From the IMG/VR virus record IMGVR_UViG_3300025117_000118, positions 1-44,297 of that record: a stretch of 44,297 bases of DNA; one strand, given 5' to 3'. The translations under genes and the position numbers were made by a program. The notes under the pieces were generated by a model. It worked only from the letters and a program-made list of their open reading frames with translations, was not told the origin of the DNA and searched no databases. This stretch comes from a virus. Every line of letters begins with the position of its first letter. The first letter of the stretch is position 1. Below, piece by piece: positions 1-44,297 of this stretch.

Positions 1-98
1 CCAGACCGAAGCCCTGACCGAATCCCTGACCGAAGCCCAGACCGAATCCCAGACCGAATCCCTGACCGAAGCCCAGACCGAAGCCCTGACCGAATCCC
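1..98. repeat. 12-bp tandem repeat, about 8 units
   Basis: Units of the form CC[AT]GACCGAA[GT]C repeat head to tail with only two variable positions. On the minus strand, in frame, each unit encodes Ser-Val-(Arg/Trp)-(Asp/Ala). The two variable bases toggle exactly the R/W and A/D choices. The array continues past the left edge. Confidence 0.9.
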
Positions 99-447
99 AT
101 TTCTTTAGTAAGTCTTTGTGTCTTTTGGTAACTTTCTTTGGTTTACCAGTTAGAGGATTGACTATCTCTTTGATAATCAACGGCTCAACGATTCTTTTGA
201 AATCAACTGTTCTGACCCATTCTTCTGCTAAAACACTATTGTCTATTGTATTGATCTTATCCACCGTAAACACACCAGTCAGCGGATTGTATTCAAAGCA
301 ATTTACTTTATCAGGATCGAGTTTATAGAAACTGATGATATGGTCGTGTGAATCAACGCCAACGTGTTCCATTTTGACCCGCTGGTTCCAATCAAAGTAA
401 TAATTCTTTCCGAACTCGTCTCTCGTAAAACTAAAGAAATTACACAT
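1..447 (-). CDS. Tetrapeptide-repeat phage protein (partial, runs off left edge)
   Basis: The frame is open from an ATG at 447 to the window edge, 149 codons with no stop. The ribosome site GAGGAG lies in the last codons of the upstream gene, whose TGA is one base before this ATG, so the two are probably translationally coupled. Roughly residues 1-115 form an unrecognised domain beginning MCNFFSFTRDEFG. From about codon 117 the protein becomes a run of [AD]SV[RW] tetrapeptides encoded by a 12-bp DNA repeat. Such repeats occur at the ends of hypothetical phage proteins; the function is not known to me. The real C-terminus lies outside the window. Confidence 0.75.
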   Translation of the reverse strand, partial: MCNFFSFTRDEFGKNYYFDWNQRVKMEHVGVDSHDHIISFYKLDPDKVNCFEYNPLTGVFTVDKINTIDNSVLAEEWVRTVDFKRIVEPLIIKEIVNPLTGKPKKVTKRHKDLLKKWDSVRASVWASVRDSVWDSVWASVRDSVRASVW

Positions 448-448
448 T

Positions 449-604
449 TCAATTCTCCTCAATATACAATGTCTGATTCGATTCTACCCAATAACCTATC
501 TTACCTTCTGCGATCTTCTCGGCTTCTTCCAACGTTTTGACATCGCCTACGCTGTGCAGGTCGCCGTATGGTAGTTCGTTTGGTAATACTTGTTTGACGG
601 TCAT
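449..604 (-). CDS. Small hypothetical protein (51 aa)
   Basis: The start is chosen as the ATG at 604, which overlaps the upstream stop (ATGA) and has AAGGGG a few bases before it; a longer in-frame start lacks support. The product is acidic with no membrane segment or recognised domain. It sits between a 104-aa gene and the tetrapeptide-repeat gene in one minus-strand run. No function assigned. Confidence 0.6.
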   Translation of the reverse strand: MTVKQVLPNELPYGDLHSVGDVKTLEEAEKIAEGKIGYWVESNQTLYIEEN

Positions 605-915
605 TCCAGCCCCTTTTCCAGTTCTGCCACGCATGCCCTGATAACGGCTTCATAGGTGGATTTCTTGCCATATTTCTCTTGTATCGCTTTGACCGTTTCT
701 TTCAAGTTCCCATTGAAACAACCAAGTTGTATTCTCGTTTCTTTGTAATAGTAGGCAAAGCCGATGCGTCTTGATTCTCCGATTGGTCCAAAAGATATTA
801 TCCCTTCTGCGCCCTGAAGGTATGCGCCCTGAAGGTATGCGCGCTTTCCCTGGTCATCATTCCCTAACCATAGTTTGTGCAACCGTAATATTTCCTGAAG
901 TTTATTTTCGTCCAT
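601..915 (-). CDS. Hypothetical protein with short pentapeptide-like repeat
   Basis: 104 aa. Two ATGs occur in tandem at 918 and 915; the second has the better spacing from AAGGAG. Residues 27-36 contain AYLQG twice in a row, encoded by a perfect 15-bp tandem duplication at 809-838. The unit resembles a pentapeptide-repeat motif but two copies are too few to call that fold. The remainder contains the stretch RIGFAYYYKETRIQLG and a helical C-terminus. Its stop overlaps the next start. Unknown role. Confidence 0.65.
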   Translation of the reverse strand: MDENKLQEILRLHKLWLGNDDQGKRAYLQGAYLQGAEGIISFGPIGESRRIGFAYYYKETRIQLGCFNGNLKETVKAIQEKYGKKSTYEAVIRACVAELEKGLE

Positions 916-925
916 CATATTCTCC

Positions 926-1561
926 TTAATGGCTTATTGTAACCACACCGCGTTTACGGCAATATCTGCACCTACAAGGCAGGTTATCTGTATCTTGTAT
1001 TATCAAGTTATGATCTGGTCTGTCTGCTCTAAACCCCTTAAGATATTTTAGAGAGTGCCAACGCCATCTATCCTCTGCCCCCATCAAACATACTGGGTCT
1101 ATCCACATAGAATGTGTTTCTCCGTCTTTTATTACCCATGTGTCTACATCTCCATTTTCGTGATTATACCTTTTTATACGGTCAATATAATCACGAAACG
1201 AGTTAATATAATAAAGGTTATCTTCGCCTATATCAATTGTTTCATGGCTGAACCAGCCAAGAACCCAAGATTCAAAGCGAACTTCTGAAATAGTTGGTTT
1301 TCTTATAATAATTCCAGCCTTTGATGCAGCCATCCGCAACCTTTTCTTGCTTTCTCCGTTATTGTCCGGCACATAAACATTGTGTATCTTTTTTAAGAAG
1401 TTGTCTTTGTATTCACTAAACCACTTTTCTAACTGCTCGGCGGTTTGTTCCTCCCTGAACATTTTTTCATTTGTGTAATTTTCTACAGCGCATGAACCAG
1501 GAACTTGATCTTGGTACTCAAAAGAAAACCTATATATTGGAAATTTTTTATATTCTGACAT
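926..1561 (-). CDS. Hypothetical phage protein with C-terminal cysteine cluster
   Basis: 211 aa with AAGGAG about 9 bases before the ATG at 1561. It is rich in aromatic and charged residues, soluble, with no signal peptide. The C-terminus has the cysteines of CRCRYCRKR, suggesting metal binding, but the spacing does not match a family I can name. It is the first gene of the minus-strand run ending at the left edge. A strong G/C hairpin lies 25-55 bases upstream of its start. Confidence 0.65.
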   Translation of the reverse strand: MSEYKKFPIYRFSFEYQDQVPGSCAVENYTNEKMFREEQTAEQLEKWFSEYKDNFLKKIHNVYVPDNNGESKKRLRMAASKAGIIIRKPTISEVRFESWVLGWFSHETIDIGEDNLYYINSFRDYIDRIKRYNHENGDVDTWVIKDGETHSMWIDPVCLMGAEDRWRWHSLKYLKGFRADRPDHNLIIQDTDNLPCRCRYCRKRGVVTISH

Positions 1562-1584
1562 TGATAATATTCTCCTTATAGATT

Positions 1585-1615
1585 GGGGGGAAAGAGTGGA
1601 GGTCTCTCTCCCCCC
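1585..1615. other. Long G6/C6 hairpin in the leader of the 926-1561 gene
   Basis: Six Gs followed by AAAGAG (1585-1596) pair with CTCTCT followed by six Cs (1604-1615), giving a 12-bp stem with one mismatch and a 7-nt loop. The C run extends to ten bases (1610-1619). No T tract follows on either strand, so it is not a classic terminator. In minus-strand RNA it lies just upstream of the ribosome site of the next gene. Confidence 0.6.
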
Positions 1616-1630
1616 CCCCTTGATTAATGT

Positions 1631-1699
1631 GTCTGCTCACAGCACCCCGTCAGGGTCGTTCCATTTTCGCCTCATGGATGCGTTTGGTGCATCGCAGAC
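1631..1699. ncRNA. Predicted structured RNA element
   Basis: Nested complementary segments: GTCTGC (1631-1636) with GCAGAC (1694-1699), GCACC (1642-1646) with GGTGC (1686-1690), and TCCAT (1660-1664) with ATGGA (1674-1678). The coaxial arrangement looks like a stem interrupted by internal loops. It lies 10 bp from the tRNA-like element and 3' of it if transcribed from the minus strand. No match to a known RNA class is recognised; the strand is undecided. Confidence 0.4.
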
Positions 1700-1711
1700 T
1701 TGTCCCTGTCA

Positions 1712-1814
1712 ATAAGTTGAGAGGATTTGAACCTCTATCTCCGACTGCCGAAGGCATGCTACCCATCTGCCGATGGAACGGTTTGGTTATGCCGCTCAAT
1801 TACACCACAACTTA
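1712..1814 (-). tRNA. tRNA-like element, atypical core, anticodon not assignable
   Basis: On the minus strand the ends TAAGTTG and CAACTTA form a 7-bp acceptor stem, extendable to 10 bp (1710-1719 with 1808-1817). The 3' arm is preceded directly by a perfect T arm, AGAGG-TTCAAAT-CCTCT. A D-arm-like GTGT/GCAT stem follows the 5' strand. The middle is about 20 nt too long for a normal tRNA, even one with a long variable arm, and no clean 5-bp anticodon stem with a 7-nt loop exists. CCATC/GATGG and TGCC/GGCA hairpins fill it. No CCA is encoded. It may be a degenerate tRNA, or a tRNA-like structure with another use. Confidence 0.45.
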
Positions 1815-1859
1815 TTGAATTTATCTTACTCTTTTCTTTCTCAAAGATATAGTGATAAA

Positions 1860-1889
1860 TGTCATAAAATGTTTAATCTGGTGTATAAT
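1860..1889 (+). promoter_or_regulatory. Promoter for the holin-like gene
   Basis: TATAAT at 1884-1889 is preceded 18 bp upstream by TGTCAT. The start codon follows at 1914 with AAAGGAG at 1901-1907, so the leader would be about 18 nt. Confidence 0.5.
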
Positions 1890-1913
1890 TGTTTTTATTC
1901 AAAGGAGTTTATT

Positions 1914-2210
1914 ATGCCACAATTTACATCTGTTCACGAACTGCTCACCTGGATAATCTATTCAGGCGGAGCAATGTTGGTTGCCTCCTGGATATTGGAG
2001 CGTATTCCAGCTTTCCAAAAACTGACCGCAGAACTCAAGAAATATATCAACATGGGGGTAAGTTCCCTGCTTGCCATTGGCGGATACCTGGTGATAAGTT
2101 ATGTACCCGCTGAATCCTTTGCCGTCATCGATCCATTTGTAATTATCATATCTGGTATCGTGATCGCATATTCAGGGCAGCAGGCAGTACACAGAATCAC
2201 CAAAGAATAA
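1914..2210 (+). CDS. Small membrane protein, holin-like
   Basis: 98 aa. The ATG at 1914 has AAAGGAG with 6-nt spacing; a longer upstream reading runs through the tRNA-like element and has no ribosome site. Three hydrophobic segments are visible (about residues 8-26, 47-66 and 72-88), separated by a charged loop FQKLTAELKK. Size and topology fit a phage holin, which would release the endolysin encoded at 37988-39070, but holins share little sequence, so this is inference. It is followed by a second membrane protein with its own ribosome site. Confidence 0.6.
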   Translation: MPQFTSVHELLTWIIYSGGAMLVASWILERIPAFQKLTAELKKYINMGVSSLLAIGGYLVISYVPAESFAVIDPFVIIISGIVIAYSGQQAVHRITKE

Positions 2211-2244
2211 GCGTTCATAAATCTGTTCATAGGAGAGCGGTACA

Positions 2245-2574
2245 ATGGCAAATGGTGAAGGAATCATTCAAACCGTCAAAGACCTGTTATCTGAGGATAG
2301 AGCCATAACCCAAAAGACCGCTCAAAGACTAACGCTTGAAATGATGCTGGAACTTCATAAGGCTGTGAAGTTCCAGGAAAATTCCATTTCAGATACAGGA
2401 AAGAAGCTGGATATAGAATCAAAAAGGCTGGATGCGCTGGAGCGTAAGTCGATCATCTGTTGGATAGAAAGGCATCCAAAACTGGCGATATTTGTTATAA
2501 CCCTGACAATTATCCTTACCGCTGTTGTGGATCTGCGGGTGATATTAGCAAAGGCATTAGGAATAGACCTCTAA
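2245..2574 (+). CDS. Membrane-anchored helical protein, possible second lysis protein
   Basis: 109 aa with GGAGAG 9 nt before the start. Residues 1-75 are amphipathic and charged, probably helical; residues 80-100 form one membrane span (LAIFVITLTIILTAVVDLRV). Directly downstream of the holin-like gene, this could be an antiholin or spanin-like partner. No conserved motif confirms it. Confidence 0.6.
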   Translation: MANGEGIIQTVKDLLSEDRAITQKTAQRLTLEMMLELHKAVKFQENSISDTGKKLDIESKRLDALERKSIICWIERHPKLAIFVITLTIILTAVVDLRVILAKALGIDL

Positions 2575-2617
2575 AAAAAAGGGGGGGTAGGCAAGGGGGG
2601 GGTTCAAGATTATAAAT

Positions 2618-2656
2618 AGCACACGACCCATGTTATGTGGGATGTGTGCTTTTTTT
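2618..2656 (+). terminator. Rho-independent terminator after the membrane protein pair
   Basis: AGCACAC (2618-2624) pairs with GTGTGCT (2644-2650), and CCCA with TGGG inside it, followed by a run of seven Ts. Confidence 0.85.
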
Positions 2657-2657
2657 A

Positions 2658-2666
2658 TGCTATAAT
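2658..2666 (+). promoter_or_regulatory. Extended -10 promoter (TGC-TATAAT)
   Basis: TG at 2658-2659, one base, then TATAAT at 2661-2666, immediately after the terminator and before the 2719 gene. The same TATGCTATAAT string occurs at 8176-8185, and TGCTATAAT at 16611-16619. Confidence 0.55.
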
Positions 2667-2718
2667 AATCCGTAGAAAATAAACGAAAATAAAGGTTACT
2701 TATGAAAGGTGGTAAAAA

Positions 2719-2952
2719 ATGCCAAAAATGAGCAAGGATTTTCCAAGCCAGTTATCGCTCAGTGTGACCCATGAAATGCGGCAGCAATTGGTATCAATTG
2801 GATACCTGATGGGTTCAGGCGGTCAATATGCGGCATCTGTGCGCAATTTACTCCAGGATGCTATCTACCGATACATATCGGAATTGCCGGACAAAAAGCG
2901 GACCGAGTTTGATCAGATATTGGCAAACGTGAAGGCGCGGGAGATAATCTGA
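2719..2952 (+). CDS. Ribbon-helix-helix-like DNA-binding protein
   Basis: 77 aa. AAGGTGG precedes the ATG by 6 nt. Residues 12-55 follow the pattern of a ribbon-helix-helix domain: a short strand (QLSLSV), a helix (THEMRQQLVSIGYLM), a glycine turn, and a second helix (AASVRNLLQDAIYRYISEL). Such proteins usually bind operators as dimers. Its promoter and its position between lysis-like genes and a convergent cluster suggest a local transcription regulator. The target is unknown. Confidence 0.6.
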   Translation: MPKMSKDFPSQLSLSVTHEMRQQLVSIGYLMGSGGQYAASVRNLLQDAIYRYISELPDKKRTEFDQILANVKAREII

Positions 2953-2953
2953 T

Positions 2954-3127
2954 ATGTTATCCAGGTTTGTTTGTGCGGTCTGTTGGATCTCTTTTCTTGT
3001 GCTTGTTTGGGCTGTTGTGTTGGGTTGGCGGGTATTCGATACTGCAACCATAACAGGGCTGGTGGTTTTCTTTTTGATCGGCATTATCAGCGGGGCGATC
3101 AGTAACATCGGTGACAGGGTAAAATAA
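2954..3127 (+). CDS. Tiny two-helix membrane protein (57 aa)
   Basis: The reading frame starts one base after the preceding stop, with GGGAG about 10 nt upstream inside that gene, and ends at TAA 3125-3127, directly before a terminator. Two hydrophobic segments, residues 7-25 and 32-49, are joined by a short polar turn; the tail is basic. Its position as last gene before the terminator and its clean membrane topology support it being real. Role unknown; membrane-acting lysis or exclusion proteins have this look. Confidence 0.6.
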   Translation: MLSRFVCAVCWISFLVLVWAVVLGWRVFDTATITGLVVFFLIGIISGAISNIGDRVK

Positions 3128-3156
3128 AAGAGACTGTCATCCAGGCAGTCTCTTTA
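3128..3156. terminator. Bidirectional terminator between convergent genes
   Basis: AAGAGACTG (3128-3136) pairs perfectly with CAGTCTCTT (3146-3154); A-rich and T-rich flanks serve both strands. Plus-strand genes end at 3127 and the minus-strand run ends at 3184. Confidence 0.8.
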
Positions 3157-3183
3157 TATCTATTGACCTGTTATCTGAATGTG

Positions 3184-3372
3184 TTACACGACATACACAA
3201 AAGACAGGTTGCGCAGGCGGTCAAATACTTCTTTGGCTGATTCTTTATCCTCAATAAGTTCTTCGCCTTTTGTGAAGATAAGTAATAGCGCACCATCCTC
3301 AATCCATTTTGTTTTAACCAATTGGTCAAGGTTTACCACTGTTTTCAGGCTATCTATATAAAGCAGGTTCAT
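3184..3372 (-). CDS. Small hypothetical protein (62 aa)
   Basis: The start at 3372 is preferred because AAAGGAG lies 9 nt upstream; a longer start would overlap the preceding gene heavily. The product is soluble with the hydrophobic strand ALLLIFTKG in the middle. Last gene of the 3184-6652 minus-strand run, ending before the bidirectional terminator. Unknown function. Confidence 0.6.
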   Translation of the reverse strand: MNLLYIDSLKTVVNLDQLVKTKWIEDGALLLIFTKGEELIEDKESAKEVFDRLRNLSFVYVV

Positions 3373-3376
3373 TTTA

Positions 3377-3730
3377 TTATTCTCCTTTTGTTGATCGGTT
3401 AAATCGCTCTTCCTGTTCTTCATAGTCAAAGCGGGGGATATCCAGCGCAAGTTTGCGCCTGTTCACTTCAAGCCTTAACTCGTGTTCTGCTGCTTGTGTC
3501 CAGATAAGGGCGCGCCTAGCTTCCAGCATATAGGTATCTTCCAGTACCTTGTTTGCCCGTAGTTTGATCAGCCGTTGTTGTTCGATCTCTTTGGCTATCC
3601 TGTTGTCCTGTAGTTCCTGTTTTCCACCTTCCAAGCGCAAATTCAAGCCAAGAGTTACACCGGCATATAAGCAAACACCTACGAAGGTAAGGAATCCAAG
3701 GCAAACAACGGACAATATAATAAATGTCAT
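3377..3730 (-). CDS. Single-pass membrane protein with coiled-coil tail
   Basis: 117 aa. Residues 3-27 are a hydrophobic membrane anchor; residues 38-110 are charged and heptad-like, predicting a long helix or coiled coil (repeated E, R, L, Q). The start overlaps the upstream stop by 4 bases. The topology resembles spanin or Rz-like proteins, but no motif proves this. Confidence 0.6.
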   Translation of the reverse strand: MTFIILSVVCLGFLTFVGVCLYAGVTLGLNLRLEGGKQELQDNRIAKEIEQQRLIKLRANKVLEDTYMLEARRALIWTQAAEHELRLEVNRRKLALDIPRFDYEEQEERFNRSTKGE

Positions 3731-4185
3731 TTGTCACCACCTCTCACCAATTGCAGCAAGGTCAATAAACATTCCTCTATGGTGTGGGTATAGTTTATTG
3801 CTGCGCATTTACAGGCGATGTTATTCTTGCGTAGTGATGATGCGACCCGTTCCATCCATGTTTCTGGGTCCTGAGACAACAGGGCGGCAAAGTAAATCTC
3901 CTTATCCCTTCCCAGGTCAATATGCCATGGTTCACCTACCATCAAAATATGAGGGTGTCTGATATGCAGGGCGCGCTTGAGGGGGGGGAGAGGGAGGGGG
4001 GGCTTGTCATGTAAGGGAATGCGTACCAATGCGATGTGTCCCAATTGTGAGATAACCTTTTCAGCTTCCCGCTGGAATGCGTGTTCGTTCACCACGTCGA
4101 AGCGGTTGTCATTGATCAGTTCTGTAACGTATTGATGCGCCTGCCTCAATTCCTCTTGTAATTCGTTATAAGATTTTCTTGTCAT
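3727..4185 (-). CDS. Hypothetical protein with proline-rich homopolymer tract
   Basis: 152 aa. The N-terminus is helical; residues 58-70 read HDKPPLPLPPLKR and are encoded by two long C runs on the coding strand (G runs at 3981-4002 on the plus strand). Such runs are prone to slippage and could switch the frame. The C-terminal half (HPHILMVGEPWHIDLGRDKE onward) looks globular with several cysteines. No family recognised. Confidence 0.6.
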   Translation of the reverse strand: MTRKSYNELQEELRQAHQYVTELINDNRFDVVNEHAFQREAEKVISQLGHIALVRIPLHDKPPLPLPPLKRALHIRHPHILMVGEPWHIDLGRDKEIYFAALLSQDPETWMERVASSLRKNNIACKCAAINYTHTIEECLLTLLQLVRGGDK

Positions 4186-4188
4186 GTG

Positions 4189-4464
4189 CTATTTCCTCTT
4201 CTTTAATGTTTTCGTGTCTTTAAGATATTCGTTTACAATCAAATAATCCTCCTTCGATGTATAGCCAATTGATCGAAGTTCTTCAATTAGCGGGATTGAC
4301 TCAGTATATTCCGCAAAAGGAAGCGAGTGGATTAATTCGAGGCTTGCTTCTCCGTGCTGCCCAATATGCTGATATGACATTATCATCCCATGGCTGCATG
4401 GGTATCCTTCAATCGCTGCAATTAAATCACCTTCTGGGAATTTTCTTATTTCAATATTAGCCAT
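4189..4464 (-). CDS. Hypothetical protein (91 aa)
   Basis: The ATG at 4464 has GGAGG 5 nt upstream; the alternative upstream start has none. The product is soluble, mixed alpha/beta, with HGMIMSYQH in the middle and a lysine-rich end. It follows a small membrane protein whose stop lies 1 nt before this start. No function recognised. Confidence 0.55.
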   Translation of the reverse strand: MANIEIRKFPEGDLIAAIEGYPCSHGMIMSYQHIGQHGEASLELIHSLPFAEYTESIPLIEELRSIGYTSKEDYLIVNEYLKDTKTLKKRK

Positions 4465-4465
4465 T

Positions 4466-4597
4466 TCATCCTCCAATCAATAGGTTAATAATATATGCCA
4501 GTGGGATCACAACCAGCACCTTAATAAGCCATGCTATCCCATAGCCAGTGAACCCGCCTAGTAATACTCGGCATAAGTCAAATAGGAACCGTTTCAT
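4466..4597 (-). CDS. Small membrane protein (43 aa)
   Basis: An open frame from ATG 4597 to TGA 4468-4466, with AAGGAAAGG upstream lying at the end of the previous gene. The sequence starts MKRFLFDLCRVLLGG and is hydrophobic almost throughout, giving one or two membrane spans. Its last codons contain the ribosome site of the following gene. Tight packing between two coupled genes argues that it is translated. Confidence 0.55.
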   Translation of the reverse strand: MKRFLFDLCRVLLGGFTGYGIAWLIKVLVVIPLAYIINLLIGG

Positions 4598-4600
4598 GGG

Positions 4601-4762
4601 TTATAACCTTTCCTTGATCTTTTCCCTGAGCCGCTCTACCTCACCAGCCCAATACGCCAGCCCGTGAAAGTCTACGCTAACCGCGTCATTTTCAAGGCAT
4701 GATTTAACTGCTTTCTTGGCATATTCCAACCTATCAAATAGTTCTTTAGTTTCCTCGTTCAT
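4601..4762 (-). CDS. Small helical protein (53 aa)
   Basis: ATG at 4762 overlaps the upstream stop (ATGA) and has GGAGG 5 nt before it; it ends at TAA 4603-4601. The sequence is charged and helical (EETKELFDRLEYAKKAV and EVERLREKIKERL). No domain recognised; the perfect spacing and start overlap support expression. Confidence 0.6.
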   Translation of the reverse strand: MNEETKELFDRLEYAKKAVKSCLENDAVSVDFHGLAYWAGEVERLREKIKERL

Positions 4763-5115
4763 TGCAACCTCCATTCATAGATATTGCCTTTACCGTCCAC
4801 GCCTTGCCAGTTCAGCGTAAAGGTAGTGTTATCGTAGGCAATTAATAAACCTTCCTCAGTAGGTAGGAATTCAAATATATCGGCAAACGCGGCGATCTTG
4901 CGTAAATGATAAGCACGGACGCAACCGAAGCCGCTAAAATAAACATAATCTCCAACCGTGTTATAGGTAGGGCATTTTGTATACGGATCAATGGTATAAA
5001 TATAGGAACGCATATTAAGGGGTTTCAGCGATTTATATACCACCTCACCTATTGCCCGATATGCACCATTCCTGGATATATGACCAATCTCTAATTGATT
5101 AAATTCGTTATCCAT
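4759..5115 (-). CDS. Hypothetical protein (118 aa)
   Basis: AAAGGA precedes the ATG at 5115 and a CCGG/CCGG hairpin lies in its leader (about 5133-5154). The product is soluble and beta-rich with many aromatic residues (YVYFSGFGCVRAYHL). No motif matches a family I know. Confidence 0.55.
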   Translation of the reverse strand: MDNEFNQLEIGHISRNGAYRAIGEVVYKSLKPLNMRSYIYTIDPYTKCPTYNTVGDYVYFSGFGCVRAYHLRKIAAFADIFEFLPTEEGLLIAYDNTTFTLNWQGVDGKGNIYEWRLQ

Positions 5116-5165
5116 TATGTAATCCTTTCACCGGCTTACAATGCCAACCGGCGGGCGGGGTAGGG

Positions 5166-5648
5166 TTAATAATCTGTTCTAAGCATAATCAAGGCATTAA
5201 CTTCTTGGTCGTCAACTATGCCGGATATTTCAATAACCGTATTGCAGACACCGTTATTAGGGCGTAGTGTGAACTTTACAGATGTATTTTTATCCATTCC
5301 TGAGACAATCCGAGTGAGCAAAGCGGGATCCACCGAAAAGGATATTTTCGTTTCGCCTTCTTTGTCAACTGGTTTCACCGCGTCAAGGTTTGGAAATGTG
5401 GCGTCAATTTGCTGGAATATATTAGCACCCGGTTTTGTTTCAACCTCATATATTCCTTCTATGTCTTCAGGTAAACCAGGAATATTATTAACCCAATGAG
5501 CGATCCATCCATCAGCAGCAGCTATACTGCCGTTAAAATTCACACCCATTAATGCCACCTTGGCGGGGTTTTTACTGGACGCTTTATTAATCCAGCTTAG
5601 AACCTTTGAAGCGTGCTTATCTAAAATTACAACCTTTGTGTCATCCAT
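5166..5648 (-). CDS. Sliding-clamp-like protein, shorter than a full beta clamp
   Basis: 160 aa from the ATG at 5648, which has GGAGG at 6-nt spacing; a longer frame start lacks this. The region FPNLDAVKP resembles the FPDYRRVLP junction of bacterial beta clamps. The C-terminal half follows the pattern of a clamp domain: SFSVDPALLTRIVSGM, a strand with TSVKFTL, and the final ALIMLRTDY like the clamp end MPMRL. Full clamps are about 370 aa with three domains, so this would have about one and a half and might oligomerise differently. If correct, it tethers a polymerase to DNA. Identification rests on weak similarity judged by eye. Confidence 0.4.
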   Translation of the reverse strand: MDDTKVVILDKHASKVLSWINKASSKNPAKVALMGVNFNGSIAAADGWIAHWVNNIPGLPEDIEGIYEVETKPGANIFQQIDATFPNLDAVKPVDKEGETKISFSVDPALLTRIVSGMDKNTSVKFTLRPNNGVCNTVIEISGIVDDQEVNALIMLRTDY

Positions 5649-5672
5649 TTTATGCCTCCATTCTGATCTAAT

Positions 5673-5730
5673 CCGGTCAAATAACCGGCTCATGACTACC
5701 AGCTAATCGCTTAACTGGTAGGGTATGAGC
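5673..5730 (-). promoter_or_regulatory. Double hairpin leader of the clamp-like gene
   Basis: In minus-strand RNA, GCTCAT and CTACCAG (on 5725-5730 and 5715-5721) pair with CTGGTAG and ATGAGC (5696-5702 and 5688-5693) to give a 13-bp interrupted stem beginning at the stop codon of the upstream gene. A second hairpin CCGGT-TATTTG-ACCGG follows at 5673-5688. TTAGATCA and GGAGG come next. Confidence 0.5.
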
Positions 5731-6029
5731 TAATTATTAACTAATCCATATCCAGTCTCAACCGTTTTCCTAAAGGCTGAATATTCTTCCCCAGCGTCTT
5801 TTTTAGAAAACGACAATGGGAACCTACTCATTAATTCGTCTTCTGTTATGTAATTAGTCTTTGCAAGGCAACCCGCATAATAGAACGTGCAAATAAGTTT
5901 TCTTGGAAAGACCGGATGCGGCCAAGTGGAAACATCGACAAATAAAGTACCATTATCACCTTCATCAAGGGATGAAATAACCTTCTGTTCTTCTGGTAAA
6001 ACTATGAAACCGTAACCGTATTCTCTCAT
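5730..6029 (-). CDS. Hypothetical protein (99 aa)
   Basis: The ATG at 6029 is preferred (GAGAGG 8 nt upstream); an earlier in-frame ATG at 6056 has no ribosome site. The product starts MREYGYGFIVLPEEQKVI and is soluble with an aromatic core; no motif recognised. It belongs to a series of minus genes each with its own hairpin leader. Confidence 0.55.
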   Translation of the reverse strand: MREYGYGFIVLPEEQKVISSLDEGDNGTLFVDVSTWPHPVFPRKLICTFYYAGCLAKTNYITEDELMSRFPLSFSKKDAGEEYSAFRKTVETGYGLVNN

Positions 6030-6074
6030 TGTAATTTCCTCTCCCGCGTGTACCATGCGCAGCCCGGATATGAT

Positions 6075-6329
6075 CTAAAATAGCCCGAGCGGGTCCGACA
6101 GTGTTTTACTGTGTGGGAATAGTGGCAGTGTCCTATATAGTTCGACAATATCGACACTAACATAATTGTGCTTAATAATGCGCAGTGTATGAAAATACTC
6201 GCGCCGGTCATTGACGTACATTATAGTTTCGTCAAGGTCAAAAAATTCACCCGGTAGATAATCCCCTCTTATATCTGACCAAACTCTATAATATTCACAG
6301 TGATTTTTGATGGTTGGTTTAATTTTCAT
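6075..6329 (-). CDS. Hypothetical protein (84 aa)
   Basis: ATG at 6329 with GGAGG 7 nt upstream. Short soluble protein, beginning MKIKPTIKNHCEYYRVW, with acidic centre EFFDLDETIMYV. Its stop codon TAG is part of a TTAGATCA motif that precedes the next gene. No family recognised. Confidence 0.55.
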   Translation of the reverse strand: MKIKPTIKNHCEYYRVWSDIRGDYLPGEFFDLDETIMYVNDRREYFHTLRIIKHNYVSVDIVELYRTLPLFPHSKTLSDPLGLF

Positions 6330-6373
6330 TCTAGTACCTCCATTTCTAATTCTGGTCATCCTTGCCAGATTGA

Positions 6374-6397
6374 CCCCGGCTATCCTTATAACCAGGG
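6374..6397 (-). promoter_or_regulatory. Hairpin in the leader of the 6075-6329 gene
   Basis: CCCTGGTTAT and ATAGCCGGGG (minus-strand sense) form ten consecutive pairs, two of them G-U, around a 4-nt loop. It lies between the stop of the upstream gene and the ribosome site of the next. Confidence 0.5.
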
Positions 6398-6412
6398 CGG
6401 ATCTGATAGGGA

Positions 6413-6652
6413 TTATTCAGTCTTTGGATTATTATAATATTTAGCGATATTTTCCATGCTTTCAACTTCAGCTAGGATATAATCAGCAACTCCAGAATCG
6501 GGATTCTTATAACAGAATTGCATAAGTTCAGCAGCTGTTATCTTTAGAATATTATTTGACCTAGCCCTAGCTTGTAAATTTGCGATTGATCCATCAGGAA
6601 CCCGCTCTAAAAGTTCTTTGGCTACTTTTACTTGCTCATGTGTATACTTCAT
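6413..6652 (-). CDS. Hypothetical helical protein (79 aa), first gene of the minus run
   Basis: ATG at 6652 with GGAGG at 7-nt spacing. The first 45 residues are helical with the pattern THEQVKVAKELLERV; no domain is recognised. It is the promoter-proximal gene of the run ending at 3184, preceded by a TTGTCA-type promoter and a TTAGATCA motif. Confidence 0.55.
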   Translation of the reverse strand: MKYTHEQVKVAKELLERVPDGSIANLQARARSNNILKITAAELMQFCYKNPDSGVADYILAEVESMENIAKYYNNPKTE

Positions 6653-6702
6653 TTTATTACCTCCAGGCACTATATGTTTGATCTAACCTGTATTCATTAT
6701 CG

Positions 6703-6732
6703 GGTATAACAATTTAAAATACAATATGACAA
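6703..6732 (-). promoter_or_regulatory. Promoter of the leftward run
   Basis: Reading the minus strand, TTGTCA at 6732-6727 is followed after 18 bp by TATACC (or after 17 bp by TTATAC). A start near 6697 would give a leader of about 45 nt carrying TTAGATCA near its 5' end and GGAGG before the ATG at 6652. Confidence 0.45.
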
Positions 6733-6775
6733 ATGACATGTTTAAATGTTCTAATAAATTGTCTGACAACACCAC

Positions 6776-7203
6776 AAATTATATATAATATATAATGTAT
6801 AATATATAATCTTCCTCTGATCCACCAGGAACCCGCTCCATAAATGATTACATAATAAGCATCCATAGAGTGGTGGCTGACTTTCTTAATTACCTGTCTG
6901 TCCATTTTCTACAAATATCCCCTATTTTACCCCTACAGCAACGCAGTATCGATATAGGTACATATCACCTATAACCCCTCATAATCGCTAATAATGCCCG
7001 TTTATTGCTATTTATAGGGTACTTATTGGTACTTTTGCCCTGTAATGGCTCATATATAGGGTACTGGTGGGCGGCACTGATCTAATGATGGTATAGATAA
7101 CATGCTCAACGAGTAAATAAGGTTAGTATAAGAATAGTTATCAAAACCATAACGTATTATTTATTGACCCGGGCTGCTTATTGCGGGGTTATTTACTCGT
7201 TGA
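6776..7203. other. Divergent control region with AT tract, direct repeats and inverted repeat
   Basis: The stretch from the last minus gene (start 6652) to the first plus gene (7675) holds no convincing CDS. Visible in it: an almost pure AT tract (about 6776-6811), the 11-bp direct repeat TATAGGGTACT at 7013-7023 and 7055-7065, the motif TGATCTAA at 7078-7085, and a perfect 15-bp inverted repeat TCAACGAGTAAATAA at 7106-7120 with its complement at 7189-7203 (68-bp spacer). This mix suits a replication origin or a control region bound by phage proteins. From 7204 to about 7410 nothing specific is visible. Confidence 0.45.
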
Positions 7204-7426
7204 ACCCAGCCACCAGGAGCACCAGGTAAAACATAGAACAAACGAGCTAAAAACGGTTTTCATCCGAACTTGGCTGAAAGCATAAGCGTCCGCCCACACA
7301 AACAATTCTGTAAAATCGCCATCTCGTTTATCTCCCCCTTTAATATTATTATCTTATAATTGATTATGGTTCGTGCATTATTAAGTATAGCGTTATGCGC
7401 TATATGTGGAATGGTGGGGAGTTTTG

Positions 7427-7435
7427 TGTTATACT
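7427..7435 (+). promoter_or_regulatory. Extended -10 element (TGT-TATACT)
   Basis: TG at 7427-7428, then TATACT at 7430-7435. A transcript from here would reach the hairpin at 7478-7497 after about 60 nt. Confidence 0.35.
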
Positions 7436-7477
7436 ATTTATGGATGCGAATTCCGCCTCAGACTTAGCAGGACACAG

Positions 7478-7500
7478 CCCCCATCAAACGATGGGGGTTT
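7478..7500 (+). terminator. Terminator-like hairpin
   Basis: CCCCCATC and GATGGGGG form a perfect 8-bp stem around AAAC, followed by a weak T run TTTG. It would end a short transcript begun near 7442. Confidence 0.55.
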
Positions 7501-7501
7501 G

Positions 7502-7510
7502 TGGTATACT
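7502..7510 (+). promoter_or_regulatory. Extended -10 element (TGG-TATACT)
   Basis: TG at 7502-7503 and TATACT at 7505-7510, directly after the terminator-like hairpin. The expected start is near 7517, just before the structured RNA. Confidence 0.4.
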
Positions 7511-7518
7511 ATAGAAAG

Positions 7519-7624
7519 CGGAGAGTGGACACTCTATCCCTTGAGAAACTCTCCATATTACTGAAAGTCGGGATCGTCCCGTGTAAGCAGAAATGCTTCT
7601 AGGTAATATGGGGAGTTTTGTGTT
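7519..7624 (+). ncRNA. Structured RNA with mutually exclusive stems, attenuator or riboswitch-like
   Basis: GGAGAGT (7520-7526) can pair perfectly with ACTCTCC (7548-7554). The latter is also part of ACTCTCCATATTAC (7548-7561), which pairs with GTAATATGGGGAGT (7603-7616) over 14 bp including one G-U. The long stem encloses two hairpins, CGGGA/TCCCG (7569-7581) and AAGCA/TGCTT (7585-7598), and is followed by TTTTG, so it could act as a terminator. The two pairings exclude each other. The 3' end shares TGGGGAGTTTTGTGTT with 7415-7430. It precedes the acyltransferase gene at 7675. A palindrome TTATCA-GATG-TGATAA follows at 7633-7648. Confidence 0.5.
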
Positions 7625-7674
7625 GCAATAAGTTATCAGATGTGATAAGTTAAATTCAGGTGTAGAATATAGAT

Positions 7675-8127
7675 ATGGAGCAAAGCGAATATCTGGACAA
7701 GCTGATGGAAGCTGGAAAAATATTGGGGGAATGGGACAGCAATAAGGTAAGCTGGCTGGACCCGGAATGGTTCTATACAAGGCAAATAGATATGCTGGAT
7801 TTTCGTGGCGATCTGCGGATAAAGTCCAACCAGGATATATTATTTGGCAGGCATATCAGGATAATTACAGCCTCGCACGAATTCATAAAAGACGGATTCA
7901 GCGGCGAATTACAGATAAGACGATGTTGGATAGATCACCATGCTTTTATCGGATCTTATGCTTTGCTTTATAATTGTGTCATTGGACACAATTCCATTGT
8001 GAGCGTTGGAAGTGTTGTAAGCAGCATGGTAGTTCCGCCGTGGACAATGGTTGAAGGGAACCCTGCAAAGATCACCAGGAAATATACGGAGGGCAGATGG
8101 AAGAATATAGCTACATTGAAGAAATAG
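7675..8127 (+). CDS. Left-handed beta-helix (hexapeptide) acyltransferase-like protein
   Basis: 150 aa. The C-terminal part (about residues 95-140) shows hexapeptide-repeat character: IDHHAFIGSYALLYNCVIGHNSIV in short pieces, then GSVV and VPPWTMVEGNPAKI, which matches the end of maltose/sugar O-acetyltransferases (VPPxxxVxGNPAK). The N-terminal half has a longer repeat-like stretch, IKSNQDILFGRHIRI. The family transfers acetyl groups from acetyl-CoA to sugars. Together with the sugar genes further right this suggests modification of the phage-made sugar. Ribosome site AGGTG is weak and lies about 14 nt upstream. Confidence 0.75.
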   Translation: MEQSEYLDKLMEAGKILGEWDSNKVSWLDPEWFYTRQIDMLDFRGDLRIKSNQDILFGRHIRIITASHEFIKDGFSGELQIRRCWIDHHAFIGSYALLYNCVIGHNSIVSVGSVVSSMVVPPWTMVEGNPAKITRKYTEGRWKNIATLKK

Positions 8128-8176
8128 TATTTGGTGTATTTGGATAATATTTATATGAATATACGCAGTCTTTTTA

Positions 8177-8185
8177 TGCTATAAT
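8177..8185 (+). promoter_or_regulatory. Extended -10 promoter (TGC-TATAAT)
   Basis: TATAAT at 8180-8185 preceded by TGC. It would start the structured RNA at about 8191. Confidence 0.5.
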
Positions 8186-8190
8186 AGTGT

Positions 8191-8275
8191 TACTTCTCTT
8201 CTCCTTTAGGCTTCGCCGATAAAACCATAGGCTTAACCATACGGCGACCCGGACAGAGTGACCGGGATCTTTTAT
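8191..8275 (+). ncRNA. Predicted short structured RNA ending in a terminator-like hairpin
   Basis: TCGCCG (8213-8218) pairs with CGGCGA (8242-8247), enclosing two copies of AACCATA. Then CCCGG (8248-8252) pairs with CCGGG (8262-8266), followed by ATCTTTTATTT. With the promoter just upstream this looks like a transcript of about 85 nt that ends before the gmhA promoter. Confidence 0.45.
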
Positions 8276-8283
8276 TTCACCCA

Positions 8284-8312
8284 TTGTCTAAAATAAAATA
8301 CCGTTATATAAT
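8284..8312 (+). promoter_or_regulatory. Sigma70-like promoter placing the start at the gmhA ATG
   Basis: TTGTCT (8284-8289), 17-bp spacer, TATAAT (8307-8312). The ATG at 8319 is 6 nt after the -10 box, where transcription would be expected to begin. No ribosome site exists in between, so the mRNA is probably leaderless. Confidence 0.7.
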
Positions 8313-8318
8313 GGTCTT

Positions 8319-8861
8319 ATGAAAACACAGGACAAGACCAGAGTTTACCTTTCGGGTGTTATTGATGGAATTACAAAACTAGACCTGGCTTCAATCGAAA
8401 AGGCTGCCGAGGTACTACGGAAAGCACGCACGAACAACAACAATGTCTGGATAGTTGGCAACGGCGGGTCTGCATCGAATGCTTCACATCTTGCCAACGA
8501 CCTGACAAAGATGTGCGGAATAAAAGCCTTTTCTGTTCCAGACATGACATCGACCACCCTTGCCTACGGCAATGATAATGGGTGGCAGTATATGTTCGTT
8601 GATACCATCAGCAAACTATATCGCGACGGGGATGTTCTTTTTGCCATATCGTGTTCCGGTAATTCTCCAAACGTGGTTGCCTGCACAGAATTTATAAGAC
8701 ATCCGTTGATCGTTCTTACCGGAAACAACAAGAAGTGCAAACTGGCACAAAAGGAACCTGATGCGATCATATTCACCGAACACGATGATATAACTGTTCA
8801 GGAATCGATCCATTCAATTATTTGTCATGTCCTTGCAGTGGTATTGCGAGATGCGCTGTAA
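8319..8861 (+). CDS. gmhA: D-sedoheptulose 7-phosphate isomerase (SIS domain)
   Basis: 180 aa, near the usual 190-195 aa of GmhA. The SIS phosphosugar-binding motif GNGGSAS is at residues 48-54, a second phosphate loop SCSGNSPN at 111-118, and a C-terminal QESIHSIICH helix carries acidic and histidine residues typical of the active site. The enzyme converts sedoheptulose 7-phosphate to D-glycero-D-manno-heptose 7-phosphate, the substrate of the HddA-type kinase at 24276-25268. It sits at the head of the packaging genes, far from the other sugar genes, and has its own promoter with an apparently leaderless start. Related SIS proteins exist, but motif and length favour GmhA. Confidence 0.85.
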   Translation: MKTQDKTRVYLSGVIDGITKLDLASIEKAAEVLRKARTNNNNVWIVGNGGSASNASHLANDLTKMCGIKAFSVPDMTSTTLAYGNDNGWQYMFVDTISKLYRDGDVLFAISCSGNSPNVVACTEFIRHPLIVLTGNNKKCKLAQKEPDAIIFTEHDDITVQESIHSIICHVLAVVLRDAL

Positions 8862-9594
8862 TGGATATGTCCACACCTGTAAGGGTTGTGGAAAACGCTA
8901 TGATTCACACGACAAAACCAACCCATGCGAGTGCGGGGCAGACAGGAGATGCGGCAATGAAGCAATTCATGGATATAATTATTGTTCCAGGCACGGCGGT
9001 CCCAATCCTGGCAACAACTACTGGGGACGTGGACGCGGTATGACATCCGGCGCAGGGAGTTCATTCCCACTTACAAGACTGGCATCAAAAATGAACGAGA
9101 TGAAGAAGGATGGACGCATCCTTTCAAATCGCCATTCCATTGACATTATTTCCATGCGCATGGAACAACTTGCCAATCGTATCGACGTTAACGAAGCACC
9201 GGACAGGCTTGAGCAAATATATAAACTTTGGAATAAATATTGCGAAGCACTGGATACAGGGAAATCGGCTGATGCAATCATTTTCAAATCAAAGATAAGT
9301 GAACAGTTCGAGAAGGCACGCGAGGATTATGCCATTTGGGATCAAATGATGCAGGCGGTTGATATTCGCAGGAAATTGGTGGAATCGGAAGTGAAGGTCG
9401 TAAAAGACATACAAGCCATTATGACCGCCGAAGATGCTTATAACATGGTAGCTGAACTGCTTGCCGCTGTTATCGAAGCGGTTAATGATCCACAGATATT
9501 AAAAAGGATTCAATATGCTTTTACCAAGATTGTGGGAGATACCCCTATCGGAAATGATAATTCCATAGACGCCAACTTTGTTGAGGAAGAATAA
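8851..9594 (+). CDS. Zinc-finger protein upstream of terminase, probable small terminase subunit
   Basis: 247 aa from the ATG at 8851; a further in-frame ATG at 8827 is possible. The N-terminus has CKGCGKRY, CECG and CGN, then CSRHGGPNPGNN, a cysteine/histidine cluster that in phages is common in proteins next to the large terminase. The rest is mainly helical (residues 90-240), as in terminase small subunits, which recognise the packaging site. It overlaps the end of gmhA and its stop overlaps the terL start (TAATG). The call rests on position and pattern. Confidence 0.6.
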   Translation: MRCNGYVHTCKGCGKRYDSHDKTNPCECGADRRCGNEAIHGYNYCSRHGGPNPGNNYWGRGRGMTSGAGSSFPLTRLASKMNEMKKDGRILSNRHSIDIISMRMEQLANRIDVNEAPDRLEQIYKLWNKYCEALDTGKSADAIIFKSKISEQFEKAREDYAIWDQMMQAVDIRRKLVESEVKVVKDIQAIMTAEDAYNMVAELLAAVIEAVNDPQILKRIQYAFTKIVGDTPIGNDNSIDANFVEEE

Positions 9595-11117
9595 TGACGG
9601 ATGATCTCCAGGAACTTGTCAGAAAAAAACTTTCAGAAGGGCTTGAAGAAGCCGTAAAGAAATTGATCGTTCCAGAACCCGTTAAGTGGATAGAAAAAGA
9701 GTTTTTCATTCCAGAAACAAGGCACGACCCGAAATTGCGGGGACGCATACAACTGATGGACTATCAGAAAGATGTTATTCGTGAGATATTCAGAAAAGAC
9801 GATAACGGAAACTTTAGATACTCAATTATCGTTTGGTCAGACATAAAGAAATCAGCAAAATCGACAATAGCAGCAGCTATAAATGTTTACCGCGCAAATT
9901 TTACCGAGTTTGGTGAATTTTATGTAGTTGCCAACGACCTGAAACAAGCAGATAGCAGGGTTGCGCATTACATCCGAAGAGCCATTCAACTTAATCCAAA
10001 ATTGCGTGATAAATTCAAAATAACAGGATATAAGATCACATCCCCAACAGGCTCTTTTATTGAAGCCATTCCAATTGACCCATCGGGTGAAGCAGGCGGT
10101 AATGCTGACCAAGTGACCTGGAGCGAACTCTGGGGATCCAACGAAACCGCAAAACAAAATATGTGGACCGAGCAAACCATTCCCCCGGCCAAGCACGGTA
10201 AGGCATTTCGTTGGATAGAGAGTTATGCGGGTTTTTCTGAAGAATCTGACTTACTATATGGTCTTTATGAGCTGGGTGTTAAAAAAGGTCGTTTGTTATG
10301 GCCTGATAAGTTGTACGAAGTAACAGAAGGTGATCCAACTCCGCTTGAACTATATGTGAATGACGAAGCGGGAATGTTGTGTATGTGGAATACAACTCCA
10401 AGATGTCCGTGGCAAACCAAAAAATATTACGTTTCGGAGGAGCAGATTCTTCCTCCCAACCAGTTCCAGCGCATTCATAGAAACCAGTGGGTCACGAGTT
10501 CGGAGACGTTTGTTCCAAGAGAGTGGATAACGGCGTGCCAACGCAAACAAGATGAATGGCCAAGTATCGATTTCAGCAGACATCCTGTAATAGTCGCCAT
10601 GGATGCTGCTACCTCTAATGACAATTTTGGTTTATATGTTGCGTGCAGACACCCAACCAGAACTGATGAAATTTTGACACTCTATGCAAAGAAGTGGTCT
10701 CCAAGCAAGTATACAGGAAAAATAGATTTTGTTGGAACAGAGGAAAAGCCCGGTCCTGAAATGGAACTACGAAGGCTTATAAAAAAATATAATGTTATCC
10801 AAGTTTGTTACGATCCCTACCAGTTACATAGCATGAGTATGAGATTAAAGCAAGAAGGATTGGCGTGGTTCAAATCATTCAATCAAGGAACGGATAGATT
10901 GATTGCTGACAGTCAGTTACGAGATTTAATTCGGGATAGACGATTCTGGCATAGGGGCGAGGAAGACTTAATGGAACATTTTTTGAATGCGAATGCCAAG
11001 TTGGATGAACAGGACAGTAAGATAAGAATCGTTAAGCGTGCTGACAGATTGAAGATCGACCTAACTGTTTGTGCCTCAATGTGCGCGCACGAACTATTAC
11101 GGTTAAATCTTGCATAA
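9594..11117 (+). CDS. terL: Terminase large subunit
   Basis: 507 aa, a normal length. The ATPase region shows a divergent Walker A, WSDIKKSAKST at 81-91 (Ala where Gly is usual), and a Walker B-like VTWSELW at 174-180 with the catalytic Glu. The C-terminal nuclease half starts with VAMDAATSNDNFGL near residue 337 and continues with a VCYDPYQ acidic motif. The protein cuts and pumps DNA into the prohead. It is followed by portal and head genes, the classic order. Confidence 0.92.
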   Translation: MTDDLQELVRKKLSEGLEEAVKKLIVPEPVKWIEKEFFIPETRHDPKLRGRIQLMDYQKDVIREIFRKDDNGNFRYSIIVWSDIKKSAKSTIAAAINVYRANFTEFGEFYVVANDLKQADSRVAHYIRRAIQLNPKLRDKFKITGYKITSPTGSFIEAIPIDPSGEAGGNADQVTWSELWGSNETAKQNMWTEQTIPPAKHGKAFRWIESYAGFSEESDLLYGLYELGVKKGRLLWPDKLYEVTEGDPTPLELYVNDEAGMLCMWNTTPRCPWQTKKYYVSEEQILPPNQFQRIHRNQWVTSSETFVPREWITACQRKQDEWPSIDFSRHPVIVAMDAATSNDNFGLYVACRHPTRTDEILTLYAKKWSPSKYTGKIDFVGTEEKPGPEMELRRLIKKYNVIQVCYDPYQLHSMSMRLKQEGLAWFKSFNQGTDRLIADSQLRDLIRDRRFWHRGEEDLMEHFLNANAKLDEQDSKIRIVKRADRLKIDLTVCASMCAHELLRLNLA

Positions 11118-11130
11118 TTTAGCGTATAAT
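11109..11130 (+). promoter_or_regulatory. Promoter-like element inside the end of terL
   Basis: TATAAT at 11125-11130, preceded at a 10-bp distance by CTTGCA. The surrounding CATAATTTAGCGTATAATA closely matches CATAATATGGCGTATAATA at 41213-41231. AGGAGG of the next gene follows at 11154. Confidence 0.45.
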
Positions 11131-11164
11131 ATACATAGTATAAATGTGCCTTTAGGAGGACACC

Positions 11165-11482
11165 ATGGAACTACAGCCCGGACCAGCCCAACCAGTTTAC
11201 CAGAAGCCATTCGACCCGATGACTTCTTATACACACCAATCCCATACACTTGGGGCATCAGCAGAAGTTATTTATCAACCGCCCGGCGCGAACGTGATCC
11301 GTTTTCAGGCATTGGCGCAGAATATCCGTTATACCCTTGACGGAACAATCCCAACGGCGGCAAGTGGATTCCAGATGGCGGCAAGCGCAGTTCCACTCAC
11401 GCTTGAGTTAACAGAATCAACCATATTGACCGTTATTCGAGAACAATCAGGAGCAATTCTACAATACGAATTTGGAGAATAA
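11165..11482 (+). CDS. Small putative virion-associated protein (105 aa)
   Basis: AGGAGG lies 5 nt before the ATG. The C-terminal half is beta-rich: IRYTLDGTIPTAASGFQM followed by PLTLELTESTILTVI, a pattern seen in small structural proteins of phage head modules. It lies between terminase and portal. No enzyme motif is present. A decoration or accessory head role is an inference. Confidence 0.55.
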   Translation: MELQPGPAQPVYQKPFDPMTSYTHQSHTLGASAEVIYQPPGANVIRFQALAQNIRYTLDGTIPTAASGFQMAASAVPLTLELTESTILTVIREQSGAILQYEFGE

Positions 11483-11962
11483 ATGAAATATAAGCCACAA
11501 AAACCATTGGTAAAGACGCGGGAAGCAACGCCAATGTCGCGTCGTACAAAAAAAGGGGTTGACCTGTTATGCCCCTTTTGCCATCCAACACATACATTAG
11601 CGCCTAACAAGCCTTCTGCCTGCGGTACTGTAATTCGGGTTGTTGCAACACAATATCTTATATCGGCACGAACCGCCAAGAACAAGGGTGTTATTTGTCT
11701 AAAATGTCACAAAGATAGCGGCGGAGATATGGCACAATGTCAGAACGGTTATATCCATGTGCATGACTGTGCGCCCGGGACGGTTATTATGACCCAACAG
11801 CCGGATTACAGCAAACTGGCAGAACTGGTGTTCAAACTGCCTGTCAAACTGCGGGAACAATTTGAAAAAAAGCTGGGAAGCGTGAAAGAAATAGCAGAGA
11901 TCGATGCGGACGGTAAGGAAACAGGAAAGATACTTGGATACTTCTTTTATAAACCCGAATAG
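11483..11962 (+). CDS. Zinc-ribbon protein (159 aa)
   Basis: GGAG of the ribosome site lies in the last codons of the previous gene. Cysteine pairs CPFCH (about residue 30) and CLKCH (about residue 72) plus Cys47 and Cys86 suggest one zinc ribbon. The C-terminus (LREQFEKKLGSVKEIAEIDA) is helical and acidic. It sits directly before portal. No specific family known to me. Confidence 0.6.
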   Translation: MKYKPQKPLVKTREATPMSRRTKKGVDLLCPFCHPTHTLAPNKPSACGTVIRVVATQYLISARTAKNKGVICLKCHKDSGGDMAQCQNGYIHVHDCAPGTVIMTQQPDYSKLAELVFKLPVKLREQFEKKLGSVKEIAEIDADGKETGKILGYFFYKPE

Positions 11963-11971
11963 GAATGAATC

Positions 11972-13429
11972 ATGGCTAATACACCCAGATTAATACCAGA
12001 AGATCAATTCCCGATTGATGCGCTCAAGGCGAGCAAGGTTGCCGAGCCGCCAATAGACAACGGGCTTGGAACGAACAACATACTTACATGGAACATCGCA
12101 TCGGCGGCAGATACGATAACTCCATGGGGGTTGAGCGTCCCTTTGCGAGATAAACAACTTCGGGATTTCTGGCCGAGTGAATCGTTCCTTGCTGGGGCAT
12201 TATCAAGCGTTTGTTTCAACCGCGCTTCGATGAACTGGGAAATAAGAGGGGTTTCAACCAAAGTTGAACAGGCAGTAACGGATATGCTCATGTCCGCCAT
12301 CGGCGGTCCCGATATTGGGTGGATACCTTTTGAAATGCGGGGAACACAGGATCTTTACGCAACGGATAACGGCAGATTCATTGAACTTATACGCGACCCG
12401 GGCATGGATGCAAACAGCAGATTCAAGAATGAAAAAGCCCCAGTGATCGGAATAAGTCACCTGGATTCAAACCAGTGTATGAGGACTGGAAACGCCGAGA
12501 CACCTGTTCTGTACCAGGATAGGAATGAAATAATCCACAAGCTGAAATGGTATGAAGTGATATCCATGTCAGACTTCCCATCTCCCATTGAAAAGATGAA
12601 CGGCGTTGGTGTAAGTGCCATTTCACGCGTGTTGCGGATGGCACAGATCATGCGATCTATAATGATCTACAAGGATGAGAAGATATCTGGACGGCAATTC
12701 AAACAACTGCATCTTGTTTCCGGTGTGTCGAGAACGGATATCAAGGATGCCATGGACAGGGGACAGGAAGAAGCAGATAATCAGGGTGCGTTACGATTCA
12801 TCCTTCCTGCCATTATCGCATCACTCGATCCTGAAAAGCCTGTTTCAACCGCAACCATTGAACTGGCTTCGCTTCCTGATGGATTTGACTATGATCAGGA
12901 AATGCAGTGGTATATATCTGCGCTGGCATTATGCTTTGGTGTTGATTATCAGGAATTTGCTCCGTTGCCTGGTGGAAATATTGGTTCATCTGAACAATCA
13001 CAGATATTGAGCAGGAAAACAAAAGCCAAAGGACCTTCCATTTATACAAAAAGAGTACCGGCTGCGTTCAAAGCGTATGGCGTATTGCCACGCGGCATTG
13101 AAATGGTGTTCACTGATGTGGATGAACAGGAAGAGTTGGAGAAACAAACCATCCGCACAAAGGCGATGGAAGAATCTGCCATAGCGGTTAGGAGCGGTAT
13201 CATCACTCCCGAAGCGGCACGGGAAGATTTGGTCAAAAGGAATATATACGATAAAGCCATTATTGATACTATTCCTGCCGATTGGGGTAATGATATTGTT
13301 AACCCACAGAAAGACCCTGTTGGACAGATAGGCGGAAATACGATTGGAGAGGATGCTGGCAGACAGGATAGCGGAAAACCAAATGAGACTGTGGGTGGAA
13401 GGTTGAGAAAATTCTTTGGCGGTGGATAA
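11972..13429 (+). CDS. Portal protein
   Basis: 485 aa, a typical length for siphophage portals. It follows terL by one small block and precedes head genes. Features include the N-terminal WGLSVPLRDKQLRDFWPSES, a central region with alternating strands and helices, the helix-rich ALALCFGVDYQEFAPLPGG, SSEQSQILSRKTKAKGPSIY, and an acidic C-terminal tail. Twelve copies form the ring through which DNA enters the head. Confidence 0.85.
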   Translation: MANTPRLIPEDQFPIDALKASKVAEPPIDNGLGTNNILTWNIASAADTITPWGLSVPLRDKQLRDFWPSESFLAGALSSVCFNRASMNWEIRGVSTKVEQAVTDMLMSAIGGPDIGWIPFEMRGTQDLYATDNGRFIELIRDPGMDANSRFKNEKAPVIGISHLDSNQCMRTGNAETPVLYQDRNEIIHKLKWYEVISMSDFPSPIEKMNGVGVSAISRVLRMAQIMRSIMIYKDEKISGRQFKQLHLVSGVSRTDIKDAMDRGQEEADNQGALRFILPAIIASLDPEKPVSTATIELASLPDGFDYDQEMQWYISALALCFGVDYQEFAPLPGGNIGSSEQSQILSRKTKAKGPSIYTKRVPAAFKAYGVLPRGIEMVFTDVDEQEELEKQTIRTKAMEESAIAVRSGIITPEAAREDLVKRNIYDKAIIDTIPADWGNDIVNPQKDPVGQIGGNTIGEDAGRQDSGKPNETVGGRLRKFFGGG

Positions 13430-13710
13430 TGGCACTTCCTGATATTAAATTCCAAGCAGATTTTACAGAGAAACCACTTGCGGGGAAGGTGCGCGCTTCA
13501 GATGATGCTGTTGCGTTTGACGTAGCCATTCTTGGGGGCGTTGGAAGCAACCTGGTTCCTGAAAAGTGGGATTATTGTGGTATTAGTTATACGGGGAATA
13601 ATCCAACATCACTTGTCTATCGAATTGGCGGAGCAACAGGTACGATTGTGGCTACAGTAGTATTGACATGGGATGGGTCAGATAACCTTACAAGCATAGC
13701 AAGGGCATAA
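13429..13710 (+). CDS. Small beta-rich protein in the head module (93 aa)
   Basis: Start overlaps the portal stop (TAATGG) and its own stop overlaps the next start, so it is tightly coupled. The sequence is glycine- and valine-rich with beta pattern (YRIGGATGTIVATVVLTWDG). It may accompany the fibre-like protein downstream. Unknown. Confidence 0.6.
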   Translation: MALPDIKFQADFTEKPLAGKVRASDDAVAFDVAILGGVGSNLVPEKWDYCGISYTGNNPTSLVYRIGGATGTIVATVVLTWDGSDNLTSIARA

Positions 13711-15320
13711 TGAAATTAATAATTAACCCTGAAACTGGATATCTTGAATGGATCGCCAACCGTGCTACAGAGATAAGGATTACTGATGCGGGTGGCTTTT
13801 TTGCATCCACAGATGTTGAAGGTGCTTTACAGGAATTGGGCGGGGCAGGTGGGGCTGGGGATGTTGTTGGACCCGCCGGAGCAACCGCAGACGATATTGT
13901 TTTGTTTGATGGCGCAACTGGCAAACTTATCAAAGACAGCGGGGTAAAGATAACTGACCTACAACCAGCAGGGGCTTATCTGACAAACGTATCAGGTGAG
14001 GATCATTCCACATTAGGGAATCTGGATTACGCATCGGCAGGACATACTGGCTTTGCCCCAGCTTTAGGCGCAGATGATAACTATGTAACCGATGCTGAAA
14101 AGTTGGTTATCGGGAACACGTCAGGGACGAACAGCGGAGATAACGCCGCTAATAGTAATTATGATATAGGTTCTGACACGCAGGCGTGGGATGTTATATT
14201 AGACACTATTTCAGCGTTGGCAAATGCTTCAGGTGCTTTGACCAATGATGGGGCTGGTGCGTTGAGTTGGGCGGCTGGTGGAGATATATCAGGTACAGGT
14301 ATAGTAGGGCAGGTCGCTGAATTTGTAACCAACACAAAGACCATTCAGGCGGCGAACATTATTGCCCCTGCTAATCTATTGACATTAGTGGCTGGTGCGC
14401 CTTACAGTCTGACCGTTCCTGCTACTGGTACGGTTGCTTTATTAGCGACTGCGAATGTGTTCACTACAAACCAAAAAATAAACTGCAACTCTACAACGGC
14501 TTTTCTGGTAGAACAGGACGGGGTGAAAGATAATGTTTTAGTAGTAGATACAACGAATGATAAGGTTACGGCATCTGGTTTTATTGTTGCGAACTCTGGC
14601 GGGTTCACAGTTGCAATGGGGGGGCTTCCTGGATATACGGCAACCTATGGTGGTTTGTGGGGTGGACAGGTAACACCTAGCGCAACTAATTACGCTTTCC
14701 TTGCATCAGCGAATGAAACGGTTTTTAACACACCGGCAACAAAAACGCTTGGTTTTAGGATAGGAAACACTAATGTTATGACTATTGGTGAAGATACGTT
14801 AGTTGCAGACGCCATGACTGTTTATAGAAGTTTAATTGTGACAGGCGGTGGAGGGAACAATATACAAACGATAATAAGAGCCAATGTCAGCCAAACAGTA
14901 AATGTAATTCAGCAGAGAAAAAGTGATAATACTGTTGTTATCTATACAACCAACTCTGGAAGTGTTTATGTGGCAGACAAAATCATGTTTACCCAAACAG
15001 ATGGTAACGAATACATTGATTCATTGGCTGATGGGTATTTGGATTATGGGGCTACAACGGCACATAGATTTAATAATAATCTGACGATAGGGGCTGGAAC
15101 AGCAGCAACAGATTACACACTAACATTTGATGGGGAAACTAATGACGGTGTAATAACTTGGATGGAGGATGAGGCGCGCTTTGACTTCTCCCACCCAATT
15201 AAAATGGGTAATGTAAAAACAGGTGCTACGCAAGCGGCTGCTGGAGCGGCTGCTGGTGAAATTTGGAAAACCGCAAGCCACGCATCGCTACCGGATAATG
15301 TTCTTCTCATAGGAGTATAA
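13710..15320 (+). CDS. Fibre-like or appendage-like structural protein
   Basis: 536 aa. The N-terminus has the module GDVVGPAGATADDIVLFDG and the phrase KDSGVKITDL, both common in phage tail-fibre and tail-spike stalks. The rest is low in charge, rich in Gly, Ala, Thr, Val and Asn, consistent with extended beta structure, and includes TGGGGNNIQTII and WMEDEARFDFSHPIKMG. A fibre between portal and prohead protease is an unusual location. It might be a head fibre or a misplaced receptor-binding protein. Confidence 0.65.
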   Translation: MKLIINPETGYLEWIANRATEIRITDAGGFFASTDVEGALQELGGAGGAGDVVGPAGATADDIVLFDGATGKLIKDSGVKITDLQPAGAYLTNVSGEDHSTLGNLDYASAGHTGFAPALGADDNYVTDAEKLVIGNTSGTNSGDNAANSNYDIGSDTQAWDVILDTISALANASGALTNDGAGALSWAAGGDISGTGIVGQVAEFVTNTKTIQAANIIAPANLLTLVAGAPYSLTVPATGTVALLATANVFTTNQKINCNSTTAFLVEQDGVKDNVLVVDTTNDKVTASGFIVANSGGFTVAMGGLPGYTATYGGLWGGQVTPSATNYAFLASANETVFNTPATKTLGFRIGNTNVMTIGEDTLVADAMTVYRSLIVTGGGGNNIQTIIRANVSQTVNVIQQRKSDNTVVIYTTNSGSVYVADKIMFTQTDGNEYIDSLADGYLDYGATTAHRFNNNLTIGAGTAATDYTLTFDGETNDGVITWMEDEARFDFSHPIKMGNVKTGATQAAAGAAAGEIWKTASHASLPDNVLLIGV

Positions 15321-15617
15321 ATGAGCGCAACCTTCAAGGTGATAGGAACGGATATAAAGATAATATTCGAGTACACAGCAGAAGCTACAAAGGTGCAAAC
15401 TATAGTTGGCGAGTGCGCCGAACATCTTTGGTGACATGGTTACGGAGATCACGGGACAGAGGATAAACCGATATTGTTTGACAGTTTGACGAATCAACAG
15501 AAACTAAATCTGGTTGATGTTTATGTAAGGGATGTTATCATGAACGCCGCCAACACGAACAAGTCTTTGAAAGCGCAGGAATTGGCAAGAGTTGGAGTTG
15601 AGAAACTAGACTTATGA
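15321..15617 (+). pseudogene. Small head-module gene with in-frame TGA (possible readthrough)
   Basis: From the ATG at 15321 the frame reads 37 codons, meets TGA at 15432-15434, then continues in the same frame for 60 more codons to TGA at 15615-15617. Both halves read as one protein: ECAEHLW, stop, HGYGDHGTEDKPILFDSLT, then a helical end. GGAG precedes the start and the second stop overlaps the following ORF. TGA ends many genes in this window, so it is not generally reassigned. Options are a mutation or sequencing error, or leaky readthrough; the base after the stop is C, the leakiest context. Confidence 0.6.
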
Positions 15618-15628
15618 AAGGAAATGAG

Positions 15629-15799
15629 ATGACCAAAGAAGAATTGCAAAAGAAATTCGCAGAAGAATACGCAGAACTTGTAAAAAAGCACGGGTATCAG
15701 ATAGCATTTCAACCAATCTGGAAACAGAGCATGGACACTGGTACGTTCAGTTTACAGATACAGGCGGTAATTATTGAGAATCCGAAAGCGAATGGTTGA
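15629..15799 (+). CDS. Small protein, copy 1 of a tandem paralogous pair (56 aa)
   Basis: ATG at 15629 with AAAGGA upstream is chosen over an in-frame ATG at 15614 that overlaps the preceding stop. The core EYAELVKKHGYQIAFQPIWK followed by QSMDTGTFSLQI matches the next gene position for position. Unknown role; in similar operons such short conserved proteins lie in the head module. Confidence 0.65.
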   Translation: MTKEELQKKFAEEYAELVKKHGYQIAFQPIWKQSMDTGTFSLQIQAVIIENPKANG

Positions 15800-15831
15800 T
15801 GTATTTGGGTATCTGGTGTAAAGGATAGGAA

Positions 15832-16029
15832 ATGGAAAAGCAGACTGATTCAAAAGAGAAACAGAAAACCCCGCAGGAATTTGCTGCCGCATATCAATCT
15901 TTGTGTAGTTCGTTCGGGTATCAACTGGCATTTGTGCCTCAATGGAAACAATCTCTTGACACTGGTGTTTTTGGTTTAACTATAAAGACTGCCATTGTTA
16001 AACTTGAGGAAAAGAAGGAAGGAAATTAG
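15832..16029 (+). CDS. Small protein, copy 2 of the tandem pair (65 aa)
   Basis: AAAGGATAGGAA precedes the ATG. Its core AYQSLCSSFGYQLAFVPQWK and QSLDTGVFGLTI aligns without gaps to the preceding gene, including GYQ-AF-P-WKQS-DTG-F. The N-terminus is extended by a charged segment. The pair evidently arose by duplication. Confidence 0.65.
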   Translation: MEKQTDSKEKQKTPQEFAAAYQSLCSSFGYQLAFVPQWKQSLDTGVFGLTIKTAIVKLEEKKEGN

Positions 16030-16587
16030 TTGGTAAAGATCGCAGTTTATTGCCCAAAAACATTTTTCCGCTACCAGACGGTAAAGGACAGCATTTCTTT
16101 GTTCATGCGCAAAAAGACCGCGCCTGAAGTTAAGGCATTGTTCAGGCAAACTGTTTATGGGTGGAGCCACAAACCAAGATTCCAACAGAAACTAACGAAC
16201 CGCCCTGACTATATGGCAATGTCTGTTTGGGCAAGCGGCGATAACGCCAACCAGTATTCTTTGGTAAACTTTGGAACAAGACCGCACACGATATATCCTG
16301 TAAACGCTAAAATGCTTCGATTCAAATGGGGAGGGCGTGGAAGTTATCGTGCATCTACCACGCCTGGAAAACTAATGAGCAAACGCCATTACAAAACGGG
16401 TCCGGTCAGAAGTTTTCTATCAGTAGATCACCCAGGTTTCGAGGCGCGCCGATTTGACCAAACCATTGCCGAACAATATAGGGACACATTCAAAAAGGAC
16501 ATGCGCACAGCCATACGCGCCGCCGTTTCAGCAGAGATGAAACGAGGTAACAGGGAAAGCGAAGCCTTGCATAGTGCAACAAGTTAG
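16030..16587 (+). CDS. HK97 gp10-like head-tail connector or minor tail protein
   Basis: 185 aa starting at TTG 16030 with AAGGA 6 nt upstream. The stretch NFGTRPHTIYPVNAKMLRF, then GPVRSFLSVDHPGFEARRF, is the hallmark of the HK97 gp10-like family (Y/F-GTxPHxIxP, K-L-F, V-HPG). This family closes the connector between head and tail. Its placement here, before the protease and capsid genes, is earlier than usual. Confidence 0.75.
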   Translation: MVKIAVYCPKTFFRYQTVKDSISLFMRKKTAPEVKALFRQTVYGWSHKPRFQQKLTNRPDYMAMSVWASGDNANQYSLVNFGTRPHTIYPVNAKMLRFKWGGRGSYRASTTPGKLMSKRHYKTGPVRSFLSVDHPGFEARRFDQTIAEQYRDTFKKDMRTAIRAAVSAEMKRGNRESEALHSATS

Positions 16588-16591
16588 TATA

Positions 16592-16619
16592 TTACATTTG
16601 TCACATATTGTGCTATAAT
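16592..16619 (+). promoter_or_regulatory. Promoter of the protease-capsid block
   Basis: TTACAT (16592-16597), 16 bp, TATAAT (16614-16619) with TGC before it. TTGTCA also lies exactly 10 bp upstream of the -10. The leader would be only about 10 nt and contains AGAGG before the ATG at 16636. Confidence 0.6.
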
Positions 16620-16635
16620 CAGAAAAGAGGTAGCC

Positions 16636-19356
16636 ATGAACAAACAGCAAAAGAAAAACAATTCAAGGGCAAAACGATTGGCGCAGAAAGCAAAGAAATC
16701 GCGCCAGTTGGAAGTATTGGAAGATGAGCAGGATATTCTTGAAGAAACCCTTGAAGATGATGTCATGGATGAATTTGAAGAAGAGGAAGGCGAGGTTGAA
16801 ATAAAGGAAAAGGAATATCACGGCAATTGGGATGCCAGGTCTTTTTCTGAACTTGATGCTGCAATGGAGGCTGAGAAAAAAGCCGAAAAGGTGCAGGAAA
16901 CATCATACATGGTTCAAGACCTTGTTCGCAACATCATCAGGGAACCCAACTTTAGCCTTGAACAGAAAACAGTCGCAATAAAATCTGTTGCGGATGATTT
17001 TTCTTCACGTGTTCGACAGATCATGGAAGATCCGATGATAAAGGAAACCAGTGAAGATGTCGATACTCTCATGCTTGAGGCTACCCTGGCGCGGGATAAG
17101 CGCGATATGAGCCTGCTTGAGGGTATAAAAGATGTCTTTTCAAAGGCAACCCTTTCTTCTTCGGCAAGGGAAAATCTATCTGATTCACAGTTTGCGCTTG
17201 TAATTACAAAGGACGGCAAAAAGATACGCAAATATCCCATCCACAATAAATGTCTGCATGGTGACACGGAAATATCATTGCTTGATGGACGTAGCATTCC
17301 GATAAAAGACTTGGTTGGGCAAGAGGTTTGGGTTTACTCTTTTAATATCAAACAAAAAGCGATTGTTCCTGCGATGGCAAAAAATATACGCAGAACAGTT
17401 GTAAATGAGCCAATGTTGGAAATAACACTAGACAATGGGGAATCAATCAAGTGCACATATAACCATAAATTCCTATTAAGGAACGGGAAATATTGCGAGG
17501 CTCAATTGCTAAATGTTGGCGATTCTATAATGCCACTTTATAGAAAAAAAGTTGAACAGCGTAACCGCAAACTTTATGAGCAGGTCTATCAACCATGGTA
17601 TCGAAAGTGGGAATGGACACACCACCTTGTTAACAGAGAATATAACCAATCACCATTAATGGATGGAAATATAATTCACCATGTAAATGAAAATGGTTTT
17701 GATAATACCCCAAATAATTTGGTAGAGATGTCCCGCCAATCCCACTGCGCCTTGCATGGAGAGAAAAATGGTTGGAATCATCTTGAAACGCTGAAAGAAG
17801 GCAGTAGAAACCGCTGGTTGCGTTCTGGGGAGCACAAAAAACAATCTCTTCTTATGAAGGAAGAAAACAAAAGGCGCAAGATTGATGGGCGTATGGATGA
17901 AATATCAAAAAAGATTTCATTTGCCAATAGTGGAAAATTGTCATTTGACGATATACTTGTCAATAATATTTGGGAAAAATATATTGCAGGGGCTTCTTAT
18001 ACTTCTCTTGAAAAAGAATATCATGTTAGCAGACCAACAATTCAAAAACATTTCAAGAGACTTGGGCTTCCACTAAAAAAAGAAGTTGAATCTTTTAATA
18101 ACCATAAAATTACAAAAATAGTAATTTCTGGTAATTTTGATGGGTATGATATGGAAGTGCCAAAATATAATAATTTTGCAATATCTGATGGGGTATTTGT
18201 TCACAATTCGCACGTTCGGGATGCGCTGGCTCGTGCGGCACAGATGATGAAACGTGGTGGAGCGGACGCAGAGGACGCAAAAGCCGCTCTGCCAAAGATA
18301 CGTTCTGCCGCAAAAGAAATGGGCATTGGCGCAGATATGGAAAAAGATAACAATGCCATTGTCATTGAAAAAGATATGAATGGCGATTGGCGCGCAGTAA
18401 TGTGGGTAACAAATAATTTCATAGATTGGGATGGAGAGATCATTGCGGAGGACGCCCACAAGGAATATGTTGATTGGGTGAACAAGAACAAGGACTTGAT
18501 GCCTGTTTTTGTCACATGGCATACACCTGGAACTGCCAGAGAGAACCAATTGGATTATATTGATTATGTCAATGGGTTTCTTATTGGAAGTGCAAAGTTG
18601 ACCGAGAAAGAGGCAGTCCAACTTTTGAAGGCAAAGAAAATAACCAATCTTGGAATGTCTCACGGGTCATTTGCTCTTGAAAGAGATAAGAATGATAGAA
18701 GGATCGTAACCAAATATCGTATGTATGAAGTATCGGACTTGCCACTTGAGAATGCAGCAAATCCGTTCACAAATATTGAAACAATCAGCAAGGAGGTTGA
18801 TATGGATAAAAGCAAATATCTTTCCGCCATTTTAGGTGATGAACTGGCGGAAAAATACCTCAAGAGAACCGAGTTGAAGCAGAAAGAGTTGCAGGATGCC
18901 GGTATTGAGGAAAAGAACAAGAAAGAGGAACCGGAGGGTGTGATACCAGAAACCACGGCAAAGGTTGAGGAAACAAAACCTGTGGAAAAAGATACCCTTG
19001 ACACCGATTCCATCGTTGAGCGTGTCAAAAAGGAGATCGAGATCGATGGTTTGAGTGAAACGATCACACTTCTTTTGGAAAATTCGCAGAAGGTTCCCAT
19101 CCTTGAAGGATTAGTGAAAGACCTGATGAATTCCAAAGAGGATGATCTTGTCAAGATGTTGACACCGCCTGCTTCACAACGCTTCCCGTGGACAAAGGAT
19201 AAACAGCCTTCAAAGAAGGAAGATAATATCCTCAAGGAAGACAATGAAGAGGACAAGAAATTGAAGGCTTCTGCCCCTGGTATCATTCCAGAGGGTGAAG
19301 ATTATTGGCTCTCGCGAGAGTTTGGGGTAGCCCCGCTCGAAGCAGAGAAGGCATAA
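16636..19356 (+). CDS. Prohead protease precursor interrupted by an intein
   Basis: 906 aa before splicing, about 587 after. N-terminal extein (1-205) is very acidic then helical, probably a scaffold-like region. Residues 206-524 are an intein. The C-terminal extein resumes at SHVRDALARAAQMMKRGG and leads into a prohead-protease domain: GDWRAVMWVTNNFIDWDGEI, the candidate catalytic His in VTWHTPG, and Ser in GMSHGSFALERD. The tail is helical, acidic and lysine-rich, as expected of a cleaved scaffold fusion. It would process head proteins during capsid maturation and lies directly before the capsid gene. The spliced junction HNK-SHVRDAL matches the uninterrupted form expected for this family. 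Confidence 0.82.
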   Translation: MNKQQKKNNSRAKRLAQKAKKSRQLEVLEDEQDILEETLEDDVMDEFEEEEGEVEIKEKEYHGNWDARSFSELDAAMEAEKKAEKVQETSYMVQDLVRNIIREPNFSLEQKTVAIKSVADDFSSRVRQIMEDPMIKETSEDVDTLMLEATLARDKRDMSLLEGIKDVFSKATLSSSARENLSDSQFALVITKDGKKIRKYPIHNKCLHGDTEISLLDGRSIPIKDLVGQEVWVYSFNIKQKAIVPAMAKNIRRTVVNEPMLEITLDNGESIKCTYNHKFLLRNGKYCEAQLLNVGDSIMPLYRKKVEQRNRKLYEQVYQPWYRKWEWTHHLVNREYNQSPLMDGNIIHHVNENGFDNTPNNLVEMSRQSHCALHGEKNGWNHLETLKEGSRNRWLRSGEHKKQSLLMKEENKRRKIDGRMDEISKKISFANSGKLSFDDILVNNIWEKYIAGASYTSLEKEYHVSRPTIQKHFKRLGLPLKKEVESFNNHKITKIVISGNFDGYDMEVPKYNNFAISDGVFVHNSHVRDALARAAQMMKRGGADAEDAKAALPKIRSAAKEMGIGADMEKDNNAIVIEKDMNGDWRAVMWVTNNFIDWDGEIIAEDAHKEYVDWVNKNKDLMPVFVTWHTPGTARENQLDYIDYVNGFLIGSAKLTEKEAVQLLKAKKITNLGMSHGSFALERDKNDRRIVTKYRMYEVSDLPLENAANPFTNIETISKEVDMDKSKYLSAILGDELAEKYLKRTELKQKELQDAGIEEKNKKEEPEGVIPETTAKVEETKPVEKDTLDTDSIVERVKKEIEIDGLSETITLLLENSQKVPILEGLVKDLMNSKEDDLVKMLTPPASQRFPWTKDKQPSKKEDNILKEDNEEDKKLKASAPGIIPEGEDYWLSREFGVAPLEAEKA
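17251..18207 (+). mobile_element. Intein with HNH homing endonuclease domain (319 aa)
   Basis: In-frame insertion starting with Cys (CLHGDTEISLLDGR, typical block A) and ending VFVHN before Ser, the expected splice junction. Block B is CTYNHKFLLRNG. The middle carries IIHHVNENGFDNTPNNLVEM, an HNH endonuclease core, plus a helix-turn-helix-like stretch (ASYTSLEKEYHVSRPTIQKH). It can splice itself out and, with an active endonuclease, spread to empty alleles. AT content is higher than in the exteins. Confidence 0.85.
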
Positions 19357-19366
19357 GGAGGATATT

Positions 19367-20878
19367 ATGAATAGATCCTATGTAGACGGTACTGTAGATC
19401 CAAGGAATGTCGTTACGGCATTCATGGAACTGCTTACCAAAAATTACGACACGCTTCAGAAAGCACAAACTGTCGGCGCACCTGTCGGACCCTATGTGCA
19501 TGGTGCTGGCGGGATGTTTGGTGTTCGCGGATTAGACCGCGGTGTTATTTCAACACACACCCAGATCACAGGGTCGTTGGGAGAATTAATCCCCATTGTT
19601 GATTCCATTGACACCAACCCGCTATTCCCATACATCACTGGCTTTCTGCGCTCTGACCAACAGGAAAAAGATGCGGTTTGTGATAACCCAACAGAAGCAG
19701 CCCCGATGAAAACCTGTATCCAGACCACACAGTTTGGGCGCAAGGAATTCAAGACACGCCAGATCGAGATCAACCGTATTGGTCAGCGAATCAACCGTGG
19801 CGAATTCCTTGACCTTCAGGTTTTGAACGGTCCGCTTGTCAACCAGATGGGTGGATTGATGCAGAACTTCTATGGACTGCGAAACCAACAGGCTGCACTT
19901 GCAGGACGCGAAATGGTGATGCGCATGATCGAAGTTGGCGTTGCCTACCAGAGATGGTTCTGCCCGACTGTCTATACCGGAAACCCTGCGAACAACTCCG
20001 CTGGTGGCGGGTATAAGGAATTTGCCGGACTTGACCTGTTGATCGGAACAACCAAGGTTGATGCTTTGACCGGAACATCCTGCCCATCGCTTTATTCAGA
20101 TGTGAAAGACTTTTCATATCGCCAGGTAGATGATGTGAATGACCCTGACCTGGTAAAGACGATCACAACCATGATGCGGATATTGAAACGCAAAGCGGTT
20201 CAGCAGAACCTTGCCCCTGTTGATATTCGTATTGTCATGCGAGAACCTCTGTTCTATGCCATCACAGAAGTATGGCCATGCCGCTACATCAGTTACCGAT
20301 GCACAACCAATCCTGATGAAGTCATTGCGAACCTGGATGCGGCAGCCGCAGTCCGAATGCGCGACGAAATGCGCACTGGAATGTACCTGCTCATTGACGG
20401 CGTGAAAGTTCCTGTTGTTGTTGACGACTGCATCATGGAAGAGAACAATGCAGACAACGGCACGATTCCTGCTGGCGGATTCGCAAGCGACATCTACTTT
20501 GTTCCTTTCTCTGCACGCGGTGGAACACTACGAACACTTTACTGGGAATACTTCAACTACAACCAGGATGTTCTTCCTGACATCACCCCGATAAAGGGTG
20601 GGACGTTCTTCTGGACAGATGGTGGCGCATTCCTGTGGGGTGTGAAACCTCCTGACAACTGGTGTATTGAGTGGATTTCAAAGGTTGAACCACGATTGAT
20701 ACTGAAAACCCCTCAGTTGGCTGGACGACTACAGAATGTTGTTTATGTACCTCTCCAGCACGTGGATGATCCTCTGCCTTCACAGGATTACCATGTCAAT
20801 GGTGGTGTTTCAACGGGCTATCCTACAGCTTCTCCGTACAGTGAGTTTAATCTCAGTGGCCCCGGAATGGGAGCCTAA
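19367..20878 (+). CDS. Major capsid protein
   Basis: 503 aa, preceded by AAGGAGG. It follows the prohead protease directly and ends at a strong terminator, the expected arrangement for a highly expressed capsid gene. The sequence is soluble, rich in Gly, Asn, aromatic residues, with no enzyme motif (for instance GRKEFKTRQIEINRIGQRIN and YWEYFNYNQDVLPDIT). HK97-type fold is inferred from the context with the protease. Confidence 0.8.
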   Translation: MNRSYVDGTVDPRNVVTAFMELLTKNYDTLQKAQTVGAPVGPYVHGAGGMFGVRGLDRGVISTHTQITGSLGELIPIVDSIDTNPLFPYITGFLRSDQQEKDAVCDNPTEAAPMKTCIQTTQFGRKEFKTRQIEINRIGQRINRGEFLDLQVLNGPLVNQMGGLMQNFYGLRNQQAALAGREMVMRMIEVGVAYQRWFCPTVYTGNPANNSAGGGYKEFAGLDLLIGTTKVDALTGTSCPSLYSDVKDFSYRQVDDVNDPDLVKTITTMMRILKRKAVQQNLAPVDIRIVMREPLFYAITEVWPCRYISYRCTTNPDEVIANLDAAAAVRMRDEMRTGMYLLIDGVKVPVVVDDCIMEENNADNGTIPAGGFASDIYFVPFSARGGTLRTLYWEYFNYNQDVLPDITPIKGGTFFWTDGGAFLWGVKPPDNWCIEWISKVEPRLILKTPQLAGRLQNVVYVPLQHVDDPLPSQDYHVNGGVSTGYPTASPYSEFNLSGPGMGA

Positions 20879-20895
20879 TCCGAATAGTCTAGACT

Positions 20896-20930
20896 ACTGG
20901 GAGGAGAGAATTTCTCCTCCCAGTTTTATT
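20896..20930 (+). terminator. Strong terminator after the capsid gene
   Basis: ACTGGGAGGAGA and TCTCCTCCCAGT form a 12-bp perfect stem with a 5-nt loop, followed by TTTTATT. Confidence 0.92.
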
Positions 20931-20941
20931 ACATTTGTCAG

Positions 20942-20969
20942 TTGAAATCTGTGTGTTTAGGGGTATAAT
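20942..20969 (+). promoter_or_regulatory. Promoter of the homing endonuclease and sugar cassette
   Basis: TTGAAA (20942-20947), 16-bp spacer, TATAAT (20964-20969). Confidence 0.65.
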
Positions 20970-21035
20970 GGAGCCATAAAGTAATGCATTTGGCTAATGC
21001 AAACGTGCTGCGCTTCCCAGCCCTTTATGGTTCCA
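20969..21035 (+). ncRNA. Structured leader RNA with possible pseudoknot
   Basis: TGGAGCCATAAAG (20969-20981) pairs with CTTTATGGTTCCA (21023-21035) over 13 bp with one G-U. Inside, TGCATT/AATGCA (20985-20990, 20996-21001) forms a hairpin whose loop contains GGCT (20992-20995), which can pair with AGCC at 21019-21022. It lies in the leader of the HNH-AP2 gene, 28 nt before the ATG. It has the compact build of a riboswitch or regulatory leader but matches no class I recognise. Confidence 0.5.
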
Positions 21036-21063
21036 CTATACCTCGGAAGCACAAAGGAAGCAG

Positions 21064-21528
21064 ATGAAAAAAATTCCATTAACACAAGGCAAATACGCTA
21101 TCGTTGATGATGATATGTTTGATTATCTGAATCAATGGAAATGGCATTTAAGTAGGTTTGGATATGCAGTTAGAAAACCCGGACCCGAACAGATTTATAT
21201 GCATAGGGCAATACTTAAGTCAGAAAAGGGGACGTCAACAGATCACATCAATCACGATAAACTTGATAATAGACGAGAGAATCTGCGCATTTGCACCACA
21301 AGTCAAAACATGAGAAACAGAGGAAAGCAGGCAAATAACACATCTGGATATAAAGGTGTTTTTTGGAGTATCCCTGCAAAAAAATGGAGAGCGCAAATAA
21401 CTGTTATGAAAAAGTCAATTCATTTGGGCTTATTCACTACGCCAAAAGAAGCCGCCAAAGTGTATAATAAAGCAGCCATAAAACACTTTGGCGAGTTTGC
21501 CAGATTAAATATTGTGGAGGAAGCATGA
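21064..21528 (+). CDS. HNH homing endonuclease with AP2 DNA-binding domain
   Basis: 154 aa with AAAGGAAG upstream. Residues 46-83 form the HNH core: MHRAIL, then TDHINHDKLDNRRENLRICT with the HNH residues, then QNMRNRG. Residues 94-150 (SGYKGVFWSIPAKKWRAQI and the tail EAAKVYNKAAIKHFGEFA) are an AP2-type DNA-binding domain. Such free-standing genes move by cutting DNA at intron-less or empty sites. It has its own promoter and leader and is inserted between capsid and sugar genes, overlapping the next start by 4 bases. Confidence 0.88.
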   Translation: MKKIPLTQGKYAIVDDDMFDYLNQWKWHLSRFGYAVRKPGPEQIYMHRAILKSEKGTSTDHINHDKLDNRRENLRICTTSQNMRNRGKQANNTSGYKGVFWSIPAKKWRAQITVMKKSIHLGLFTTPKEAAKVYNKAAIKHFGEFARLNIVEEA

Positions 21529-22469
21529 TAAAAACATCTAATTTGTTTGTTACTGGTGGAGCTGGGACTTTTGGACACGCGCTTGCAAAAAGGCGTAAGA
21601 AAGAAGGGTGGACAGGAAAGTTAACTGTTTATTCCACGGACACAATGAAACACGAGAAAATGAGAAGGGAATATCCAGATATTACTTTTATTCAGGGAGA
21701 TATTCGCAATCCAGAAACTCTTTACAATGGAATGGTCGGACACGATATTGTTATTCATGCCGCCGCAGTCAAGGTAATTCCCGCATCCGAATATAATACC
21801 ATTGACACAATTGATGTTAACATAAATGGAACATTGACTGTTTGTGCCACGGCGGTTCAGGCGAATATCAAGCATGTTCTGAATATATCGACCGACAAGG
21901 CAGCACATGCTTGCAACGCGTATGGGTCTACGAAGTATTTAACTGAAAAGATATTGCAGGAATATGCAAGGCAGGGTTTTGATACACAATTTCATTTAGT
22001 TAGATTCGGCAATGTTTTAGAGAGCAACGGTTCTGTTATCGAAGCATGGAAAAAGCGGGTTGATGCTGGACTTCCTATATTGATAACCGATCCAGATATG
22101 ACAAGGTATTGGTTGTCACCAGATCAGGCGGTAGAATTTGCCATTAAAGCATTATCCCTTGAAAGCGGACATATTTTTGTACCTTTACTCCCATCGCTAT
22201 CAATCGGAAAATTGGCAGAATATACCGTTGGAGATGTTGAGCAGGAAGAAATACCTGTGCGTCCTGGCGAAAAGAAAGATGAAACGCTAATCACAAAAGA
22301 GGAAGCAAAGTTTGTTTCGGTATTCTTAAGTCAAAAAATTGGTACTATGCCGTGGTTCGATCTATCGCCAACGACAGAAGAAGTTGATACCATACCTGTT
22401 TCGCCGTACACATCAGATACGTCCCGTGAATTGACCAAAGAAGAACTGTTGGAACTATTGAATGACTGA
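21525..22469 (+). CDS. Nucleotide-sugar 4,6-dehydratase (SDR, PseB/CapD-like)
   Basis: 314 aa. NAD(P)-binding GGAGTFG at 11-17; active-site TDK at 123-125 and Tyr133/Lys137 in AYGSTK; the phrase STDKAxxxxNAYGxTK is characteristic of UDP-GlcNAc inverting 4,6-dehydratases such as PseB and FlaA1. The product would be a 4-keto-6-deoxy sugar. The C-terminus (after about residue 280) is an acidic tail. It overlaps the glycosyltransferase that follows. The exact nucleotide sugar is not provable here. Confidence 0.8.
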   Translation: MIKTSNLFVTGGAGTFGHALAKRRKKEGWTGKLTVYSTDTMKHEKMRREYPDITFIQGDIRNPETLYNGMVGHDIVIHAAAVKVIPASEYNTIDTIDVNINGTLTVCATAVQANIKHVLNISTDKAAHACNAYGSTKYLTEKILQEYARQGFDTQFHLVRFGNVLESNGSVIEAWKKRVDAGLPILITDPDMTRYWLSPDQAVEFAIKALSLESGHIFVPLLPSLSIGKLAEYTVGDVEQEEIPVRPGEKKDETLITKEEAKFVSVFLSQKIGTMPWFDLSPTTEEVDTIPVSPYTSDTSRELTKEELLELLND

Positions 22470-23145
22470 ACTCCCAAACCTTGCCATTTGTCTTGTGACC
22501 TATAAGCGCACAGAGGAAGCGTTGCGCACCATCGGTGGTGTTTGTGACAACCTGAATTATCCGCAGGAAAAGAGGGCATGGTTCATTAACGATGATGGAT
22601 CTCCACAGGAACATGCCGATGCGCTTCGGGATGAATTGAATAAACGCGGTGAAACACTGCAATGGCTCAACAGGGAGAGAATGGGTGGAGCAACATATAA
22701 TGCAGGAAAAGGGTGGAACGCCTGTATGGGAGTTGGTTATCAATATTCTGATTATGTCCTTTGGTTGGAAGATGATTGGGTGCTTGAAGAAAACCTTGAT
22801 GCAGAACGGCATGTGCGCTTGTTGCAGGAGCGGGAAGATGTTGGAATAATCACCTATCGTGGATTGACAGAAGGAAATGACCTAACGATCACAACACATG
22901 GCGGATACCATTACTTCATGTATATTCGTACAAGCCAGATGTCTTATAGTGGGAATCCGCATATAAGACATGCACGTTTTGTGAAGTTCTATGGTTGGTT
23001 CAACGAGAACAAGAACCCGGGAGATATGGAAGTAGATTACGATTTCAGGTTCACCCACAAAACGGGACCGAATATATGGCGTCCAGCAGGGATAAGACCG
23101 TGGGGTGCGTTTGGTCACGTGGGTCAGTTCAAGACCTTCGAGTGA
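22462..23145 (+). CDS. Family 2-type glycosyltransferase
   Basis: 227 aa. N-terminal LAICLVTYKRTEEALRTI and the later FINDDGSP are the nucleotide-binding start of a GT-A fold; WLEDDWVL contains the DxD-like metal site (about residue 113). It would move a sugar from a nucleotide donor to an acceptor that is not identifiable. Overlaps the dehydratase by 8 bases. Confidence 0.75.
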   Translation: MTELPNLAICLVTYKRTEEALRTIGGVCDNLNYPQEKRAWFINDDGSPQEHADALRDELNKRGETLQWLNRERMGGATYNAGKGWNACMGVGYQYSDYVLWLEDDWVLEENLDAERHVRLLQEREDVGIITYRGLTEGNDLTITTHGGYHYFMYIRTSQMSYSGNPHIRHARFVKFYGWFNENKNPGDMEVDYDFRFTHKTGPNIWRPAGIRPWGAFGHVGQFKTFE

Positions 23146-23157
23146 AAGGAGTTTGTT

Positions 23158-23487
23158 GTGAAACTAATAAGCATCAGAAGTCAAATTAAAGAAGTTGCCG
23201 ATAGATGGAAAGAATCATATCTTGGACATACTTGGATGGGTCAAAATAAAAAAGAAATTTTTGATAAACTAAAAAAACTTGATCCCGAAACAGCAACAAA
23301 GGAAGATGTGGCAAACATAGTTGGTAATTATTCGTGGGCTAAAGAAAAGCAATGTTATGAATGTGGAGAATATTTTGAAACGGTTATTGAGCTTGGCGAA
23401 ACCCCACCAAACTATGAAAGCTACACCACTTACTTATGTTTGGGTTGTGTTAAAAAGGCAGTTGTGTTTTTCGAGGAAAATAAATGA
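23158..23487 (+). CDS. Zinc-ribbon protein (109 aa)
   Basis: Starts at GTG 23158 with AAAGGAG 6 nt upstream. N-terminal helical region, then CYECGEYF and CLGCVKK spaced about 33 residues apart, a single zinc ribbon. It lies between sugar-modifying genes and overlaps the methyltransferase start. Function unknown. Confidence 0.6.
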   Translation: MKLISIRSQIKEVADRWKESYLGHTWMGQNKKEIFDKLKKLDPETATKEDVANIVGNYSWAKEKQCYECGEYFETVIELGETPPNYESYTTYLCLGCVKKAVVFFEENK

Positions 23488-24077
23488 CAACATACGATGG
23501 TGAATCAAAAGAAAATTGGATGCGTGGACTTGTTTCGATGGACAGGTGGAACGTAAAACATATACTGGCTGCTTTTGCGTTATTGTGGCCTGTTGAATCT
23601 TATCTCGATGTGGGATGTGGTGATGGAATTATGGTGCAGACAGCGCGCAAGTTGGGCGTGAGAGCATACGGAGTTGATCAGTTGGTTGATGAAACATGGC
23701 CACCATATTTTTATCACAAGAACCTGGTCGATTATTTCGAGAACCCTGAAGGACAAGTTGATCTGGTCACGTGCATTGAGGTGGCAGAGCACATCCATGA
23801 ATCTGCTCATGCAACTTTGTGTGACACGATTTGTAATAACCTCAAGGAAGGAACGAACAAGTTTCTTTTGTTTTCTGCCGCACGACCTGGGCAGGATGGA
23901 ACTGGACACGTTGCCTGCCGCCCAGCATCTTACTGGGCAGAACAATTCATTATGCGCGGATTGACCGCCAATGACCAAATGACCATGAACCTTGCCCTGT
24001 TATGGAATAGGATAAAATCTCCCCTTAATTATTTTTACGACAATCTTGCTGTTTTTCACAAAGGAGGTACGGAATGA
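23484..24077 (+). CDS. SAM-dependent methyltransferase (class I)
   Basis: 197 aa. Motif I YLDVGCGDGIMVQTA is at about residues 40-54, an acidic residue follows after the next strand (GVDQL), and motif IV-like VDLVTCIEVAEHI lies near 92-104; this is the arrangement of small-molecule methyltransferases. In this cassette a sugar O- or N-methyltransferase is likely. Starts 4 bases inside the upstream gene. Confidence 0.78.
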   Translation: MTTYDGESKENWMRGLVSMDRWNVKHILAAFALLWPVESYLDVGCGDGIMVQTARKLGVRAYGVDQLVDETWPPYFYHKNLVDYFENPEGQVDLVTCIEVAEHIHESAHATLCDTICNNLKEGTNKFLLFSAARPGQDGTGHVACRPASYWAEQFIMRGLTANDQMTMNLALLWNRIKSPLNYFYDNLAVFHKGGTE

Positions 24078-24271
24078 CCGATTTATATATAGATAAAACG
24101 ATTTACGATGTTGTGTATAGTAATGATTTGGAAACCTTTGTTGATATAGTCAATAAGAAACTTGACGATGGGTGGCAACTTGCAGGAGGGATAGAAATAG
24201 GACAAACTGCTTTCACGTCCCTAATGTATCATCAGTCAATATTCAGGCACACAACTAAAATAATGGAGTAA
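24074..24271 (+). CDS. Small DUF1737-like protein (65 aa)
   Basis: The sequence fits the pattern of this small family: an N-terminal strand, LETFVDIVNKKLDDGWQLAGG with the conserved V-N-G-W-GG, and an aromatic end. No biochemical role is established. Overlaps the methyltransferase stop (ATGA) and precedes the kinase by 4 nt. Confidence 0.6.
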   Translation: MTDLYIDKTIYDVVYSNDLETFVDIVNKKLDDGWQLAGGIEIGQTAFTSLMYHQSIFRHTTKIME

Positions 24272-24275
24272 GACA

Positions 24276-25268
24276 ATGATATTAACCAAAACACCTCTTC
24301 GGGTAAGTTTGGTTGGCGGTGGGACGGACATGGTTGAATTCTACAGCAAGCATGGCGGAGCAGTTGTGAGCTTTGGCATTAATAAGTATATCTATGTTGC
24401 GCTGAACGAGAAGTTTGAAGGTGGTTATCGCATCAGTTACTCCATCACAGAACTGACAAACGAACCGAACGAAGTGAAACATGATATTGTTCGGGAAGCG
24501 TTGAAGGAATTCAAGATCAATTCTGCTGAGATAGTAACCATCGCCGATATTCCAGGTGGAGGAACAGGATTGGGTTCTTCCAGCACCTTTGCTGTTGGAC
24601 TTGTTCTCGCCATGCGCAAATACAAGGAATTGGGTGTTAATCGATCTCCGTTTGAATTTGCAGAACAGGCATACAAACTGGAAAGAATGTTGTGCCGTCA
24701 CCCTGTTGGAAAGCAGGATCACTACGCGGCGGCGTTTGGTGGACTGAAATTCTATGAATTCAACCATGAAGGAAGCGTGACGGTTGCCCCAATAAGATTG
24801 AGGGATGATGTATTTGATGATTTCCAAAACCGCTGTATGCTGTTCTGGATGGGAAAATCAAGGGACGGGAATAGAATTCTCAAAGAACAGGCAAAGAATT
24901 TCAAGAGTGGTGATAATGATAAGGTTGGCGAAATGCTTCGCAAATGTGCCATTTATCTTGCAGAAGATTTGCAGGATAACAATCTTGACACGGTTGGCGA
25001 TTATCTCAAAGAGAACTGGTCTGCAAAGAAACAGATGGCGAATGGAATATCGAACCCTGATATCGACTTCCTTTACGATATGGGAATACAAGCAGGGGCG
25101 GATGGCGGGAAGTTGTGTGGTTCAGGTGGCTCTGGATTCATGTTCTTTTTTGCAAAACAGAGCAAACAGAATGCGGTTGAGAAGGCAGTTGGTTTGCGCA
25201 GAGTTCCAATAAAGATAAGCACAGAAGGGACACAGGTGATATACGAGGACGGAGGTAGGAATGTGTGA
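24276..25268 (+). CDS. hddA: D-glycero-D-manno-heptose 7-phosphate kinase (GHMP family)
   Basis: 330 aa, the usual length. Start LTKTPLRVSLVGGGTDM is typical of HddA; the ATP-binding GHMP motif PGGGTGLGSSS is at 93-103; the third motif CGSGGSGFMFFF lies near residue 280. The family phosphorylates heptose 7-phosphate at C1 to the bisphosphate, following GmhA. Related fucose kinases share the fold; the N-terminal sequence favours a heptose kinase. Its neighbours are sugar genes. Confidence 0.82.
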   Translation: MILTKTPLRVSLVGGGTDMVEFYSKHGGAVVSFGINKYIYVALNEKFEGGYRISYSITELTNEPNEVKHDIVREALKEFKINSAEIVTIADIPGGGTGLGSSSTFAVGLVLAMRKYKELGVNRSPFEFAEQAYKLERMLCRHPVGKQDHYAAAFGGLKFYEFNHEGSVTVAPIRLRDDVFDDFQNRCMLFWMGKSRDGNRILKEQAKNFKSGDNDKVGEMLRKCAIYLAEDLQDNNLDTVGDYLKENWSAKKQMANGISNPDIDFLYDMGIQAGADGGKLCGSGGSGFMFFFAKQSKQNAVEKAVGLRRVPIKISTEGTQVIYEDGGRNV

Positions 25269-25656
25269 ATGTGGTTGTAACGAATTGAGTATAAATAAGG
25301 CTGTAAAAGTTGGCGAAAATGTTCTTATTGTAGAGATCTATCCTGGTTGCCGAGATTGTGAAGCCGGAGTGGTTCTAAGTTTGTATTTATTTCCTCCCGA
25401 TGAAGCAGAAAATTTCGGGGTGGATTTAGAAGATATTGATGAGTTTGTTCCAGATAGATTTGGTTTCTCGCAATTAGACTTTCCTTTAATTGGACAGGAA
25501 GATATGGTGGAAGCTTCAAAAATATTAGAAGATGGTGATCCAATCGAATATGGTGATTGTGTAACATTGGCGGAATGTCTTTCTCAAGTAGGTCTTGAAC
25601 TGTTACAAAAAGGCATGGATATAAGAAAAAGAAAGTTAGAGGATGTGCATGAGTAA
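25261..25656 (+). CDS. Hypothetical acidic protein (131 aa)
   Basis: Overlaps the kinase by 8 bases with AGGAGG-like GGAGGTAGG before the ATG. N-terminus has MCECGCN and later CRDCE, possible metal ligands. The centre is strongly acidic (EDIDEFVPDRFGF) and the end is helical and basic. No family recognised. Confidence 0.6.
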   Translation: MCECGCNELSINKAVKVGENVLIVEIYPGCRDCEAGVVLSLYLFPPDEAENFGVDLEDIDEFVPDRFGFSQLDFPLIGQEDMVEASKILEDGDPIEYGDCVTLAECLSQVGLELLQKGMDIRKRKLEDVHE

Positions 25657-26401
25657 TTACCGCGTTATCGTTCTTACCTGCGATTCATATCTTCCTTATT
25701 TGAAACCGTTCATCCATCAATTCAATACCTATTGGGGAAAGGATCAGCAGGTTTTGGTGGCAGGATTCAACCCTCCAGACTTTGAAATGCCCCGTAACTT
25801 TCGATTTCATAGCGTTGGAAAAGCGGAGAATTATCCTATCAAAAAATGGTCGGATGCGTTTATTGACCTGCTCAACCAGGTGCAGGACGATGTGTTCGTT
25901 TTTGCATTGGAAGATTACTGGATAACCGATAAGGTGGATGTTCGTGGCGTGCAGTTGTTGGTTGATTATGCAAGGCGGAATTCCAAGATTGTCAGAATTG
26001 ATCTAACACCTGACCGATTGCATACCATGGAAAACGCTTATCCTGATTTTGACCACAAAGGTGAGCAGTTGGAACATTTGAAGTTGGTAAAGTCTATCTC
26101 TGGCGCACCATATTCCCTTTCTGTAATATTTTCTGTGTTCAGTAGATATAATTTGTTGAAGGTTCTTGAACGCGGTTGGGATCCATGGCAGGTTGAAATG
26201 CAGGGGAGTTACAAGGTTTATTTGCAGGGTGATGAAATGGAAGTGTATGGCACAGAATCCATTCCCGTTCCGCACTGTGTCGGAATAAGGAAATTACCTG
26301 AAGGAAATGGTAAACTGTGGTTGGAAACAGGATTCTTTAAAGAGGAAGATAGGAAGAAGATGCAGGAACTTGGCATATTAGGCGAAACGGGGTTCTTCTA
26401 A
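25649..26401 (+). CDS. Glycosyltransferase-like protein (GT-A fold)
   Basis: 250 aa from the ATG at 25649 (GAGG 6 nt upstream). N-terminal RVIVLTCDSYLPYLKPF resembles the first strand of a GT-A fold and FALEDYWITDKV matches the position of the metal-binding acidic motif. Similar phage and bacterial proteins occur in glycan clusters. The donor is unknown. It ends exactly at the DNA methyltransferase start. Confidence 0.6.
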   Translation: MSNYRVIVLTCDSYLPYLKPFIHQFNTYWGKDQQVLVAGFNPPDFEMPRNFRFHSVGKAENYPIKKWSDAFIDLLNQVQDDVFVFALEDYWITDKVDVRGVQLLVDYARRNSKIVRIDLTPDRLHTMENAYPDFDHKGEQLEHLKLVKSISGAPYSLSVIFSVFSRYNLLKVLERGWDPWQVEMQGSYKVYLQGDEMEVYGTESIPVPHCVGIRKLPEGNGKLWLETGFFKEEDRKKMQELGILGETGFF

Positions 26402-29226
26402 TGTATCAAATATTACAAGGTGATTGTCTGGAAATACTTAAGACCTTGCCGGATTGTTCGGTACAATGTGTGGTTACTTCTCCACCTTACTATGGATTGA
26501 GGGATTACGGTACAGCCTCATGGGAAGGCGGGGATGAGGGGTGCGACCATAAAGTACCGGATAGTGCAAAAGGAAATTATCCAGATTCGGATAGAAAACA
26601 GCAAACTAATTCAGGTAGTTTTGGTTTCCGGGAGTGGAATGTCTGTGGCAAATGCGGAGCAATCCGTATTGATAGTCAAATAGGATTGGAACAATCCCAC
26701 GAAGAATATATCGCTAAACTGGTATCTGTCTTTAGAGAGGTAAGGCGGGTGCTGAAAGACGATGGGGCAGTCTGGATTGTGATAGGAGATAGTTATGCAG
26801 GATCAAACAACGGTAGTAATGATTATAGAGAAGCAGGGTCGAGCCTATCAAAGAATGATAACAAATATGGAACTCACAAACCCGGTAATGGTGGTCTCAA
26901 ACCCAAAGACCTTATGATGATCCCTGCTAGAGTAGCATTGGCACTACAAGCGGACGGGTGGTGGTTGAGGTCAGAGATTGTGTGGTGCTTGTCTGGTGGT
27001 ACTCATGTATATGCAAGAACCCAAAAAGGCGATATGCCTGTAATGGTGCGAGATATAGCAAGGCTTGACCCAAAAACTGTAAGGTTATGGAACGGAAAGA
27101 AGTGGACACAGGTATTGGGATGGTCAAGAAACAGGCGAAAAGGAGACGAAATAGAAATTGTTTTACGATCTGGAGAAAGAGTATCATGCACGCCCAATCA
27201 CGAATTTCCAACGGAAAGGGGGTTATTGACAGCAGAAAGATTGCAAGTTGGGGATAAGTTAGTTAGAACAAAACTTCCAGAACCGGAAACAGTGCGAGAT
27301 TGTGCAATAGATAAAGATGCGGCGTGGTTGGCTGGTTTATATCTTGCGGAGGGGTCGAGATCAGATGATTGCATACAAATAGCGGGTCATAAAAAAGAAG
27401 TTGCCAGGTGGGAAAGGTTACAACATATAGCAAATAAATTTGGCGGGTATATTACTAGAACAGTAGATGGTAACAATATGAATATCCGCTTATATGGAAA
27501 AATTCTTGTGGCGATTATTGAAGAATTGGTTAGTGGTAGAACAGCAAAGGATAAGGGATTTGCTAATGTTGTTTGGAGGTACAGCGATTCTTTTGTATCA
27601 GAAATGCTAGAGGGCTATTTGTCTGGAGATGGTCATTGGGATAAAAATAGGTGGAGGCTTGGATTCACTAGAAATTACAACCTCGAAAGAGATATAAGAA
27701 CTGCTTGTGCAAGGCTTGGGTATCATTTGGTTTTGAATTTGGCAACCGTAAAATATAAGGGTAAAGACGTTCCAATATTTAGAGGAGAAATAAGATATAC
27801 AAGGTCTGGACACTTAAACGAGAAAGACCCAAATACAATCGCAAAGATAAATAAAGCCAAGTGCAGATATACCTATGATGTTGGCGTTGAGGATGAACCA
27901 CATCTATTTTCTCTTGCGTCTGGAATATTGACCCACAACTGCAAGCCCAATCCCATGCCGGAATCGGTTACCGACAGACCGACTAAATCACACGAAATGA
28001 TCTATCTGCTAACTAAATCGGCAAAGTATTTTTATGATTACCAAGCAATATTAGAACCAGCCAATTTTGATGGGAGGAAAGATACAAAATTCAAAGGATC
28101 TAAAAAATATAAGGACAGCGGGCAGACTTTTGCAGAACGAGGGCATGAAAGATGGCCTTTAGTAATTGGAAGAACAGAAAGAAAGATGGAGGGAACTTTA
28201 TACGGCGGTGACGGTAGCAGATTACACGGGCATAGTGGTTATTATGACAAAGACGGAAACCCAAGATTCAATGAATTTATAGACGGGACACCAGCGCGCA
28301 ACAAACGTGATGTCTGGACCGTAACCACGAAGCCGTTTTCAGGTAAAAAACTTATGACTGATTATGTCGGTGACGATGGCAAGCCCTACACAGTGTCACC
28401 AGATTGTCCAATACATTCGCCTCTTTTGCGGTCTCAAAAGTCCGATACTCAACAATGTGATGGACAATCAAATCTTCACGAGATCCACAATCCTGGCACT
28501 GATTGTTGTCACGAACAAGAGCAATCCCTTTTATCCGCTTCCAAGAACGACCAGAATAATGATGTGGTTTCTGATTTGTCCAATTCTTCTGAGAATATTC
28601 TTGAAAACATTTCCGAGCGCAGAACTTCAGTTCACCAGAACGAACATACTTCGGACGCTCAAAATCCTGATGGCAATTTTCACACACAAGAACCTCGTGC
28701 CGATCAGGATTGTAAAACGGATTACTGGAACCAAGTGCGTTTAGAGATTGCCACTTCCCGTAACATTCAAAAGAGCAAAACTGACCCCGAACAACAGGAA
28801 AGTTTGCGTGATATAACTTCCGCTCAAACTCTTTTTGACATACAGAGCATTGAACAACAACCCGCAATTTCTGATTCGGTTGTCCACACTTCCGAGAGCA
28901 ATACTTTGAAGGACGATTCGGACGCTCATCCTTCGGAGTATATTCCTTACCGCAACGCTGACAAATCTTCATACCAAGAATTATACTGCACCTGTAAGAT
29001 TGTGTCAATAGACCACTTCGCCACCTTTCCCCCCGACCTTATCGAACCCTGTATATTGGCGGGAAGTAGAGAGGGCGATACCGTCCTCGACCCATTCAGT
29101 GGTTCAGGTACTACCCTACTTGTATCCATAAAGCACAAAAGGAACGCAATCGGCATAGAATTGAATCCTGAATATATCGAAATGACCAACAAGAGGTTGT
29201 CTGGAGTACAAGAGGTATTATTATGA
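26401..29226 (+). CDS. DNA methyltransferase (N4C/N6A type) carrying an intein and an antisense HNH insertion
   Basis: 941 aa. Motif IV TSPPYYGLRDYG is at 26-37 and motif I LDPFSGSGTT at about 896-905, the order of beta-class amino-methyltransferases. Residues 196-513 are an intein; the exteins meet as IVW-CKPNPMPESVTDR, matching the usual IVWxKPNPMPESV. A second insertion of about 222 codons separates TTKPFSG from HFATFPPDLIEP, which are adjacent in ordinary family members. This insert is rich in Ser, Gln, Asn, Asp and His without domain character; on the other strand it encodes an HNH endonuclease. The enzyme would protect phage DNA from host restriction. The target sequence is unknown. Confidence 0.88.
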   Translation: MYQILQGDCLEILKTLPDCSVQCVVTSPPYYGLRDYGTASWEGGDEGCDHKVPDSAKGNYPDSDRKQQTNSGSFGFREWNVCGKCGAIRIDSQIGLEQSHEEYIAKLVSVFREVRRVLKDDGAVWIVIGDSYAGSNNGSNDYREAGSSLSKNDNKYGTHKPGNGGLKPKDLMMIPARVALALQADGWWLRSEIVWCLSGGTHVYARTQKGDMPVMVRDIARLDPKTVRLWNGKKWTQVLGWSRNRRKGDEIEIVLRSGERVSCTPNHEFPTERGLLTAERLQVGDKLVRTKLPEPETVRDCAIDKDAAWLAGLYLAEGSRSDDCIQIAGHKKEVARWERLQHIANKFGGYITRTVDGNNMNIRLYGKILVAIIEELVSGRTAKDKGFANVVWRYSDSFVSEMLEGYLSGDGHWDKNRWRLGFTRNYNLERDIRTACARLGYHLVLNLATVKYKGKDVPIFRGEIRYTRSGHLNEKDPNTIAKINKAKCRYTYDVGVEDEPHLFSLASGILTHNCKPNPMPESVTDRPTKSHEMIYLLTKSAKYFYDYQAILEPANFDGRKDTKFKGSKKYKDSGQTFAERGHERWPLVIGRTERKMEGTLYGGDGSRLHGHSGYYDKDGNPRFNEFIDGTPARNKRDVWTVTTKPFSGKKLMTDYVGDDGKPYTVSPDCPIHSPLLRSQKSDTQQCDGQSNLHEIHNPGTDCCHEQEQSLLSASKNDQNNDVVSDLSNSSENILENISERRTSVHQNEHTSDAQNPDGNFHTQEPRADQDCKTDYWNQVRLEIATSRNIQKSKTDPEQQESLRDITSAQTLFDIQSIEQQPAISDSVVHTSESNTLKDDSDAHPSEYIPYRNADKSSYQELYCTCKIVSIDHFATFPPDLIEPCILAGSREGDTVLDPFSGSGTTLLVSIKHKRNAIGIELNPEYIEMTNKRLSGVQEVLL
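26986..27939 (+). mobile_element. Intein with LAGLIDADG endonuclease domain (318 aa)
   Basis: Begins CLSGGTHVYARTQKG, has block B CTPNHEFPTERG, two LAGLIDADG-like motifs (WLAGLYLAEGS and LEGYLSGDGHWD), and ends GILTHN before Cys. All splice residues (Cys1, block B His, penultimate His, terminal Asn, +1 Cys) are present. Different endonuclease class from the protease intein. Confidence 0.88.
28352..28972 (-). CDS. HNH endonuclease encoded antisense within the methyltransferase gene
   Basis: 206 aa from the ATG at 28972. It has three N-terminal zinc-ribbon-like units (CQRCGKEY with CSRKC; CSVCQKEF with CSFEC; CENCHQDF with CARKC) and a C-terminal HNH domain CQDCG, LIVHHIVEYR, LDNLVTLCRACHRHRH. 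These cysteine/histidine patterns leave little doubt that this strand codes a protein. A longer in-frame start would fall in the -35 box of its promoter. TATAAT is 7 nt before the ATG and there is no ribosome site, so translation is probably leaderless. The gene occupies almost exactly the polar insertion in the methyltransferase reading frame, consistent with a homing endonuclease that landed in antisense and kept the host frame open. Confidence 0.82.
   Translation of the reverse strand: MKICQRCGKEYTPKDERPNRPSKYCSRKCGQPNQKLRVVVQCSVCQKEFERKLYHANFPVVRGQFCSFECYGKWQSLNALGSSNPFYNPDRHEVLVCENCHQDFERPKYVRSGELKFCARKCFQEYSQKNWTNQKPHHYSGRSWKRIKGIALVRDNNQCQDCGSREDLIVHHIVEYRTFETAKEANVLDNLVTLCRACHRHRHNQS
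28980..29008 (-). promoter_or_regulatory. Perfect consensus sigma70 promoter for the antisense HNH gene
   Basis: On the minus strand TTGACA (29008-29003), exactly 17 bp, TATAAT (28985-28980). The ATG at 28972 is 7 nt further. It lies inside methyltransferase coding sequence, right at the edge of the insertion. Confidence 0.82.
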
Positions 29227-30443
29227 AACAAATAGGCGTGGGAACATTCAAAACAACGGAGAAGATGCGTGGGCTGATCAATGATGTTCTCACCTCTGAA
29301 CGGTTGAGTTACGGTCCTTATTCGCGTGAATTCGAGAATCGGTTTGCAGAAATACACCAATGCAGATACGGCGTATTGTCCAATTCAGGCACATCCTCTT
29401 TGCAGGTTGCGTTACAGGCACTCAAAGAACTGCGTGGATGGGAAGATGGTGACGAGGTGCTTATTCCATCCGTCACATTCGTGGCTACCGCCAATATTGT
29501 TTTGCACAACAAAATGAAACCAGTTCTTGTGGATGTTGATCTGTCGTATTATGAAATGAATCCTCACATTCTTATGAAGAATTACGAGAGATTGATAACG
29601 AACAGAACAAGGGCAATGATCCCTGTTCACCTGTTCGGACATCCATGCGACATGACCAAACTAAAGGGAATTGCCAAAGAGTTCAAACTGGCGATCATCG
29701 AGGATTCCTGCGAATGTATGTTCGTGGACTGTTCGGGAAGAATGGTTGGGTCATGGGGAGATGTTGGATGTTTCAGTACATATATTGCTCATTTGCTGAC
29801 AACTGGCGTTGGTGGGATAGCGACAACAAATGATTCAGAACTGGCAGTGAAAATGCGTTCTTTGGTTAATCATGGAAGGGACGGGATATATCTTTCCATA
29901 GACGACGATAAGAATTTGAATGACAAGGAATTGAAGGAGGTTATATCGAGAAGATTCAATTTTGAGAGCATTGGACATTCGTTCAGGATAACAGAACTGG
30001 AATCTGCGCTCGCCATTGCACAACTTGATGATTATAAGGACATGCTTATCGCACGTGCTACCAACGCCGCGTTCCTTACAATGAAACTGGAAGAGTTGAA
30101 AACATTCATCAATCTTCCGAAGAAACGCTTTGATTGCGGTCATGCCTGGATGATGTACCCGATCATGTGTTACGGTGACGAAAAAAAGGAATTGACAGAA
30201 TACCTTGAGTTACATGGAGTAGAAACAAGGGAACTTCTTCCTTTGGTCAACCAACCATGCTACAAAGGAATGTGGAACCCATCTGATTACAAGAATGCAC
30301 AGATGATTGACAAGGGCGGATTTTATGTTGGATGCCATCAGGATTTGACGATGGACGATCTGCGCACGATAACCAAAACGATAAAGGATTTTTATTCCAT
30401 TCATAGAGCTGAAATTATGGATAAGAGGAGAAAAAATGTATAG
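29223..30443 (+). CDS. DegT/DnrJ-fold PLP enzyme with His in place of the catalytic Lys
   Basis: 406 aa, a normal family length. PLP contacts are visible: SNSGTSS at 53-59 and EDSCE at 160-164 with Asp161. At the Schiff-base position the motif is CFSTYIAHLLTTGVGG; aligned from the GG end, His190 stands where aminotransferases have Lys. ColD and RfbH-type sugar 3-dehydratases have exactly this His. The protein may therefore remove a 3-hydroxyl from a 4-keto-6-deoxy sugar rather than transaminate it. Overlaps the methyltransferase stop and the next gene start. Confidence 0.78.
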   Translation: MKQIGVGTFKTTEKMRGLINDVLTSERLSYGPYSREFENRFAEIHQCRYGVLSNSGTSSLQVALQALKELRGWEDGDEVLIPSVTFVATANIVLHNKMKPVLVDVDLSYYEMNPHILMKNYERLITNRTRAMIPVHLFGHPCDMTKLKGIAKEFKLAIIEDSCECMFVDCSGRMVGSWGDVGCFSTYIAHLLTTGVGGIATTNDSELAVKMRSLVNHGRDGIYLSIDDDKNLNDKELKEVISRRFNFESIGHSFRITELESALAIAQLDDYKDMLIARATNAAFLTMKLEELKTFINLPKKRFDCGHAWMMYPIMCYGDEKKELTEYLELHGVETRELLPLVNQPCYKGMWNPSDYKNAQMIDKGGFYVGCHQDLTMDDLRTITKTIKDFYSIHRAEIMDKRRKNV

Positions 30444-31239
30444 CCCGAAGAAAAGAATGTTATTTTTGGATGATCGTACTGAAAGAATTGAAAAAGCAAG
30501 AGAACTTTATAAGGATTATTATGACCTTACCATCGTTACGAATGTGAAAGAGTGTTTACGCTACTTGACACTCCATAAATGGGATATTGTGTCGCTTGAT
30601 TTTGATCTGAATGGTGGGGAGTTTCAGGATTACTCTGACGAAAACACTGGAGCAGAAATAGTTCGTTGGATGATTAATATGCGCTGGATTGAACATAATC
30701 TGCACACCGAAATTAGAATACATTCCACCAATTTATATGCGGCAAGAAATATGTGCGACGACCTTATACATCGTGGTGTTGATGTAACGCTACGCCCATT
30801 TGGATGGAAACAGTACCAAAAAGGTGTTATCGCTGGCGCATTTTCTTTGATACACCCTGGCTATATCCGTCTACTAAAAGAAGCCAAAGAGTTGTGTCAC
30901 GAGGTTATCGTTCTTCTGCACGCCAAACCAGACCAGGTACTCACGGTTGACGAACGCGCCGAGATACTGCTTGCGTTGAAATATGTGGACACGGTTTATG
31001 TATATTCCACAGAGCGGGAACTTGACAAACTGCTTGAGCAGATAGAACCGGATATCCGTATCGTTGGAAGCGACCATGAAGGAAATACATCACGCCCCCA
31101 ATGGAAAACACACTACCATAAGCGCAATCACGGATGGTCTGCCTCAAAACTGAAACGGTTGATTGCCATAGACGAATATCAGAAAATGGATGAAAAGATG
31201 AAATTCATTGTTGATAGAATGCAAAAGGATGCCGAATGA
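30436..31239 (+). CDS. Fusion of a receiver-like (cREC) domain and a nucleotidyltransferase domain
   Basis: 267 aa with AGGAGAA upstream. Residues 8-115 resemble the cyclic-phosphate-processing receiver domain: LFLDDRTERI, DIVSLDFDLNGG, TGAEIVRWM, IRIHSTN. Residues 129-225 resemble RfaE/TagD-type cytidylyl/adenylyltransferases: GVIAGAFSLIHPGY, VDERAEILLALKYVD, and IVGSDHEG. The usual HxGH is HPGY here, so the second His is replaced. The second domain could activate the heptose phosphate with a nucleotide. Fusion of these two domains is unusual. Confidence 0.72.
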   Translation: MYSPKKRMLFLDDRTERIEKARELYKDYYDLTIVTNVKECLRYLTLHKWDIVSLDFDLNGGEFQDYSDENTGAEIVRWMINMRWIEHNLHTEIRIHSTNLYAARNMCDDLIHRGVDVTLRPFGWKQYQKGVIAGAFSLIHPGYIRLLKEAKELCHEVIVLLHAKPDQVLTVDERAEILLALKYVDTVYVYSTERELDKLLEQIEPDIRIVGSDHEGNTSRPQWKTHYHKRNHGWSASKLKRLIAIDEYQKMDEKMKFIVDRMQKDAE

Positions 31240-32156
31240 AAATATTAATTTCAGGCGGTGCCGGTTTCGTTGCATCGCACATCATAGACCTTCTTCTCAA
31301 AACAAGGAACAATAATATACTTGCCATAGACAATTTCTCTACTGGAAAATTTTCCAACATTGCCCCATTTACAGAAAAACATGGTGATCGATTTAATATT
31401 TGTGAAGGGGATATAACTGATCTGCCATTTACGATAAGAACATTCAACTCGTTCAAACCTGAATACGTTATCCACCTGGCTGCGCAACCAGCCATATCTA
31501 CCTCAATTATGAACCCTGTATTTGACAACGAGGTGAACGTGGTGGGAACTTTGAATATAATCAATGCCTCGTGCAACGTGGAGGCAAAGAAAATCATTTT
31601 TTCGTCCACTTCTGCGGTATATAAGGATATAAATGGGAAGTTAAATGAGAGTAGCCAAACGCTTCCAGACAGCCCTTATGGAATATCAAAATTGGCTGCG
31701 GAGAATTATCTGCGACTTGATGGAAAAGCGACCATACTCAGGTTCGGCAATGTTTATGGGGAAAATCAGGTGCCTATCGGCGAAAACCAATTGATACCGA
31801 GGATCATCAGGCATTTCAAGTATGGGGACGAGTTTTATATCAACGGAGATGGGAACCAAAAACGGGATTTTGTTTATGCTGGTGATGTGGCGCAGGCGGT
31901 TGTAAATGCCCTCTATTGCCCGCCCGGGTTGTTCAATATTGCTTCGGGAAACTCATTATCTGTTAATGATATTTGCAGAATTATGGAAGACCTGTATGAT
32001 ATTCGTGGCTATAAATGGGATCATAACTCTATTGAAGATCCACGAAAGGTAGTAAAAATAAACATATCGAAAGCCAGATCAGAACTGTCGTGGAAACCAT
32101 ACACGCCTATCCGTGAAGGAATAAAGAAAACAATGGATTGGTGGGAGGAAAAATGA
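31236..32156 (+). CDS. NAD-dependent nucleotide-sugar epimerase/dehydratase
   Basis: 306 aa. GGAGFVASHI at 7-16 binds NAD; HLAAQP, SSTSAVY and YGISK provide the Ser/Thr-Tyr-Lys active site; RFGNVYG and the later DFVYAGDVAQA are typical of UDP-glucose/GlcNAc 4-epimerase relatives. It acts on a nucleotide sugar in this cassette; the substrate is unclear. Overlaps the preceding gene by 4 bases. Confidence 0.82.
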   Translation: MKILISGGAGFVASHIIDLLLKTRNNNILAIDNFSTGKFSNIAPFTEKHGDRFNICEGDITDLPFTIRTFNSFKPEYVIHLAAQPAISTSIMNPVFDNEVNVVGTLNIINASCNVEAKKIIFSSTSAVYKDINGKLNESSQTLPDSPYGISKLAAENYLRLDGKATILRFGNVYGENQVPIGENQLIPRIIRHFKYGDEFYINGDGNQKRDFVYAGDVAQAVVNALYCPPGLFNIASGNSLSVNDICRIMEDLYDIRGYKWDHNSIEDPRKVVKINISKARSELSWKPYTPIREGIKKTMDWWEEK

Positions 32157-32193
32157 CACTATCTGCTGTAAAATATTTAAGGAAGCATAAACA

Positions 32194-35019
32194 ATGATCA
32201 AAATTTTTATAAGCCCTAACTATATCGGTGCGCCCCTAAAAGCCGACAACGCAGGAATTAGGCGGGTATGTGAGGCGATGATAAAGCACCTGCCGACCTT
32301 CGGTATCGAGGTTGTTTCTGACCCAAAGCAGGCACATATTATAGCCAACCATGGCGGTATGCAGACACATATTGCAGGAATACCAATCGTTCACATATCG
32401 CATGGCCTCTATTGGAGCAGGCAACCGTGGTCTGATGGGTTTATGGATGTCAACAAGACAGTGGTGGATGCAATGAAAATGGCAGTTGCACATACAGTAC
32501 CATCCAACTGGGTAGCTAACGCTGTCAGACGTGGGGGATTTTTCTACCCTGAAGTTGTATGGCATGGTGTGGATCACGAAGACTTCATCCACAATAAAAA
32601 AAATGAAGGGTTTGTCTTATGGAATAAAGCAAGGGCGGATTTCGTTAGCAACCCGGATGATATGCAGGAAATTGCAAGGAGAATGCCAGGTACGCAGTTC
32701 ATATCTACAATAGGAAAAGAAAGACAGAACGTTAAACTTGTTGGTGTTATTTCCCATCAAGACATGAAAGAACTGGTTGCGACTGCCGGTGTTTATCTTT
32801 CTACTGCAAGGGAAACATTTGGCATAGGCACGCTTGAAGCATTAGCGAGTGGCATTCCTATTGCGGGATGGGACTGGGGTGGAAACAACGAGATTGTAAA
32901 ACAGGGATTTACAGGATATTTGGCAAAACTGGGGGATTACAAGGCACTCAAAGAATGTATTGAATTGTGCTTTGCAGAAAGGGATACGCTTTCAAAGAAC
33001 TGCCTTGCTGATGTGCGCACAAACTGGACATGGGAACCACGCATAGAACAATATGCCAATATCTTCAAAAAGGTGTATAGTGATTTTTATGAAGTGAACA
33101 GACCAAAGGTATCTGTCATCGTTACTGCATATAAACTGGACAGGTATTTACCAAAGTGTTTGGATACTGTTTTGAACCAGACCATGAAGGATTTTGAGTG
33201 TCTTGTTATTGACGATGCCTTGATGGAATCTACCAAAAATCTTGTGTCTGAATATGAAAAGAAGGACGCAAGAATCAAGTATCTTCGCCCACCGAACAAT
33301 CTTGGATTACCTGGAGCGCGCAACTTTGGATTTTCTCATGCCAATGGAAGATATATTCGACACGTAGATGCAGATGATTGGCTTGCACATAACGCACTTG
33401 AATTGGAATCGGTTCCTCTTGACAAAGACCCGCTTGTACATATCACGTATGGACATCTTGAAGTGGTTAATGAGGATGGATCCAGAAATAAAGATAAAAA
33501 CGGAAATGTTGTAAGAAGCGGATGGCCACACAAAGAATTTAATTGGATGCACCAGATGGCACACTTGAACCAGATACCTTCCTGTGCTATGGCAAGAAGA
33601 GAGGTATTTGAACGCTCTGGTGGATACCGCGTTAGAATGGATAGAAACGAGGATGCCGAGTTCTGGTGCAGGATAACATCGCTTGGATTTAATGCAAAGA
33701 AAGTAACAGAGGAAGTAACATATTTTCACAGGATTCTTGAAACATCAAAAGGTGCGGTAGAGTGGAAAGAAAAGGGTGGAGAACCTGATTGGACTGCGTG
33801 GTTTCCGTGGAGAATTGGATCAGCCAATTTCAGGGAAGCTGAAAAGATATTGCAACAAAGTGGAGGAGAACACCCTGCTCCGCACCTTGTTCCCTTTTCT
33901 GCCAATGCAATGCCAAAGGGACTTCGGTTCTGGTATATAAACGACCATGCCTACCCTGTTGTAAGTATTATTGTTACTTGTGGACCGGGACATGAAAAAT
34001 ATTTGATCGATGCGTTAGACAGTATCCAGGCACAGTCCTATCCTGATTGGGAATGTATCGTTGTGAACGATACTGGCAGGAAATGGGAAAAGAATATTCC
34101 TGGCGCGCCGTGGGCAAAAGTGATCAATGTGAATGGAAATAAAGGGGCTTCCTTTGCAAGAAACGCCGGACTTCCCTACATATCTCACGGCAGTTCTTTT
34201 GTGGTGTGGTTGGATGCAGACGACATCTGGCTTCCGTGGTTCCTTGACAGAATGGTTGCTTATGGTGAATTGAACCATGGCGTTATTTATTCAGATATCA
34301 TTCAAGACACTGGCGATAAGTTGGAAGTTTATAAATATGGGGAGTTTGATCAAACGCTTGTTGCGAAGGCAATGCGTTATCCAGGTTCATCGGTTTTGGT
34401 TCCGAGGGACATAATAGATGCGGTTTACAAAAAACAAAAATGCTGGGATCTGAATATACCAGGTATGGAGGATTGGGACTTTCAGGTTGCAATCCACGAT
34501 CTTGGGTATTGTGCTTATCACATAGAAGAACCCCTTTTTGTTTACAGGAAATTGACATCGACCAAAAGGGACAATGACTATGCTAAAATAGAAGATATCC
34601 GTGCATACATGGACAAGAAGTGGTATGGATATCGAATAGGAGAAAAACAAATGGCGTGTGGATGTGGCGCAAAGAAAAAGTCGGTTAGCAAACCTGCAAG
34701 CACAATGAGTTCGTCTGGTAATTTTTCATCAATAACGCGTGCTTCTCCTGAAGACGGAAAAGACACAGAAATGGTGACAATTCAATATGTCGGTCCAATT
34801 GTTGAAACATTCTCCATACGCTCTACAGTAGACAGAGGAATATTCTATCGGTTTGGAAATAACCAGCATCATTCCATCAGGAATATATTTAGGGGAGATA
34901 TTGATCACCTGATGTCGTTTACAGATTCGATGGGAAATCCATATTACAGGATTTTATCGAACGATGGAAGTATGGCACATAATGATCCTGCACAGGCGTT
35001 GGGGCGACCTATTTCATGA
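32194..35019 (+). CDS. Three-domain glycosyltransferase (GT4-GT2-GT2) with a fused C-terminal tail
   Basis: 941 aa with AAGGA before the ATG. Residues 1-300 look like GT4: VYLSTARETFGIGTLEALAS contains the E-x7-E type donor site. Residues about 305-560 are a GT2 domain (KVSVIVTAYKLDRYLPKC, HVDADDWLAHN). Residues about 588-810 are a second GT2 domain (YPVVSIIVTCGPG, WLDADDIWLPW). The last 122 residues, starting MACGCGAKKK, differ completely and carry their own ribosome site. The protein could add three successive sugars. Its position after epimerase and nucleotidyltransferase genes fits the assembly step of the cassette. Confidence 0.82.
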   Translation: MIKIFISPNYIGAPLKADNAGIRRVCEAMIKHLPTFGIEVVSDPKQAHIIANHGGMQTHIAGIPIVHISHGLYWSRQPWSDGFMDVNKTVVDAMKMAVAHTVPSNWVANAVRRGGFFYPEVVWHGVDHEDFIHNKKNEGFVLWNKARADFVSNPDDMQEIARRMPGTQFISTIGKERQNVKLVGVISHQDMKELVATAGVYLSTARETFGIGTLEALASGIPIAGWDWGGNNEIVKQGFTGYLAKLGDYKALKECIELCFAERDTLSKNCLADVRTNWTWEPRIEQYANIFKKVYSDFYEVNRPKVSVIVTAYKLDRYLPKCLDTVLNQTMKDFECLVIDDALMESTKNLVSEYEKKDARIKYLRPPNNLGLPGARNFGFSHANGRYIRHVDADDWLAHNALELESVPLDKDPLVHITYGHLEVVNEDGSRNKDKNGNVVRSGWPHKEFNWMHQMAHLNQIPSCAMARREVFERSGGYRVRMDRNEDAEFWCRITSLGFNAKKVTEEVTYFHRILETSKGAVEWKEKGGEPDWTAWFPWRIGSANFREAEKILQQSGGEHPAPHLVPFSANAMPKGLRFWYINDHAYPVVSIIVTCGPGHEKYLIDALDSIQAQSYPDWECIVVNDTGRKWEKNIPGAPWAKVINVNGNKGASFARNAGLPYISHGSSFVVWLDADDIWLPWFLDRMVAYGELNHGVIYSDIIQDTGDKLEVYKYGEFDQTLVAKAMRYPGSSVLVPRDIIDAVYKKQKCWDLNIPGMEDWDFQVAIHDLGYCAYHIEEPLFVYRKLTSTKRDNDYAKIEDIRAYMDKKWYGYRIGEKQMACGCGAKKKSVSKPASTMSSSGNFSSITRASPEDGKDTEMVTIQYVGPIVETFSIRSTVDRGIFYRFGNNQHHSIRNIFRGDIDHLMSFTDSMGNPYYRILSNDGSMAHNDPAQALGRPIS
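34651..35019 (+). CDS. Likely internal start: small MACGCG-type phage protein
   Basis: Within the glycosyltransferase frame an ATG at 34651 has AGGAG 7 nt upstream. The 122-aa product begins MACGCGAKKKSVSK, a style of N-terminus seen in free-standing small phage proteins, and contains VTIQYVGPIVETFSIRS and YRFGNNQHHS. It may be made separately, as a fusion, or both. No function known. Confidence 0.5.
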   Translation: MACGCGAKKKSVSKPASTMSSSGNFSSITRASPEDGKDTEMVTIQYVGPIVETFSIRSTVDRGIFYRFGNNQHHSIRNIFRGDIDHLMSFTDSMGNPYYRILSNDGSMAHNDPAQALGRPIS

Positions 35020-35342
35020 ACATTGCTGAATTAATTATATACGGATTGGCAACGTGGCGGGTTTCATCCATGCTTGTCAATGAAGTCGGACCGTTGAGGA
35101 TATTCGTAAAGATAAGGGAGTTGGCAGGAATCCGACACGATTCGGATGATGAGGTGGAGATAATACCGGACGGGTTTTTACCAGATGTTTTGAGTTGTGT
35201 CTGGTGTTTTAGTTGGTACGCAGGTTTGGGTTGGATCATTTTATCGCTATCATCCTTCGGAGAAATGATTGCTCTACCATTTGCATTATCCGCAGTTGCA
35301 ATACTTCTTGACGAGTTAATTTCCTTCTTGCGGGGCAAATAG
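35016..35342 (+). CDS. DUF1360-like membrane protein (108 aa)
   Basis: Features of the family: N-terminal LIIYGLATWRVSSMLVNE, then GPLRIFVKIREL, then the CVWCFSWYAGL segment, and a final membrane helix (MIALPFALSAVAILLDEL). Two to three membrane spans. The family is frequent in phages; function unknown. Overlaps the preceding stop and ends the rightward cassette. Confidence 0.72.
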   Translation: MNIAELIIYGLATWRVSSMLVNEVGPLRIFVKIRELAGIRHDSDDEVEIIPDGFLPDVLSCVWCFSWYAGLGWIILSLSSFGEMIALPFALSAVAILLDELISFLRGK

Positions 35343-35409
35343 AACAATCACGGGGTTTATTTTCATCCCATTCTGATAACAAACACATTTCGTTGCATGT
35401 ATAGTTCAT
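35236..35409 (-). CDS. Possible small Cys-rich protein overlapping the DUF1360 gene end
   Basis: 57 aa from ATG 35409, with AGGAAAG 10 nt upstream. The N-terminus CNEMC and CSIC suggests a metal site and the rest is helical. It would be the last gene of the leftward run and overlaps the plus-strand gene tail to tail by about 100 bp. This could also be a chance ORF. The remaining 70 bp up to the metallophosphoesterase stop hold nothing visible. Confidence 0.3.
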   Translation of the reverse strand: MNYTCNEMCLLSEWDENKPRDCSICPARRKLTRQEVLQLRIMQMVEQSFLRRMIAIK

Positions 35410-35478
35410 GGTTTTTCTACTTTCCTATACGCCTTACAGGGCTTGCCGTTGCTAATCCGCTCACCTATATATTCTACC

Positions 35479-36831
35479 TTATACTGGACTATTGATAATG
35501 TTCAATAATCCTCTGTCCTTATTCCACACAAAAGCCTGCGCTTTCTGAACAGATCCGACATATCCTTTTTCTGCGTGCCAGTTATCCGTAGCGGTCAAAG
35601 ATGATAACCTTCTGACGGTCAATCCACCATTCTCTTTAACTATTTCATGGTGCAAATCCCCAAGATGAAACTCGTGATAGATTGTTCTTCCCCACGCCTC
35701 TCTTGCTTCAACCTGCATTAGTTCTGTTATTCTTTTTGAATCACTTGATCCGTGAGAGAAACCAATCAGGCAGTTTCCAAACTCAACATATTTTCTGGGG
35801 GTTGGGCTTGGGTCTATATTAACGCACTTTGATTTCCTGTACCACGCATAAAGATAGTTGAGCGTAAAGAAAGATGACATCGTATCATGGTTTCCAGGAA
35901 TCCAGAATATATCTATTGGGGCAACAGACGACATAATATCAATCGCCTCAATAAGAGCGTGGGTTATGTCAAAGAATAATTTTTGCCACCTGGAATCATT
36001 TGCGACCTGTGTTCCCGCCGTTGTCGCTCCGCCAATGGTATCAGAATTTAATAAATCGTTTCCAACAGGAAAGATTATTTTCTTGAACTTTGTGCCTTGT
36101 GTTCTACTCAATATGTCGTTTATAGCAAACATCATTCTTTGTTTCGCTATCTTTGTATCATAATCCTGTCCTGATTCTTTCCCCCACGACAGTTTACCCA
36201 TGTGTAGGTCTGTAATGGATATTTCGAGAATGTTATTTCGTAGGTTTATATCTGTGTATTTGAACTCTGGCGGTTTATAGTTTCCAGCCATTTTCTCAAA
36301 GTCTGCAATAATATTCTCGATCTTTGGTACTTCCCTGCGTTCCAGCCGTAACTCAACATGGAACAATGGAACAACAAGCATCTTACCAGAATCTTCAACA
36401 TCGCCTGATGTAACGCGCCCATCGGTTACGTGCCAATCAACCTTTCTGTCTTTCCGATAACCCTCGCTTGTCTTGACCTTGCATTTGACAACCTTCCAAA
36501 TATCAGTATCAATTCCAAATTCTTCTATGGCATCTTCCTGTGATTTTATTCTTCTTGACGCACAGATAACATTGATATAGTTATCGCCATATTCAACGCT
36601 GGACGATTCTCTTTCCTCGTCTGGTTCTTTCTTTGGTTGTCCACCCTTTCTTCTGGTTAGTTTTATTCTCCCGTCACGCTCAAGCCTATAGAGCTGTCCC
36701 TTGATTGAGTTGTGACCTTTTCCTGTTGTATTTGAGTATTCTTTTGCGAAATCTGTTATATTTAAGTCTAATTGTGAATATGCTTTTATTAGAGCATCTA
36801 TTTCTTCCTGCTCCCATATATGCTTTTTCAA
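35479..36831 (-). CDS. Calcineurin-like metallophosphoesterase with N-terminal HTH-like domain
   Basis: 450 aa. Metal-binding motifs appear in order: ITDLHMG (Asp208, His210), VGNDLLNSD (257-264), IPGNHD (311-316), GFSHGSS and GDLHHE near 370-400. This is the SbcD/Mre11-type phosphoesterase set. Residues 1-65 contain a helical domain (WEQEEIDALIKAYSQL) of SANT/HTH type, followed by a basic linker RRKGGQPKKE, suggesting DNA binding. It likely acts on DNA ends or nucleic-acid phosphodiesters. No SbcC partner is seen. Confidence 0.8.
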   Translation of the reverse strand: MKKHIWEQEEIDALIKAYSQLDLNITDFAKEYSNTTGKGHNSIKGQLYRLERDGRIKLTRRKGGQPKKEPDEERESSSVEYGDNYINVICASRRIKSQEDAIEEFGIDTDIWKVVKCKVKTSEGYRKDRKVDWHVTDGRVTSGDVEDSGKMLVVPLFHVELRLERREVPKIENIIADFEKMAGNYKPPEFKYTDINLRNNILEISITDLHMGKLSWGKESGQDYDTKIAKQRMMFAINDILSRTQGTKFKKIIFPVGNDLLNSDTIGGATTAGTQVANDSRWQKLFFDITHALIEAIDIMSSVAPIDIFWIPGNHDTMSSFFTLNYLYAWYRKSKCVNIDPSPTPRKYVEFGNCLIGFSHGSSDSKRITELMQVEAREAWGRTIYHEFHLGDLHHEIVKENGGLTVRRLSSLTATDNWHAEKGYVGSVQKAQAFVWNKDRGLLNIINSPV

Positions 36832-36842
36832 AAGGTTTCTCC

Positions 36843-36980
36843 TTAATAGTCCTCATAATAAATAACCCACCCGCATTTAGGGCATTTATAATAGTACAGG
36901 TTATTCTTAATATCTATGAGTTTATATTCTGCTATGCTCAGACACGCTAAACATAACTGGTGCATGATGTTATTGGTCAT
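36843..36980 (-). CDS. Zinc-ribbon microprotein (45 aa)
   Basis: Frame from ATG 36980 (overlapping the upstream stop, ATGA) to TAA 36845-36843. CLAC and CPKCGW are spaced 25 residues apart, enough for one zinc ribbon, and the protein ends in aromatic residues. The stop is followed at once by AAGGAG for the metallophosphoesterase. Coupling and cysteine pairs support it. Confidence 0.65.
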   Translation of the reverse strand: MTNNIMHQLCLACLSIAEYKLIDIKNNLYYYKCPKCGWVIYYEDY

Positions 36981-37219
36981 TTGTGCTTATCAATATGCTT
37001 TTCTAATCGCTCTTTGTCGGTTGTCTGGAACGCACAGACTGAGCATTTATAAACGGTATAAATTGGTACACCATGAACGTTACACGTACTGTCATACCAG
37101 AAGCAGGTCTCGCCGTCAAAAGGAATTCCTTTGCCATGCGCGTTATCGTAAACAGGACAGGTACAGCCCTGCTCTATCGCTTCTTTACTGCCTGGATTGG
37201 GGGTCATAGTATCAGCCAT
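36977..37219 (-). CDS. Small phage protein with NPGSxEAI-CxCP motif and C2H2 finger (80 aa)
   Basis: ATG at 37219 chosen; the earlier TTG has no better site. Sequence NPGSKEAIEQGCTCPVYDN followed by HGKGIPF and CFWYDSTCNVHG is a pattern shared by many phage proteins of unknown function. The end YKCSVCAFQTTDKERLEKH with H-H is a C2H2 zinc finger. Confidence 0.65.
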   Translation of the reverse strand: MADTMTPNPGSKEAIEQGCTCPVYDNAHGKGIPFDGETCFWYDSTCNVHGVPIYTVYKCSVCAFQTTDKERLEKHIDKHK

Positions 37220-37332
37220 ATTATTATCGCCCAAAATATCGCACTTAACGCGAACCCGTTTATCATACCACGAAAGAACCGCAACGGGTCTGATAGTTCT
37301 GATAGGTATTCGTAACGATCAATTTTGTTCAT
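37204..37332 (-). CDS. Small single-span membrane protein (42 aa)
   Basis: ATG 37332 has GAGGAG 8 nt upstream. The N-terminus is charged (NKIDRYEYLSELSD), the C-terminus a membrane helix (ALSAIFWAIIIWLIL). It overlaps both neighbours by about 15 bases. Function unknown. Confidence 0.5.
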   Translation of the reverse strand: MNKIDRYEYLSELSDPLRFFRGMINGFALSAIFWAIIIWLIL

Positions 37333-37606
37333 TTTCGGTCTCCTCTGGTTCTTCTGGTAGAACCATATAGTGGGTAGGTTCTTTTTCGTTTGTGATTGCA
37401 ACTCCATGCCATTCCCACGAAGGGTGCCAAGCCCATTCCTCTACATTCGGGTACACAATGATTGAATAGGCGTCTTTAGCGGCTTCATCTGGGAATGGTT
37501 TCCATTGATACTTTTCTTTTATGGCAAGCAATTCTTCATATTCCTTGATAGCCAATTCTGACATACTGCCGTAAACCACAGAGTACAAATCTAATTGTGC
37601 GCTCAT
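37319..37606 (-). CDS. Hypothetical protein (95 aa)
   Basis: AGGAGG lies 4-5 nt before the ATG, one of the best sites in the run. The protein is soluble and acidic with tryptophans (VEEWAWHPSWEWHG). No family recognised. Confidence 0.6.
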   Translation of the reverse strand: MSAQLDLYSVVYGSMSELAIKEYEELLAIKEKYQWKPFPDEAAKDAYSIIVYPNVEEWAWHPSWEWHGVAITNEKEPTHYMVLPEEPEETENEQN

Positions 37607-37639
37607 CTTGCCTCCTATCTATAACTCGATTTCTAACCT

Positions 37640-37984
37640 CTATGCGTCTCTATATCCATGTTCTACAGCACAACTATCACATAAGGTCTTATACCATCTG
37701 CCTCTTTCCCGCAACCTGCCAGTCTGTCCGCACACCTCACAGACCACAGCGGACTTATGCTCATATTCTTCGATAAGACCGTCTGCTATTTCCGAACCGC
37801 TCATGATATAAAACCGCAATGTGCCAAACTTCTCTTTGATCTGCGTAACATAAATATCTTCCGGTAACTTATCCAGTTTGTCAATTAGTTCCTGTATAAG
37901 CGGACGCCAGCCTTCTCCGCACTCCCAGCCGAAGGATAATAGGTTATTTCGTAAAGTTGGGTCAGGGTCTAGGATTATAGGCAT
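37640..37984 (-). CDS. Hypothetical phage protein with C-terminal zinc ribbon (114 aa)
   Basis: The core KEKFGTLRFYIMSG preceded by PLIQELIDKLDKLP and followed by the CEVCG and LCDSC cysteines is a recurrent phage pattern of unknown function. Probably a nucleic-acid-binding accessory protein; that is inference. It directly follows the endolysin gene. Confidence 0.65.
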   Translation of the reverse strand: MPIILDPDPTLRNNLLSFGWECGEGWRPLIQELIDKLDKLPEDIYVTQIKEKFGTLRFYIMSGSEIADGLIEEYEHKSAVVCEVCGQTGRLRERGRWYKTLCDSCAVEHGYRDA

Positions 37985-37987
37985 ATC

Positions 37988-39070
37988 TCATCCCAATTCT
38001 GCTTTTCTAGCAGTAATGTAACTTTCCATTTTGCCAATCTCGTCTAACCGTATCGCTTTCTCATCTACAGCAGGTAAGACCGTATCCTTGACATATCCAT
38101 CAGAACGAACCCATCCGCTCTTTGGAACTGATATATTCGCCCACACATAACCATCAGTACCCATCTGTTCTTTGTCGATCATGATACGCTGACCATCCAC
38201 CAGGTCGCCGATGTCGGTAGAACTGGTACTCGGCGCGCTGCGGATGTTGAATATTGGTGTAGCTTTTACTGTTGCATTAGTTATCATTTCATTGTCCTCG
38301 TGATTAGGTGGCTCAATTGGTAATTCTCCAAACCATTTTTCAAAATATTCAGGCTTGATAAGATTATAGTCTAAATGCCTCTGCCAATAGGTCAGCTCCT
38401 TAAACGGCAGATAGGTGATACATTGCCACATCGCCCAATCCATTTCTTTTCTAGGAAGGTCAGGCTTTCCAGTTGCGATCAATTCAAGGATGGTTGGTAA
38501 ATGGTCTATGCTGATAAGTTTATTATCATTCGGGTCAAGAGATCCGCCTAATGATGTAATGTAATTCCAGAACGGCGGATAATATTTAACATAATTAGCG
38601 AACCAATGAAGTCTTTGTTTGTCTATTTGATCTTCCAACATCCAATCACCTACCTTCGGAAAATAACCGTCCACGCACCAGCGAGCCGTATAGATAGCAT
38701 CTGCTTCTGACACCAGGTAGAATTTCCAAAAGTGCTGTTCGAGGATATTAGCGGGAACGATTGCTCCACTGGCATACTTATACCACTCCGCATCAACGAA
38801 GGTGGACTTACAATCTGGATATTTTGACAGGACTTGTTTCATGGTGTCCAGTTCCTTTTGTAAATCATTCCCGCCATAAGGGACATAATACCCGCCGAAA
38901 GGAAGTCCTAATTTCCTAGCAAGATCAACGAAATACTGACACTTGTTATCTTCCCTGTACCCATCTCCAAGTCGGATAACGATAGCCGATAGCCCCAAAG
39001 ACTGTAGCAGTTTCAGGGATGCTTCGTTATGAACATCATTATTTAGTGACACATCAATTCCAAAAGTCAT
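37988..39070 (-). CDS. Endolysin: GH25-type lysozyme with SH3b domain
   Basis: 360 aa from ATG 39070, coupled to the previous gene and preceded by GAGGAG. The N-terminal domain starts MTFGIDVSLNN and contains TFVDAEWYK, with the Asp and Glu expected of GH25 lysozymes, and ends with the WQ-aromatic YWQRHLDYNL. Residues from about 268 onward (ATPIFNIRSAPSTSSTDIGD, VWANISVPKSGWV) form an SH3b cell-wall-binding domain. It cuts peptidoglycan sugar chains at the end of infection. The holin candidates are far away at 1914-2574. Confidence 0.82.
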   Translation of the reverse strand: MTFGIDVSLNNDVHNEASLKLLQSLGLSAIVIRLGDGYREDNKCQYFVDLARKLGLPFGGYYVPYGGNDLQKELDTMKQVLSKYPDCKSTFVDAEWYKYASGAIVPANILEQHFWKFYLVSEADAIYTARWCVDGYFPKVGDWMLEDQIDKQRLHWFANYVKYYPPFWNYITSLGGSLDPNDNKLISIDHLPTILELIATGKPDLPRKEMDWAMWQCITYLPFKELTYWQRHLDYNLIKPEYFEKWFGELPIEPPNHEDNEMITNATVKATPIFNIRSAPSTSSTDIGDLVDGQRIMIDKEQMGTDGYVWANISVPKSGWVRSDGYVKDTVLPAVDEKAIRLDEIGKMESYITARKAELG

Positions 39071-39071
39071 T

Positions 39072-39194
39072 TCAATTCTCCTCATGCGGTATCCGATATG
39101 ACAGCACCTTTATCTCATGCCGTATAAACAGTTTATGCAGTACCCATAATATAGGGTAGATCGGGAGTAGCAGCCATTTAATTAGATTACTCAT
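39072..39194 (-). CDS. Small hydrophobic protein before the endolysin (40 aa)
   Basis: ATG 39194 overlaps the upstream stop; TGA 39074-39072 lies one base before the endolysin ATG, and its last codons GAG GAG AAT supply the endolysin ribosome site. Residues 5-23 are a membrane segment (LIKWLLLPIYPILWVLH) with a basic tail. Small membrane proteins beside endolysins are often lysis factors. Confidence 0.55.
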   Translation of the reverse strand: MSNLIKWLLLPIYPILWVLHKLFIRHEIKVLSYRIPHEEN

Positions 39195-39346
39195 GGGTTA
39201 TCCGTTGAAGATGTGTCATTTCCATAAGTTACAGCAATTACTGCAATTGTGTTTATTTCTTGTATCACCGTTCCCATTTTCTCTGGAACATCCGACCAAC
39301 TAACAACCGGAAGATATATTTCATAGGTCTTTATTTCGCTATTCAT
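39191..39346 (-). CDS. Small hypothetical protein (51 aa)
   Basis: ATG 39346 with AAAGGATAGG upstream, overlapping the end of the preceding gene by 8 bases, ends in an ATGA overlap. Alternating hydrophobic residues (EIYLPVVSWSDV, VIQEINTIAVIAVTY) suggest beta structure. Unknown role. Confidence 0.55.
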   Translation of the reverse strand: MNSEIKTYEIYLPVVSWSDVPEKMGTVIQEINTIAVIAVTYGNDTSSTDNP

Positions 39347-39944
39347 TGCCTATCCTTTCAAACTCGATCACCCACACCCAGGGATTGGCTTCCCATCCAT
39401 AGCCCCGATTGAGGTTGATCATGTTCCATAGTTCAATAAATGCTACGATGTGCTTTCTTGGGTGGTTATATCGCTCATCTGGCGGTAAACCGAGTAAGTG
39501 GATTCCTTCTGCTTCGGCATCCTTTTCGCTGATGTCCTGCAATCTCTCAACTCGGATATCCTTGACTAGCAGATCAATCCTGCTAGCCCAGCGGGGCATG
39601 TGAATGGATGGTCTCCATTTATGATCTGTTATAGGTTTTGCCTGTGTTCTCCAAAGCATAGCATTATCGGCTTTATACCTAATTCCTTGTGCGTTTACCC
39701 CGCTATGTCCAAAATAATAATATTGCCAAGTTTCCCTCACCCACAACTGGTCACCTGCCCGACCGTAAGGACTGATTACCTCATAATCTAATAGATCAAA
39801 ATAAAATTCTCCATTTACCCTGATTATTTCCTCGATCAAAGCAACCCGCTCTGCTGGCTTGATCACCCTTCTGGTCTGTGTCTTTCTTCCATCAAGAATG
39901 GATCGCACCATTTCACCTGAAAACAAAATCGGTCTCTCAATCAT
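39339..39944 (-). CDS. ASCH-like phage protein (201 aa)
   Basis: The ATG at 39944 overlaps the previous stop and has AAAGGATAAAGG upstream. The start IERPILFSGEMVRSILDGRK followed by TQTRRV is a widespread phage motif, followed by YGRAGDQLWVRETW and the C-terminal WANPWVW-type ending. The fold is related to ASCH/PUA RNA-binding domains. No demonstrated activity that I can cite. Confidence 0.7.
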   Translation of the reverse strand: MIERPILFSGEMVRSILDGRKTQTRRVIKPAERVALIEEIIRVNGEFYFDLLDYEVISPYGRAGDQLWVRETWQYYYFGHSGVNAQGIRYKADNAMLWRTQAKPITDHKWRPSIHMPRWASRIDLLVKDIRVERLQDISEKDAEAEGIHLLGLPPDERYNHPRKHIVAFIELWNMINLNRGYGWEANPWVWVIEFERIGNE

Positions 39945-40228
39945 CCCTTTATCCTTTCTTCGTGGATTTTTAGTGCTTCTTCTGCCACCTCTATAGACTG
40001 TTTTCCCATCTGGTATCCTTCTTCCCACAATATTATATTAATTACATTAGCCAACCTCTGCGTAAATTCGTTGGCGGATTGGACTTGCCTTTTTAGATCA
40101 TCTATAGTTTGTTCGTAATCGCTCGGCAAAAAACTATCTGACGGTATTTCTTTGTGCATTTCTTTATTTTTTTCTAAGAGGAATTTGTGCATAGCATTAA
40201 TATCATAGGGATTTATTTCTTTACTCAT
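39941..40228 (-). CDS. Coiled-coil hypothetical protein (95 aa)
   Basis: Helix-rich with heptad-like patterns (YEQTIDDLKRQVQSANEF and a second helix to the end). Starts 4 bases inside the upstream gene. No domain recognised. Confidence 0.6.
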   Translation of the reverse strand: MSKEINPYDINAMHKFLLEKNKEMHKEIPSDSFLPSDYEQTIDDLKRQVQSANEFTQRLANVINIILWEEGYQMGKQSIEVAEEALKIHEERIKG

Positions 40229-40416
40229 CTATCCACCACCTTTCCGTTCCGGACTTGTTTTAGTTTCACATCGTATAAGTAGTTGTCAAACGCCCTTACC
40301 AGATTACATTGTTCACATTTACATCCATCAAGCATTTCAAATTCATCATCCATGCCTATCCACTTTACGCGCCATTCTAATAAGGCGTTATATAATTCTT
40401 CTGTGAGTTTAGTCAT
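40225..40416 (-). CDS. Small protein with CxCxxC motif (63 aa)
   Basis: Mostly helical with CKCEQC in the middle, which may bind metal. A start at 40416 follows a short gap after the upstream gene. Unknown. Confidence 0.55.
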   Translation of the reverse strand: MTKLTEELYNALLEWRVKWIGMDDEFEMLDGCKCEQCNLVRAFDNYLYDVKLKQVRNGKVVDR

Positions 40417-40428
40417 ATTCGCTCCATG

Positions 40429-40716
40429 TTATTTGTATCCAGTAAGTAATACATAATAGTTATTATCTGTGTATGAATTACACCTATTTAGAAAACGATT
40501 TATAACCTTGTTGATCCAGGTCATTTTAGCTTTTACATAATCGCCAGTATCTGGCTTGCAACCAAGCTGAATTGCGGTACTCTCTATCGAGATATTCGCA
40601 TTTCCAAAATATATACCTGTTAGTGCTTTTTTGCCTAAACATCGACCATCTGTATGTGCAGTCCAATATAGATAGCCCAATACACCTCTTATTTTTTCTT
40701 CTCTTTTCTTGTTCAC
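40429..40716 (-). CDS. Hypothetical protein (95 aa)
   Basis: Basic N-terminus NKKREEKIRGVLGYLYW followed by a mixed alpha/beta body. Overlaps the previous stop by 4 bases. No family recognised. Confidence 0.55.
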   Translation of the reverse strand: MNKKREEKIRGVLGYLYWTAHTDGRCLGKKALTGIYFGNANISIESTAIQLGCKPDTGDYVKAKMTWINKVINRFLNRCNSYTDNNYYVLLTGYK

Positions 40717-40892
40717 TTATGATCTCCTAAACAAACATACAGTTTGGCCAGTAACGCTCTTACTCCATTAGGTCCTAGATTACGAATACGTATCAGCTTT
40801 TTATAATGCCGATTAACTGCCATCCTATCATCTATCGGTAATGATTCGTACCATTCATCGAATAGTTTTGCTATCTGCGCGTCTGTCATAAT
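40713..40892 (-). CDS. Small hypothetical protein (59 aa)
   Basis: ATG 40892 chosen because GAAGGA lies 7 nt upstream inside the preceding gene. Helical sequence DAQIAKLFDEWYESLP followed by a basic region HYKKLIRIRNLG, which could contact nucleic acid. Unknown. Confidence 0.55.
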   Translation of the reverse strand: MMTDAQIAKLFDEWYESLPIDDRMAVNRHYKKLIRIRNLGPNGVRALLAKLYVCLGDHK

Positions 40893-41068
40893 GTGTCCTT
40901 CTTTGGAAAACCGCAATGCCAAACATAAGAAATCCACTTTAGAATATTTACCTTCCCTGCCGAATCACAATACCCACACGGATCATAAATGGTATGATAA
41001 ACGATTCTGTATTGCACGCACTCGTGGACAGTAAGTTTTCCACCGCCATTACATACTGGACATTTCAT
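40886..41068 (-). CDS. DnaJ-type zinc-finger microprotein (60 aa)
   Basis: CPVCNGGGKL and CGYCDSAGKV form the CxxCxGxG-like double motif of a DnaJ zinc finger. Preceded by GGAG in the end of a possible upstream microgene. No J domain present. Role unknown. Confidence 0.6.
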   Translation of the reverse strand: MKCPVCNGGGKLTVHECVQYRIVYHTIYDPCGYCDSAGKVNILKWISYVWHCGFPKKDTL

Positions 41069-41071
41069 TTC

Positions 41072-41158
41072 CTATTCTCCCATCAGCAAACACAATCCAT
41101 ATAAGGTGATAAATACCAGTGCTAACAAAACTAACGAATGTGCACATCCTGATTTCAT
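41072..41158 (-). CDS. Possible membrane microprotein (28 aa)
   Basis: An open frame MKSGCAHSLVLLALVFITLY then GLCLLMGE, one clean membrane helix, ending so that its last codons carry the ribosome site of the next gene. GGAG touches the ATG, too close for normal initiation, but a TATAGA box lies 5 nt upstream, so a leaderless start is conceivable. Weak call. Confidence 0.3.
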   Translation of the reverse strand: MKSGCAHSLVLLALVFITLYGLCLLMGE

Positions 41159-41201
41159 CTCCATCTATAACATTTTACGCCAAAAACAATTAATTTACAT
41201 A

Positions 41202-41230
41202 GTGCCAAATGTCATAATATGGCGTATAAT
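41202..41230 (+). promoter_or_regulatory. Promoter placing the start at the 41237 ATG
   Basis: GTGCCA (41202-41207), 17 bp, TATAAT (41225-41230); ATG 6 nt later. ATGTCA also lies 10 bp upstream of the -10, as at 16598. Divergent from the leftward run. Confidence 0.55.
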
Positions 41231-41236
41231 ACAAGT

Positions 41237-41521
41237 ATGCAAGAAGTTCCTATCATCTGTACTCACTGCTTTGAAGAAAATATGGTTGACATCGGAAAAC
41301 TGATACGAAGGAAACAGGATAAATTAAGGGATTCTCTTGGATTTCTTTGTGCAGGATGCGACAGGTTCGTTCATGTTTTCACAACAACAAAATCTCTTGA
41401 CAGGGCGTTTGAACGCCTGAACAACCGACCAATATATAGCAGAAATTATATGTTCCACTTTGCCAGAGTGATGAAAAAGGCGGAAGGAATACAGGAAATA
41501 GATGGCTCGATCAGAAATTAA
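41237..41521 (+). CDS. Zinc-ribbon protein with leaderless start (94 aa)
   Basis: The ATG at 41237 is preferred over an in-frame ATG at 41219, because the latter lies within the promoter and neither has a ribosome site. CTHCFEENMVD and CAGCDRF form one zinc ribbon; the rest is helical and basic. It overlaps the connector gene by 20 bases and starts the right-hand structural module. Confidence 0.6.
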   Translation: MQEVPIICTHCFEENMVDIGKLIRRKQDKLRDSLGFLCAGCDRFVHVFTTTKSLDRAFERLNNRPIYSRNYMFHFARVMKKAEGIQEIDGSIRN

Positions 41522-42725
41522 AACATGGTTAAGTTTGGACGAATGGTTTTCTATTATCGGCGTTAATCCGCTTCACGCCAATTCACTTTCCAGCACTCTG
41601 TTCAGCGGGAACGTGTGTGGCACCAACTGGTTCCAATACCAATGGCAACACTCTGACAGGGTAAGCAGGGAGGATGTGGCAGAAGCGATATCCGAAGCGG
41701 AAAACGATATCGCCCTTGAGGTTGGGTATAACCTTATTCCAGATTGGTCAGTTGAAGAAAGAAAACTTGTCACGCGCCCGCTGGTTCCAGAAAGTTATAG
41801 TTTATCTGGATTAAATCCGCGTTCCATGCTCCGCTCAATTGAACTGTCAAAAGGACACGTGATAAGCGGTGGAGTGAAAACAAAGACAGCCATTGAGTTG
41901 GGTTCTGCCATCACCCGCTCTGACCCAAACGGAGATGGATATTCTGAACTATGCACCGTTTCTGTTGCCACAAGCGTTACAGATACCAACGAGATCCATG
42001 TGTATTATGCTGGCGAAAGCGGGGATGATGGATGGGAAATAAGACCGATTGAGGTATCCATATCTGGCGGGATTGCAACCATTACCTTTAAGTCATGGCA
42101 GGTCGTTCTCAAAGAAACGATGGACACGTTTGATGCAGAGGCAATTGACGGTGATGATGCAACAAACTACGAAACAACCGTTGATGTTTACAGGGTTTAT
42201 AACGACCCATCCACGCAGGTACAATTCATTTGGGAACGAATTCCAGGATATACAACCTGCTCATCTTCCACCTGCGTTGCCTGCAATTTTGATACACAGG
42301 CAGGGTGCTTCCATCTTCGCGACCCGCGATTGGGATTTGCGGTTCCTGCTCCAGCATCGTGGGATTCTGACGATGAGGAGTTTGATTCTGCTGAATGGGC
42401 TGGGTGCCGTGCGCCTGACCAGGTTCGGTTCTGGTATTATTCAGGATTTCAAGACAAGAGCATATTAAGGTATAATGTAACCATGTCCCGCTACTGGAAG
42501 CGTGCGGTTGCGTACTACGCAGCATCCAGGTTGGATAGACCTGCGTGTGGGTGTAGCAATGTACAGCAGTTCATCGATCATTGGAGAAAAGATGCTTCGT
42601 TGAACACGCCGGAGTTGAGTTTCCAGGTGACGCCCGAACTGATGTCGAACAAGTTCGGAACCACCATGGGAGCAATATTCGCTTACAAGGCGGTACATCG
42701 GAACGGAGTAAGGATCATAAAGTGA
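41502..42725 (+). CDS. Virion structural protein, probable head-tail connector or tail component
   Basis: 407 aa. N-terminal LSLDEWFSIIGVNPLHANSL and the helical EDVAEAISEAENDIALEVGY recall connector adaptor proteins. The middle is beta-rich and a cysteine-rich segment (CSSSTCVACNF) follows. The end has a helix-rich region RYWKRAVAYYAASRLDRPAC. The genes after it are structural, so a place in the connector or tail is inferred. Confidence 0.6.
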   Translation: MARSEIKTWLSLDEWFSIIGVNPLHANSLSSTLFSGNVCGTNWFQYQWQHSDRVSREDVAEAISEAENDIALEVGYNLIPDWSVEERKLVTRPLVPESYSLSGLNPRSMLRSIELSKGHVISGGVKTKTAIELGSAITRSDPNGDGYSELCTVSVATSVTDTNEIHVYYAGESGDDGWEIRPIEVSISGGIATITFKSWQVVLKETMDTFDAEAIDGDDATNYETTVDVYRVYNDPSTQVQFIWERIPGYTTCSSSTCVACNFDTQAGCFHLRDPRLGFAVPAPASWDSDDEEFDSAEWAGCRAPDQVRFWYYSGFQDKSILRYNVTMSRYWKRAVAYYAASRLDRPACGCSNVQQFIDHWRKDASLNTPELSFQVTPELMSNKFGTTMGAIFAYKAVHRNGVRIIK

Positions 42726-42731
42726 GGAAGC

Positions 42732-43040
42732 ATGGAAATAGCCGTATATACAGATGAAAAAGGAAGGAATTACGACACGTTTATGAATGCAAGCGGTATG
42801 ATGGTTACGATAGGTCCGCCGGAAGGGTTGATCGATTCACTGAAACTGCCGGAGCCGTTTGCCACGAATTTACATAATGCGTTACACAGGAGAAAGATAT
42901 TGAATTACCGAAATGCTTCGGCACATTCAAAAGAATTAATGGGTGCTTTGCAGGAGGCATTGCTGGTTGATGTACAACGCCTGAACGAAGCATATTTTCT
43001 ATCTGAACAGGAATTTGAGTTAGGAGGTCACAATGAGTGA
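42732..43040 (+). CDS. Hypothetical protein of the tail module (102 aa)
   Basis: GAGGAAG lies upstream of the ATG. The N-terminal part is beta (IAVYTDEKGRNYDTF), the phrase IGPPEGLIDSLKLPEP leads into a helical region with ALHRRKILNYRNA. Proteins of this build occur beside tail genes. Overlaps the following gene by 8 bases. Unknown. Confidence 0.6.
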   Translation: MEIAVYTDEKGRNYDTFMNASGMMVTIGPPEGLIDSLKLPEPFATNLHNALHRRKILNYRNASAHSKELMGALQEALLVDVQRLNEAYFLSEQEFELGGHNE

Positions 43041-44297
43041 ACAAACTGCTTTGACCGCTCTCAACCAGAGAGTTTGGTACATTGAAGGTGGAGTACATCC
43101 CACGAGGTCGCCGTCTTTCCTTGCATTGGGTAAGTTTTCAGGCGACCCATCCCATTCTTTTGGTGAGGACACAAAGATCACCGCACCAGACCCGAACAGT
43201 TACGGAAAGGATATCCAGGTAGGCGTTGTCCCCGGAAGTGATGACAGGGCGACCCTATCCATAGGCGCACGCTACACCGCAGTCAAGGATATCCTTATGG
43301 GCTGGGCGAACAGAGGGTGCCGGGTGGATATCTTTGCCCTTTCGGGGCGTTGTGGAAACCCGCAGGACTTCTCCGATGGTGGAGAGAAATGGGTGTATTT
43401 CCCGGATGGGCGTATCTCGAATCATGGATTCGAGAACTTTGGCGCGTTTGGACGGGACGAGAACAACCCGACAAACTCGATGGTCGATATGACCGCCGAA
43501 GATTATTGGGAACTGCTCCGCATGAGCCAGGATCAGGTTGCTTCTGCCGAAACCACACGCCTTATCTATACCGTGGATGTCTATGGTGGCGATGACTGCG
43601 AAGATTGTTCTGCTCCCTGTGACCGTGTTCTTGCTACAATGGCAGGCGCAAGCGCAACTCCAGGCACACAACCGACACTTCTTTATTCAGAAGATGGCGG
43701 GGAAACCTGGTCGAGCCAGACCATCACAACCATGTTCTCGAATGAAACAATCGAAGATGGTGTTGTTATTGGATCTGATATCGTTTATGTATCCAGCGTA
43801 TCAAACTCCATGCACTACACAGATATTGACGATGTGTTCATTGCAGACAACACATGGCTTGAAACGACCTCCGGTTTTGTTGCCACAAAAGAACCGCTTG
43901 CAATTTCATCTGCGGATGCACGCCATACATGGATCGTTGGAAATGGTGGATATATTTACTTTGTGAAGAACCATAAGGTAAAGGCAGAAGTTCAGGATGC
44001 GGGAGTTGCAACCACGCAGAACCTCAATTCTGTACACGCCAAAGATTCAGCCAACGTGCTTGCTGTTGGTAATTCCAACGCCGTTGTGTACTCAACCAAC
44101 GGCGGGGTAACCTGGCAATCTGTTTCCGGACCCGCTGTAGGTGTGAACCTGGGTGCCTGCTGGATGTGGGACGATAAGACCTGGCTGGTTGGAGAAGGTG
44201 CTGGTGGAAACGGAAAATTGTGGGTGACAGACAACCGTGGATATACATGGACAGAGATCGGATTGCCGAACACATACAGCCGAATCTACAAGATCAT
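43033..44297 (+). CDS. Large virion protein with BNR/Asp-box repeats (partial, runs off right edge)
   Basis: AGGAGG precedes the ATG at 43033; the frame stays open for 421 codons to the window edge. Residues 1-200 form a distinct domain (RVWYIEGGVHPTRSPSFLAL, WVYFPDGRISNHGFENFG), perhaps the virion anchor. After about residue 215 Asp-box repeats recur: YSEDGGETW, YSTNGGVTW, VTDNRGYTW, the signature of BNR-type beta-propellers as in sialidases and photosystem assembly factors. It may bind or cleave glycans at the host surface. Confidence 0.75.
   Translation, partial: MSEQTALTALNQRVWYIEGGVHPTRSPSFLALGKFSGDPSHSFGEDTKITAPDPNSYGKDIQVGVVPGSDDRATLSIGARYTAVKDILMGWANRGCRVDIFALSGRCGNPQDFSDGGEKWVYFPDGRISNHGFENFGAFGRDENNPTNSMVDMTAEDYWELLRMSQDQVASAETTRLIYTVDVYGGDDCEDCSAPCDRVLATMAGASATPGTQPTLLYSEDGGETWSSQTITTMFSNETIEDGVVIGSDIVYVSSVSNSMHYTDIDDVFIADNTWLETTSGFVATKEPLAISSADARHTWIVGNGGYIYFVKNHKVKAEVQDAGVATTQNLNSVHAKDSANVLAVGNSNAVVYSTNGGVTWQSVSGPAVGVNLGACWMWDDKTWLVGEGAGGNGKLWVTDNRGYTWTEIGLPNTYSRIYKI

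What the first reader, a model, noticed from the sequence alone, without database searches (positions are those of the whole stretch)
7519..7624. Attenuator-like RNA with two competing stems upstream of the acyltransferase
ACTCTCC at 7548-7554 can pair either with GGAGAGT upstream or, as part of a 14-bp stem, with GTAATATGGGGAGT downstream, followed by a T-containing tail. This switch geometry is typical of riboswitches and attenuators, and the 16-bp 3' end recurs at 7415-7430.
Basis: partly seen in the sequence, partly recalled or inferred. Interest (0 to 1): 0.55.

Follow-up and report, generated by a model that had tools for sequence, protein, structure and literature searches.

The report
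Phage copy of DUF3800-linked small RNA
The folded RNA seen in this phage belongs to a family of small bacterial RNAs, not found in the RNA catalogue searched here, that usually sit tail-to-tail with a gene of unknown function called DUF3800; the phage carries the RNA without the gene, which hints that it may interfere with, or imitate, a host system.

Summary
The stem is real: an 18-bp helix (7545-7562/7602-7619) closing a three-way junction with two hairpins, rank 5 of 1673 folded windows. The 7-bp competing helix is predicted to form transiently, but 0 of 13 homologues tested keep it, and acyltransferase genes of two related phages lack the element; it is not an acyltransferase riboswitch. 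A covariance model of this one sequence found homologues in genomes of the Anaerolineae group; a five-sequence model found more there and in a Bacteroidetes group. Closing-stem sequences differ but stay paired (21 of 24 pairs changed on both sides, 12 distinct rows); the core is nearly fixed (14 rows: AAA 13, CGG/CCG 14, CUA 14). No copy scanned (16 of 18) matches Rfam 15. In 14 of 17 non-window loci (one only a weak remnant) the RNA lies tail-to-tail with DUF3800, whose stop codon is 19 nt before to 8 nt after the RNA's 3' end. Eight of 11 non-redundant members have a promoter-like site at the 5' end and several end in a U-run: an independent RNA of about 80 nt. The window, and a second phage-like contig, carry the RNA without detectable DUF3800. 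Likely an orphan phage copy acting in trans; decoy or antitoxin action is untested.

The parts
7500..7512 (+). Extended -10 promoter-like element TGTGGTATACTAT (-10 hexamer TATACT 7505-7510); start predicted about 7517
   Evidence: the motif (K for G/T) occurs exactly twice (7425, 7500), but matches with up to 2 mismatches are no more than chance (2 found, 2.2 expected); no good -35
7520..7526 (+). GGAGAGT, alternative partner of ACTCTCC; competing strand seen only in the window
7545..7562 (+). P1 5' arm
7563..7568 (+). J1/2 GAAAGU; AAA kept in 13 of 14 rows
7569..7581 (+). P2 hairpin CGGGA-UCG-UCCCG; CGG/CCG base kept in 14 of 14 rows; the family form CGGCU[U/C]CAUGCCG (9 of 14 rows) is altered in the window copy
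7582..7584 (+). J2/3 UGU (UGn in 14 of 14 rows)
7585..7598 (+). P3 hairpin AAGCA-GAAA-UGCUU
7599..7601 (+). J3/1 CUA (14 of 14 rows)
7602..7619 (+). P1 3' arm
7616..7624 (+). U-rich tail TTTTGTGTT, overlapping the end of P1; candidate termination site

Best explanation
The element is a phage-borne copy of a small, independently transcribed structured RNA family. It is a three-way junction: a long closing stem P1 of free sequence, P2 with a constant CGG/CCG base, P3, and nearly constant junction letters AAAnY, UGn and CUA. In most bacterial loci found the RNA lies tail-to-tail with a DUF3800 gene. Shown here by computation: membership, covariation, the tail-to-tail linkage, a promoter-like site at the 5' end of most homologues, and no detectable DUF3800 gene in the phage record. 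Inferred: the RNA is transcribed from about 7517, folds through a transient 7-bp helix into the junction, and ends or is processed near 7621-7624, P1 serving as an intrinsic terminator. Inferred more weakly: the junction core is bound by a DUF3800 protein (an RNase H-like fold according to a published prediction), so that the phage copy acts in trans, most likely as a decoy or RNA antitoxin against a DUF3800 system of its host. The acyltransferase downstream is a neighbour, not the target.
For: Single-sequence model R1 hits, E per genome: L172 1.2e-5, L175 4e-10 and L176 8.9e-4, L178 9.7e-6; P1 arms differ in sequence but pair, core shared. Five rows: 22 of 28 pairs changed on both sides, 93.7% of cells paired, 0 of 500 shuffles as high, 39-51% paired when slid. 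Fourteen matches, 12 distinct rows: 21 of 24 pairs changed on both sides, 94.3% paired, 0 of 500. R3 matches in 10 of 400 and 6 of 198 genomes. DUF3800 or a piece of it tail-to-tail in 14 of 17 loci, stop codon -19 to +8 nt from the RNA 3' end in all 14. Pfam PF12686 over its cut-off in 4 of 7 sequences tested. Promoter score at least 9.5 in 8 of 11 non-redundant members against 3.3% of shuffles, 1 of 11 on the opposite strand. G-U 17 against A-C 8 cells favours the modelled strand. No PF12686 match in the window, 6 related phage records or genome G253; no tblastn match of three DUF3800 proteins in the window, L189 or the held pieces of those 6 phages. Second phage-like copy: L176, in a contig with tape-measure, head and terminase genes. 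DUF3800 linked to putative ncRNAs and predicted RNase H-like: PMC10910872, passages read.
Against: No transcript data. The window's P2 loop departs from the family, so the copy could be non-functional. Its promoter-like site lies about 30 nt further upstream than in most members, has no good -35, and the window scores only 6 in the tighter scan. Of 40 records searched with R3 (39 virus records, 8 of them from an unrelated HNH search) one gave a weak match, E 0.12, not recovered; so the RNA is not a core gene of these phages. A14 and A15 were fitted to the model's structure, which inflates pair counts. L180-L182 nearly repeat L179: counting them once, 11 of 14 loci have DUF3800. The L172 remnant is weak (24 residues, E 5e-5 against its own 3-kb locus, 0.007). 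The Pfam model misses divergent or partial copies (no match for L184, L186 and the L175 piece), and records may be incomplete. The decoy or antitoxin role rests on linkage and analogy only.
Confidence: 0.7

Rival explanations
1. Lambda 6S/tR'-like or attenuator leader: the stem is a terminator just after a phage promoter, and read-through, helped by the transient 7-bp helix, controls the rightward operon beginning with the acyltransferase.
For: Promoter-like element, terminator-like stem and U-rich tail in the right order; kinetic competition in prefix folding; hairpin-T-run-promoter abutments elsewhere in the window and in relatives.
Against: Absent upstream of the acyltransferase homologues of two relatives; competing strand in 0 of 13 homologues; most homologues sit tail-to-tail with DUF3800.
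Confidence: 0.2
2. A decayed relic: the phage once carried the DUF3800-RNA pair as cargo and lost the gene; the RNA now only terminates transcription.
For: Altered P2 loop; no convincing copy in 39 other virus records; L172 shows what looks like a DUF3800 remnant beside an intact RNA.
Against: Junction core, P3 with its GAAA loop and all 18 P1 pairs are intact in the window copy, which is not what unselected decay gives.
Confidence: 0.25
3. A ligand-binding riboswitch for a sugar or nucleotide.
For: A conserved three-way junction resembles aptamers; several genes of the phage are sugar-related.
Against: No Rfam match; P1 pairing probability close to 1 over most of its length without ligand; most homologues are convergent with DUF3800, not ahead of sugar genes.
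Confidence: 0.03
4. RNase III processing or mRNA-stability hairpin.
For: 18-bp duplex in an intergenic region.
Against: Does not explain the conserved junction letters or the DUF3800 linkage.
Confidence: 0.05

Closest known systems
DUF3800-associated RNA motifs of Rfam (DUF3800-I, DUF3800-IX and others)
   Same: Structured RNA of unknown function associated with DUF3800 genes.
   Different: No Rfam family matched over the element in the 16 of 18 copies scanned, at E up to 5 or 10 (L180 and L181 not scanned). That DUF3800-I and DUF3800-IX are in Rfam was seen in passages of PMC11701678. That there are eleven such motifs, from Weinberg et al. 2017, is recalled; that paper is not held.
Type III toxin-antitoxin RNA antitoxins (ToxI)
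   Same: Small structured RNA beside a putative nuclease gene. That a phage escaped ToxIN with ToxI-like RNA is recalled, not read (one search gave listings only).
   Different: No tandem repeats seen, the gene is convergent, DUF3800 is not ToxN; function untested.
Retrons with a DUF3800 effector (type VII, recalled)
   Same: The four DUF3800 proteins scanned match PADLOC model DUF3800_VII.
   Different: I noticed no reverse transcriptase among the neighbouring ORFs listed, but ran no profile search for one; that the model's suffix refers to type VII retrons is my recollection.
Lambda 6S RNA / tR' leader (recalled)
   Same: Short promoter-terminator RNA ahead of phage genes.
   Different: This element is homologous to bacterial RNAs that lie apart from such operons.

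Membership tests
DUF3800-linked three-way-junction RNA (model R3) | Score with the family covariance model | tested here: met
   76.0 bits (the window is a training sequence). Independent direction: the window-only model R1 found L175, L178, L172 and L176
DUF3800-linked three-way-junction RNA (model R3) | Junction letters AAAnY / UGn / CUA | tested here: met
   AAAGU, UGU, CUA in the window; AAA in 13, UGn in 14 and CUA in 14 of 14 rows. In the four Bacteroidetes-group copies some letters differ (L192 no CUA, L193 AAGGU and UUA, L194 and L195 GCCGGGUG)
DUF3800-linked three-way-junction RNA (model R3) | P2 form CGGCU[U/C]CAUGCCG | tested here: not met
   Window has CGGGAUCGUCCCG. Exact in 9 of 14 rows; L176, L178, L183 and L187 also depart
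DUF3800-linked three-way-junction RNA (model R3) | Convergent DUF3800 gene | tested here: not met
   No PF12686 match and no tblastn match in the window; also lacking at L176, L187 and L195 of 17 loci
Rfam DUF3800 motifs | cmscan match over the element | tested here: not met
Riboswitch / cis attenuator of the acyltransferase | Element conserved upstream of the regulated gene | tested here: not met
   Absent before the acyltransferase in G001 and G002
Riboswitch / cis attenuator of the acyltransferase | Conserved mutually exclusive stems | tested here: not met
   Competing strand of 7 bases only in the window, 0 of 13 others
Intrinsic terminator | Stem followed by U-run | tested here: inconclusive
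   TTTTGTGTT at the end of P1; the simple scan cannot see loops this long
GCUUCC leader class (window 20962-21058) | Match to model R2 | tested here: not met
   R2 lists no match at 7519-7624 up to E 10

The most novel reading that the evidence does not exclude
Phages of Anaerolineae carry orphan copies of a DUF3800-linked RNA as RNA counter-defence: the phage RNA, with intact junction core but altered P2 loop, occupies or misdirects a host DUF3800 nuclease whose own convergent RNA normally guides or restrains it. This would make DUF3800 plus RNA a two-part RNA-protein defence or toxin-antitoxin system.
Probability: 0.25. Interest if true: 0.85.

Novelty: new variant of a known kind. Interest (0 to 1): 0.6.

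Why it matters
RNAs linked to DUF3800 genes are an open puzzle: the protein is predicted to be nuclease-like and I know of no established role for the RNAs. A compact family with strong covariation, a promoter-like site of its own, a fixed tail-to-tail geometry with DUF3800, and phage-borne copies without the gene gives a direct way to ask whether the RNA is cofactor, guide or antitoxin, and whether phages exploit it.

Tried and rejected
Searches for the element (7519-7624) that found nothing convincing: blastn of 6670-8330 against phages, blastn/nhmmer against relatives, exact arm pattern in viral contigs, R1 in 58 sources and 23 records (in one search the best match outside the window was E 0.13), R1 without filters in 60 kb of the nearest phage (top hit E 0.013 is the minus strand of another palindrome). 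Rfam: none.

Rejected as chance: L173, L174 and L177, weak R1 hits not recovered by R3, and L188 (E 0.12, not recovered). L187 is recovered by R3 but has a changed J1/2 (AGGGU), no promoter-like site and no DUF3800; I read it as a degenerate copy and still count it among the 17 loci. Two hits (E about 0.008) were not fetched or examined, so the Bacteroidetes-group count is 3 of 4 fetched out of 6 hits.

One search was meant as a negative control and was not one: it gave 6 of 198 genomes; 3 of the 4 fetched have a convergent DUF3800 gene. I therefore have no clean negative-control phylum for R3.

The promoter scan was run twice: the -10 had to end before the element; it could lie up to 6 bases inside, a change made after seeing (it affects L185). 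The opposite-strand comparison reads across mostly coding sequence.

Membership in the GCUUCC leader class (20962-21058) was considered and not supported. Hammerhead and purine-riboswitch cores were compared from memory only and did not seem to fit. The conserved-block pattern found the known relative G001 plus 10 matches that look like chance.

Dropped or merged rows: L180-L182 (near-identical to L179) left out of the promoter count; in A15 (14 rows) identical rows count once, giving 12. Whole-genome scans score only part of the first-look candidates (for example 12 per genome), so hit frequencies are lower bounds. Genome groups are inferred from the titles of two records (L063 Anaerolineae, L064 Bacteroidetes); the tool tells no names for the G handles.

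Full report
Setting. The window is a 44,297-base virus record, a tailed phage judging by its terminase and portal genes. A relative of its terminase (63% identity) lies in a MAG titled Anaerolineae, so the host is probably of that group; this is an inference from one record. The finding lies in a 1-kb intergenic region between leftward genes and a rightward series: acyltransferase 7675-8127, SIS-domain gene 8319-8861, terminase genes.

Observation. The long stem is 18 bp with three G-U pairs, the longest uninterrupted stem in the window for loops up to 120 nt; shuffled windows hold 0-3 stems of 16 bp or more, so length alone is not decisive. The region folds to -37.4 kcal/mol, z -3.7, and ranks 5 of 1673 windows. 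Inside the stem are two hairpins, CGGGA-UCG-UCCCG and AAGCA-GAAA-UGCUU, so the whole is a three-way junction. The 7-bp competing helix is predicted to form first and to be displaced when the transcript reaches 7612-7616; such a complement arises in 2-15% of shuffles depending on length and on whether G-U is allowed.

It does not belong to the acyltransferase. In G001, the nearest relative (TerL 79%, SIS 76-77%), the acyltransferase (64%) follows another gene directly. In G002 a homologue (51%) likewise shows no such leader. G001 keeps a 61-bp block of the intergenic region (window 7294-7354, L065 9593-9653, 81%), but the next gene starts about 65 nt further on and the element is missing. R3 has no match in G001 or G002.

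Homologues. A covariance model from this single sequence (R1) was run on genomes grouped with the Anaerolineae MAG. Searches of 199, 56 and 396 genomes (overlapping draws) gave four convincing loci: L175 (51.8 bits), L178 (37.0), L172 (36.1) and L176 (29.3). Their P1 arms pair, yet differ from the window's, and the junction letters are alike; L172 and L176 have arms resembling each other. On the five-row alignment 22 of 28 pairs have a change on both sides and 93.7% of cells are paired, with no shuffle of 500 as high and 39-51% paired when the partners are slid. A five-sequence model (R3) found 11 matches in 10 of 400 genomes of the same phylum, two of them training genomes, and matches in 6 of 198 genomes of the phylum of a MAG titled Bacteroidetes. 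On 14 aligned matches (12 distinct rows) 21 of 24 pairs vary on both sides and 94.3% of cells pair. These alignments were fitted to the model, which favours it; the slid controls and the discovery by a one-sequence model argue that the signal is real.

The core. In the 14 rows J1/2 begins AAA in 13 (L187 has AGGGU), P2 has the CGG/CCG base in 14, J2/3 is UGn in 14 and CUA is present in 14; P2 is exactly CGGCU[U/C]CAUGCCG in 9. The P3 loop reads GNAA or GUAAA in 10 of 14 (L178, window, L172, L176, L175, L179-L182, L187); L183-L186 differ. The four Bacteroidetes-group copies keep the P2 base but vary in J1/2, J2/3 or J3/1.

What it is next to. Oriented so that the RNA reads left to right, a DUF3800 gene comes from the right and ends in or beside the RNA. 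In the first group this holds for 11 of 13 loci: L175 (a C-terminal piece at a contig edge), L178-L186, and a weak 24-residue remnant at L172; not L176 or L187. L180-L182 are near-copies of L179. In the second group it holds for 3 of 4 fetched loci (L192-L194, not L195). In all 14 the stop codon lies between 19 nt before and 8 nt after the RNA's 3' end. Of seven such sequences given to Pfam, L178, L182, L183 and L185 pass the DUF3800 cut-off; L184, L186 and the L175 piece scored nothing but align to the others by tblastn. At L185, L186, L194 and L195 the unit sits between res- and mod-like genes of what looks like a type III restriction system, judged from translations, with a PADLOC match tested for L185 only. 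The DUF3800 proteins of L178, L182, L183 and L185 match PADLOC model DUF3800_VII.

Transcription. Among 11 non-redundant members 8 have a sigma-70-like site scoring 9.5 or more at the 5' end, against 3.3% of shuffles and 1 of 11 on the opposite strand; L172 scores 9, the window and L187 6. G-U cells outnumber A-C cells 17 to 8, with 8 other mismatches, also favouring this strand. Several members, for example L175, L178, L179, L185 and L187, run from P1 into T-rich tails; L172, L176 and L186 do not. The reading is an independent RNA of about 80 nt whose closing stem can serve as terminator. In the window the promoter-like site (-10 TATACT 7505-7510) lies about 30 nt further upstream, which adds the window-specific competing strand.

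Phage copies. The window and six related phage records have no PF12686 match, nor has genome G253, which carries L176; tblastn with three DUF3800 proteins finds nothing in the window, in 19 kb around L176 (L189) or in the held pieces of those six phages. L176 lies in a contig with tape-measure, head and terminase genes. So two phage settings carry the RNA without a detectable DUF3800 gene. In the window copy the P2 loop is altered, while the junction, P3 and P1 are intact.

Known or new. No Rfam family matches the window at gathering threshold, and none matches over the element in the 16 of 18 copies scanned at permissive E-values (L180 and L181 not scanned). A published study reports an AlphaFold2-predicted RNase H fold for a DUF3800-domain protein and cites an association of the domain with putative ncRNAs (PMC10910872, passages read). 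Rfam 15 lists DUF3800-I and DUF3800-IX (PMC11701678, passages read). The original motif paper is not held, so I cannot exclude that this motif was described there. In the open-access library, searches for DUF3800 (1 paper; 11 papers, 10 listed) showed no description of this motif in the listings or in the passages I read from three of them.

Verdict. The structure is real and conserved; its interpretation changes from attenuator of the acyltransferase to a phage-borne member of a DUF3800-linked small-RNA family. Its function in the phage is inferred, and decoy or antitoxin action is the bold reading.

Noticed in passing
window 20962-21058: A second, unrelated conserved leader RNA upstream of a free-standing HNH/AP2 gene: 18-bp stem containing the -10 box, one hairpin, and GCUUCC in the loop complementary to GGAAGC just downstream and at the ribosome-binding site. 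Arms covary in window, L066, L068 and L073; model R2 also finds it at L075 16141, L006 16005 and L080 3725 (minus), which by eye follow a similar upstream protein end and had no HNH hit. Rfam: only weak matches below gathering, best E 0.14.
   Followed up: partly
window 7106-7203: 15-bp perfect inverted repeat with 68 nt between, strong fold on both strands, just downstream of TGGTATAGAT. Function unknown.
   Followed up: no
window 7294-7354: 61-bp intergenic block 81% identical to L065 9593-9653 in the nearest relative; of 11 contigs holding a 19-base pattern from it in the viral collection only that relative matches well beyond the pattern.
   Followed up: partly
window 8208-8275: SIS-gene leader: GCCGATAAAACCATAGGCTTAACC...CGGCGACCCGG and a hairpin plus TTTTATTTCACCCATTGT, similar to parts of L002 4747-5012.
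   Followed up: no
window 7415-7437, 7480-7512, 7609-7624: Three copies of a GGGG(A)G-TTT(T)GTG motif, two running into TATACTAT, as if terminator tails and extended -10 promoters were fused; a similar fusion at 2617-2667.
   Followed up: no
window 16636-19356: Intein splicing domain with HNH-like core in a 906-aa protein.
   Followed up: no
L195: R3 match between mod-like and res-like genes where a different gene takes the place of DUF3800.
   Followed up: no
L187 1323-1435: SAM riboswitch (90.6 bits) near the degenerate R3 copy, ahead of a metH-like ORF.
   Followed up: no
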